A program made the translations under genes and the position numbers. Source: Candidatus Magasanikiibacteriota bacterium (GTDB taxonomy: Bacteria > Patescibacteriota > Patescibacteriia > Magasanikbacterales > UBA922). Taken from it: a DNA stretch of 40,685 nucleotides. Shown here piece by piece: positions 1-40,685 of this stretch. Below the pieces are notes generated by a model, which searched no databases, was not told the origin of the DNA, and saw only the letters and a list, made by a program, of their open reading frames with translations. The stretch is from positions 1-40,685 of the forward strand of contig PBBY01000017.1 in the NCBI GenBank assembly GCA_002716765.1, written 5' to 3'. How positions within the stretch are numbered: the first letter of the stretch is position 1; the number at the start of each line of letters is the position of its first letter.

Positions 1-63
1 ATTGAAAAAATGAACAGCATACTATACACAATATATTCTGTATACAATACTATTCATTCTTCA

Positions 64-223
64 TTACAGTTGTAAAGATCTATATATTCTTGTTTGTATC
101 AAGATGTGTGTTGCTGTGTACTATCTTGACAATGCAGCATATCATAGTTTTATACTTTTGTCAATGTTGTCACTTTACTTATGATGACACCTATGATATG
201 ATAAATATGGCTGTAATTACAGC
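64..223. promoter_or_regulatory. Upstream region of the TrmB-type gene with palindromes
   Basis: The first 260 bases hold no gene. A TTGACA at 126-131 is followed 19 bases later by TATACT at 151-156, a possible promoter with a long spacer. A perfect 14-base palindrome, GCTGTAATTACAGC (210-223), lies downstream, and a related arm pair, TTACA-GT-TGTAA, lies at 64-75. The shared TGTAA/TTACA half-sites suggest a binding site for a dimeric regulator, possibly the TrmB-type protein encoded at 261. The palindromes are seen directly; the regulator assignment is inference. Confidence 0.4.
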
Positions 224-260
224 ATTTTTTACTTATTTATCATACTAATAGTGACAAAAT

Positions 261-1844
261 ATGCTATTTAAAGATTTACAAAACATAGGCTTTTCAAAAA
301 ACCTTGCGTTGGTTTATGTGTCTCTTTATGAGCTTGGTGGCGTAGCAAAAGCGGGTGAGCTTATACAAAAAACAAAGCTGCACCGTAACATAGTGTACGT
401 ATCATTACAAAAACTAAAAGAAAAGAAACTTATTACAGATGTTCAGCAGCGTGGTGTTGCTGTGTATAAAACACTAGATTCATCCAGAATTATGAACGAG
501 ATACGAGAAAAAGAACGTCTTGCTAAGCAAGTTATAGAAGAATTAGATGCATTAAAAACACATCCAGAAACACAAGAAGTAATTGTCCACGAAGGAATCG
601 ACGGTTTTAGAGACCACAGCCTTTCGGTAATCAGAAAAGCAAATAAGGGAGATGCAATACGTATCATAGGCTCTATTGGTGACAAATGGTGTGATTTAAT
701 GGGTGAAAAAAAATATACGGCATATAAGAATCTACAAATACAAAAAAAAATACACTTGCAGATGATTTCATATACAGAAACAACATATGCAGACCCTCTT
801 TCAAAAGAGTATCCAGAATTATTTGAATTAAAAACAATCCCCCAACCACACAAAAGCCCTACGCAAGTATATATTTACAATGACACGATTGCGCTCCAAA
901 TGTTTACTGAACCAATTTCTGTTATTGAAATAAAAAATATTGAACTAGCTAAAATGTATCAAAATTATTTCGATTTATTGTGGCAAAACACCGTTACTAC
1001 GCTGTACGGAAAAGAAGGTATAAAAACTTTTTTTGATGAAATATCAATGTGTTCAGAAGTCTGTTGGATTGGTGGAAGCAAAGAAGGAATGGACATGTAT
1101 TTTCCAGAACTTGCAAAAAGTGTAAAGCAGAGGAGGCTTGAGAATAAAATACGCTGGTATGACCTTCTTGACCCAGAAGGAGAATTAATTGGTACCGAAT
1201 CTGGTACAAGCTTAAACGATGAACCATATTATTATTTTAAATACTTACCAGAAACCGTTGCAAGCCCTCATGTAATCGGCATTTACAACAATAAAGTTGC
1301 AAATATTATATGGAAAGACGGTGGGTTAGTACACATTATTGAAAACAAGAGTGTTGCAGATGGATACCAAAAATACTTTAACCACTTATGGAAGCAAGAG
1401 GTTCATACATATTCTGGATGGGATGAAATAGAGTCATTTTTTGTAAATCAACTAACCCTACTAGAAAAAGAAAATACCAAAATATATACTTTCGGAGGAA
1501 TATACCAAAATATAGAAATAGAAAAACGTGTACGTAGTTTTCACACAAACTACCAACAAAAACTGGTCGAGAAAAAACTGCTCATAAAAATAATGTACTC
1601 AGAGCAACACAAAAATAAAATCCGCAAAGCATATATTGATTCAAAAAAGCTAAAACTCCAGCATATACACTTTCGGTTTCTTCCAAAAGAGTTGGACACC
1701 CCTCTAGAAACCCACATTATTGGAAAAAAAGTAATTACTATTGTTTGGGGACCAAGTCCAGTTGCCACAGTCTACGAAAATCCAGAAATTTTAAGTACAT
1801 TCACAAATCAATTTAACAGACTATGGAAAATAGCAAAAAAATAA
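261..1844 (+). CDS. TrmB-family transcriptional regulator with three tandem sensor domains
   Basis: A winged-helix DNA-binding domain of TrmB type occupies about residues 1-75 (pattern LGLSKNxALVYxxLYELGG-like, then a recognition helix and wing). A charged helical linker follows (75-100). The rest is three consecutive copies of one domain of about 135 residues: roughly 106-241, 244-377 and 380-522. Each copy begins with a short strand plus GIxxF/EIxxFF and ends in an aromatic-x-x-LW motif (YFDLLW, YFNHLW, FNRLW). TrmB regulators usually have one effector domain and about 250-350 residues, so 527 residues with three copies is unusual. The ligand cannot be told from sequence; in archaeal relatives the ligands are sugars. 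There is no SD before this ATG. It is monocistronic or leads into the dehydrogenase gene at 1904. Confidence 0.8.
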   Translation: MLFKDLQNIGFSKNLALVYVSLYELGGVAKAGELIQKTKLHRNIVYVSLQKLKEKKLITDVQQRGVAVYKTLDSSRIMNEIREKERLAKQVIEELDALKTHPETQEVIVHEGIDGFRDHSLSVIRKANKGDAIRIIGSIGDKWCDLMGEKKYTAYKNLQIQKKIHLQMISYTETTYADPLSKEYPELFELKTIPQPHKSPTQVYIYNDTIALQMFTEPISVIEIKNIELAKMYQNYFDLLWQNTVTTLYGKEGIKTFFDEISMCSEVCWIGGSKEGMDMYFPELAKSVKQRRLENKIRWYDLLDPEGELIGTESGTSLNDEPYYYFKYLPETVASPHVIGIYNNKVANIIWKDGGLVHIIENKSVADGYQKYFNHLWKQEVHTYSGWDEIESFFVNQLTLLEKENTKIYTFGGIYQNIEIEKRVRSFHTNYQQKLVEKKLLIKIMYSEQHKNKIRKAYIDSKKLKLQHIHFRFLPKELDTPLETHIIGKKVITIVWGPSPVATVYENPEILSTFTNQFNRLWKIAKK

Positions 1845-1880
1845 CGTAAAACCACTCTCGCCTTTTGTTATACTTTTTGG

Positions 1881-1886
1881 TATACT
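1881..1886 (+). promoter_or_regulatory. Extended -10 promoter of the 1904 gene
   Basis: TATACT preceded by TGG fits an extended -10 element. It lies 17 bases before the ATG at 1904, so the leader would be only about 11 bases, with no SD. No good -35 is visible. Confidence 0.45.
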
Positions 1887-1903
1887 ATACAAAAATATCT
1901 TCT

Positions 1904-2920
1904 ATGAAAAAACCATTGTGTAGTGTGTATTTGTCACTTACCCCAGACATGCACAGCTATCTGAAAAAAAAACTGCAAAGAAAATACCGTGTTCACTTCT
2001 CAACGGAAGCACTTAATGATACAAATATAGAAAAAGATACAGAAATCCTTTGTGCTTTTGTGGATTCACATATTACCAAAAACGTATTGCAAAAAATGCC
2101 AAAATTACGACTCATTGCAACACTTTCAACAGGTTTTGATCATATAGACTTACGACAAACAAAAAAGAAAAAAATTACCGTATGCAATGTTCCTAGTTAT
2201 GGCGAAAGAACTGTTGCAGAATTTACCGTTGGTCTTATACTTTCTTTATCTCGGAACCTGTACAAAGCAGTACGACGAGTAAAAACTGGTAATTTTGATT
2301 ACCAAGGATTACGCGGTATTGATGTACATAAAAAAACTATTGGTATTATTGGTACCGGAAAAATTGGATCCAATGTTATTCGAATGCTTCAAGGATTTGG
2401 TACAACGATTATTGCATATGACAAATTTCCAAAAAAAGATCTTGCAAAGGATTTAGGGTTTACGTATGTACCACTTTCTACTATTTGGAAAAAGTCAGAT
2501 ATTATTTCGCTTCACACACCACTACTAAAAAGTACGCGTCATATTATTAATAAAAAAAATATACAAAAAATGAAGCCTGGTGTTGTTCTAGTTAACACAG
2601 CGCGTGGTGGTTTAGTAAGTTCGGAAGCATTGCTTTGGGGGCTAGAGTCAGGTATTATAGCAAAAGCAGGCTTAGATGTTTTAGAAGAAGAAGACTTATT
2701 AGAAGACACCTTTCGGTTGCTCGAAAAAAAAACTTGCACCATAAAAAATACACGTATTTGTCTTATGAACAACATTCTTATCGATCACCCAAATACGATT
2801 GTAACACCACATTTAGCATTTAATTCCTCAGAAGCCGTACTTCGCATTATAGATACGTCTCTAGATAATATTGCTGCTTTTACAAAAGGAAAGCCGCAAC
2901 ATATTGTGACAAAAAAATAA
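1904..2920 (+). CDS. D-2-hydroxyacid dehydrogenase, NAD-dependent
   Basis: Reduces a 2-keto acid to the D-2-hydroxy acid, or the reverse, with NAD(H); it is closest in pattern to D-lactate dehydrogenase-like members. The Rossmann motif GTGKIG is at residues 150-155, followed by the acidic ribose-binding Asp173 (AYDKFP). The catalytic triad is visible: Arg234 in NTARGG, Glu261 in DVLEEE and His303 in TPHLAF. The ATG at 1904 was chosen over an upstream in-frame ATG at 1865 because the latter overlaps the -10 box and adds a non-family hydrophobic tail. At 338 residues it matches the family. A lactate role would suit a fermentative cell, but the substrate is inferred. It is followed after 1 base by the lipoprotein gene. 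Confidence 0.85.
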   Translation: MKKPLCSVYLSLTPDMHSYLKKKLQRKYRVHFSTEALNDTNIEKDTEILCAFVDSHITKNVLQKMPKLRLIATLSTGFDHIDLRQTKKKKITVCNVPSYGERTVAEFTVGLILSLSRNLYKAVRRVKTGNFDYQGLRGIDVHKKTIGIIGTGKIGSNVIRMLQGFGTTIIAYDKFPKKDLAKDLGFTYVPLSTIWKKSDIISLHTPLLKSTRHIINKKNIQKMKPGVVLVNTARGGLVSSEALLWGLESGIIAKAGLDVLEEEDLLEDTFRLLEKKTCTIKNTRICLMNNILIDHPNTIVTPHLAFNSSEAVLRIIDTSLDNIAAFTKGKPQHIVTKK

Positions 2921-2921
2921 T

Positions 2922-3782
2922 ATGAAAAAGATTTTACTTTACAGCATGTTGTCCATTATTATTTTAGGTGGTTTAGGGTGTAAAAAAACAGACAAAGATG
3001 TTGTGGTAGACGAATCACAAAAAGACATTATTGTACAAACAACGGTACAGCAACAAGCATTTTTATTTTGCAAAAGACAAGGGTACACTACAGAAATTAC
3101 ATATACAGAAAAAAACGGACAAGAAATTTATTGCCTGCTTCCAGATGGCTTGCGCTGTCTTGCTACAGATTTTTTACAAGGCCTATGTGAAACAAAAAAA
3201 GATGATGCGGCAAGTAATGGGGTAGAAACTATTTCCCAACCAACAAACCAAAAAACCACTCAACAGATTCCAGTCACCCCAAGATATTGCAGTACTATTG
3301 CAGAACCTGTTTGCGGAATGGATAATATTACCTACACGAATACATGTTTGGCAAGTAAAAATAATGTCTTGGTCCAACACACCGGTTCTTGTACCACACC
3401 AAAAAAAGCACCAACCGTTCAACAAACAACACGGAACCAAAAAAAACAATCCACACAAACACAAACTGGCTCTGGAAGTATTTCACAAACAACACCAAAC
3501 GAACCGCGCACCTTTGTAAAAACCACACCAAGCTGGTTTCATACCATTACCGCCCTACTTGCACAAGAGTCACACACAATTCCAGCAACCATGACCCAAT
3601 GTTATAGTGGTAACGATATTTTTTATATTCAAAACGATGCTTGCCTTACTTGTTTTAGCGTCCTGTATAATATAGACGGAGAAACAGTGTGTTTTCCAAA
3701 TAATGATATTAATAATAGTTGTCCAGCAGCATTTTCCCAAGGTAAAAAACCAGAAAATTGTCAGGTTATTTGGCAACAATAA
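2922..3782 (+). CDS. Cys-rich lipoprotein with DUF333-like and Kazal-like domains
   Basis: A 286-residue exported protein. The N-terminus has a hydrophobic stretch ending at Cys20 (LGGLGC), a lipoprotein-type signal although the -3 residue is Gly. Residues about 44-90 match the DUF333 pattern (FCKRQG... CLLPDG.RC... GLC). Residues about 122-157 match a Kazal serine-protease-inhibitor fold (PVCGMDNITYTNTC ... GSC). A Thr/Gln/Lys-rich linker (160-200) leads to a final Cys-rich segment (227-280). It is probably anchored on the outer face of the membrane with several disulfides; the DsbA-VKOR pair at 28860-29979 could form them (inference). Kazal domains suggest protease inhibition but do not prove it. 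It is coupled to the dehydrogenase gene, 1 base upstream. Confidence 0.75.
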   Translation: MKKILLYSMLSIIILGGLGCKKTDKDVVVDESQKDIIVQTTVQQQAFLFCKRQGYTTEITYTEKNGQEIYCLLPDGLRCLATDFLQGLCETKKDDAASNGVETISQPTNQKTTQQIPVTPRYCSTIAEPVCGMDNITYTNTCLASKNNVLVQHTGSCTTPKKAPTVQQTTRNQKKQSTQTQTGSGSISQTTPNEPRTFVKTTPSWFHTITALLAQESHTIPATMTQCYSGNDIFYIQNDACLTCFSVLYNIDGETVCFPNNDINNSCPAAFSQGKKPENCQVIWQQ

Positions 3783-3800
3783 CTTAATTCCTGAACAAAG

Positions 3801-3827
3801 AAAAGCACTTGACAACAAGTGCTTTTT
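3801..3827 (+). terminator. Rho-independent terminator after the lipoprotein gene
   Basis: A perfect 10-bp stem (3801-3810 with 3817-3826), a 6-base loop and a T-run. The TTGACA of the next promoter lies within the hairpin. Confidence 0.8.
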
Positions 3828-3837
3828 GCGTTACACT
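3809..3837 (+). promoter_or_regulatory. Promoter of rplA overlapping the terminator
   Basis: TTGACA at 3809-3814, a spacer of exactly 17 bases and TACACT at 3832-3837. The -35 sits inside the terminator hairpin, so the two signals share DNA. Confidence 0.65.
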
Positions 3838-3853
3838 AGCTAGCATACTATAT

Positions 3854-3912
3854 GTGGAACCTTGATCACTCAAGGGTTATTACCACGTAAGGTATTGTAT
3901 AAACACAATACC
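3854..3912 (+). promoter_or_regulatory. Structured 5' leader of rplA (candidate L1 autoregulatory RNA)
   Basis: Two hairpins lie between the promoter and the L1 start. The first pairs GTGG (3854-3857) with CCAC (3883-3886) around an inner AACCTTG/CAAGGGTT stem. The second is a perfect 8-bp stem, GGTATTGT (3891-3898) with ACAATACC (3905-3912), and a 6-base loop. L1 represses its own operon in other bacteria by binding leader RNA that mimics 23S rRNA; that this is such a site is inference. Confidence 0.45.
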
Positions 3913-3928
3913 AACCCTAAACATATAT

Positions 3929-4603
3929 ATGGGAAAAAGAATAGAAGACCTAAAGACTATGGTCGATAAAACAAAAGTCTATACCTTAGACGAAGCAATT
4001 GCTTTGGCAAAAGAAACTAGTACCGTAAAGTTCGATGCATCGGTAGAAATTCACGCACGACTTGGTATTGACCCAAAAAAAGGTGATCAACAAATTCGCG
4101 CAACCGTAGTATTGCCACATGGCACAGGAAAAACAAAACGGATTGCTGCTTTTGTTGGACCAAACGATGAACAAACGGCAAAAGATGCAGGTGCCGACAT
4201 AGTATGTGGTGAAGAGGAAATAACAGAAATTAAAAACACCGGAAAAGTTGATTTTGATGTAGCAATCGCAACACCAGAAATGATGCCAAAACTAGCAGTA
4301 GCCGCAAGAGAGCTTGGACCAAAAGGACTTATGCCAAACCCAAAAATTGGAACCGTTGGACCAAACGTAAAACAAATGATAGAGGATCTTAAAAAAGGAA
4401 AAACAGCATTTAAAAATGATGATACGGCAAATGTACACCAACCTGTAGGAAAAGTAAGTTTTGATGATGTAAAACTTAAAGAAAATATTGAAACATTCCT
4501 TGAAACACTCAAAAAAGTTAAGCCTCCAGCAACGAAAGGTACCTATATAAAATCCCTTTTCCTTTCCACTAGCATGGGACCAAGTATAAAAATACAACTC
4601 TAA
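3929..4603 (+). CDS. rplA: 50S ribosomal protein L1
   Basis: Binds 23S rRNA and forms the L1 stalk that moves with E-site tRNA. The 224-residue product is complete: an N-terminal part with RIEDL and YTLDEAI, the FDASVEIHARLGIDPKKGDQQIR stretch, the family signature GPKGLMPNPKIGTV (about residues 129-142) and the C-terminal TKGTYIKS segment. No SD is visible; AACCCT lies 11 bases before the ATG. rplK is not adjacent, unlike the usual rplK-rplA order. The gene stands alone between its own promoter and terminator, with a structured leader that may bind L1 for autoregulation. Confidence 0.97.
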   Translation: MGKRIEDLKTMVDKTKVYTLDEAIALAKETSTVKFDASVEIHARLGIDPKKGDQQIRATVVLPHGTGKTKRIAAFVGPNDEQTAKDAGADIVCGEEEITEIKNTGKVDFDVAIATPEMMPKLAVAARELGPKGLMPNPKIGTVGPNVKQMIEDLKKGKTAFKNDDTANVHQPVGKVSFDDVKLKENIETFLETLKKVKPPATKGTYIKSLFLSTSMGPSIKIQL

Positions 4604-4618
4604 GTAATCAATAAAAAA

Positions 4619-4645
4619 ACGGTCACAAATGTGACTGTTTTTTTA
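4619..4645 (+). terminator. Terminator after rplA
   Basis: Stem 4619-4627 with 4630-4638 (one G-U pair), flanked by an A-run on the left and eight Ts on the right. Confidence 0.85.
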
Positions 4646-4703
4646 TTTTTGCACAATCTAGCGTTTTTTATTCTTCTATTTTACAGACACTCTACTCTTC
4701 TGC

Positions 4704-4709
4704 TACAAT
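4704..4709 (+). promoter_or_regulatory. -10 element of the nucleotide operon
   Basis: TACAAT preceded by TGC (extended -10), 29 bases before the first ATG at 4739. AACCC (4726-4730) lies between it and the start, and there is no SD. Confidence 0.5.
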
Positions 4710-4738
4710 ACACATAAATCCATTTAACCCGTTACTCT

Positions 4739-5569
4739 ATGACGCAATTTGACGAACAATATAAGCAAGCGGTTCTTCGTATTATGAATAAGGGTTTTGA
4801 TGAAAAAAATGAAAGAACTGGTCATATTTGTAGGATTTTACCAGGCATTACATTTCATCTAGACAAAGGATTTCCTTTGCTCACCTTGCGAAAAATTCCA
4901 CTCAAACTCTTTATTGCCGAACAAATTTGGTTTATAATGGGCACCAATGTGCCAGCGGACTATGTCGGGAAATTTACCAAAATTTGGGAAGATTTTACCG
5001 AAGAAGATGGTACCATTCCAGCTGCGTATGGATATAGATGGCGCCACGCATTTGGTCGTGACCAGCTTGGTCTTTTAATCGAACATCTTCAAGATAAGCC
5101 CGGATCCCGTCATGGTGTGGTAATAACCTGGGATCCACGAGAAGATGGGTTAGGAAACCCAGAAACAAAAAAGAATATTCCTTGTCCGTACACATGGACA
5201 GCAAATATTATTGGCAATAAACTTCATATTCACAGCATTGTCAGATCAAATGATATTATGTTAGGCTGCCCGCATGATGTTGCCGGCTTTGCTCTACTTC
5301 AAGCTATTCTTGCCGGAAAACTTGGTGTACAACCTGGTACACTCACCCACTCTATTAGCAATGCGCATATTTACGACACTCACTTTGAGCAAGCGTGGGA
5401 ACTCGTCGAAAGAGAGCATGATCATCCGGCAATACACTTTCACGCACAACCTGATTATTATGATCGTGCCGAAAAAGGTGATGAATCCTTAACAACAGAA
5501 ATTTTTGCACAATTAAAAAAACAATACTCCCCTCTTACTCACATTTCTAATATGAAAATTGTATTATAA
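4739..5569 (+). CDS. Thymidylate synthase-family enzyme with Asn-to-Asp at the base-recognition site
   Basis: Family members transfer a one-carbon unit from methylenetetrahydrofolate to C5 of dUMP, or of dCMP in the hydroxymethylases. It aligns end to end with E. coli ThyA. Conserved are Arg26 (ERTG), Glu61 (EQIWFI), Cys149 (nucleophile, IPC), Arg169, Asp172 (RSND), His210 and Tyr212. Two positions differ: the Asn of the LGLPFNIASYALL motif, which reads the pyrimidine base, is Asp180 (LGCPHDVAGFALL), and the His after the catalytic Cys is Pro150. In TS, Asn at this site discriminates dUMP from dCMP, and phage dCMP hydroxymethylase carries Asp. The protein could therefore prefer dCMP. The DHFR, dUTPase and Tmk genes in the same operon argue for real dTMP synthesis. 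Both readings remain open. Confidence 0.85.
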   Translation: MTQFDEQYKQAVLRIMNKGFDEKNERTGHICRILPGITFHLDKGFPLLTLRKIPLKLFIAEQIWFIMGTNVPADYVGKFTKIWEDFTEEDGTIPAAYGYRWRHAFGRDQLGLLIEHLQDKPGSRHGVVITWDPREDGLGNPETKKNIPCPYTWTANIIGNKLHIHSIVRSNDIMLGCPHDVAGFALLQAILAGKLGVQPGTLTHSISNAHIYDTHFEQAWELVEREHDHPAIHFHAQPDYYDRAEKGDESLTTEIFAQLKKQYSPLTHISNMKIVL

Positions 5570-5573
5570 TCCT

Positions 5574-6251
5574 ATGGCAATTCTGACAAAAAATAATTTA
5601 ATCGATGCGCTTAATAACAACACCCTTGCTTTTGATCCACCAATCGATGCATTTCAGCTACAACCAGCTGCAATAGATATTCGTGTGGGATGGAGTTTTT
5701 ATATTCCACACACATGGAAACTTACAGAAAATGGTCGCGAAGCTGTGGTTGCTGACTATGTAAACCAATCAAGTTTGGAAGAAAATTTTAGACTCATTAA
5801 ATTACAACCAAAACAATATTTTGAAATTCTTCCCGGAGAATCAGTAGTTGCTTCTACATTAGAAAAAATTCATTTAAATGCTGGAAATATTGCAGGTATT
5901 TTACACCCACGAAGTTCTAGCTCGCGTCGCGCGCTGTCTATTGAAAGTGGTGTTATTGATCCGTATTATTCTGGTAATTTAATTATTCCTATTCGAAACA
6001 ATAGTGTACATTCACTAAAAATTTATCCGGGAGAACGCGTATGTCAGATTGTTTTTTATGAACTAAAGGAAGACATTCCAAAAAAAGAGGCAGGAAAGCA
6101 CGGCGTTCAGGAAGCAAAATACCACACCGCAACACCATATAGTCTTGGCACAAAACCAGACTCAAAGGAAGAAGTACAGTTTATTCAAAATGGCACCTTG
6201 CAAGAACTGAAGCAATCCTATACTATTACCACAACACCAAAAAATGAGTAA
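5574..6251 (+). CDS. dcd: dCTP deaminase/dUTPase-fold protein (Dcd-like)
   Basis: The Dcd family deaminates dCTP to dUTP, and bifunctional members also hydrolyse it to dUMP. Visible features are the LQPAAIDIRVG motif (residues 29-39), the HPRSSSSRRA nucleotide-binding motif (111-120), GVIDPYYSG (126-134), and EAKYHTATPYS near the C-terminus, matching the Dcd tail. The ATG at 5574 is preferred over 5559, which lies inside thyA. The catalytic Glu that follows the DPxxxG strand (Glu138 in E. coli Dcd) is replaced by Pro139, so deamination as known is doubtful. The dUTPase-like GVID.xY.G Asp129 is kept. It lies 4 bases after the ThyA-like gene and overlaps the next gene by 8 bases. Confidence 0.75.
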   Translation: MAILTKNNLIDALNNNTLAFDPPIDAFQLQPAAIDIRVGWSFYIPHTWKLTENGREAVVADYVNQSSLEENFRLIKLQPKQYFEILPGESVVASTLEKIHLNAGNIAGILHPRSSSSRRALSIESGVIDPYYSGNLIIPIRNNSVHSLKIYPGERVCQIVFYELKEDIPKKEAGKHGVQEAKYHTATPYSLGTKPDSKEEVQFIQNGTLQELKQSYTITTTPKNE

Positions 6252-6789
6252 AGCAATTCCAATATATCCCTATTTACCAAAAGGAAAAACATTTTCTTTT
6301 GTGTCTTTAGAAAATATATGGATGCAAAAAGCACAAGAAGCAGCGCAAAGTGACTCTGGCTGCTCGTGGTGGCAAACCGGTGCAGCAATTGTAAAAGATG
6401 GAAAACTGCTTGGTAAAGGAGCAAACACAGGGCAGTGGCAACCATTTTGCCCAAGATATGAACAAGGATGTAAAACCGGTGAAGGTTATGAGTTGTGCAA
6501 AAATATCTGCAAACAAACGGGTCACGCAGAAATTACAGCCATTCAAGATGCTATTAAAAATAACCAAAACATTAAACACGCCGATCTGTATCTTTTTGGT
6601 CATTGGTGGTGTTGTGAAAACTGTTGGAATGCCATTATTGCACAGCAGATTCGGGAGGTGTATTTATTAAAAAATGCTCACACTATTTTCACCAGAGAAA
6701 ACAGAACGCTTGTAATGAAAAAAGTAGCAGCAGATAAAAAACATAATCGTATACCAAAAAAAGAAGATCTTTTTTGGAACATGTCATAA
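6244..6789 (+). CDS. dCMP deaminase-like zinc deaminase
   Basis: Cytidine/deoxycytidylate deaminase fold. The zinc site is His94-Ala-Glu96 (GHAEITAI) and Cys124-x-x-Cys127 (CENC), with Cys123 where most family members have Pro. An N-terminal region (residues 36-90) contains additional cysteines (C40, C69, C76, C85, C89) that could form a second structural metal site, as in some dCMP deaminases. At 181 residues the size suits dCMP deaminase, which would make dUMP from dCMP. It could also deaminate 5-methyl-dCMP to dTMP if the upstream ThyA-like enzyme acts on dCMP (inference). It overlaps the Dcd-like gene by 8 bases, so translation is likely coupled. Confidence 0.75.
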   Translation: MSKAIPIYPYLPKGKTFSFVSLENIWMQKAQEAAQSDSGCSWWQTGAAIVKDGKLLGKGANTGQWQPFCPRYEQGCKTGEGYELCKNICKQTGHAEITAIQDAIKNNQNIKHADLYLFGHWWCCENCWNAIIAQQIREVYLLKNAHTIFTRENRTLVMKKVAADKKHNRIPKKEDLFWNMS

Positions 6790-6794
6790 TTTTT

Positions 6795-7499
6795 ATGAAA
6801 GAAACACAAACAAAAAAACTTATTATTGCCATCGACGGTCATTCTTCTTGCGGAAAAAGTACCGTGGCAAAAGATTTAGCAAAACAACTACATATTGCGT
6901 ATATTGATTCTGGCGCAATGTACCGGTGTGTTACTTTGTATGCATTACAACACAACATAATTGTAGATGGGGTTGTTAATGAAGAAAAACTACAACACGC
7001 ATTAAACAATATCTCAATTGAATTTCGTTTTAATCCAGAAACACAAACAAATCAAACCTATTTAAACACCATATTAGTAGAAAAAGAAATTAGAGGAATG
7101 GAAGTAACAAAGTTAGTAAGCACAATTAGCACGTATAGTTTTGTACGGAAAAAGTTAGTGGAATTACAGCAAAAGATGGGTGAAAAAGAAAGTTTAGTGA
7201 TGGATGGAAGAGATATTGGTACCGTAGTATTCCCTAAGGCAGATTTAAAGATTTTTATGACGACAGCCCCAGAAATTAGAGCAGAAAGACGTTTTAAAGA
7301 GTTTCAAGAAAAAGGTGAAAACATATCTTTTGATGCCGTACTGAAAAATATCCAAGAACGTGACCACATGGATGAAAACAGGGCCGAAAGCCCGTTAATA
7401 AAAGCAAACGATGCTGTTGTACTTGATAATGGAAACCTAAGTAAAGAAGAACAATTGCAAAGTATTTTACAAGAATTACAAAAACGATCACTTATATAA
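6795..7499 (+). CDS. cmk: Cytidylate kinase
   Basis: Phosphorylates CMP and dCMP with ATP. The P-loop GHSSCGKST is at residues 15-23, followed by YIDSGAMYR (about 36-44), the CMP-binding GRDIGTVVFP motif (about 136-145) and a LID-region RRFKEFQEKG. At 234 residues it has the normal bacterial length. The start at 6795 was chosen because the upstream in-frame ATG (6774) lies inside the deaminase gene and adds residues outside the family. It follows the deaminase gene after 5 bases. In the operon it links dCMP and dCDP. Confidence 0.93.
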   Translation: MKETQTKKLIIAIDGHSSCGKSTVAKDLAKQLHIAYIDSGAMYRCVTLYALQHNIIVDGVVNEEKLQHALNNISIEFRFNPETQTNQTYLNTILVEKEIRGMEVTKLVSTISTYSFVRKKLVELQQKMGEKESLVMDGRDIGTVVFPKADLKIFMTTAPEIRAERRFKEFQEKGENISFDAVLKNIQERDHMDENRAESPLIKANDAVVLDNGNLSKEEQLQSILQELQKRSLI

Positions 7500-7507
7500 T
7501 TATAAAA

Positions 7508-7939
7508 ATGAACGTTGCCATAAAAAGAATAGACGCTTCGCTACCACTTCCAGCATACCAAACTCCCGGATCGGCTTGTTTTGATTTATATAGTCGAATT
7601 GACATAACAATTCCACCACAATCTCTTGCGCGCATTCCGTCAAACCTTATTATTGCAACACCGCCCCACCATGCATTATATATTTTTGCTCGCTCTTCTT
7701 TGGCAACAAAAAAGCACTTAATGTTATCGAATAGTGTTGGTGTAGTTGATAGCGATTATTGTGGTGAAACCGATGAAATTTTAATTGCAGTATATAATTT
7801 TTCTAACAAAGAGTCAGTTATACAAAAAGGAGAACGGGTTGCACAAGCAAGTATACTCCCTATTCCAAAAATTACTTTTACCGAAGTGTCGTCAATGAAC
7901 ACAAAAGATCGTGGCGGCTTTGGAAGTACTGGTTTATAA
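7508..7939 (+). CDS. dut: dUTP pyrophosphatase
   Basis: Hydrolyses dUTP to dUMP and PPi as a homotrimer. All five family motifs are present in 143 residues: TPGSACFDLYS (19-29), ARSSLA (about 61-66), GVVDSDYCGE (about 78-87, catalytic Asp), GERVAQ and the C-terminal glycine-rich RGGFGSTGL that closes over the substrate. With an intact Dut here, the Dcd-like protein upstream need not supply dUTPase activity. It is followed after 10 bases by folA. Confidence 0.95.
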   Translation: MNVAIKRIDASLPLPAYQTPGSACFDLYSRIDITIPPQSLARIPSNLIIATPPHHALYIFARSSLATKKHLMLSNSVGVVDSDYCGETDEILIAVYNFSNKESVIQKGERVAQASILPIPKITFTEVSSMNTKDRGGFGSTGL

Positions 7940-7949
7940 TTACACACAT

Positions 7950-8423
7950 ATGATAGCACTTATTGTGGCAAAAAGTACAAATAATTGTATTGGGAAAAAT
8001 GGTACCATTCCATGGAATTTACCAGAAGATTTAGCTTTTTTTAAAAAAATTACCACAGGCCACACCGTAATAATGGGAAGAAAAACTTGGGAATCTCTTC
8101 CACCAAAGTATAGGCCTTTGCCAAATAGAAAAAATATTGTGATTACCACACAAAAAGAGTACGTTGTCCCAGAAGGTGTAGACATTATGCACAATATAAG
8201 CGAAATCCCTAATCTTTACCCAAAGACGAAACGCTTTATTATTGGCGGTGCACAAATATACAAGGAAACACTCGCTTTTGCCGACACGCTATATATAACA
8301 GAAGTACACATGCAGGTAGATCACTGCGATACATTCTTTCCAGATATAGACATGTTACCATGGAAGGTGGTAGCACAAGATGAAAAAGAGCATTTTTCAA
8401 TTATTACCTACAAAAGAAAATAA
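7950..8423 (+). CDS. folA: Dihydrofolate reductase
   Basis: Reduces dihydrofolate to tetrahydrofolate with NADPH. The 157-residue protein shows IGKNGTIPWNLPEDL with catalytic Asp27, the VIMGRKTWESLP motif (about 40-51), IIGGAQIY and the C-terminal ...SIITYKRK strand. The start at 7950 is set by homology: the upstream in-frame ATG at 7911 lies inside dut. Its presence implies that an enzyme in this cell makes dihydrofolate, which ThyA-type TS does and dCMP hydroxymethylase does not. This bears on the reading of the ThyA-like gene at 4739. Confidence 0.96.
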   Translation: MIALIVAKSTNNCIGKNGTIPWNLPEDLAFFKKITTGHTVIMGRKTWESLPPKYRPLPNRKNIVITTQKEYVVPEGVDIMHNISEIPNLYPKTKRFIIGGAQIYKETLAFADTLYITEVHMQVDHCDTFFPDIDMLPWKVVAQDEKEHFSIITYKRK

Positions 8424-8425
8424 CT

Positions 8426-9106
8426 ATGCCCTCCTTACTCATTCAAATCGAAGGGACCGACGGTTCTGGCAAAACACTTCAAACCCAGCTTTTGGAAAGA
8501 CGACTTAAAAAAGAAGGGTATACTGTAAAAGAAATAAGTTTTCCACAATATGGCAAACCAAGTGCGGTTATGATAGAAGAATATCTTCGCGGAAATCTTG
8601 GTTCAGCAGAGGCAGTTGGTGCGAAACGAGCCTCTATGTTATATGCTGTCGATAGGTGGGCTGCGAGCAATACTATTGCACAGTGGCTCGCGAACGATAC
8701 TATTGTGATTGCTAACAGATATGTTGCGTCTAATATGGGACATCAAGGAGGAAAAATACGCAACAAAACAGAACGAGAAGCATTTTTTGATTGGGCACAT
8801 ACCTTGGAATATACTACTTTTGGTATTCCAAAACCAGATTTTACCCTCTTTTTACACATGCCGCCAAAAATGTCTCAACTACTGGTAGACAAAAAAGATG
8901 CGCGATCATATTTACAAGGTAAAATGCGCGATATTCACGAAAATGATATCATGCATTTACAGCACGCCGAAGAAGCATATCTTCATCTATTGGACTATTT
9001 TGATGATTTTACTTCTATTGCCTGTGTAAAAGATGAGACACTCCGTTCCCCTGAAGATATCCATAAAGAAATTTATAACAAAGTGGTCCAGCAAATAGTA
9101 AGCTAA
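8426..9106 (+). CDS. tmk: Thymidylate kinase
   Basis: Phosphorylates dTMP to dTDP. The P-loop GTDGSGKT is at residues 10-17, the DRW motif at 76-78 and NRYVASN at about 97-103. FPQYG (39-43) is the usual substrate-side segment. At 226 residues it is slightly longer than the typical 205-215. It starts 2 bases after folA and ends the operon, so every step from dCMP/dUTP to dTDP is encoded in one run, with the reservations stated for the first two genes. Confidence 0.93.
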   Translation: MPSLLIQIEGTDGSGKTLQTQLLERRLKKEGYTVKEISFPQYGKPSAVMIEEYLRGNLGSAEAVGAKRASMLYAVDRWAASNTIAQWLANDTIVIANRYVASNMGHQGGKIRNKTEREAFFDWAHTLEYTTFGIPKPDFTLFLHMPPKMSQLLVDKKDARSYLQGKMRDIHENDIMHLQHAEEAYLHLLDYFDDFTSIACVKDETLRSPEDIHKEIYNKVVQQIVS

Positions 9107-9136
9107 CAAGCCACAACTCTATTGCGAGCAACTTGC

Positions 9137-9150
9137 TATAATGGTATACT
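9137..9150 (+). promoter_or_regulatory. Extended -10 promoter of the 9179 gene
   Basis: TGCTATAAT places a consensus -10 at 9137-9142. A second TATACT follows at 9145-9150. The start codon at 9179 is preceded by a T-rich stretch without an SD. Confidence 0.6.
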
Positions 9151-9178
9151 TTGTGTATCATTATTTTAATTTTTTTCT

Positions 9179-9991
9179 ATGCTTATTTCCGCAAAAGAAA
9201 TTATTCAACAAAGTATTGCGTTATATAAAAAACATTTTTCTCTATTTTTTCACTATGCCATGTTGTTGCTAGTTGGAACTGTTGTCGCCATACTCCTTTC
9301 TCAACTTCTTTCTTTGTTATTTAGCACACCCTCCCCTAACGGCATTGTTTATAAACCCTTACTCTCCTCTGCTATGGTAGTTCTTGCATGGGTTATATAT
9401 TATATCTTCTCTTTGTGGATATCTGTTGCCATGATTCAAACCATAAAGGAGTGTTATGAAGGAAAAAAACCAAAAGTTCTTCGTGTTACAACCAGCAACA
9501 GTATCAAGCTTGTTTGGCCGATGTTTGTTGTATCTATTATTGCTGGGCTTATTATTTTTGGCGGGATGCTATTACTTGTTATTCCTGGAACTATTTTTTC
9601 TGTCTGGTATGCTTTTTCTGTTTATGCTGTTATTTTTGACAACAAAAAAAACATGGCAGCACTTACCGCAAGTAAACAATTAGTAGCCGGAAAATGGTGG
9701 GGAGTATTATGGCGCCTCTTTGCTCCATCATTTGTGTTTGGTGTACTATTATTACTCATCGAAGGTATACTTAGTCTTATTGAGGCAGGCATTCTTCTTT
9801 TAGCGCCAGGCACTCCTTTGGTCACAGGAGCACTTTCATTTGCATCACTAAATTCTGGAACACTCCTATTTATGTTCACCATGCTGGCCGTATACCTAGG
9901 CTCACTTCTTATAACACTACTTATTACCACACTATTTACCATTGCACCAACCATACTATATATAGAGCTCAAAAAGAGCGTAACAAAATAA
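9179..9991 (+). CDS. Multi-pass membrane protein, unknown function
   Basis: A 270-residue protein with about six hydrophobic membrane segments (near residues 20-45, 64-88, 108-140, 138-160, 180-212 and 228-260). A short soluble N-terminus (SAKEIIQQSIALYKKHF) resembles the first helix of bacterial proteins annotated as glycerophosphodiester phosphodiesterase membrane domain or YciC-like. No catalytic motif is visible. It has its own promoter and terminator, so it appears monocistronic. The function is not recognised. Confidence 0.7.
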   Translation: MLISAKEIIQQSIALYKKHFSLFFHYAMLLLVGTVVAILLSQLLSLLFSTPSPNGIVYKPLLSSAMVVLAWVIYYIFSLWISVAMIQTIKECYEGKKPKVLRVTTSNSIKLVWPMFVVSIIAGLIIFGGMLLLVIPGTIFSVWYAFSVYAVIFDNKKNMAALTASKQLVAGKWWGVLWRLFAPSFVFGVLLLLIEGILSLIEAGILLLAPGTPLVTGALSFASLNSGTLLFMFTMLAVYLGSLLITLLITTLFTIAPTILYIELKKSVTK

Positions 9992-10001
9992 TATATAACC
10001 C

Positions 10002-10024
10002 AAGACCCGGAAACGGGTCTTTTC
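10002..10024 (+). terminator. Terminator after the 9179 gene
   Basis: Stem AAGACCCG (10002-10009), GAAA tetraloop, CGGGTCTT (10014-10021), then Ts. Confidence 0.85.
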
Positions 10025-10095
10025 AATATAATAGAATAATGATACAATCCAAATAACGATTACAAAAGAACAAACTATACTTATCACTACATTTT

Positions 10096-11643
10096 ATGGC
10101 GTATACTACCATTATTGGCATGGAAGTGCATGTTGCACTTAATACAAAAACAAAAATGTTCTGCCCTTGTACAAATAACCCAGAGTCAGAAGAGCCAAAT
10201 TCACAAATTTGTGATGTGTGTACTGGCCAACCGGGTTCACTCCCTACACCAAACAAAGAAGCTATTATTTCCACCATAAAAGTTGGAAAAGCTTTGGGTT
10301 GTAGCATTTTACCGGTATCAAAATTCGACAGAAAACAATATTTTTATCCAGACCTACCAAAAGGGTATCAGATTTCACAATACGACGAACCTATCGCAAA
10401 AAATGGTAAAATCGAACTGCAGTTTATTCTAGAAAAAAATATACGAAACACCGCAATTATTGGTATAGAGCGCGTCCACTTAGAAGAAGACACAGCAAAA
10501 CTTACTCATAAAAACGATAAAACATTGGTAGATTTTAATAGATCAGGATTACCGTTGGTAGAAATTGTCACAAAACCTGACTTCATGTCGGCAACCGAAG
10601 CAAAAAAATATTGCCAAGAATTACAAACACTCCTTCGGTATTTGGGTGTAAGCGATGCTCATATGGAAAAAGGGCAAATGCGTTGCGAGGCAAATATTTC
10701 GGTACAAACCGCCGGAACATTTGAAATAGTCGATGGCGTAGTTAAGCCATTACACAATGTGGCACTTAACCCAAAAGTAGAACTAAAAAATCTTAATTCA
10801 TTTAAGTCAGTTGAACGTGGTATTATATTCGAAACAGAAAGACAGATTTCATTGCTAGAACAAAATCAAACATGGACACAACAAACACGTGGTTGGGATG
10901 AAGCAAAACAAGAAACAGTATTACAAAGAAAAAAAGGTGGTGCTGCAGATTACAGATATTTCCCTGAACCAGATATTCCACCATTTCATCCAGAAAACAT
11001 AGCCGGCACTATATCACTTCCAGAATTACCATTACAAAAACAGAAACGTTTTCATAGTGAATATGGTTTTTCTTACGCCGATTCACATATTCTTACCCAA
11101 CAAAAAGCATTAGCAAATTTTACCGAATCAGTAATGAGTGAAATTACAGACTGGCTTCACACTATGCCAGAAGTAAAAGGTAGCACCGAAATAATTCGTG
11201 AACAAAAAATGCAAAAAATTGCACGGCTTACTGGCACCTGGCTTTCTAATAAGCTTCTTGGACTACTAAATGAACAAAAAAAATCAATTGAGGATTTTGC
11301 CGTCAGTCCAGAAAACATGGCAGAACTGATTGCGCTTATTTATACAAATAAAATTAATGCGATGAATGCGCAAAAAATTCTAGTACAAATGGTAGAGTCA
11401 AGTAATGATTTAGACCCCACACATATTATGGAAGAAAAAGGGTATGGTATGGTGCAAGACACACAAAAAATTACAGAAATTGTTACCGATGTTATTAATA
11501 CATATCCAAAACAAGTTGCTGAATATCAGTCCGGAAAAGAAGCGTTACTCCCGTTTTTTATTGGAATGGTAATGAAAGCCTCCGAAGGAACAGTTGATCC
11601 AAAAATAGCAGAAGAAACACTCAAAAATATGTTAACAAATTAA
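10096..11643 (+). CDS. gatB: Aspartyl/glutamyl-tRNA(Asn/Gln) amidotransferase subunit B
   Basis: Binds misacylated Glu-tRNA(Gln)/Asp-tRNA(Asn) and, with GatA and GatC, amidates it. The N-terminal cradle has the metal site Cys23, Cys25, Cys39 and Cys42, then QKYFYPDLPKGYQISQYD-like and EEDTAKLTH motifs, NRSGLPLVEIVTKPD, and a C-terminal helical plus YqeY-like tail domain (about residues 340-515). At 515 residues it is some 35 longer than usual; part of the extra length lies in the DIPPFHPENIAGTISLPELPLQ region. gatA and gatC are not adjacent. It implies indirect Gln- or Asn-tRNA charging. No SD is visible. Confidence 0.96.
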   Translation: MAYTTIIGMEVHVALNTKTKMFCPCTNNPESEEPNSQICDVCTGQPGSLPTPNKEAIISTIKVGKALGCSILPVSKFDRKQYFYPDLPKGYQISQYDEPIAKNGKIELQFILEKNIRNTAIIGIERVHLEEDTAKLTHKNDKTLVDFNRSGLPLVEIVTKPDFMSATEAKKYCQELQTLLRYLGVSDAHMEKGQMRCEANISVQTAGTFEIVDGVVKPLHNVALNPKVELKNLNSFKSVERGIIFETERQISLLEQNQTWTQQTRGWDEAKQETVLQRKKGGAADYRYFPEPDIPPFHPENIAGTISLPELPLQKQKRFHSEYGFSYADSHILTQQKALANFTESVMSEITDWLHTMPEVKGSTEIIREQKMQKIARLTGTWLSNKLLGLLNEQKKSIEDFAVSPENMAELIALIYTNKINAMNAQKILVQMVESSNDLDPTHIMEEKGYGMVQDTQKITEIVTDVINTYPKQVAEYQSGKEALLPFFIGMVMKASEGTVDPKIAEETLKNMLTN

Positions 11644-11645
11644 AT

Positions 11646-11673
11646 AACACCGGTCGTGCTGACCGGTGTTTTA
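11646..11673 (+). terminator. Terminator after gatB
   Basis: A perfect 10-bp stem (11646-11655 with 11661-11670) and a short T-run. It could also serve the convergent gene ending at 11696. Confidence 0.75.
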
Positions 11674-11695
11674 TACGAAATAATGAAAAATCACT

Positions 11696-12304
11696 CTAGA
11701 CTAGAGCATCTCTTCTTCGCATTTCATAAGAATTCTCCAAATACCACGCAACCTGCCCTGTATCAAAGAGGTGTATTGCATACCATATTTCATAGAAGCG
11801 AGCTAATATGCTCGTATACCGTAGCGCAATATCCTGTGGATTTAAACCACCAAAAATATCACCGTTCCTTATATAAAATTGTCGTATTTTTTCAACAACC
11901 CATGGCATAACCCAAAATGTAATAAGTTCATGAAACAACAGTGAACGAACACAGTTGTTAACAATTTTCTCATCCTCTTCCATCCTTTTTTTACAAGACA
12001 CAGGAGTTACTCGTTGAGGCACTCGCAAAGATTGCGAAAAAACAATACATCTTTTGCCATATAATTCTGTGTGATGCACATATCTTTTTACCATACAAGA
12101 ATCACGAGATGTTTTGTCAAAAAAAATCATGCAACGAAAATCACCTATCCTCACCTCTTCACAATGGTGAATAATAAGGAGGTCACATTCTTCCCTCACT
12201 TGCTCGTATGGAATCTCCTTAAGCATTAGTTGTAGTGTTTTTACCGGTAAAACTGGTACGCCCTTTCCTTGGAACTGTTGAATCAAGTATTCTTCAAAAC
12301 CCAT
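11696..12304 (-). CDS. Hypothetical protein, 202 residues
   Basis: No family recognised. The start is well supported: AGGAGG (12311-12316 on the top strand as CCTCCT) lies 6 bases before the ATG. The middle part has several Cys and His (HHCEE, HHTE, SCKKR), and residues about 130-140 contain LLFHELITFW in a hydrophobic helix. HEL alone is not a zinc-peptidase motif. The C-terminal half is helical and aromatic-rich. It lies downstream of the acyltransferase on the same strand but beyond a terminator, so it probably has its own promoter. The strong SD groups it with the accessory genes of this window. Confidence 0.6.
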   Translation of the reverse strand: MGFEEYLIQQFQGKGVPVLPVKTLQLMLKEIPYEQVREECDLLIIHHCEEVRIGDFRCMIFFDKTSRDSCMVKRYVHHTELYGKRCIVFSQSLRVPQRVTPVSCKKRMEEDEKIVNNCVRSLLFHELITFWVMPWVVEKIRQFYIRNGDIFGGLNPQDIALRYTSILARFYEIWYAIHLFDTGQVAWYLENSYEMRRRDALV

Positions 12305-12363
12305 TTTTTTCCTCCTCTAAAAAAACATAATGCAGAGTATATCGTATATTCTATTATTTGTCA

Positions 12364-12389
12364 ATAAAAAAACAGTCATGTGACTGTTT
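12364..12389 (-). terminator. Terminator after the acyltransferase gene
   Basis: Inverted repeat AAACAGTCA/TGACTGTTT (12370-12378 with 12381-12389). Read on the minus strand it is followed by seven Ts. Confidence 0.75.
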
Positions 12390-12416
12390 ATATAATATAA
12401 CCCCTCCATCACGGTC

Positions 12417-13250
12417 TCACCGTAAAAACGACACCACCTTTTTATCCCATAGATTAAATAGTTCATCCTGGAGCACCTGCGAATCCTCAGAAGTAATCTG
12501 AATTCCTTCAACAACAACAGAAACGCACGTTGGCGGTCCATTTTTCCATAAATCAAATAATGAGGTTACCCCTCTATTGTTTTTTACTCGAACAAGCACA
12601 CATTGTGGATTCTCTAAACCCATTAGCAGCGCATGCAATCCTGCAACTTTTGGTGGTATAGTTACCGAGCATATCCGAGAAATGATTGCTTGTTTTTTTG
12701 GGTCGTTATATTTTTCCAACAATATTTCTTTTACTCGCTGCTGTTTTTTTCTTGTTGCCCGTGTTCCATCTGGATAGAGCACAATTGCAGGAAATCCTGT
12801 TTGTTTTTTTGCCCAACGATGAATAGTGGCAACAGCATGCACACCTTTTTCCCTTTTTATTGGGAGTGCCCCCAAAAAAACAGCCGCTAAACCAAACGGT
12901 GTTCTTTGTAATTCAGATTTTACAATTGGCACAATATTGCGCCGTCGAATAATTGCCAAAACAGCCTTTGCATAGGCAGGAATTTCAAAAAGTCTTGGAT
13001 GATTACCAAGAAAAACAACTGGTCTTTTTGGGTCCAAACTAAGACTGTATGCCACCTCGACTCGTATCCCAAGCATTCTGTAACAGATTGTGTTAACAAG
13101 ATAACTCCAAGACCGAACACACACAGGATTTCCAATATGTCGTAAAAATGAAATGTAAAAAAGAAAAGAAGAGAAGAGAATTATGCATGTTATACACAAA
13201 GAAAGTAACAATGTGATACAAAGCACAAAACGAAAAAAGAACAACTTCAT
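12417..13250 (-). CDS. PlsC-like 1-acylglycerol-3-phosphate acyltransferase
   Basis: A membrane-bound acyltransferase of the PlsC/LPLAT family, expected to transfer an acyl chain to lysophosphatidate or a related acceptor. One long or two short N-terminal membrane helices (residues 3-37) precede the catalytic domain. Block I is GNHPRLFE: His84 with Glu89, so HX4E instead of the usual HX4D. Block III is YPDGTR (159-164; usually FPEGTR). The start at 13250 is preferred to 13292 because it places the hydrophobic helix at the N-terminus and has an AGAAAGGG site upstream. The protein has 277 residues. The acceptor is not known. Confidence 0.8.
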   Translation of the reverse strand: MKLFFFRFVLCITLLLSLCITCIILFSSFLFYISFLRHIGNPVCVRSWSYLVNTICYRMLGIRVEVAYSLSLDPKRPVVFLGNHPRLFEIPAYAKAVLAIIRRRNIVPIVKSELQRTPFGLAAVFLGALPIKREKGVHAVATIHRWAKKQTGFPAIVLYPDGTRATRKKQQRVKEILLEKYNDPKKQAIISRICSVTIPPKVAGLHALLMGLENPQCVLVRVKNNRGVTSLFDLWKNGPPTCVSVVVEGIQITSEDSQVLQDELFNLWDKKVVSFLR

Positions 13251-13324
13251 GACAACAACCCTTTCTGCTTGTTTTTCACAGTATACCGCCAAACAAAATA
13301 GAGTTCAAGTTATTCTATTATATA

Positions 13325-13759
13325 CTAAGAAGCTGGGGAAAAATGAAATGACTTTTTCATTGTAGAAAAGGCTTTTTTTGTAATTTTTGGACTTGAATTT
13401 CCTTGATATGACAAAACATAATACAGATCATTGTGTTTTTTCACTACACTTCTTCTTCTATCATAGGTTTCTTCTTCTTTAAATGAGTCATCTTCATATA
13501 CCCACACACCAATTACATCAAACCCTTTATTAGATTTTGCGTCTTTTCTGTAAAAATACACCCAATCAAGCAATGGTGCCTCTGCGTCTGGTTGCTCCAT
13601 CACCAACCAACCACTAGGGTATGTTAATGAAAAATCGTAGTTATTATTAGTATACGCCAATGAAGCCGATTTTTGCGGTGATTGTGCATCTCCACAGCCA
13701 GCGGTGCCCAAAATAGCAAAAAATGCTATAAAAAGGATAAAAAATTTTCTTAAATTCAT
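13325..13759 (-). CDS. Small lipoprotein with PsbP-like fold
   Basis: A signal peptide with a hydrophobic core (residues 6-18) ends at a lipobox-like TAGC, giving a lipidated Cys at about residue 22. The mature part of about 120 residues has the pattern YTNNNYDFSLTYPSGW followed by alternating strands, typical of PsbP/MOG1-like domains found in many bacterial lipoproteins of unknown role. The ATG at 13759 was chosen because the upstream in-frame ATG adds 23 residues before the signal peptide. It is divergent from the gene at 14029. Confidence 0.7.
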   Translation of the reverse strand: MNLRKFFILFIAFFAILGTAGCGDAQSPQKSASLAYTNNNYDFSLTYPSGWLVMEQPDAEAPLLDWVYFYRKDAKSNKGFDVIGVWVYEDDSFKEEETYDRRRSVVKKHNDLYYVLSYQGNSSPKITKKAFSTMKKSFHFSPAS

Positions 13760-13915
13760 ATGTTTTTGTGTAATATAAGCCAAATTATGTAATGTATACA
13801 CTATAACATAGTTAAAAACTGAAATCAATATAATATTTTATGCTAATAATTTTTATATGGAATACACATTTTAAGCTAAAATAAGTGAAATTTAAACAAT
13901 TTCAATAATATATGC

Positions 13916-13944
13916 TTGACAAATCCTATTTTTTCTGATAAGGT
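13916..13944 (+). promoter_or_regulatory. Promoter TTGACA-17-TAAGGT for the 14029 gene
   Basis: TTGACA (13916-13921), a 17-base spacer and TAAGGT (13939-13944). The same box pair with the same spacing occurs upstream of the minus-strand genes at 16099 and (as TAGGGT) 31307. Confidence 0.6.
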
Positions 13945-14028
13945 TATTTTGCATTATTCGTGACAGAAGAGAATAGTTCTTTTCTCTCTGTCGTTACAAT
14001 TCATTCACATTCCCAAGGAGGAAATAAC

Positions 14029-15369
14029 GTGAAACTATTTAATCTTATTGTTTCGCTTTTCAAGCGTAACACTATCAATCAAATCACCAAAGCTGATCCA
14101 CCACCCTTGCCTCCCGAAAAACAGCAGCAAAAAAACGATCCTGATGATGATATCGATGGTGACGGAGTTTGTGGTGATGTTGACCTATGTCCAATTGATA
14201 CCAATGATGAGTGTGTTGCCGAAGCTGGCAACAATGATACCAACAATGATGCTAATGACCTTGTTGTTGAGACTGAGGTCGTTGAGACTCAGGATGATAC
14301 CAGCACTAATGAAGTTGAGTCTAAGAGCACCAGTTCTAATGTCGCCAAAGAAGTGGAAGAAAAATTTGGTATCAAGACCCATCCAAATGCCCTCCACTAC
14401 AAAATAACAAAAATAAAAGTACCAAAAGAACATCGTCACTTCTCCAGGGGAGGTGGCAATTCTGTTTATATAGAAGGTAAGGAAGTGCAGATCCCAGTCT
14501 TCTGGCGCAATGGAGTTAGTGTCAAAGGTCTGAATACTGGTGGCATAATTCTCAATTGCCATTACCACGGTAATGTGCAAGAAAATTTTGGGAAGATGGT
14601 GAAGGCTCTTATCGTCGTTTTTGAGAAAGAGGTAGACGGAGGTCGGACCTTCACTGGTCTAGATGTATACATTGATGACGCCTTTAGGCAGGTTGAGGAG
14701 AATGAAACTGAGGAGTCTGGAACGCTTATGAAAATACGCGCCCCCAAGGACGGAGAAGATTTTTTCCCAATCAAATGGAGTGTGGAAGCAGTCGTTTTCA
14801 CTAAGCAAAAGCCACCAAGAGTAAACCCAATCAGAGAGCACCTCCGAGATGTCCTCAAAGAATTTGAGGTTGAAAGAGTGCCCAATGTCTTAATGTTCTC
14901 AGAACAGACAATCGTTGAGGTAGGGCCATTGTACTGGGATAACGTGCAGTTTGAATACCACGGCAATTGGAGCAGATTCTCACCCGGCGACAATGTTGTG
15001 GGTGTTGTAGCCGTGTCTCAAACCAAGGAGGGGCAGACAATGCACATCTACCCGTACAAAAAATATAGAAAAGCACGCTTTCAAGTGAGAATACATGACG
15101 GAAGGGTCTTATTTGATGAAGTGAAAGTGCATCAAAAAGATCCGCAGAAAACCAAAGTGCGTAAGAACCGAAGACCAGCTCGTGGTCGTAACGGAAGTCG
15201 CCAAAATCCGATCAACCTTCGAAGTCATCCTCAATCTGAAAAGCCCGAGTCCACCACCAATCCTGTCATCAACATAGAGCAAGCCCTTCAAGAGGCAGCT
15301 CAAGATGCAGTGAACAAAAGAAGTGATGGATTTAGTACGTGCCTTGGGGATCGCATACTAAATAAATAG
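14029..15369 (+). CDS. Hypothetical protein with a thrombospondin type-3-like calcium motif
   Basis: 446 residues from a GTG start. An AAGGAGG site (14015-14021) lies 7 bases upstream and rules out the farther in-frame GTG at 13960. Residues 37-62 carry a DPDDDIDGDGVCGD...DLCPIDTNDEC run, the Asp-rich Ca-binding pattern of TSP type-3 repeats. An acidic Thr/Glu/Asp-rich linker follows (to about 105). Two beta-rich segments each contain YHGN (residues 179 and 310) followed by a similar hydrophobic pattern, which may be a degenerate duplication. The C-terminus is basic (KVRKNRRPARGRNGSR). Codon choice is richer in G and C than in its neighbours. No clear signal peptide and no known family; transfer from elsewhere is possible. 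Confidence 0.65.
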   Translation: MKLFNLIVSLFKRNTINQITKADPPPLPPEKQQQKNDPDDDIDGDGVCGDVDLCPIDTNDECVAEAGNNDTNNDANDLVVETEVVETQDDTSTNEVESKSTSSNVAKEVEEKFGIKTHPNALHYKITKIKVPKEHRHFSRGGGNSVYIEGKEVQIPVFWRNGVSVKGLNTGGIILNCHYHGNVQENFGKMVKALIVVFEKEVDGGRTFTGLDVYIDDAFRQVEENETEESGTLMKIRAPKDGEDFFPIKWSVEAVVFTKQKPPRVNPIREHLRDVLKEFEVERVPNVLMFSEQTIVEVGPLYWDNVQFEYHGNWSRFSPGDNVVGVVAVSQTKEGQTMHIYPYKKYRKARFQVRIHDGRVLFDEVKVHQKDPQKTKVRKNRRPARGRNGSRQNPINLRSHPQSEKPESTTNPVINIEQALQEAAQDAVNKRSDGFSTCLGDRILNK

Positions 15370-15428
15370 GAAAGCTCCCTGCTCATTGTTCGTTTTGCAC
15401 CCCTTAAACCCTGCGCATTTCGCCAGGT

Positions 15429-15462
15429 AGCCGTAACGTATTACACGCTTACGGCTTTTTTA
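15429..15462 (+). terminator. Terminator after the 14029 gene
   Basis: AGCCGTAA (15429-15436) pairs with TTACGGCT (15449-15456), followed by Ts. The stretch 15370-15428 holds nothing I can assign. Confidence 0.8.
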
Positions 15463-15464
15463 AT

Positions 15465-15495
15465 ATAAAAAAGACCAAAGCAAATATGCTTGGTC
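15465..15495 (-). terminator. Terminator of the histidine-phosphatase-like gene
   Basis: A hairpin pairing AGACCAA-GCA with TGCTTGGTCT (one bulged A), followed on the minus strand by a run of Ts. Confidence 0.7.
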
Positions 15496-15523
15496 TAGAA
15501 AAAAGAGCAACTGATGATATTAT

Positions 15524-16099
15524 TTATATTACATGTTGTCCATAAATGAATTTCGAAGACATAATATCATTCCACATTACCGAATACACAATAGCGGAAC
15601 CAGGCTTAATACCGCAAAAAATTGGATCTTTATCATCTAGCACGGCAGCAAGTTCTAAGTAAAACGGATGAGAGAAGCAAAGAGCAACACTTCCTTGCTG
15701 TATACTTCTTGCAATCGAAAAGATTGTGTCAATCAACTCAATCCTACCAGCTTGCATTGCGGGACTTATACTCAACACTTCTTGTACCGTTTTTCCACAG
15801 AATCCTGTAGTATCCTTCTTGTAACAGAGGTATGTTTTATAAAAGTCTTCGAACACTTCTTCATGACAAAGACCACTTTCAATACTTACCGGGATCTGTT
15901 TTTCAAACACACCTCTTGCAATACGTGCTGATTCCTCAGTCTTCGCAATCCCGGAATGGTATATAATACTAACAGACGTGTAGTATTGTGAAATACGATG
16001 AACCATACCCTCCACTTGCTTCTTCCCCTGTTCTGTTAAAGTTCCATCTGGAGAAGCTGCGCCAGCGGGAGCCAGTATAATCTTTGTTGGGACTATCAT
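15524..16099 (-). CDS. Histidine phosphatase-like protein without catalytic RHG motif
   Basis: 191 residues following the plan of the SixA/phosphoglycerate-mutase-like family: a first strand, then DGTLTEQGKKQ (usually L(T/S)xxGxxQA), a SGIAKTEESARI segment matching the SxxxRTxxTA region, and a late FSHPF with the second His (144). The RHG motif that carries the phosphorylated His is replaced by Pro11-Ala12-Gly13. The protein is thus probably not a phosphatase and may bind a phosphorylated ligand or partner. The start is supported by an AAAGGAAA site. The promoter on the minus strand is TTGACA-17-TAAGGT (16141-16169). Fold assignment is from pattern only. Confidence 0.6.
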   Translation of the reverse strand: MIVPTKIILAPAGAASPDGTLTEQGKKQVEGMVHRISQYYTSVSIIYHSGIAKTEESARIARGVFEKQIPVSIESGLCHEEVFEDFYKTYLCYKKDTTGFCGKTVQEVLSISPAMQAGRIELIDTIFSIARSIQQGSVALCFSHPFYLELAAVLDDKDPIFCGIKPGSAIVYSVMWNDIMSSKFIYGQHVI

Positions 16100-16140
16100 T
16101 ACATTTCCTTTCTATAAATAACGGTTGGACGAACAGGTGC

Positions 16141-16169
16141 ACCTTACCACTTTTTATGTACTTTGTCAA
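16141..16169 (-). promoter_or_regulatory. Promoter TTGACA-17-TAAGGT for the 16099 gene
   Basis: Read on the minus strand, TTGACA occupies 16169-16164 and TAAGGT 16146-16141, with a 17-base spacer. Confidence 0.6.
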
Positions 16170-16197
16170 GGTTTAGTAAAGTATATATATCTTATGA

Positions 16198-16223
16198 TAT
16201 ACTTGTATTATTACAATAATACA
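16198..16223 (+). promoter_or_regulatory. -10 box and palindromic operator of the TrpR/YerC-like gene
   Basis: TATACT (16198-16203) is followed at once by a perfect 20-base palindrome, TGTATTATTACAATAATACA (16204-16223), ending 9 bases before the ATG at 16233. It spans the expected transcription start. For a gene coding for a TrpR-like DNA-binding protein this suggests negative autoregulation (inference). Confidence 0.55.
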
Positions 16224-16232
16224 CACAAATTT

Positions 16233-16511
16233 ATGCCAACCTGGAAAACAAAAAAAATTAAAACACTAGCAAAAGCCTTTACTAAAATAAAAGATGAGCA
16301 CGATATGCTTAAATTTTTGCGTGATATTTGCACCATAGAAGAATTACACGAAATGGCAAACAGACTCTATGCTGCACAATTATTAGACGAGGGTTTTTCT
16401 TATAGAGACGTGGCAAAAAAGACCGGCATGAGTACCACCACCGTTACACGAATTTCTCATTGGAAAAATCACGGAGAAGATGGTTACACTATTGCATTAA
16501 AAAAGATATAA
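16233..16511 (+). CDS. TrpR/YerC-family helix-turn-helix regulator
   Basis: 92 residues, all helical, with the YerC/YecD pattern: LKFLRDICTIEELHEMANRL, then LLDEGFSYRDVAKKTGMSTTTVTRIS, a helix-turn-helix like that of the Trp repressor, and a short C-terminal tail. The start at 16233 was chosen because the upstream in-frame ATG leads through the promoter and operator DNA. TrpR-type proteins act as dimers and may need a small ligand. A palindrome covers its own promoter, and a second, different palindrome lies in the next intergenic region at 16647-16676. Confidence 0.85.
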   Translation: MPTWKTKKIKTLAKAFTKIKDEHDMLKFLRDICTIEELHEMANRLYAAQLLDEGFSYRDVAKKTGMSTTTVTRISHWKNHGEDGYTIALKKI

Positions 16512-16557
16512 GCAAAGTGAGTGTTTATATAATTATCCCCACTATCCACAGGCACTG

Positions 16558-16586
16558 TTGACAATTTATTTATTATGTGTTAACAT
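16558..16586 (+). promoter_or_regulatory. Promoter TTGACA-17-TAACAT
   Basis: TTGACA (16558-16563), a 17-base spacer and TAACAT (16581-16586). Transcription would start near 16593, just before the 16-codon frame at 16605. Confidence 0.5.
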
Positions 16587-16604
16587 ACTAACACACTAAA
16601 ACAT

Positions 16605-16655
16605 ATGAGAAATTACTTATCATACAATGTACGCCATTATTATTTTCTTAAGTAA
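16605..16655 (+). CDS. Possible aromatic leader peptide (16 codons)
   Basis: The frame encodes MRNYLSYNVRHYYFLK: four Tyr, one Phe and one His in 16 residues. It starts about 12 bases after the predicted transcription start and its TAA lies within the left arm of a strong inverted repeat (16647-16676). This geometry is that of an attenuation leader. There is no SD, and the frame may be chance, since AT-rich DNA codes Tyr often. Confidence 0.3.
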   Translation: MRNYLSYNVRHYYFLK

Positions 16656-16676
16656 CCAATATTTGGTGTACTTAAG
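16647..16676 (+). repeat. 13-bp inverted repeat upstream of the M20 gene
   Basis: CTTAAGTA-ACCAA (16647-16659) pairs with TTGGT-TACTTAAG (16663-16676) with one bulged G and a 3-base loop. A consensus TATAAT (16678-16683) begins 1 base later, so the repeat covers the -35 region of that promoter. It can be an operator at the DNA level or a hairpin at the RNA level. Confidence 0.65.
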
Positions 16677-16677
16677 A

Positions 16678-16683
16678 TATAAT
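16678..16683 (+). promoter_or_regulatory. Consensus -10 (TATAAT) of the M20 gene
   Basis: TATAAT lies 31 bases before the ATG at 16715. No -35 is recognisable because the inverted repeat occupies that place. A small CGTC-GGAA-GACG hairpin with a T-run follows at 16685-16703. Confidence 0.4.
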
Positions 16684-16714
16684 TCGTCGGAAGACGTTTT
16701 TTTATTTTATCTGT

Positions 16715-17866
16715 ATGAAAAACACAATACAACTCACAAAAAAACTTATTTCCCTAACAAGTTACAAAGATGGTAAACAGAATGAAAAGCCGGTAAGTGA
16801 TTTTTTGTATTCCTTTATGTGCAAACAGTTTCCGCATCTTGCTGTTTCTGCACAAAAAGTAGCTAAAAATAGATATAATATTTTTGCAACAGATAGATTT
16901 CCAACCAAACTCCTTGTAGTAAACCAAATAGACACGGTACCACCATCACTCCTTTGGAATACCGACCCTTTTACACCAAAAGAAACAGAAAAAAATATTA
17001 TAGGACTTGGTGCCACTGATTCAAAAGGGAACATTGCTGCATTTCTTTCTGCATTGTTACAATGTGGTAACACAAAAGGACTTGCACTATTATGGTATGT
17101 TGACGAAGAATCTCAATTTGCCGGAATGAAGTATTTTGTTCAGTCAAAAGAGGCAAAAAAAATAAACCCAAAACATGTTCTATCGATAGATGGGAATGGT
17201 TGTGCACTCGGCACATCTTGTAGAGGTGTTATGGAATGCACCATTCGTATTTCTGATACACCTAAACACAGCGCGCAAGCAAAAAAAAATATACTCATAG
17301 ATTTTTTTGATGTCATTTTGAAAACACAAAAATATATACAAACATTTTCCTCAAAAACCCTCGGCAAACCCACAATCAATATCGCAACAGTACAATCAGG
17401 ATGTGTAAAGAAAAAGAGTGTATCAAACTATACCTTTCAAAACCAAGGAAATATTACACCAGAAATGATTGAGGCACTTGTAGAAATACGAACCATTCCA
17501 GAAATAACCGGAAAAGAAATCGTGCAAAAAATAAAAGAATATGCAAAAGATCGTGACATTAAAAATATAGATATTGATATACATTTTGATGAAACAGGTT
17601 TTGAAACAAAAAGAAACACACTTGAACCAATACAAAAAAGCATTACACAATCAATCGGGGGTACGATATATCTTGATCCAAAAAACTTTGGGTATCTAGA
17701 CATTGCAATGCTCAAACAAATTTACCCAAATACAGCACTCTGCTCATTTGGTGTTGGTGTTCCAGGTCAGGCTCACGCCCCAAATGAATATATATCTAAA
17801 ACAAATTTACAAAAAGGAGAGGCGGTATACAAACAGATACTGAAAAACCTTACCACCACACCTTAA
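16715..17866 (+). CDS. M20-family metallopeptidase/deacylase homologue with altered metal ligand
   Basis: 383 residues of the ArgE/DapE/ACY1 type, which cleave N-acyl amino acids or small peptides with two zinc ions. Conserved sites: Asp73 (QIDTVPP), Asp102 in GLGATDSKGNIAA, Glu131-Glu132 (YVDEES), Asp159 (SIDGNG) and His354 (AHAPNE). The first metal ligand, the His of GHxD, is Gln71. With the rest intact, the enzyme may use one metal or act on an unusual substrate. The lid domain is about residues 170-290. The gene has its own regulated-looking upstream region (16558-16703). The substrate is unknown. Confidence 0.75.
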   Translation: MKNTIQLTKKLISLTSYKDGKQNEKPVSDFLYSFMCKQFPHLAVSAQKVAKNRYNIFATDRFPTKLLVVNQIDTVPPSLLWNTDPFTPKETEKNIIGLGATDSKGNIAAFLSALLQCGNTKGLALLWYVDEESQFAGMKYFVQSKEAKKINPKHVLSIDGNGCALGTSCRGVMECTIRISDTPKHSAQAKKNILIDFFDVILKTQKYIQTFSSKTLGKPTINIATVQSGCVKKKSVSNYTFQNQGNITPEMIEALVEIRTIPEITGKEIVQKIKEYAKDRDIKNIDIDIHFDETGFETKRNTLEPIQKSITQSIGGTIYLDPKNFGYLDIAMLKQIYPNTALCSFGVGVPGQAHAPNEYISKTNLQKGEAVYKQILKNLTTTP

Positions 17867-17879
17867 AGGTGGTAAAAAG

Positions 17880-17935
17880 TGGACAGCCTCTCCCCTTTTT
17901 ACCCTTTTTAAGGGCGTCTGTTCTTTTTTCTTTTT
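17880..17935 (+). terminator. Probable terminator after the M20 gene
   Basis: GGACAG...CCCCTT pairs with AAGGG...CTGTTC across a T-rich loop and is followed by a long T-rich tract. A smaller TTACCACC/GGTGGTAA stem overlaps the stop codon (17850-17875). Confidence 0.5.
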
Positions 17936-17950
17936 GTTATTGGAGAAATT

Positions 17951-18739
17951 ATGATTCACAAAATTGTTACATGTGACTCACTTACATCAGAATTACTCGA
18001 TGACCTTACGACTCAATATGCCACGTCATTTTGGTCCGGAAGTTGGCAAGAGTTGCTTTGTGTTCGTGAGTCCGGGAACATAATGCAGCAGTTTGGCACT
18101 TTTAGTGCAGAAACCAAAGATCTTATGACGCATAATAATCTTTGGCACCTTGTAACCGAAAACATATCGTGGTCACATGTTCTTTGGGAACAAGCAGGTC
18201 AAGGTACCGTGTTTACAGAAGCAGGCGAACAAATCGAGCAGTTTTGGACATATAACTCCGCCAAGGAAACACTACTGTCCTTTCTTCTTCCAACATATAA
18301 CGGTGGCTATGGCGGCGAGTATATCGTTCTATTTTCAGAAGAAGGTACTATAATTGGTTTTACCGCGTATTTTGCTTGCGAGAAAAGCTGTGCACTTACA
18401 CTAATACAAAAACGATATCCAGAAAAACAACATGGTACGCCCGAAGTGCAACATATTGTTTCAGAATTTTCTTGGGATACTATTGGCTGCTTTCTTGACT
18501 TTGCTATTGCAGAAGAGTTTCAAGGAAAAGGTTGTGGTTCTACCTTGTTCGACCTCCGTTTAAACCGTCTTTTTGCACTTGGTGTAAATGGTGTTGTTGG
18601 AAGAACAATTAGCACATCAAAAGCACAGTACTTTGGCAATTATATAAAGCGTGGCATGGTTCCACTTTGCACCCAAGAAAGCGATGCGAAAAAAACTATC
18701 TTTTTTATTACTCCAGAAATGGTCAAACAAAGACCTTGA
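17951..18739 (+). CDS. GNAT-family acetyltransferase
   Basis: 262 residues. The C-terminal part (about 125-255) has the GNAT core: LDFAIAEEFQGKGCGSTLFD is the acetyl-CoA pyrophosphate-binding motif A (Q-x-x-G-x-G), followed by a helix and the ISTSKAQYFGNYIKRGM motif B-like segment. The N-terminal 120 residues are unassigned and may be a second, degenerate GNAT-like half or a substrate domain. GGAG lies 6 bases before the ATG. The gene ends in TGA. The substrate is not predictable. Confidence 0.75.
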   Translation: MIHKIVTCDSLTSELLDDLTTQYATSFWSGSWQELLCVRESGNIMQQFGTFSAETKDLMTHNNLWHLVTENISWSHVLWEQAGQGTVFTEAGEQIEQFWTYNSAKETLLSFLLPTYNGGYGGEYIVLFSEEGTIIGFTAYFACEKSCALTLIQKRYPEKQHGTPEVQHIVSEFSWDTIGCFLDFAIAEEFQGKGCGSTLFDLRLNRLFALGVNGVVGRTISTSKAQYFGNYIKRGMVPLCTQESDAKKTIFFITPEMVKQRP

Positions 18740-18764
18740 CAAAGATGCTCTTTTTTACTACTCT
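18736..18764 (+). promoter_or_regulatory. Promoter TTGACA-17-TACTCT for the 18812 gene
   Basis: TTGACA overlaps the stop codon of the GNAT gene (18736-18741), followed by a 17-base spacer and TACTCT (18759-18764). Confidence 0.55.
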
Positions 18765-18811
18765 ACTAAAGTCATTTCGACACATACCATCACACAAGGA
18801 AAGGATACGGT

Positions 18812-19243
18812 ATGCCAAGAGGAAAAAATCTCACTCCGGAGGCAAGAATTCTTGCAACAATGGCTGCAAAAGCAAATACTTCTTACACAGAGTTTAAAAA
18901 TCTCACAAACCTAGCGATGCCAGGTAGAGATATTCCAGAAAACTCCCAAAAAATGTTAAAACGCAGGTATATTCAAAACTGCAACATTCAACAAGCAGCG
19001 TGGAAAGGACTCTATCAGCATGTTCTAAGTATAAAACCGAGCGCTGATGTTCCAAAGAAAGCATTTGCACTTGTAGCCTTTTATGCTCAAATACCCACTT
19101 CTGAGTGGCAGCAATTCTATCCAGGAGAAGGGCTAACTGCACCACAACATGTTCCGTTGGTTATTCAGCAAATCCACCAAAACGATTGGCAGATACTCTG
19201 GAACCATGCCATCAAGCCAAAATCTAATTTTGGTAAAGGGTAA
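18812..19243 (+). CDS. Hypothetical protein, 143 residues
   Basis: No family recognised. It is soluble, basic at the N-terminus (MPRGKNLTPEARILATMAAKA) and mostly helical, with several Trp in the C-terminal half (WKGLYQHV, SEWQQFYPG, NDWQILWNH). The start is set by a purine-rich AAGGAAAGG site. It has its own promoter inside the end of the GNAT gene and a strong terminator, so it is a separate unit. Confidence 0.6.
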   Translation: MPRGKNLTPEARILATMAAKANTSYTEFKNLTNLAMPGRDIPENSQKMLKRRYIQNCNIQQAAWKGLYQHVLSIKPSADVPKKAFALVAFYAQIPTSEWQQFYPGEGLTAPQHVPLVIQQIHQNDWQILWNHAIKPKSNFGKG

Positions 19244-19287
19244 TTTTTATCTTCAAATTGGTGATCGGATTCTTAACTCTCGCCCAC

Positions 19288-19320
19288 AACCTCGCCACTT
19301 TTTGGTGAGGTTCTTTTTTT
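19288..19320 (+). terminator. Terminator after the 18812 gene
   Basis: AACCTCGCCA (19288-19297) pairs with TGGTGAGGTT (19303-19312; one G-U pair), followed by seven Ts. Confidence 0.9.
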
Positions 19321-19331
19321 ACATGAATACA

Positions 19332-19360
19332 TTGACATATTACTCAAAATGCGCTATGGT
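19332..19360 (+). promoter_or_regulatory. Promoter TTGACA-17-TATGGT for the 19449 gene
   Basis: TTGACA (19332-19337), 17-base spacer, TATGGT (19355-19360). Confidence 0.6.
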
Positions 19361-19448
19361 AGTTACCGTGTTACAAAAAATGGAGGACACAACCTGTTTT
19401 TTCGCCCTTTTTACGTAAAATAAACCATAGATAACTGGAGCGTATACC

Positions 19449-20354
19449 ATGTGGTATATTCCTATTGTTCTGAGAATTGTTCTCATAAACACTATTTTTC
19501 CTATTATTCTAAAAGGGAAAGTGTTACAAGAGCACTTTACTCGAAGATTTTTCTTGCAGTTTTTCTTTTGTGCAATCTATGCCTGCGTTTTGGCCATTTT
19601 TCTTGGACAGTTTTCTTTTTCCTACACCATCGGTGTTATAGCATGTATTGGTGCGGTAAATGGACTCGCCGCCTACTCACAATGGCGCGCAAATGATATT
19701 AACCTCTCTGCCACTTCGGTATTTGCTTTTTTTGATGATGCTATTGCAATTAGCTTAGGATACTCCATTCTAAATGAATCGCAATACTTTACTCCTAATA
19801 TTGGTATTGGTCTTATTATTTGTTGCGCTGTCGTAATGCTTTTTACTGTAATTAATTACCTTAAAATGACAAAGAAAATCGAAGGAACATCATATCTTCC
19901 TTTTCGTTTTTTTCTTCACGTTGCAACTTTTACCATAATCTGGGGATTTGCCACATTCTTTATGCGCTATTTTGCGCTTAAGCAAGTTGGTGTTGGCACC
20001 TTTATTCTTGGGTGGTATAGCGGTGCATGCATTACAGCGACTGGGATTTTTTTGGTAAAAAGGGGGTTTCCTATAAAAAAAGAACTCTCCTTAACCGTCA
20101 GCACGAGCAATATAAGCCTTATGCTTGTAGTGAGTGTAATTATTATGGCAAATATCTGGCTTACATTTTGGGCATTGCAAGTTGCACCATTAACCGTAGT
20201 AAAGCCTATATTTTTTGTCTCTGCCATGGTTATTCCTGCGCTTGTGGGACTTTTTATCTTTAAAGAAAAAAAGGAATATACCAAAAAAGAGCTTGTTCTC
20301 TTTCTGGCTGCCTTTATCGGTGCAATATATATCGCCACCGGTTATAGAGGCTAG
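19449..20354 (+). CDS. DMT/EamA-type membrane transporter
   Basis: 301 residues with about ten membrane helices arranged as two halves (residues 5-145 and 150-300), the plan of drug/metabolite transporters. The second half shows the ...WYSGACITATGI... and ALQVAPLTVVKPIFFVSAMVIPALVG patterns seen before the last helices, and FIFKEKKEYTKKELVLF, close to the EamA "+"F-gE-ls--q--G" pattern. GGAG upstream supports the start. The substrate is unknown. It has its own promoter and a tandem-hairpin terminator. Confidence 0.75.
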   Translation: MWYIPIVLRIVLINTIFPIILKGKVLQEHFTRRFFLQFFFCAIYACVLAIFLGQFSFSYTIGVIACIGAVNGLAAYSQWRANDINLSATSVFAFFDDAIAISLGYSILNESQYFTPNIGIGLIICCAVVMLFTVINYLKMTKKIEGTSYLPFRFFLHVATFTIIWGFATFFMRYFALKQVGVGTFILGWYSGACITATGIFLVKRGFPIKKELSLTVSTSNISLMLVVSVIIMANIWLTFWALQVAPLTVVKPIFFVSAMVIPALVGLFIFKEKKEYTKKELVLFLAAFIGAIYIATGYRG

Positions 20355-20372
20355 GACGACTAGCAACCTTTT

Positions 20373-20421
20373 GGGGCAAACAAAACAAAAGCCCCGCCAC
20401 AACAATTGTTGTGGTTTTTTT
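20373..20421 (+). terminator. Tandem hairpins and terminator after the transporter
   Basis: GGGGC (20373-20377) pairs with GCCCC (20391-20395); directly after it, CCACAAC-AATT-GTTGTGG (20397-20414) is followed by seven Ts. Confidence 0.85.
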
Positions 20422-20430
20422 GTTATGTGC

Positions 20431-20436
20431 TATAAT
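20431..20436 (+). promoter_or_regulatory. Extended -10 of a probably leaderless Nudix gene
   Basis: TGTGCTATAAT places the -10 at 20431-20436. A start 7 bases beyond it falls at about 20443, so transcription would begin within 2 bases of the ATG at 20445. Confidence 0.55.
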
Positions 20437-20444
20437 CCACACAT

Positions 20445-20843
20445 ATGCCATACAAAAGAGCTGCGATAATACTTATACAAAACAACAATATCCTTCTTTT
20501 ACATAGACACAAAAATGGTATGGATTATTTTGTTTTTCCTGGCGGACATATAGAAAAATACGAGACACCAGAAGAGGGTGTGCTTAGGGAAATAAAAGAA
20601 GAAGCTTCAATAGACGTTACAGTAGAGAAATTACTATTTGAACATGAAGACAGCAATGCACATCAATATTACTTTCTTGCAACACGGTATTCTGGAACCA
20701 TTAGACTGGGCGGTGAAGAAAAACAACGGCAAACAAAAGAAAATAAATATAGTTTCGAGTGGGTACCGATTTACTCCATACAAAATATTAACCTAAAACC
20801 TGAAGAAGCCAAAAAGAAACTGTTGCAATATGTAAAAAATTAA
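20445..20843 (+). CDS. Nudix hydrolase
   Basis: 132 residues. The Nudix box begins at about residue 33: GGHIEKYETPEEGVLREIKEEA, matching GX5EX7REUXEE; the usual final Gly is Ser (EEASI). Such enzymes hydrolyse nucleoside diphosphates linked to another group. The fold is complete, with strands on both sides (AAIILIQNNNILLLHRH and YSFEWVPI). The substrate is not predictable from sequence. The mRNA is probably leaderless. Confidence 0.88.
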   Translation: MPYKRAAIILIQNNNILLLHRHKNGMDYFVFPGGHIEKYETPEEGVLREIKEEASIDVTVEKLLFEHEDSNAHQYYFLATRYSGTIRLGGEEKQRQTKENKYSFEWVPIYSIQNINLKPEEAKKKLLQYVKN

Positions 20844-20874
20844 AAAAATCCCTTTATTTTCACCATTTTCATGG

Positions 20875-20880
20875 TATACT
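20875..20880 (+). promoter_or_regulatory. -10 of the exporter operon
   Basis: TATACT preceded by TGG (extended -10), 24 bases before the ATG at 20905; a short leader without an SD. Confidence 0.5.
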
Positions 20881-20904
20881 ATATATAAAAAGTAAACACT
20901 CTTT

Positions 20905-22758
20905 ATGATAAAAAAACTTATTCGATCAAAACTCTTCTGGTTCTTTGTTATTATTATCCTTGCAGGCGGAGGATTTTTCTATTACAAAAAATCACAACCA
21001 GTCATTCCAGAATTTTCTAGCACAACCGTAAAAAAAGAAACACTAGTCCAAACCGTAAACGAAACAGGTGCCATAGAAAGCACCCAGGAAGTAATGTATG
21101 GTTGGGAATCAAGTGGTCAAGTGGTAGATATTTACCATGAAGTTGGTGATATTGTCACAAAAGGCACATTAATTGCGGCACTAAACACAGACAAAGAGCA
21201 ATTTGTAGTACTTCAGACCCGCGCCACAAGAAAAGCCGCACAAGCAAAACTTGACCAAAGAATTGCCGGTGCCACACAAGAAGAAATAAACGAGTCTCTT
21301 GCTGCTGTTGCCCAAAAAAATGCTAGTCTAACTAGTGCTGAAGTAGAATTAGAAAAAGTTATTGTAAACAGCAATAAAGCACTACATCAGGCACAAAAAG
21401 CATTAGAAACTGCGGAAAATAATTTACGTATACAAAACACAGCAAACGACCCAATTCAAGAAGAATTTGGTGGTGTGCGAGAAGCATACCAAGACATAGT
21501 AGACACATTAAAATCTACCATACCTACACTAAAAGATGCCTTGCAAGAGTCCGACAAAATTTTAGGTGTGGACAATGAAAAAGCAAATGATGATTATGAA
21601 AACTTACTTGGTGCAACAGATAAAAGCACTGTCTTTACGGCAGAGTCACAATATGGAAACACCAAACGATTTATTCAAGCAATAGAACTAGATATTGTTC
21701 CGCTTTCTGGCGAAGAAGAATACGGAACCATTGATACATTAGTTGAAAAAACTCAAGATGCTATTCAAAAAACCCAAACATTTTTACTCAGTATGACCGT
21801 TATGTTAGACGAAACCATTGTAGCCCAAGGATTAACCGTGTCAGAGCTAGACACACTCAAATCTAATATTAATACAGAACAAACTGCGGTTAATACTAGC
21901 GCCAGCAGTCTTACAACAAGCAAGCAAGCAATAAGCACTGCACAAAATAGTTTGGATTCGTATCAAATTGCATATAACAAAGCATTGCAAGACTTACAAG
22001 ATGTTCAAAAAGAAGTTGTCTCAAACAAAAGCCACGCAAGAGCAGCAGTCGCAACACAAGTTGCCATACTTAATCAAGCAGAAGCAGCACATGCCACCCT
22101 TATTGCACCACCAAGAAGTGTAGATTTGGCACCACTTCAAGCCGATGTATTACTTCATAATGCAAAAGTTTCTGAAGCCCAAAACACACTAAACAAAAGA
22201 CAGCTCAAAGCACTTGCCGACGGGACTATTTCTGCACTTGATGTAGAAGTTGGTGAAATTGTAAGTATAAATTCTCCAGTGATCACCCTGATTTCCTCTG
22301 ATTTATTTGTGAAAGTAGATATTTCCGAATCAGATATTGCAAAAATTGCAACCAATGATAAAGCGACTATGACTTTTGATGCTTTTGGTGAGGATGTGGT
22401 ATTTACTGGCACCGTTACAGAAATTGAACCAGCCGAAACAGAAATTTCTGGTGTTATTTATTATAAAACTACTGTCACACTCGATAAAAAAGAAAATGGC
22501 TTTGTCATAAAACCAGGAATGACAGTAAATGTTTCTATAGAAACCGACAAAAAAGATAATGTGTTTATTATTCCACAACGAGCAATTAGCGAAAAGGATG
22601 GGAAAAAGTTTGTAAAAGTTATAACAAATAAAACACTTGGTGAATATACCGAGGTAGAAATTACCACCGGTCTTCGTGGTGATGAAGGAATGATAGAAAT
22701 AATAACTGGACTACAAGAAAATGATGACATTATTACATTCTTAAAAGAAAAAGAATAA
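20905..22758 (+). CDS. MacA/HlyD-type membrane-fusion adaptor, enlarged
   Basis: 617 residues: an N-terminal membrane anchor (about 10-28), a first beta-barrel/lipoyl half (VYDIYHEVGDIVTKGTLIA-like at about 76-95), a very long helical hairpin (about 100-410) rich in Ala, Gln, Thr and Lys, the second lipoyl half (ALADGTISALDVEVGEIV at about 430-450), a beta-barrel domain and a membrane-proximal domain. Typical MacA-like adaptors have about 370-400 residues; nearly all the extra is helical hairpin. In a cell with no obvious outer-membrane TolC partner here, the long hairpin may span a thick envelope or contact a surface structure (inference). It is the first gene of a four-gene exporter operon. 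Confidence 0.85.
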   Translation: MIKKLIRSKLFWFFVIIILAGGGFFYYKKSQPVIPEFSSTTVKKETLVQTVNETGAIESTQEVMYGWESSGQVVDIYHEVGDIVTKGTLIAALNTDKEQFVVLQTRATRKAAQAKLDQRIAGATQEEINESLAAVAQKNASLTSAEVELEKVIVNSNKALHQAQKALETAENNLRIQNTANDPIQEEFGGVREAYQDIVDTLKSTIPTLKDALQESDKILGVDNEKANDDYENLLGATDKSTVFTAESQYGNTKRFIQAIELDIVPLSGEEEYGTIDTLVEKTQDAIQKTQTFLLSMTVMLDETIVAQGLTVSELDTLKSNINTEQTAVNTSASSLTTSKQAISTAQNSLDSYQIAYNKALQDLQDVQKEVVSNKSHARAAVATQVAILNQAEAAHATLIAPPRSVDLAPLQADVLLHNAKVSEAQNTLNKRQLKALADGTISALDVEVGEIVSINSPVITLISSDLFVKVDISESDIAKIATNDKATMTFDAFGEDVVFTGTVTEIEPAETEISGVIYYKTTVTLDKKENGFVIKPGMTVNVSIETDKKDNVFIIPQRAISEKDGKKFVKVITNKTLGEYTEVEITTGLRGDEGMIEIITGLQENDDIITFLKEKE

Positions 22759-22759
22759 T

Positions 22760-23485
22760 ATGCCTCCAAAAAAACCCATCATTGCAATAAAAAATGTAAA
22801 AAAACAATTTGAAACTGGTGAGATTGTTACCAAAATTCTACACGGCATTGATTTAACTATTCATGAAGGAGAGTTTGTTGCAATTATGGGGCCAAGTGGT
22901 TCGGGAAAATCTACACTCATGCATATTTTAGGATTTCTTGATACTCTTACTGAAGGAGTGTATAAATACAAAGGAAAAGATGTATCCAGCTTAGAAAGCG
23001 ATGAGCTTGCCGAAATGAGAAATGAGCATGTTGGGTTTGTGTTTCAAACTTTTAATCTTCTTCCACGAACAACCGTTTATGAAAATGTAGAATTACCGCT
23101 GTTGTATAGAAAAAAACCGTATACAAAAAAAGATATCATGAACGCCATAAAAAGCGTAGGATTAGAACATCGCACAGATTATTCTTCAGTTAAAATTTCT
23201 GGTGGAGAAAAACAACGCGCCGCAATTGCACGTGCAATTGTAAACACGCCAGACATTGTTTTTGCCGATGAACCAACAGGAAATCTTGACTCAAAATCTG
23301 GAAACCAAATACTTTCTATTCTTCAAGACCTACATAAACAAGGAAAAACCATTATAATGGTAACACACGAACAGGATACCGCAGATCACGCCGAAAGAAT
23401 TATTCGTATTCGAGATGGAAATATAGAATCAGATAATACGGTATCAAAAAGAAAGTTTGCAAAAAATGGTACGTTAAAAAAATAA
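22760..23485 (+). CDS. ABC transporter ATPase of MacB/LolD type
   Basis: Powers the exporter. Walker [10 protein letters not shown] is at residues 44-52, the Q-loop in [10 protein letters not shown] (Gln96), the signature ISGGEKQR at 147-154 (Glu where Gln is common) and Walker B IVFADEP at 166-172, followed by TGNLDS and the switch His in MVTHEQ. The 241 residues and the TGNLD motif are typical of the MacB/LolD branch. It starts 1 base after the adaptor gene. It is encoded separately from the permeases, unlike E. coli MacB, where it is fused. Confidence 0.94.
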
Positions 23486-23489
23486 TGGT

Positions 23490-24716
23490 ATGCGTCTTGG
23501 AAAAACAATACGCCACGCAACAAATAACCTACTAACACAAAAACGCCGGTCTTTTTTAACCATGCTTGGTATTATTATTGGTATGTTTGCGATTATTTTG
23601 GTAACCTCGGTTGGTGCCGGAGCGCAAAGTTTAATAGTAGACCAAATTGCACGTCGTGGCACCGATCAAATTGCCATTCTTGCTGGCGCCTCGGAATCTG
23701 ATGGTCCTCCAGCACAAGCACTTGGTATTGTAATTACCACACTTACTCCAGAAGATGCAGAAGCGTTATTAGATAAAAACAATGTATCGCATATTAAAAG
23801 AGTGATGGGGGTAATTGCCGGAAACGCAATACTTGAATGGCGTGGATTTCAACAAAATGTAAATTTTTCTGGTACACATGCTTCATATAAAGATATAGAA
23901 AAAGTAACACCCGCTTCTGGAAGATTTTTTACCGAAGAAGAAAACAAGTTGCGATCAAATGTTATGGTATTGGGATCACAAATTGCAAAAGATATTTTTG
24001 GCAACCAAGATCCAGTTGGTCAATTAGTAAAATTAAAACGACATCAATTTAAAGTAATTGGTGTTTTGGAGCCAAAAGCCGGCAATGCATTTGAAGGTTA
24101 TGATAGTTCGGTTATTATTCCACTTTCTGTGGCACAAAAAAAACTACTTGGTGTGAAACATGTTTCTTTTATGCGTGCGCAAGTTACCGACGAAAAATAT
24201 TTGCGCCAAACCATAGAAGAGGTGCGACAAACACTAATCGAACGACATGATGACGAAGATTTTTCTATTCGTAATATTAAAGATGCTCTTGGTATTGTAA
24301 CCACCATTACCGACGCATTAAAATTCTTTCTTATTGCTGTTGCTGCTGTTTCACTTTTTGTTGGTGGTGTTGGTGTTATGAACATTATGCTTATTTCGGT
24401 AAAAGAAAAAACAAGAGAAATTGGTATACGAAAAGCATTTGGCGCAACCGACAACAATATTTTATTGCAATTTTTAATTGAAACCATTGTACTAACCCTT
24501 GTTGGTGCCATAATTGGTATTATGTTTGGTATTGCATTTTCCTTTCTTATTTCACAAATTATTCAATCTCTTGGTTTTACTTTTGCCTTTGTTGTTTCTC
24601 CGACGTCCATTCTTATTGCCGGCATTGTTGCTTTACTTATTGGTCTTATCTTTGGTTTAATTCCTGCAAAAAAAGCAGCCAACCTTAATCCGATTGATGC
24701 ACTTCGCTATGAATAA
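23490..24716 (+). CDS. MacB-like ABC permease, copy 1
   Basis: 408 residues with the MacB/FtsX plan: a first membrane helix in RSFLTMLGIIIGMFAIILVTSVG (about 20-42), a periplasmic core domain (about 45-260) with SGTHASYKDIEKV and SGRFFTEEE, then three helices (about 270-400) with GGVGVMNIMLISVKEKTREIGIRKAFGA, the hallmark stretch of this family. It ends in NPIDALRYE, the usual C-terminal motif. Overlaps copy 2 by 8 bases. Confidence 0.93.
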   Translation: MRLGKTIRHATNNLLTQKRRSFLTMLGIIIGMFAIILVTSVGAGAQSLIVDQIARRGTDQIAILAGASESDGPPAQALGIVITTLTPEDAEALLDKNNVSHIKRVMGVIAGNAILEWRGFQQNVNFSGTHASYKDIEKVTPASGRFFTEEENKLRSNVMVLGSQIAKDIFGNQDPVGQLVKLKRHQFKVIGVLEPKAGNAFEGYDSSVIIPLSVAQKKLLGVKHVSFMRAQVTDEKYLRQTIEEVRQTLIERHDDEDFSIRNIKDALGIVTTITDALKFFLIAVAAVSLFVGGVGVMNIMLISVKEKTREIGIRKAFGATDNNILLQFLIETIVLTLVGAIIGIMFGIAFSFLISQIIQSLGFTFAFVVSPTSILIAGIVALLIGLIFGLIPAKKAANLNPIDALRYE

Positions 24717-25962
24717 TACTCGATTTCTTTCTTTATTACTTGCCTACGCTTCGCTGAAAAAAAATCGCCTTAGAACTGGGTTGACGCTTTTTGGTATTAT
24801 GGTTGGTATTGCACTTGTCATTGTAGTACAATCTCTTGGAAGCGGCGCACAATCCCTTATTCTTGGACAAGTGTCGAGTTTTGGCGACGATTGGATTAAT
24901 ATAGAAATAAAAGTGCCAGCAGCAAGCAAAGCTTCAAGAGAAAATGCCGCTGGTGTTGCACGGGGTATAGAAATTACCACACTCACATACAAAGACATGC
25001 AAGCCATTTCCAAACTCAGCAATATTAAAGATGCTTATGCTGGTATTACCACACAAGTGGTTGCAAGCTACAAAGAAGAAAAAATGCGGCCATATGTGTT
25101 TGGTGTAACTAGTGCATACCAAAGAATTAACAAAGATGAACTTGCCGCTGGAAGGTTTTTTACCAAAGAAGAAGAGCGTGGTATTTCGCAAGTAGTAGTT
25201 CTTGGTTCACAAGTAAAAGAAAATTTATTTGCCGAAAACACTGCCGTAGGAAAACTAGTTACTGTTGATGGAAAAAAATACCGTGTCATTGGAGTTATGG
25301 AAGAAGTTGGCAGTAAAGGATTTATAGATATGGATAAAAATGTATATATTCCTTTGCGAACCGTACAAAAGAAAATTATGGGAATTAATCACGTACTCTG
25401 GATAATTTCCCAAACAAAAGATAATAGTTTGGCCGAAAGCACCGCCGACGAAATTCGGTTTCTTATGCGCCAACGCCACGATATTTCTAGCCCAGAAAAA
25501 CAAGACTTTTCTGTAACCACCATGGGAGAAGCGCTAGATATTATTGGGAATGTGGGATTTGGTATAAATATTTTGCTCCTTGTTCTTGCTGGAATTTCTC
25601 TTATTGTTGCCGGAGTTGGTATTATGAATGTTATGTATGTTTCCGTTGCCGAAAGAACATTTGAAATTGGTTTACGAAAAGCTATTGGTGCTACAGAAAA
25701 AAATATTCTCTACCAATTTCTTGTAGAAGCAATATTACTCACACTTTTTGGTGGAATTATTGGTATTATTGTGGGAATCGGTGTTGCTTATGGGGTTGCA
25801 CTTGGAGCAAACTATGCTGGACTTAATTGGGCCTTTACTATTCCCCCATCATCTATTTTCTTAAGCGTCTCATTTAGTATTGCTGTTGGATTATTTTTTG
25901 GGATTTATCCGGCCAGAAAAGCATCAAAACTCAACCCAATTGCTGCAATTAGAAAAGAATAA
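24709..25962 (+). CDS. MacB-like ABC permease, copy 2
   Basis: 417 residues, the same architecture as the preceding gene: first helix LRTGLTLFGIMVGIALVIVVQSLGSGAQ, extracytoplasmic core with AGRFFTKEEERG, three C-terminal helices with AGVGIMNVMYVSVAERTFEIGLRKAIGATEK, ending NPIAAIRKE. The start at 24709 gives the family-like N-terminus; the upstream ATG at 24694 lies inside copy 1. Two different permeases with one ATPase suggest a heterodimer. The cargo is unknown; peptides, lipids and antibiotics are all exported by relatives. Confidence 0.93.
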   Translation: MNNTRFLSLLLAYASLKKNRLRTGLTLFGIMVGIALVIVVQSLGSGAQSLILGQVSSFGDDWINIEIKVPAASKASRENAAGVARGIEITTLTYKDMQAISKLSNIKDAYAGITTQVVASYKEEKMRPYVFGVTSAYQRINKDELAAGRFFTKEEERGISQVVVLGSQVKENLFAENTAVGKLVTVDGKKYRVIGVMEEVGSKGFIDMDKNVYIPLRTVQKKIMGINHVLWIISQTKDNSLAESTADEIRFLMRQRHDISSPEKQDFSVTTMGEALDIIGNVGFGINILLLVLAGISLIVAGVGIMNVMYVSVAERTFEIGLRKAIGATEKNILYQFLVEAILLTLFGGIIGIIVGIGVAYGVALGANYAGLNWAFTIPPSSIFLSVSFSIAVGLFFGIYPARKASKLNPIAAIRKE

Positions 25963-25963
25963 T

Positions 25964-26587
25964 ATGACAAAAAAAGATCGCGCCACAATTGTGCTGCGCA
26001 CACTAAAAACACTCTATCCAAATATACACACGCATTTACATTTTTCCAATCCCTGGGAACTGGTTGTTGCCGTTTCACTTTCTGCACGAACAACAGATGC
26101 GCAGGTAAATAAAGTAACACAAAAACTATTTACCAAATACCAAACACTTGCTGATTATGCACAAGCCACTGCCGAAGATTTTGCACAAGATATAAATACT
26201 ATTGGATTATATAAATCAAAAGCAGAGCGTGTTGTTGCTGCAGCAAAACGTGTCCAAGACGTTTTTGGTGGCATCATACCAAAAACAATTGCAGAGCTTA
26301 TTACTCTTCCAGGTGTTGGAAGAAAGACCGCAAATGTAGTACTCTATCATGCCTTTGGTATTGCAGAAGGTATTGCCGTAGATACACACGTCACACGACT
26401 CAGTAAAAAGTTTGGTCTGACCACGCACACCGACCCAATAAAAATAGAACAAGACCTACTTCCTCTTTTTCCAAAAAAAGATTGGGGCTATATTACCAAC
26501 GCCATGATTTCTTATGGCAGAGAACATTCCCCAGCCAGAAAAGTAGCAGACACCACCGATCCAGTTTCACTGGCATTGAAAAAATAA
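25964..26587 (+). CDS. nth: Endonuclease III homologue lacking the Fe-S cluster
   Basis: A DNA glycosylase/AP lyase for oxidised pyrimidines. The helix-hairpin-helix LPGVGRKTANVV (115-126) carries catalytic Lys121, and Asp140 lies in VDTHVTRLSKKFGL. The family's C-terminal loop with four Cys binding [4Fe-4S] is absent: after ISYGREHSPARK the chain ends in a short Cys-free tail, and the whole protein has no Cys. At 207 residues it is otherwise full length. The start at 25964 follows the permease stop by 1 base; the upstream ATG lies inside that gene. Catalytic residues are complete, so it is probably active. Confidence 0.9.
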   Translation: MTKKDRATIVLRTLKTLYPNIHTHLHFSNPWELVVAVSLSARTTDAQVNKVTQKLFTKYQTLADYAQATAEDFAQDINTIGLYKSKAERVVAAAKRVQDVFGGIIPKTIAELITLPGVGRKTANVVLYHAFGIAEGIAVDTHVTRLSKKFGLTTHTDPIKIEQDLLPLFPKKDWGYITNAMISYGREHSPARKVADTTDPVSLALKK

Positions 26588-26601
26588 GATATACGTGGTA
26601 T

Positions 26602-26607
26602 TATTAT
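26602..26607 (+). promoter_or_regulatory. -10 of a probably leaderless methyltransferase gene
   Basis: TATTAT ends 7 bases before the ATG at 26615, so transcription would start at or next to the start codon. Confidence 0.35.
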
Positions 26608-26614
26608 AGCCACT

Positions 26615-27898
26615 ATGTCTCCACTACACCGAGTCACAATCGAAAAACTAGTTTTTGGCGGCCAAGGCCTTGCACACTTGCCAAATGGGCAGGTTATTTT
26701 TGTGTGGAATTCGCTTCCTGGCGAAGTGGTCGACGCGCGCGTAATAAAACAAAAAAAAGAATATATAGAAGCCGTCGCCGAAACCATTATTGAAGCATCG
26801 CCAGAACGTCGCGAACCAAAAGACAGTCATTATCTTTCTTCTAGTCCATGGCAAATGATGAGCTATACCCAGGAACTTCTAGAAAAACGTAATATTGCTG
26901 CCGAAACCTATAGTAAAATTGGCGACATGGTTCTTTCACCAAACGATATTACAATGGTAACCGATGACAATGAATATGGGTACAGAAATAAAATGGAATT
27001 TAGTTTTACCGAAATGGAAGATGGAAGCATTTCACTTGCATTTTTTCAGCGTGGAAAAAAATTCAAAATCCCTGCCACTGGCTCGGCTTTGGCTCATGCA
27101 GCCATAAACAATACCGCGCAATATATTCTTTCTTGGGTAAATACACACAATATTCCCATCCGCAGTTTAAAAAGTGTGATTTTACGAAGCAATGGCACAC
27201 ACGTTATTGCAGGACTTTTTATAAAAGACAAACTTGAGTTTCCAGATTACCCCGAGCTCACAGACGAGCTTGTTGGTTTTACGCTTATTTATTCTACACA
27301 CAAATCCCCGGCATCGGTAATCACAGAAGTGCTGCAGACTTTTGGTAAAACCCACCAAACAGAAATAATACTAGACACTTCTCTTTCGTATGGATTAATG
27401 AGTTTTTTTCAAATTAATGTACCGGTATTTACGCTTGCGCTCAAAGACATTGCCGCGTTTCTTCACCCAAAAGAACCGTTGGTAGATTATTATGCCGGTG
27501 TTGGTGCTATTGGTTTACCACTATCTCGGGCACGGACCCAAACACAATTGGTAGAAAGCAATACTGAAGCCGTAGATTTTGCACAACAAAATATAGCAGC
27601 AAATACTATGCACAACTGCCATGCTTTGGCCACGCCAGCAGAAAAAATGACCGAATATATTACCAAAGACACCCAAGTAATCCTTGATCCACCACGTGCT
27701 GGACTTCATCAAGATGTTATAAAAGCCCTGCTCCGAGCACAACCAAAACGTGTTATATACCTTTCTTGCAATATTTCTACCCAAGCCCGCGACATGCGCA
27801 TGCTTTCTTCGGTCTATAAGCCATTATTTCTTAAACTCTACAATTTCTTCCCAAAAACCCCTCATTTTGAAGGATTATGTGTACTAGAAAAGCACTAA
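26615..27898 (+). CDS. RlmD/TrmA-family 5-methyluridine RNA methyltransferase without Fe-S cysteines
   Basis: Transfers a methyl group from SAM to C5 of a uridine in rRNA or tRNA. An N-terminal TRAM domain (1-60) binds RNA. The SAM-binding motif DYYAGVGAIGLPL is at about 290, DPPRAGL follows, and the nucleophile is Cys385 in YLSCN. A C-terminal Glu in PHFEGLCVLEK is the usual base. In RlmD the sequence CPHYGVCGGCQ after the TRAM domain holds three [4Fe-4S] ligands; here the matching stretch RREPKDSHYLSSSPWQ has Asp70, Ser76 and Trp79 instead. At 427 residues the length is normal. The target uridine is not known. Confidence 0.88.
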   Translation: MSPLHRVTIEKLVFGGQGLAHLPNGQVIFVWNSLPGEVVDARVIKQKKEYIEAVAETIIEASPERREPKDSHYLSSSPWQMMSYTQELLEKRNIAAETYSKIGDMVLSPNDITMVTDDNEYGYRNKMEFSFTEMEDGSISLAFFQRGKKFKIPATGSALAHAAINNTAQYILSWVNTHNIPIRSLKSVILRSNGTHVIAGLFIKDKLEFPDYPELTDELVGFTLIYSTHKSPASVITEVLQTFGKTHQTEIILDTSLSYGLMSFFQINVPVFTLALKDIAAFLHPKEPLVDYYAGVGAIGLPLSRARTQTQLVESNTEAVDFAQQNIAANTMHNCHALATPAEKMTEYITKDTQVILDPPRAGLHQDVIKALLRAQPKRVIYLSCNISTQARDMRMLSSVYKPLFLKLYNFFPKTPHFEGLCVLEKH

Positions 27899-27935
27899 AA
27901 TAGGCTGAATTTAGTCAAATTTGTATAACATAACC

Positions 27936-27964
27936 TTGACAAATTACCTAAAATATGCTATTAT
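27936..27964 (+). promoter_or_regulatory. Promoter TTGACA-17-TATTAT for the 28009 gene
   Basis: TTGACA (27936-27941), 17-base spacer, TATTAT with an upstream TGC (27959-27964). Confidence 0.7.
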
Positions 27965-28008
27965 TAAGGTAAATTTTTGTGCTCATTTTAAAAAAAGAAA
28001 GGACACTC

Positions 28009-28662
28009 ATGGAAGAACCACCGTTCCAACCAGTCTACATCCCGGAGGTGAGCCACCTCAAACCGAAAAACAACGAAGAGGGGGCTGAAACAACGGTTTA
28101 CAGCCGTCTTGAAGGACCCGACATCAATGGTTTCAGGGCTGGCTTTTGTGAGTTGACCATAACAACTGGCAGAGAGCCAAAAAGAAGCGTTAACGCCACA
28201 ATAACAATTGGAAGCATCTGTGTTTTTTTATACTGGTGCTACGTCGTTTTTTCCCCACCTGAATGGCTTTTATGGTTGGGGATGGCTATCCTGTCAATCC
28301 TCGCACTCATATTTGGGGAAATGAGCAACCCACAAGCAAGTAACCCCAAAAGGGCCACATACCTAGTGGCGCAAATAGATAACAGACTTTTCAACCTCAC
28401 TTTTAAGCTGAGAAACCTAAAGAAAGTGGTGTGGGGTTTTTTGTTCGGGAGAAGTATTTCAAAATATTCCATTTTTTTCAACGCACCAATCTACTTCGTG
28501 ATCTGGTGCGCCCACACCACTGGCCAAGCCGAGTGCTTGGAGGAGTGGGATAAAGTAGTGGTCATGCTGGTTTTTTCCGCGTTCTCGGAGTGGATGGCCC
28601 AAAGACACTTCTTCCGAGACTGGAATGAGTGGAACTTCCCCGGGATAAGGAGGAGAAAATAA
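28009..28662 (+). CDS. Hypothetical membrane protein
   Basis: 217 residues. AAAGGA lies 7 bases before the ATG, which decides this start over an upstream in-frame ATG. A hydrophilic N-terminus (1-60) precedes two close hydrophobic helices (about 64-84 and 86-104), a basic loop and two weaker ones (about 160-175 and 182-198). It ends in a basic tail (GIRRRK). Codon use is richer in G and C than in neighbouring core genes. No known family. It has its own promoter and two consecutive terminators. Confidence 0.6.
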   Translation: MEEPPFQPVYIPEVSHLKPKNNEEGAETTVYSRLEGPDINGFRAGFCELTITTGREPKRSVNATITIGSICVFLYWCYVVFSPPEWLLWLGMAILSILALIFGEMSNPQASNPKRATYLVAQIDNRLFNLTFKLRNLKKVVWGFLFGRSISKYSIFFNAPIYFVIWCAHTTGQAECLEEWDKVVVMLVFSAFSEWMAQRHFFRDWNEWNFPGIRRRK

Positions 28663-28676
28663 TCAAGAAAAAAATC

Positions 28677-28740
28677 TCCGACATTTTATGAGGATGTCGG
28701 ATTCTTTCAACACGGACACGCAAGTGTCCTTTTTATTTTT
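28677..28740 (+). terminator. Two consecutive terminators after the 28009 gene
   Basis: Stem TCCGACAT (28677-28684)/ATGTCGGA (28694-28701); then GGACAC (28714-28719), GCAA, GTGTCC (28724-28729) and a T-rich run. Confidence 0.85.
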
Positions 28741-28803
28741 CGTAGATTTTCATACTAGGTAATATTGTAATTATCATTTCAAAAGATAGCAAGACTCACT
28801 TTA

Positions 28804-28832
28804 TTGATCTTCTTACGCCAAAATGCTATTAT
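28804..28832 (+). promoter_or_regulatory. Promoter of the DsbA-VKOR pair
   Basis: TTGATC (28804-28809), 17-base spacer, TGC-TATTAT (28827-28832). AACCCT (28851-28856) lies just before the ATG at 28860. Confidence 0.65.
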
Positions 28833-28859
28833 ACCCCATATAACAAACTAAACCCTTTT

Positions 28860-29513
28860 ATGAAAGCATATCACAGAAGTATTCTTATTTGGACAGCTAT
28901 TATTGGTGGTATTATATTACTTTTATTTATTCTTGCCCGCGCAGGTGCAAACCAAAATACAAATCCAGAAGAAACAAATACCATATCACTTTCACAATCT
29001 GTTACAACACAAGACCATAAAAAAGGTGCTCAAAATGCGGCTTTTACTATAGTAGAATACAGCGATTTTGAATGCCCCGCATGCGCAACACGTACACCAT
29101 TACTAGAAAAACTCCTTACTGACTTTCCAGAAGATGTACAAATTATTTACAGACATTTTCCGTTAACTTCAATTCACAAAAATGCTACACTTGCCGCGCA
29201 AGCCACAGAAGCAGCTGCGCTTCAGGGAAAATTTTGGGAAATGCATGATGTATTATTCAACACACAACAAACCTGGAGCCCACAAGAAGATCCGCAAGAA
29301 TTTTTTACAAAACTTGCAAACTCTATTGGTGTAAATACCGAACAATTTACTGCTGATATTACTTCACAAGCAGCAAAAGACGCCGTAAAAGAAGACGCAA
29401 AAGAAGCAGAAAAAATGAACCTTCCAGGCACGCCATCTTTTTTCTTAAATGGACAAAAAATTAGTTTTAATTCGTATGAACAACTGGCAAAACTTATTAC
29501 AAAAAACGAATAA
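28860..29513 (+). CDS. DsbA/BdbD-type thiol oxidase, membrane anchored
   Basis: Makes disulfides in exported proteins. An N-terminal membrane helix (about 8-28) tethers a thioredoxin-fold domain with inserted helices. The active site is Cys72-Pro-Ala-Cys75 (DFECPACATRTP), and the cis-Pro loop is GTPSFFLNG near the C-terminus. The 217 residues match the BdbD-like family of Gram-positives, CPR and archaea. It overlaps the VKOR gene by 38 bases, so the two are translated together. The VKOR protein would reoxidise it. Confidence 0.92.
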   Translation: MKAYHRSILIWTAIIGGIILLLFILARAGANQNTNPEETNTISLSQSVTTQDHKKGAQNAAFTIVEYSDFECPACATRTPLLEKLLTDFPEDVQIIYRHFPLTSIHKNATLAAQATEAAALQGKFWEMHDVLFNTQQTWSPQEDPQEFFTKLANSIGVNTEQFTADITSQAAKDAVKEDAKEAEKMNLPGTPSFFLNGQKISFNSYEQLAKLITKNE

Positions 29514-29979
29514 TGTACCAAAGTGGTTACCCATACTTTTTTTATGTGTTGCTCTTTTTGGTTTTGCCGACGCAAGTTACTTAACCATTACACACATAAA
29601 CAATGTCACACTTCCTTGTTATATTGTAGAAGGATGCGATACGGTAACAACCAGTAAATATTCAGAAATTTTTGGTATTCCTGTTTCACTATTAGGCACA
29701 CTCTATTATCTTTCTATTATTGTTTTAACAACACTCTTTTTAGATAAAAAATATATTGGCGCAATATATATTGCTTCGCTTCTTACACCACTTGGTCTTG
29801 TTGCTTCGGCATATTTTATGATTGTTATGTTTGGTATATTAAACGCATTCTGTATTTATTGCATTGGCTCGGCCATTTCTTCGACAATACTCTTTATTTT
29901 TGGTATGCTATATATAGTAAGAATTCATAACACACACGCATATGAACAAAAAAAAGAAAGTAGCAAAGAAAAAACATAG
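29476..29979 (+). CDS. VKOR-family quinone-linked disulfide reoxidase
   Basis: A four- to five-helix membrane protein of 167 residues that passes electrons from DsbA to quinone. The loop pair Cys48 and Cys54 (CYIVEGC, then DTVTTSKYSEIFGIPVSLLG, the family's Ser and GIP motif) and the active CxxC pair Cys126/Cys129 (FCIYC) are all present. The ATG at 29476 is favoured over one at 29449, which adds an out-of-family segment; both lie inside the dsbA-like gene. It replaces DsbB here. Confidence 0.92.
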   Translation: MNNWQNLLQKTNNVPKWLPILFLCVALFGFADASYLTITHINNVTLPCYIVEGCDTVTTSKYSEIFGIPVSLLGTLYYLSIIVLTTLFLDKKYIGAIYIASLLTPLGLVASAYFMIVMFGILNAFCIYCIGSAISSTILFIFGMLYIVRIHNTHAYEQKKESSKEKT

Positions 29980-30019
29980 AAAGAAAAACGGGAAAACAAT
30001 CAGAAACTTAGGATACTAA
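29942..30019 (+). CDS. Possible very small basic protein (25 residues)
   Basis: A 25-codon frame overlapping the end of the VKOR gene in another phase. It starts MNKKKK and contains KKKHRKKNGKT; about half the residues are Lys, Arg or His. It ends just before a strong terminator. Lys-rich peptides of this size occur as small ribosomal proteins, and the KKKHRKK core recalls the AURKAIP1/COX24-type small ribosomal proteins of bacteria, but similarity is by eye and A-rich DNA favours Lys. No SD. Confidence 0.35.
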   Translation: MNKKKKVAKKKHRKKNGKTIRNLGY

Positions 30020-30041
30020 ACCGCGTAAAGCGGTTTTTTTG
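30019..30041 (+). terminator. Terminator after the VKOR gene
   Basis: AACCGC (30019-30024), GTAAA, GCGGTT (30030-30035), T-run. Confidence 0.9.
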
Positions 30042-30042
30042 T

Positions 30043-30071
30043 ATTAAAAAAGAGCCACAAATATGTGACTC
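30043..30071 (-). terminator. Terminator of the 31307-30112 minus-strand operon
   Basis: Hairpin GAGTCACA/TGTGGCTC read on the minus strand, followed by six Ts; convergent with the terminator of the VKOR gene. Confidence 0.75.
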
Positions 30072-30111
30072 AATCCCCCTTCTCTCCTTACGTTTATTTA
30101 TTTAGTCTGAA

Positions 30112-30693
30112 CTAATCTAGGAACTCGTTAAGGTTCTGTGAAAAGTTCTCCAAGAGCGTCTTAAGCGCTTCTCCCTGTCCATCCTGAACCCGCTGAGTAT
30201 TTGCGTCTGCCTCAATAATTGCGGCAATCTCTTCTTTCGCCTTCTCAAACTCTTTTAGAACAGCTATAGCAACACCTTCCCGTGTCTTATCAAGAACCGC
30301 CGAAATCTGGTCCATCAGTTGGCTCTCATATTGCAAAGAAAGTGTTGGTGGATCCTCCGTTTTTGTTTCTAGAACTAAACTTAGTTCCTTGTCGAGGAGA
30401 GCATGGTCGCTGAGCACATCTTCTGTCCATTTTAGTTTCCGAGCCTTCACTTTTGTGAAGTATGACTTGTTTCCAGAATGGAACAACCAGTCACCCAGGT
30501 TTTGATTTCCCGGAAGATCGAGTTGATCAAAAAGCTCGTTAGGTAGCTCTGCTACGTCGCCCCGATCAAAGGGGTTTGGTAAGGTTTTGGACAATAGGTA
30601 GAGCTGTGCTCGCTTCTTGTCACTCAAACGCTTTTCTGCAAAAGGTAGTGTAGAGCCATTTAAGAGCATTGTGATTTTTTCTAATTCAATCAC
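30112..30693 (-). CDS. Hypothetical helical protein, second gene of a two-gene unit
   Basis: 193 residues from a GTG start; AAGGAGG lies 7 bases upstream. The N-terminus (1-90) is mixed, with FDQLDLPGNQNLGDWLFHSG. The rest is a long helix rich in Glu, Ala and Lys (about 105-190), likely coiled coil. Its GTG overlaps the TGA of the upstream gene (GTGA), so translation is coupled. No known family. Codon usage is richer in G and C than in core genes. With its partner it forms an accessory two-protein module of unknown role. Confidence 0.65.
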   Translation of the reverse strand: MIELEKITMLLNGSTLPFAEKRLSDKKRAQLYLLSKTLPNPFDRGDVAELPNELFDQLDLPGNQNLGDWLFHSGNKSYFTKVKARKLKWTEDVLSDHALLDKELSLVLETKTEDPPTLSLQYESQLMDQISAVLDKTREGVAIAVLKEFEKAKEEIAAIIEADANTQRVQDGQGEALKTLLENFSQNLNEFLD

Positions 30694-31307
30694 TCCTCTC
30701 CCTCCTTAATTAGAACTAGAAGGCTTTCTAGATCGACCTGAAGCTGTCTAAGCCTCTCCTCTTGCTCATCGAGCCTCTTCTTACGAGCAAGGAGTCTCGC
30801 CTCTTGCTCATTGAGCCTCTGTTGGCGTTCATCAAAATTTCTCTTCACACGCTCGAGCCCATTTTCAAGCTCTTCAATCATTGAACCCAGTGTACTCACC
30901 TGACCTCCTTCTCTTTTAGTATTTGGATGTTCTGTGGCAGCCCCATGGCTTTCAAAGTCTTGTTCCTTTAGTCTTTTGTTTAACCTCCGAAAAATAGTCA
31001 TGTCTTTATGTGCAATACGCGTCCAACACAGTCCCGAGACCCGGATTCGGTAGCAAGTCTCTGCCCCATCTATTAAAAAAATCTTCTTTTCAAGGTATTC
31101 TGAACAGGCATTTTTTTTCAAAGAAGAGATGAAGTCTTCAACAGATGTAAACCCAAGGGCTGCGAACCACTCTTTTTCCTCTGCAGTAAGAAGTCTACTG
31201 CATATCCTCTCCGGGAATTTCAGGTAAACTTGGTACAGTTTCTGACGAAACCTCTCGTCAACCCCAGGAATACCATACGGCCGGGGGTTTATTGTGGGTA
31301 ATGAAAT
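30690..31307 (-). CDS. Hypothetical protein with C-terminal coiled coil, probable ATT start
   Basis: About 205 residues. A globular N-terminal part (VDERFRQKLYQVYLKFPERI..., AALGFTSVEDFIS, a Cys-containing core) is followed by an Asn/Gly linker and a regular heptad-like coiled coil (about 145-200: RQQRLNEQEARLLARKKRLDEQEERL), with a repeated LxEQEARL/LDEQEERL unit. The reading frame is open to a TTG at 31328, but a nine-base SD (AAGGAGGTG) lies inside that frame at 31320-31312. The codons at the correct distance downstream are ATA and ATT (31307); no ATG, GTG or TTG fits. I mark ATT. Unknown family. Confidence 0.6.
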   Translation of the reverse strand: MSLPTINPRPYGIPGVDERFRQKLYQVYLKFPERICSRLLTAEEKEWFAALGFTSVEDFISSLKKNACSEYLEKKIFLIDGAETCYRIRVSGLCWTRIAHKDMTIFRRLNKRLKEQDFESHGAATEHPNTKREGGQVSTLGSMIEELENGLERVKRNFDERQQRLNEQEARLLARKKRLDEQEERLRQLQVDLESLLVLIKEGEE

Positions 31308-31350
31308 TATACACCTCCTTTTTTCCAATTACATTACTACAATGTAACAC

Positions 31351-31379
31351 ACCCTATCACAGATAAAAAAAATTGTCAA
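31351..31379 (-). promoter_or_regulatory. Promoter TTGACA-17-TAGGGT of the minus-strand coiled-coil operon
   Basis: On the minus strand TTGACA (31379-31374), 17-base spacer, TAGGGT (31356-31351). Transcription would start near 31344. The rest of 31308-31532 has only the ALDH promoter. Confidence 0.6.
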
Positions 31380-31501
31380 GTAATATACCTAATTACAATA
31401 ATTATCTTGCTATATTATGCTAATAATATATTCTAAATATCTGCTTTAAAAGGCCACAATTATACTAATATATGGAAAATAACTCGCCTCATTTTGCATA
31501 A

Positions 31502-31512
31502 TATACTATACT
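31502..31512 (+). promoter_or_regulatory. -10 boxes of the aldehyde dehydrogenase operon
   Basis: Two overlapping TATACT boxes (31502-31507 and 31507-31512). The leader to the ATG at 31533 would be about 14-19 bases and ends in ACCCTTT. Confidence 0.5.
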
Positions 31513-31532
31513 ATAAGAACTAACTACCCTTT

Positions 31533-32915
31533 ATGAAACAAAAAGACATTCAGGATCATATTGCGGCACAACGCACTTTTTTTTCACAAAACACCACACG
31601 AGAATACCACTTTCGTATGGATCAGCTTTCTTGCCTAGCAAAAGCCATTCGAGCCTACGAAAAACCATTAACAAAAGCACTGAATGCCGACATGAAAAAA
31701 CCAGCATTTGAGGCGTTTACCAGCGAAATTGCAGTACCACTTTTAGATATCTCTTTTACAAAAAAACACCTGAAACGCTGGATGAAACCTACGTATTACA
31801 AAAAAACAGCACTTTTACCATTTGCAAAAGCACAAACCATTCCAGAACCGCGTGGTAACGTACTTATTATTGCACCATGGAATTATCCGGTTCACTTGGC
31901 ATTACTACCTCTTGTTTCTTCTATTGCTGCTGGAAACTGTTCTGTTATTAAACCATCAGAAATAACACCAGAAACAAGCCGGGTTTTAACTAAAATGATT
32001 GCAGAATATTTTGATCCGGGATTTATTACGTGCATAGAGGGTGCAGTGCAGGAAACACAATGGTTATTGGAAGAACAATATGATTATATATTTTTTACCG
32101 GCTCAACGCACGTAGGAAAAATAGTTATGGGAGCAGCAGCAAAACACCTTACCCCAGTCACACTTGAACTTGGTGGAAAATGTCCGGTAATTGTTGGTGC
32201 AGACGCAAACATTAACCAAGCAGCAAAAGACATTGTTTGGGGTAATTGTGTAAATGCGGGCCAAACCTGTATTGCTCCAAACCATGTCTTTGTCCATGAA
32301 TCACAAAAAGACGCATTTATTGCGGCATGCAAAACACATATTCACACATTATACGGAAAAAATCCTCAAAAAAGTCCAGATTATGCACGTATCGTTTCTG
32401 GCTCACATTTTGATAGACTTATTGGACTGCTAAAAGGTCAAGGTATTTTGTGCGGCGGAACACACAATAAAAAAGAGCGATATATTGCACCAACACTTAT
32501 CTCACCAAAAGGCAAAAATCCAAAAATTATGCAGGAAGAAATTTTTGGCCCACTCTTGCCAATTATTTCATTTTCTGAAACAAAAGAGGTGGTAACCCAT
32601 ATTCAATCTCACCCATCTCCCCTTGCAATTTACCTGTATGCAAAAAAATCCATAACAAAAGACATGATTATTCCGCACACCAAGTCTGGTGCTGTTTCGG
32701 TAAACAGTGTATTATCATACACCGCACACCCTAATTTGCCGTTTGGTGGTGTTGGCAACAGTGGTTTTGGTGCGTATCACGGAAAACATGGATTTGACGC
32801 ATTTACCTATGCCAGAACCATATACACACAAAACAATCCGCAACGTTTGGCATTTCGGTTTCCGCCATATTCAGCAAAAACATTGCGATTAGCAAAAAAA
32901 ATATTTCGTATCTAA
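31533..32915 (+). CDS. Aldehyde dehydrogenase, class-3-like
   Basis: Oxidises an aldehyde to the acid with NAD(P). 460 residues, the short form typical of class 3/fatty aldehyde dehydrogenases. Visible are the APWNYP oxyanion/cofactor motif (114-119), IKPSE, FTGSTHVG (188-195), catalytic Glu212 in LELGGKCP and nucleophile Cys246 in NAGQTCIAP, then EEIFGPLLP. The C-terminus ends in PPYSAKTLRLAKKIF, like the membrane-proximal tail of class 3. The physiological aldehyde is not known. First gene of an operon with the glycosyltransferase and TVP38-like genes. Confidence 0.95.
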   Translation: MKQKDIQDHIAAQRTFFSQNTTREYHFRMDQLSCLAKAIRAYEKPLTKALNADMKKPAFEAFTSEIAVPLLDISFTKKHLKRWMKPTYYKKTALLPFAKAQTIPEPRGNVLIIAPWNYPVHLALLPLVSSIAAGNCSVIKPSEITPETSRVLTKMIAEYFDPGFITCIEGAVQETQWLLEEQYDYIFFTGSTHVGKIVMGAAAKHLTPVTLELGGKCPVIVGADANINQAAKDIVWGNCVNAGQTCIAPNHVFVHESQKDAFIAACKTHIHTLYGKNPQKSPDYARIVSGSHFDRLIGLLKGQGILCGGTHNKKERYIAPTLISPKGKNPKIMQEEIFGPLLPIISFSETKEVVTHIQSHPSPLAIYLYAKKSITKDMIIPHTKSGAVSVNSVLSYTAHPNLPFGGVGNSGFGAYHGKHGFDAFTYARTIYTQNNPQRLAFRFPPYSAKTLRLAKKIFRI

Positions 32916-32921
32916 TGCGTC

Positions 32922-33614
32922 ATGAAACTTTCTATTATTATTTCTACATATAATGACATGTCGCATGGATATATTCAGCAGATCTGCAAAGAAATAACCC
33001 GTATTCCAGAAACAGAAATTATTGTGGTTGATGGTGGAAGCAAAGATAAAACTGTTGACTGTGCAAAGCAATATGGTGCAAAAGTGCTAATTATTCCAAA
33101 TTCTACACGCGGAAAACGATTGCATGTTGGTGCAGAACACAGTAATGGACGTATGCTTTTTTTTCATCACCCAAGAACTATTATCCCGCGCGAAGCCATA
33201 GAATATCTTGTATTAAAAGTAAATGAACTATCTTGGGGCGGGTTTACTCATCAATTTGATTTCCCTTCTTTCCTTGCAAATTGGACTTCTTGGTATTCGA
33301 ATGAAATTCGCATAAAAAAAAGAGGAATAGTCTATTTAGATCATGGTATTTTTGTACAAACACCACTATATAGAAGAAGTGGTGGATTTCCAGATTTTCC
33401 TATTTTTGAAGACACAGTACTTTCTACGCAGTTACGAAAATTAGAGTCGCCAACACTACTCCCACAGAAAAGTGTGGTGTCGAGTATTCGGTTTAAAAAA
33501 AATGGCTGGTCATATCAAGTAATACTCAATCAGCTAATGAAATTAGGATACTCACTTGGACTTTCTCCAAAAACATTGTACAAGATGTATGAGCGTGGTC
33601 TGTGGTTAAATTAA
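32922..33614 (+). CDS. Family 2 glycosyltransferase-like protein (TIGR04283 pattern)
   Basis: 230 residues. The GT-A fold start LSIIISTYND (3-12), EIIVVDGGSKDKT (32-44) and TRGKRLHVGAEHSNGRMLFFHHPRTIIP (about 62-89) follow the TIGR04283 subgroup. The acidic metal-binding motif (usually HADT or DxD) reads HHPRT, so the Asp is lost. The later GGFPDFPIFEDTVLSTQLR matches the acceptor-side acidic ED motif. The enzyme may be metal-independent or use another residue. It follows the ALDH gene by 6 bases. Confidence 0.8.
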   Translation: MKLSIIISTYNDMSHGYIQQICKEITRIPETEIIVVDGGSKDKTVDCAKQYGAKVLIIPNSTRGKRLHVGAEHSNGRMLFFHHPRTIIPREAIEYLVLKVNELSWGGFTHQFDFPSFLANWTSWYSNEIRIKKRGIVYLDHGIFVQTPLYRRSGGFPDFPIFEDTVLSTQLRKLESPTLLPQKSVVSSIRFKKNGWSYQVILNQLMKLGYSLGLSPKTLYKMYERGLWLN

Positions 33615-33625
33615 TATATAATGCT

Positions 33626-34261
33626 ATGAAACATACAAAAAAAATAGGTATTAGTGTCTGGCTTTGTATTATCCTCATACTATTTACCATACTACACACA
33701 AAAGGTATTTCTTTTAGTACTCTTTCAGCGCATATTGATACCGTATTACGCAAAGCCGGATGGTTGGCGCCAGTGCTATATATTTTGCTTTACATGCTTC
33801 GACCAATCACATTCTTTCCGGCAACCATACTTACCGTTCTGGCTGGCGCTATTTTTGGTGGCATATATGGCAGCGTATACACCATTATTGCCGCAACCGC
33901 GAGCGCTGTTGTAACCTATGGTATTGGAAATTATATAGGAAAAGATGGTCTAAAAAAATTCACCACTTCTTATCCAAAATCCACAACATGGCTTTCTCGA
34001 TTACAAGAGCGTGGATTTTTGGCCGTACTATTGTTGCGATTAGCGTATGCACCATTTGATATTGTTGGATATATTGCTGGTGCTGCAAAAGTGCGGTTAG
34101 TTGATTTTATTATTGCAACAAGTATTGGTATCATTCCTGGAACTATTTCTTTTGTGTTACTTGGTAGTGGCACAAAAAATACGCCACACCTTGTACTTGC
34201 TATACTATTTTTTATCATTAGCATAGGCACTTCATATTCTGTAAAAAAGAAACAAAAATAA
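33626..34261 (+). CDS. TVP38/TMEM64 (SNARE-associated, VTT) family membrane protein
   Basis: 211 residues with about five or six membrane segments. Family pattern: PITFFPATILTVLAGAIFGGIYGSVYTIIAATASAVVTYGIGNYIGK, then FLAVLLLRLAYAPFDIVGYIAGAAKVRLVDFIIATSIGIIPGT, the VTT-domain re-entrant helices with Arg and Pro-Phe-Asp. VTT/DedA proteins include lipid scramblases and are thought to move lipids or proton-coupled substrates; the role here is unknown. The ATG at 33626 follows the glycosyltransferase stop by 11 bases. Confidence 0.88.
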   Translation: MKHTKKIGISVWLCIILILFTILHTKGISFSTLSAHIDTVLRKAGWLAPVLYILLYMLRPITFFPATILTVLAGAIFGGIYGSVYTIIAATASAVVTYGIGNYIGKDGLKKFTTSYPKSTTWLSRLQERGFLAVLLLRLAYAPFDIVGYIAGAAKVRLVDFIIATSIGIIPGTISFVLLGSGTKNTPHLVLAILFFIISIGTSYSVKKKQK

Positions 34262-34284
34262 ACCAGGTAGGATAAGTTTATCTG

Positions 34285-34313
34285 TTGAAAAGCAAAACAA
34301 CGCATGATATACT
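34285..34313 (+). promoter_or_regulatory. Promoter of rpiB-rpe
   Basis: TTGAAA (34285-34290), 17-base spacer, TATACT (34308-34313). AACCCT and then AGGAGGG precede the ATG at 34352. Confidence 0.65.
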
Positions 34314-34351
34314 GCAGGTACCATTCACTTAAACCCTAAAGGAGGGTAATC

Positions 34352-34822
34352 ATGTTTCGTATGGAAGATTTTTATACTGGTCCGCTTTTTATAGCAAGTG
34401 ACCATGCTGGATTCCGCCTAAAAAACAGAACTGTTCGCTACATCCAAAACGAGCTTCATCTTGAAGTACAAGACCTTGGTCCCACAGAGTACGACCCGCA
34501 AGATGATTACCCGGACTATATCATCCCTCTGACACAAAAAGTACGTGAAACACAAGGGCGCGGTATTGTGGTTTGTGGTAGTGGTATTGGTGTGTGTATT
34601 GCAGCAAACAAAGTAGCTGGGATTCGTTGTGGTATTGGATACAACTCCGAAGTTGCCGAGTCTATGATGCAACACAACAACACCAATGTTCTTGCACTTG
34701 CCGGTGGTGCCTTGTCAGAGGATCACGCCAAGCTTATTGTAAAAACATGGCTTATGAATAATTTTACCGAAGAAGAACGCCATGTTCGTAGACTTGGTAA
34801 AATTGCCAAACTCGAAAAATAA
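34352..34822 (+). CDS. rpiB: Ribose-5-phosphate isomerase B
   Basis: Interconverts ribose 5-phosphate and ribulose 5-phosphate. 156 residues of the RpiB/LacAB family: SDHAG (16-20), CGSGIG with catalytic Cys75 (usually CGTGIG; Thr is Ser here), ANKVAGIRC, and HNNTNVLALAGGA, in which His108 is the ring-opening base region. A clear AGGAGG site is 6 bases upstream. It is followed after 9 bases by rpe, so the pair would supply ribose 5-phosphate and xylulose 5-phosphate in the non-oxidative pentose pathway. Confidence 0.93.
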   Translation: MFRMEDFYTGPLFIASDHAGFRLKNRTVRYIQNELHLEVQDLGPTEYDPQDDYPDYIIPLTQKVRETQGRGIVVCGSGIGVCIAANKVAGIRCGIGYNSEVAESMMQHNNTNVLALAGGALSEDHAKLIVKTWLMNNFTEEERHVRRLGKIAKLEK

Positions 34823-34831
34823 GGAGACCGT

Positions 34832-35470
34832 ATGATCAGTATTATTCCTTCAATTCTTGTTCCAGACAAGAAGACCTTTCTTACTAACTACACCGGACTT
34901 GGTGATAGTGTTTCTATGATTCAGCTCGATATTGCCGATGGCAAGTTTGTACCAAATGCCACATGGGCAGATCCAAAAACTGTTTCTGATACTGTTAAAA
35001 CCAATGTTGAGCTGCATTTAATGGTAAACGACCCCGTTGCCGAGATGAAAAAATGGGTGTACGTTCGACAAGTAACGCGTGTGCTTATTCATGTTGAATC
35101 ACCACATGAAGTTGCAGAAACCATACGAAAAGCTAAGCAAATAAATTGGGAAATTGGATTGGTACTTAACCCAAACACACCAACTTCGGTCCTTCATGAT
35201 TTTTTGGACGACATTGATCTTGTTATGTTTATGGGAGTGTATCCTGGATTTCAAGGTCAGGAATTTATTCCAGAAACCTGCGACAGAATTACACAAACCA
35301 AAGCAAAAGGAATAACATTGCCTATTTCGGTAGATGGCGGTGTAAACGAAAAAACCATTCCTGCGCTCGTGCAATCTGGTGTTGATATTATTTGTCCTGG
35401 AAGTGCTGTTTTTGGTAACGACAAAACACCTGCAGAAAATATATTGGCCTTGCAACAACTTGTTGTATAA
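34832..35470 (+). CDS. rpe: Ribulose-phosphate 3-epimerase-like protein, QxD variant
   Basis: 212 residues, TIM barrel. IIPSILVPD at the N-terminus, IQLDIADGKFVPN (30-42), ELHLMV (His62), GLVLNPNTP, FMGVYPGFQGQEF and SVDGGV (Asp168) are all recognisable. In standard Rpe the HxD motif (HVDVMDG) supplies a metal ligand; here the His is Gln31 and Asp33 remains. His62 and Asp168 are kept. AAGGAGA precedes the start. The role follows from its place next to rpiB; activity is likely but the metal site is altered. Confidence 0.88.
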   Translation: MISIIPSILVPDKKTFLTNYTGLGDSVSMIQLDIADGKFVPNATWADPKTVSDTVKTNVELHLMVNDPVAEMKKWVYVRQVTRVLIHVESPHEVAETIRKAKQINWEIGLVLNPNTPTSVLHDFLDDIDLVMFMGVYPGFQGQEFIPETCDRITQTKAKGITLPISVDGGVNEKTIPALVQSGVDIICPGSAVFGNDKTPAENILALQQLVV

Positions 35471-35494
35471 ACTTCTGTGCAACCTATATCTTTA

Positions 35495-35539
35495 TACACG
35501 TGTACATCCGCTAGCCCGCTTCCGTTTGTGCACGTGTAC
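35495..35539. repeat. Two palindromic CACGTG sites upstream of the flavoprotein gene
   Basis: TACACGTGTAC (35495-35505) and TGCACGTGTAC (35529-35539) are near-identical direct repeats 34 bases apart, about three helical turns. Each is largely self-palindromic, and the two can also pair with one G-U pair across a 22-base GC-richer loop. They lie between rpe and the ATG at 35565. Confidence 0.55.
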
Positions 35540-35564
35540 TACTCTAACTTTTTAACCCTATTTT

Positions 35565-36515
35565 ATGTACGATTTAGTGATTATTGGCGCATCAGCTGCC
35601 GGATCTGCTGCGGCAGTATATGCTGCACGACGTCGGCTAAACTTTATTATAATCAGCAAAGACATTGGCGGAGAAGTAGTAAAAAACGGAGAAGTAGAAA
35701 ACTGGCTTGGTATAATTCACACAACTGGTATTGAACTAGCACAACAGTTTAAAGCACATTTAGATGCCAACGAGGTGGTAATAGAAAATGGATGGGAAGT
35801 CACAGGAATTTCTCAAGAAAATACTATACACACTATTCATACTAAAAAAGGTGGCGAAGAAAAACATATCCAAACCAAGTCTATTATTATTGCCACCGGA
35901 ATTCATCCACGGCATTTAGGTGTTCCTGGTGAAGCCGAATTACAAAAGCGTGGCGTAACATCTTGCACGGTTTGCGACGGTCCATTATACAGAAACAAAA
36001 TCACTACAACAATCGGTGCCGGAAACACTGCGTTAGAATCCGCGCTTATGCTTGCAGATATTGCAGAAAAAGCATACCTTATTACAAAATACCCAAACAC
36101 ACCAGAAACAAATCACGGATTCCCAAAAGGGGAAAACGTCTTAATAGAAAAAATTATCAAAAAAGATAATGTAGAAATTATTTACAATGCCGACACCACA
36201 AAAATTTTAGGAGATAAAAAAGTAGAAGGCGTAGAATACAAAGATTTAGCAACTGGAGAACTGCATACGCATAAAACCGACGGAGCAATGGTGCACATTG
36301 GCATGGTCCCAAATTCTGGTTTTACCGATTGTGTAAAAAAGAATGAAAACAAAGAAATAGAAATAGATTTACGCGCACAAACCAGTTGTAAAGGTATTTT
36401 TGCCGCCGGAGATGTCACAAATATTCCATTTAAACAACTTATGATTGCCTCTGGCCAAGGTGTTATTGCCGCGCTCAGCGCCATTGATTATCTAAACTAC
36501 GCAAAAGAAGAATAA
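35565..36515 (+). CDS. Thioredoxin reductase-like flavoprotein
   Basis: 316 residues with the TrxB plan. FAD site GASAAGSAA (8-16), ATGIHPR, redox pair Cys134-Thr-Val-Cys137 (SCTVCDGPLY), the second nucleotide site GAGNTALESA (151-160) and the C-terminal FAAGDVTNIPFKQLMIASGQG. Normal NADPH enzymes have GGGxSA and then HRRxxxR for the 2'-phosphate; here the region reads LITKYPNTPETN without Arg. It may use NADH, or another donor as in ferredoxin- or flavin-linked relatives. AACCCT lies before the ATG; no SD. No thioredoxin gene is adjacent. Confidence 0.88.
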   Translation: MYDLVIIGASAAGSAAAVYAARRRLNFIIISKDIGGEVVKNGEVENWLGIIHTTGIELAQQFKAHLDANEVVIENGWEVTGISQENTIHTIHTKKGGEEKHIQTKSIIIATGIHPRHLGVPGEAELQKRGVTSCTVCDGPLYRNKITTTIGAGNTALESALMLADIAEKAYLITKYPNTPETNHGFPKGENVLIEKIIKKDNVEIIYNADTTKILGDKKVEGVEYKDLATGELHTHKTDGAMVHIGMVPNSGFTDCVKKNENKEIEIDLRAQTSCKGIFAAGDVTNIPFKQLMIASGQGVIAALSAIDYLNYAKEE

Positions 36516-36525
36516 TCTTTTTATT

Positions 36526-36849
36526 ATGTTACTTGAATCATTTATTCCTCAACTTCCAACGACGTCCATAGATATTGCTGTATATGTTTGCGCATATATT
36601 GGTATTGTATTACTTGTCTATGCCACGTTTATAGAAAAAGAACATCGACAAGACATTGTTCGTGCACTTGGCGCTGCTGGGATGTTTGTGTATGCCGTGC
36701 ATATACAAAATCTTATTTTTAGTATTGCAATGGCCGCTGTTACTTGTGCCGCACTAATTGAATTTATAGAAATTATGTTGGGCTTGCACAAAAACAGTCC
36801 AGAACAACTACAACAGTACAAATCTCGATGGCGAATAAAAAAGAAATAA
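36526..36849 (+). CDS. Small membrane protein, unknown
   Basis: 107 residues with three hydrophobic segments (about 16-35, 46-62 and 66-88), a short acidic-basic loop (EKEHRQD) and a basic C-terminus (SRWRIKKK). The C-terminal arrangement suggests the tail lies in the cytoplasm. No family recognised. It follows the flavoprotein gene by 10 bases and precedes the PfkB gene by 21 bases, so co-transcription is likely. Confidence 0.65.
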   Translation: MLLESFIPQLPTTSIDIAVYVCAYIGIVLLVYATFIEKEHRQDIVRALGAAGMFVYAVHIQNLIFSIAMAAVTCAALIEFIEIMLGLHKNSPEQLQQYKSRWRIKKK

Positions 36850-36870
36850 TCATTCTTTTAAAAACCACAT

Positions 36871-37848
36871 ATGTTTAATCTTATTACAATTGGTGACTGC
36901 GTTATTGACACGTTTCTTATTTTAGACGACACATCAAAGCAATGCGCTATTGCCAAAAACAAGAAAGAACTCCGCCTTAATTTTGGGGATAAAATTCCCA
37001 TCTCCGCCAGCGATCAATCGATTGGTGGAAACGCAGCAAATGTTGCTGTTGGTGCAACAAAACTTTCCTGTAAAACAGCAATTATCACAGAACTCGGGGA
37101 TGATATTTCTGGACACGTAATAAAAGAAGCATTGCATGATTCTGGTGTTAACACAACATTGGCAAAAATCCAGAAAAATAAACAAACCCGCTATTCTGTT
37201 ATTTTACATTTCAAAAGCGAAAGAACTATTCTTTCATACCAAGCAAAACGGCAATATACTTTACCAAAAATACCAAAAGCAGATTGGATATACTACACCT
37301 CTTTGTCAAAAGGATTTGAGGTAATACAAAAAAAACTTATTACCCATCTAAAGAAAAATCCAGATATTTCCCTTGCGATAAACCCTGGATCATTTCAAAT
37401 GAACGCAGGGAAGTCTGTGATTAAACATATTTTACCATTTACCACACTACTGGTGGTAAATAAAGAAGAGGCGCAAAAGCTTGTTGGGAAAAAAGCATCA
37501 ATCTACACTCTTGCAAAATCATTATACAAAAAAGGTGTAAAACAAATCATTATTACCGATAGCACAAATGGTTCTTATAGTTTTGATGGGTCACAATTTT
37601 TATTTATGCCAACATATAATATTAAAGCTGTCGCAAGAACCGGCGCCGGCGATGCGTATACTAGTGGTGTTCTTTCTGCACTCATTCACAAAAAAACATT
37701 AGCCGAAGCAATGCAATGGGGAACGGCAAACGCTAGTGGTGTGATTCAAAAAGTTGGTGCCCAACAAGGTTTATTATCCTTGCGCAAAACAAAAGCAATG
37801 ATAAAAAAATACAAAAAAGTAGTCCCGAAAAAAATAAAAAAATACTAA
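36871..37848 (+). CDS. PfkB-family carbohydrate or nucleoside kinase
   Basis: 325 residues. GGNAANVAVGATKL (52-65) is PfkB signature 1; the ATP/anion-hole motif is RTGAGDAYTSG with catalytic Asp261. NKEEAQKLVG and ITDSTNGSY match the nucleotide-binding strand region. Ribokinase, adenosine kinase and sugar kinases share these motifs; the substrate cannot be fixed here. The C-terminus is Lys-rich (KKYKKVVPKKIKKY). It ends at a bidirectional terminator. Confidence 0.88.
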   Translation: MFNLITIGDCVIDTFLILDDTSKQCAIAKNKKELRLNFGDKIPISASDQSIGGNAANVAVGATKLSCKTAIITELGDDISGHVIKEALHDSGVNTTLAKIQKNKQTRYSVILHFKSERTILSYQAKRQYTLPKIPKADWIYYTSLSKGFEVIQKKLITHLKKNPDISLAINPGSFQMNAGKSVIKHILPFTTLLVVNKEEAQKLVGKKASIYTLAKSLYKKGVKQIIITDSTNGSYSFDGSQFLFMPTYNIKAVARTGAGDAYTSGVLSALIHKKTLAEAMQWGTANASGVIQKVGAQQGLLSLRKTKAMIKKYKKVVPKKIKKY

Positions 37849-37893
37849 GCCGCGTGTCATATTGAAGCAGACGTAAGAAAACTAAAACAACAT

Positions 37894-37922
37894 AAAAAAT
37901 CACCCTCGTACGGTGATTTTTT
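37894..37922. terminator. Bidirectional terminator between convergent genes
   Basis: AAAAAATCACC (37894-37904) and GGTGATTTTTT (37912-37922): an 11-bp stem with T-runs on both strands, between the PfkB gene and the DJ-1/PfpI gene. Confidence 0.9.
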
Positions 37923-37927
37923 ATATG

Positions 37928-38446
37928 TTATTGTAAAACCGATATTATTGCTTTTCCAAATGCTTCGGCAGAACTTGGGCCGTCTGCTGTAACAATATTA
38001 CCATCTATCACCACCGGTTCTGGAGCATATGTTACATTATTTTGTGGAAAAATAGTTTCTAACTCCCCATCTTTATTCCACCCAGTTGCCTTTTTTCCGA
38101 TAAGCACATGAGCTTTTGCCAAAATTCTTGGGGAAATACAAATAGCACCATATGGTTTTTTTAACACCATCATTTCATTGACTATTCTATTGGTTTCCTG
38201 ATTATCTAAATGATCCAAAGCTCCCGGACCACCAATAACAAATATTCCGTCAAATTCTTTTGGATCCACGTCTTGTAATACCATATCCACTTGCGCCACC
38301 GAACCATCTTTTGTCACCGCCTCACCTGTTGCATCACTTATCGTTACCACTAAAAATCCTGCATCTTCTAATAATTGTTTTGGTGTGCCGTATTCAACCG
38401 GCTGAAATCCTTTACTTGCAATAACAAGTCCTACTTTTTTTGTCAT
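37928..38446 (-). CDS. DJ-1/PfpI-family protein
   Basis: 172 residues. IASKGFQPVEYGTPKQLLEDAG has the conserved Glu18; FDGIFVIGGPGALDHL and the nucleophile elbow GAICISPRIL with Cys103 follow. The residue after the Cys is usually His (AICHGP) and is Ile here, as in DJ-1-like rather than PfpI-protease-like members. Family activities include glyoxalase, chaperone and redox sensing; none can be chosen. It is transcribed with the two helical paralogues upstream. Confidence 0.85.
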   Translation of the reverse strand: MTKKVGLVIASKGFQPVEYGTPKQLLEDAGFLVVTISDATGEAVTKDGSVAQVDMVLQDVDPKEFDGIFVIGGPGALDHLDNQETNRIVNEMMVLKKPYGAICISPRILAKAHVLIGKKATGWNKDGELETIFPQNNVTYAPEPVVIDGNIVTADGPSSAEAFGKAIISVLQ

Positions 38447-38456
38447 AGTGTTCTGT

Positions 38457-39134
38457 TTAAGACAACCCTTCTATTTGTCCTTTATACCACTCTAATTTTC
38501 CTTGTACTTTTTCTTTTGTTGGCCGTTCTTCTATTTCTGCAAATCCTTTTTCAAAAAAATCAATCTGCCCATCTATTTCTTCTGCAAATGCATCATTCTT
38601 TTCTTTAAGTAATGCCAATTCATTAAGATTTTCTTTCATACCTGCTAATTCTTGAGTATATTTTGCAATACACTGTGCATATTCTTCTTTTTTTTCATCA
38701 CTAGTAGCAAGGTTTTTTACATAGTCACGCATTGCACTGGCTGTTTCTACGGCCGTTTCTTGTAGTATAGCATCTTCCTCAGGTGTAAAGGCTTTTTCGT
38801 AGTCGTCTCCTTTGCGAAAGTTATGTATATCTCCTCCACCTTCTTGGAATGCAATATATTTTTTTTGTAATTGATCTGGTAATTGATCTAAAAAAAATGA
38901 CTTCTCTTTTTCACGAGTATGCGTTTCTTTAAACTCTCTTTCTGCCTGCCAATATGGCCAAGCATGTGCACCCAGTGCTTTCATGTGTTTTTCTATTTCT
39001 TCTAATGGTGCATTACTTTTCTTTACTGACTCATACGCATTTTGTGCTTGCGCAAAAACACCCTCATCTATACCAAACGGCTTTTTTTGTAGCAATATCT
39101 TAAAAAGTTGCAGCGTATACTCATTGTAATTCAT
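38457..39134 (-). CDS. Hypothetical helical protein, paralogue A
   Basis: 225 residues, predicted all-helical and acidic. It shares blocks with the next gene upstream: the W-P-Y motif (AHAWPYWQAEREF versus KKLWPYREAFWEF), FLDQLPDQLQKKYIAFQEGGGDIHNF versus LLQKISPELKKKYLQFTIAGGTFRDL, and a C-terminal EWYKGQ versus EFYEGR segment. No signal peptide, no known domain. The pair looks like a tandem duplication of a lineage-specific family. Confidence 0.65.
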   Translation of the reverse strand: MNYNEYTLQLFKILLQKKPFGIDEGVFAQAQNAYESVKKSNAPLEEIEKHMKALGAHAWPYWQAEREFKETHTREKEKSFFLDQLPDQLQKKYIAFQEGGGDIHNFRKGDDYEKAFTPEEDAILQETAVETASAMRDYVKNLATSDEKKEEYAQCIAKYTQELAGMKENLNELALLKEKNDAFAEEIDGQIDFFEKGFAEIEERPTKEKVQGKLEWYKGQIEGLS

Positions 39135-39136
39135 AA

Positions 39137-39832
39137 CTATATTCTCATTATTTTTTTAATCTGTTTTCTACCTTCGTAAAACTCTTTGGCATTACACAAT
39201 TCTTCAAAATTGAGCTTTGGTCCAAGCAATGTAATACCGTGCTCAAACCCACGAACGTGCTCCCTAATTTCTGCGGCAAGTTTGGGGTGCTCTTGCTCAT
39301 GATCTGCCATTTTTGTTAACTCACTTAACTGCGCCTCTATATCCGAGAATATTCTTTTAAATTCATTTATACGGTGATCATATTCTTTGGTATGTGTCGT
39401 AAGTACGTCTTGTACAGTATAATCCCAAATATCATGCTGTACTTCTACCAAATACTCACATAGTTTTCCTATCTCTTCGGTTGAAAATAGTTCTGTGACA
39501 GCACTTCCGACGTGTAAATCTCTAAATGTGCCTCCCGCAATGGTAAATTGTAGGTATTTCTTTTTTAATTCTGGTGATATTTTTTGCAATAAAAATTTTT
39601 CACCTAATTCACCTTCGTTAACACGAAAAAATTCCCAAAATGCTTCTCGATATGGCCAGAGTTTTTTTGCAAAGGAAATCATGGTGTCTTCTAACTCTTC
39701 TAATGTAAGACTAAGGTTGTCTTGGACTTGCTCCAAAGCATCACTAAGGTCTTTTTGGATTTTTTCTGGAACGCGCGGAGGTAAATCCTTGCAAAGCCGA
39801 GCAAAAATATCGCGAGTATGTTCTACAGACAT
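39137..39832 (-). CDS. Hypothetical helical protein, paralogue B
   Basis: 231 residues from the ATG at 39832; the longer in-frame form adds a hydrophobic N-terminus that paralogue A lacks and which overlaps the intergenic region. It shows the same block order as paralogue A (W-P-Y at about 55-60, LKKKYLQF about 85-92, GTFRDL about 97-102, FYEGRKQ at the C-terminus). Helical and acidic. Only 2 bases separate the two genes. Function unknown. Confidence 0.65.
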   Translation of the reverse strand: MSVEHTRDIFARLCKDLPPRVPEKIQKDLSDALEQVQDNLSLTLEELEDTMISFAKKLWPYREAFWEFFRVNEGELGEKFLLQKISPELKKKYLQFTIAGGTFRDLHVGSAVTELFSTEEIGKLCEYLVEVQHDIWDYTVQDVLTTHTKEYDHRINEFKRIFSDIEAQLSELTKMADHEQEHPKLAAEIREHVRGFEHGITLLGPKLNFEELCNAKEFYEGRKQIKKIMRI

Positions 39833-39888
39833 AAAAAAGGTGATAATAATAACGGTAGTATAACAAACAAAAAAACAAAACACTAGAC

Positions 39889-40350
39889 TTACGACTTTTT
39901 TGTTATTTCATACATTGCAATACCAGCCGCCACACTTACGTTAAGACTCTCTTTTTTTCCCTGCATAGGAATATGCACTATCTTGTCGCACAATGCCAAT
40001 ATTTCTGGCACAATACCGGTTACCTCGTTCCCAACAATAATTGCCCTTGCCCCAGAAAATTTTTGTGTCTGTATATTTTTACTCTCTTCCGCTTGCTCAA
40101 GCGCTATAATTGACACACCCTTCTTTTTTAGTGTGGTAATAAGTCGTTTAAGACTTTTTTTTTGTTCCCACGGCACCCAGGTTTGTGCACCAAGCGCTAC
40201 TTTGTCTATTTGTGGTTTTGGCGGAGCTGGTGTCCAGCCAACTAAATAGATTTTAGTTATACCAAACGCATCGGCATTACGAAACATGGCACCAACATTA
40301 TGACACGACCGGATATTTGGTAAAATTAGGTATACATCTTCTTCTTTCAT
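39889..40350 (-). CDS. SpoU-family RNA 2'-O-methyltransferase
   Basis: 153 residues, the minimal SPOUT domain with a trefoil knot, as in TrmL. Motif 1 NIRSCHNVGAMFRNADAFG (about 12-30) has the catalytic Arg; motif 2 is IIVGNEVTGI and motif 3 IPMQGKKESLNVSVAAGIAMYE, which together bind SAM. There is no extra RNA-binding domain. It methylates a ribose in tRNA or rRNA; the site is unknown. A TATACT box directly abuts the ATG on this strand, too close to serve it. Confidence 0.93.
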   Translation of the reverse strand: MKEEDVYLILPNIRSCHNVGAMFRNADAFGITKIYLVGWTPAPPKPQIDKVALGAQTWVPWEQKKSLKRLITTLKKKGVSIIALEQAEESKNIQTQKFSGARAIIVGNEVTGIVPEILALCDKIVHIPMQGKKESLNVSVAAGIAMYEITKKS

Positions 40351-40362
40351 AGTATATTGATT

Positions 40363-40397
40363 AAAAATATTCCCCTAGCGAGGCTAGAGGAATATTT
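40363..40397 (-). terminator. Terminator of the Arg/Glu repeat gene
   Basis: Inverted repeat (about 40364-40377 with 40383-40397, one mismatch), followed on the minus strand by Ts. The top strand also has Ts after it. Confidence 0.7.
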
Positions 40398-40407
40398 TGC
40401 AAACCAC

Positions 40408-40674
40408 TTATTGTGCTTGCCTGTTTCCTACCCTTTCTCTAACTTGCTCACGAACGTCTACTCGGTGTTCCTGTCTATTTTCTCTTCTTTCCTCTACTCT
40501 TTCTCTTCGGTCTTCTCTTCTACCCTCAAGTTGATCATGAACCACTTCGTGATGATTGCCATGATGTGCGTGAGTTTTCCCTCCTCTTTCTCTAACTTGC
40601 TCACGAACGTCTACTCGGTGTTCCTGTCTATTTTCTCTTCTTTCCTCTACTCTTTCTCTTCGGTCTTCTCGCAT
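40408..40674 (-). CDS. Arg/Glu-rich tandem-repeat protein, possibly partial
   Basis: 88 residues in the window, nearly all Arg, Glu, Gln, Asp, Val and His. Two copies of a 51-codon unit: an identical 28-residue block starting REDRRERVEERRENRQ is repeated, separated by a GGKTHAHHGNHHEVVHDQLEGR spacer. The frame stays open past the ATG at 40674 to the window edge (R-K-D-M), so the gene may begin earlier and have more copies. Likely a charged helix or disordered surface. No family recognised. Confidence 0.5.
   Translation of the reverse strand: MREDRRERVEERRENRQEHRVDVREQVRERGGKTHAHHGNHHEVVHDQLEGRREDRRERVEERRENRQEHRVDVREQVRERVGNRQAQ
40433..40670. repeat. Two perfect 85-bp direct repeats, period 153 bp
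   Basis: Bases 40433-40517 recur without mismatch at 40586-40670. The period of 153 is 51 codons, so the frame is kept. Base identity beyond what the protein needs implies a recent duplication. Confidence 0.92.
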
Positions 40675-40685
40675 ATCTTTACGCG

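Follow-up and report, generated by a model that had tools for sequence, protein, structure and literature searches.

The region between a hisR-type gene and an M20-family amidohydrolase gene of a Candidatus Magasanikiibacteriota bacterium probably places an M20-GNAT operon under dual control, by the repressor HisR and by a leader peptide. The case is strong for the repressor half and moderate for the attenuator half. We analyzed a stretch of 40,685 nucleotides (the window; contig PBBY01000017.1) from an 886-kb (0.89 Mb) assembly of 22 contigs that is 89.7% complete, and compared it with relatives whose genomes are ~1 Mb. The features on which the argument turns are listed in Table 1.

Table 1. 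Predicted features of the hisR-M20 region, in window coordinates
Feature	Position	Strand	Basis
HisR-type operator TGTATTATTACAATAATACA, upstream of hisR; putative autoregulation site	16204-16223		Matrix score 21.9, second site of the window
hisR, YerC/YecD-family repressor of the TrpR superfamily, 92 aa	16233-16511	+	TIGR02531, PF01371, 3G1C, tree
Sigma-70-type promoter TTGACA-17-TAACAT (TAACAT at 16581-16586)	16558-16586	+	Promoter scan; layout in relatives
HisR-type operator TGTGTTAACATACTAACACA, overlapping the -10 element	16576-16595		Matrix score 23.9, top site of the window
Leader peptide MRNYLSYNVRHYYFLK plus stop, 16 codons	16605-16655	+	R2 covariance-model match; layout in relatives
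Leader hairpin holding the stop codon	16646-16677	+	Inverted repeat, fold, covariation in relatives
Terminator-like hairpin CGTC-GGAA-GACG plus T7, 4-bp GC stem	16685-16703	+	Sequence, fold, same position as the relatives' terminator
M20-family amidohydrolase (ArgE/DapE-like), target gene	16715-17866	+	PF01546, 5.7e-21
GNAT-like gene, second of the M20 unit	17951-18739	+	Weak GNAT match, under cut-off

The identity of the neighboring regulator rests on several concordant comparisons. The 92-residue protein exceeds the cut-off of the YerC/YecD model TIGR02531 (71.0 bits; cut-off 42.2) and also matches PF01371, whereas it scores under the cut-off of the TrpR model TIGR01321 (30.6 bits; cut-off 67.25). 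Its best relative of solved structure is 3G1C, the HisR of Eubacterium eligens (PMC9413887). A tree of 29 proteins groups it with hisR-type proteins, outside a clade with full support whose eight members are paralogues; six of these lie directly upstream of trpE-, trpB- or trpS-like genes as judged from sequence starts only. Together, these comparisons support its identification as HisR, a histidine repressor of the TrpR superfamily; the low TIGR01321 score and the position outside the TrpR clade rule out TrpR itself. The earlier note, made from the letters of the window, had proposed a TrpR/YerC-like neighbor as candidate regulator: a TrpR-family neighbor does bear on the M20 promoter, but it belongs to the HisR branch. 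The second clade, found at L026, L028-L031 and L033 just 5′ of genes read as trpE, trpB or trpS, is probably the true TrpR of the class. On the other side of hisR, the minus-strand frame at 15524-16099 has weak similarity to SixA phosphohistidine phosphatase (E 5e-4, under cut-off), and an open reading frame of similar length occupies the same place in G001, the sole relative of the same genus.

We then asked where this repressor would act. An operator matrix was built from hand-checked sites in the leader promoters of 17 relatives, with the window excluded. The third-best site of the window reaches 11.5, and the maximum over 100 random sequences was 19.3, against the two top scores in Table 1. 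The underlying pattern is a 20-bp palindrome of 7-6-7 layout, TGTRTTA-N6-TAAYACA, which lies, exactly or as a near match, over the -10 element of the 17 leader promoters; in several relatives a second site overlaps the first, shifted by 8 bp. Such overlapping sites recall tandem TrpR binding. The strict pattern has just two copies in the source assembly, those of Table 1, and one in G001, before hisR. Thirteen of the 19 family genomes that have a HisR-branch gene carry it next to that gene, and two of the 27 that have none carry it anywhere. Published HisR sites share the 20-bp palindromic structure (PMC9413887). On this sequence evidence, HisR very probably represses the M20 promoter. The product of the adjacent gene would bind over the -10 element and before its own gene, repressing when histidine is plentiful, with histidine as the predicted co-repressor by analogy with published HisR work; the transcript start is likewise predicted.

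The promoter itself had been recognized before, and our scan recovers it with 10 of 12 consensus bases and an extended TG, at a position relative to the leader that is alike in window and relatives. A second promoter, proposed at a TATAAT near 16678-16683, gains no supporting -35 element from the scan and falls in the hairpin and linker, and we regard it as chance. The operator, too, had been sought elsewhere, at 16647-16676; the palindrome over the first -10 element, absent from the earlier note, proved to be the key DNA site.

Downstream of the operator, the leaders of the 17 relatives have a recurrent layout: operator over the -10 element, leader of 14-17 codons, hairpin, terminator and target gene. 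Within the family, leaders with consecutive His codons lie downstream of hisR at 11 loci (L010-L015, L017, L019-L021 and L023); a class-wide covariance-model search added six more clear leaders, from other families or other loci (L046, L048, L049, L050, L051 and L053), with a hisR-type gene upstream of five of the six in the stretch examined and none listed for L053. The L022 leader, MAYSFLHHLLLTCRT, was seen by eye and stands outside the count of 17. In the family leaders the consecutive His codons come five codons before the stop, the hairpin includes the stop codon, and the terminator, mostly AATCGC..GCGATTTTTT in the relatives, follows a few nucleotides on; the terminator-like hairpin of the window sits at the matching position. 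Covariation over the 17 sequences supports an RNA structure for this two-helix element: 92.8% of cells are paired, and double-change cells number 23 against 7.0 in shuffles (none of 500 as high) while slid controls collapse, in an alignment whose fitting to the covariance model favors pairing somewhat. The 17 leaders have both the frame and a counterpart of the hairpin with compensatory changes, and the suggestion of the earlier note that repressor and leader could act together fits the relatives, where operator and leader share one promoter. Rfam scans of the relatives' leaders gave no match, RF00514 included, at E up to 0.5-1, and those of the window gave none for its leader, including RF00514 at the gathering threshold. 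A DNA search with the intergenic region matched the closest relatives solely around hisR.

The window carries a likely diverged copy of this element. A covariance model, R2, trained with the window left out, matches 16605-16704 from the leader ATG onward (32.4 bits, E 3.8e-5), 14 bits above the next match in the window (18.2). Because 30-bit matches, probably due to chance, occur in class genomes and 32 bits alone is not significant genome-wide, it is the placement behind hisR and the operator that makes the match convincing. The 16-codon frame, its stop codon (16653-16655) inside an inverted repeat, and the small hairpin with a T-run before the M20 start are all present as first described. 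The repeat, TCTTAAGTA...TACTTAAGA, pairs 16646-16654 with 16669-16677 in 9 perfect bp, with a 5-bp extension containing one bulge. The 100-nt leader folds at -20.0 kcal/mol, compared with a shuffle mean of -12.3 (sd 2.5; z about -3.1), and one of 300 shuffles folded as low. The terminator-like stem, by contrast, is weaker than the 6-8 bp stems of the relatives.

Where the window departs from its relatives is in the control codons. Its leader keeps their length, start, a single His, the Leu two codons before the stop that is common among them, and the stop within the hairpin. Five codons back from the stop, however, the relatives' His-His corresponds to Arg10-His11, followed by Tyr12-Tyr13-Phe14: consecutive His codons, HH or HHH in 17 of 17 relatives' leaders, are missing here (R-H-Y-Y-F), and the first His of the pair, kept in every other leader examined, is lost. 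His11 and Arg10 stand 11 and 14 nt from the hairpin stem, and the relatives' His codons about 9-14 nt. This change suggests one of two histories: retuning of the leader towards Tyr/His supply, or its decay. The window copy is a single sequence, as G001 has neither leader nor M20 gene.

If the element works as we propose, two control layers were inherited from a histidine regulatory cassette, and the second, made of leader, hairpin and terminator, would couple leader translation to read-through. In the relatives, a ribosome stalled on the consecutive His codons would have its front edge at the hairpin foot, with the hairpin still folded, and one that had reached the stop codon would open it; stalling and control of termination are both predicted. 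Hairpin and terminator do not overlap in this leader type, and no mutually exclusive antiterminator was found in its consensus (hairpin 5′ arm masked; terminator forbidden in the alignment).

The target gene is itself linked to histidine through distant genomes. The M20 protein scores under the specific ArgE and DapE cut-offs. None of the other 45 family genomes has its gene, the protein has no close match elsewhere among them, and a scan of contigs gave only a distant match. Relatives at 42-47% identity are found in G345, G417 and G255, each followed by a GNAT-like gene. A hisR-type gene lies directly upstream of M20 in the distant genomes G345 and G417 (the G255 contig ends there), with a reading frame that ends in HH or HHH. 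In folds of the RNA after hisR in these two genomes, an antiterminator forms with a ribosome on the first His codon, and a terminator forms on free RNA or with the ribosome placed beyond that point. This predicted switch is the best evidence that M20 belongs among histidine-controlled genes. At L034, L038 and L025, C-terminal codons of hisR (HH or HHH) appear to serve as an attenuator leader whose switch overlaps the region of the hisR stop; the genes that follow are M20-GNAT in two genomes and, in L025, one resembling alanine racemase. In G001 the orthologue of the window's gene at 18812 comes directly after hisR, which implies that the M20-GNAT unit was gained in the window lineage or lost in G001.

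Several alternatives were weighed against dual control. A real, though minority, possibility is that HisR at the -10 operator is the sole control and that the leader elements (peptide, hairpin and terminator) survive from a His attenuator no longer at work since the His-His pair was lost; the lost His, the weak terminator stem and the intact operator are what such a history would leave, yet decay would be expected to destroy frame or hairpin quickly, and the leader still has its start, its length, the place of its stop and a strong hairpin. We judge it somewhat likelier than even that the leader of the window is functional.

Whether it would then respond to tyrosine is doubtful. According to this reading, the control codons were replaced and a shortage of Tyr-tRNA lifts termination before M20. 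Four Tyr in 15 codons is unusual by composition (chance about 0.5-1.6%, computed after the fact), two of them are adjacent and immediately follow the position that corresponds to His, and Tyr is scarce in the remaining leaders examined. However, 8 and 5 nt separate Tyr12 and Tyr13 from the hairpin, less than for the relatives' His codons, so that stalling at these Tyr codons would make the ribosome open the foot of the hairpin; relatives of M20 are predicted to be under His rather than Tyr control; and no aromatic gene is linked at the locus. We therefore consider Tyr sensing by this leader unlikely, and regard with at least as much reserve the more specific proposal of a His attenuator re-coded in place to Tyr, or to Tyr and His jointly, and still under HisR. 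If that proposal were true, a scavenging M20-GNAT operon would answer to two amino-acid signals combined at a single promoter. Of the aromatic attenuator put forward originally, the leader-peptide element bearing on the M20 promoter stands, while aromatic sensing is set against His-His in the relatives and one His with two Tyr here.

Short open reading frames and AT-rich hairpins are common, and 30-bit model matches arise randomly somewhere in many genomes, but an ordinary intergenic region holding a random small frame and the terminator of hisR is very improbable, given that the model match begins at the leader ATG, right behind hisR and the -10 operator and with its margin in the window, and given the operator ranking and the two-site operator count in the genome. 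Least probable of all, and rejected on the matrix scan, is that the repeat at 16646-16677 serves a TrpR-family protein as a DNA operator: it is a good palindrome adjoining a TrpR-family gene, but it is not among the HisR-motif matches, and the counterpart hairpins of the relatives vary in sequence with pairing kept. By these comparisons it is an RNA hairpin.

The proposed dual control by HisR and leader peptide has parallels in three described systems. With the HisR (YerC) regulon of Firmicutes the cassette shares a TrpR-superfamily repressor, a 20-bp palindromic operator, predicted hisR autoregulation and his-gene targets (PMC9413887); the operator, however, differs from the Firmicutes cacTTTA-N6-TAAAgtg and is closer to the proteobacterial HisR motif, the window's target is an M20-GNAT operon, and the leader element coexists with HisR, whereas attenuators are described in lineages without HisR (PMC9413887). 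Like the E. coli his leader (RF00514), the relatives have a short consecutive-His leader peptide, a hairpin, a terminator and his genes downstream, but this leader type has neither an Rfam match nor an identified antiterminator, and the window lacks the consecutive His codons. The E. coli trp operon would be alike in its working, with a TrpR-family repressor and a leader peptide on one promoter; here the branch is that of histidine, the target gene is unrelated and the repressor gene lies directly upstream. Searches of openly accessible literature found no account of leader-peptide attenuation in the group.

The wider targets point to histidine as well. The 46 family genomes yielded four hisG genes, every one of them behind hisR and a leader (L011, L012, L015 and L023), and hisS lies downstream of the L051 leader. 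Other leaders precede an alanine racemase, a weakly DapF-like protein, a nucleoside phosphorylase, an AspA/AstE-like protein, an S66 peptidase and a radical SAM protein, the last read from sequence. Two loci, L011 and L051, have a canonical tRNA-His gene placed after the terminator of the His leader, ahead of hisG or hisS. At L010, L012, L013, L014, L022 and L053 this place, between leader terminator and next gene and within the 5′ leader, is taken by a tRNA-like element of ~75 nt with an apparent GTG (His) anticodon loop and non-canonical T and D loops; ARAGORN accepts the L053 copy only and Rfam none. A separate canonical tRNA-His is present elsewhere in G042, G043, G046 and G050, and the element is possibly a cis-acting mimic of tRNA-His.

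How ultrasmall, host-dependent bacteria regulate their genes is little known. A cassette of hisR, -10 operator, leader peptide, hairpin and terminator recurs in many genera of a single class, where its targets include hisG, hisS, peptidases and a racemase. This suggests that histidine supply is sensed by both repressor and ribosome in cells with small genomes. In the source genome, where hisG was not found (assembly about 90% complete), the benefit may be salvage of peptides or acyl-amino acids. The cassette also offers a lead for annotating M20, GNAT, S66 and AspA-like genes of obscure role as amino-acid supply functions.
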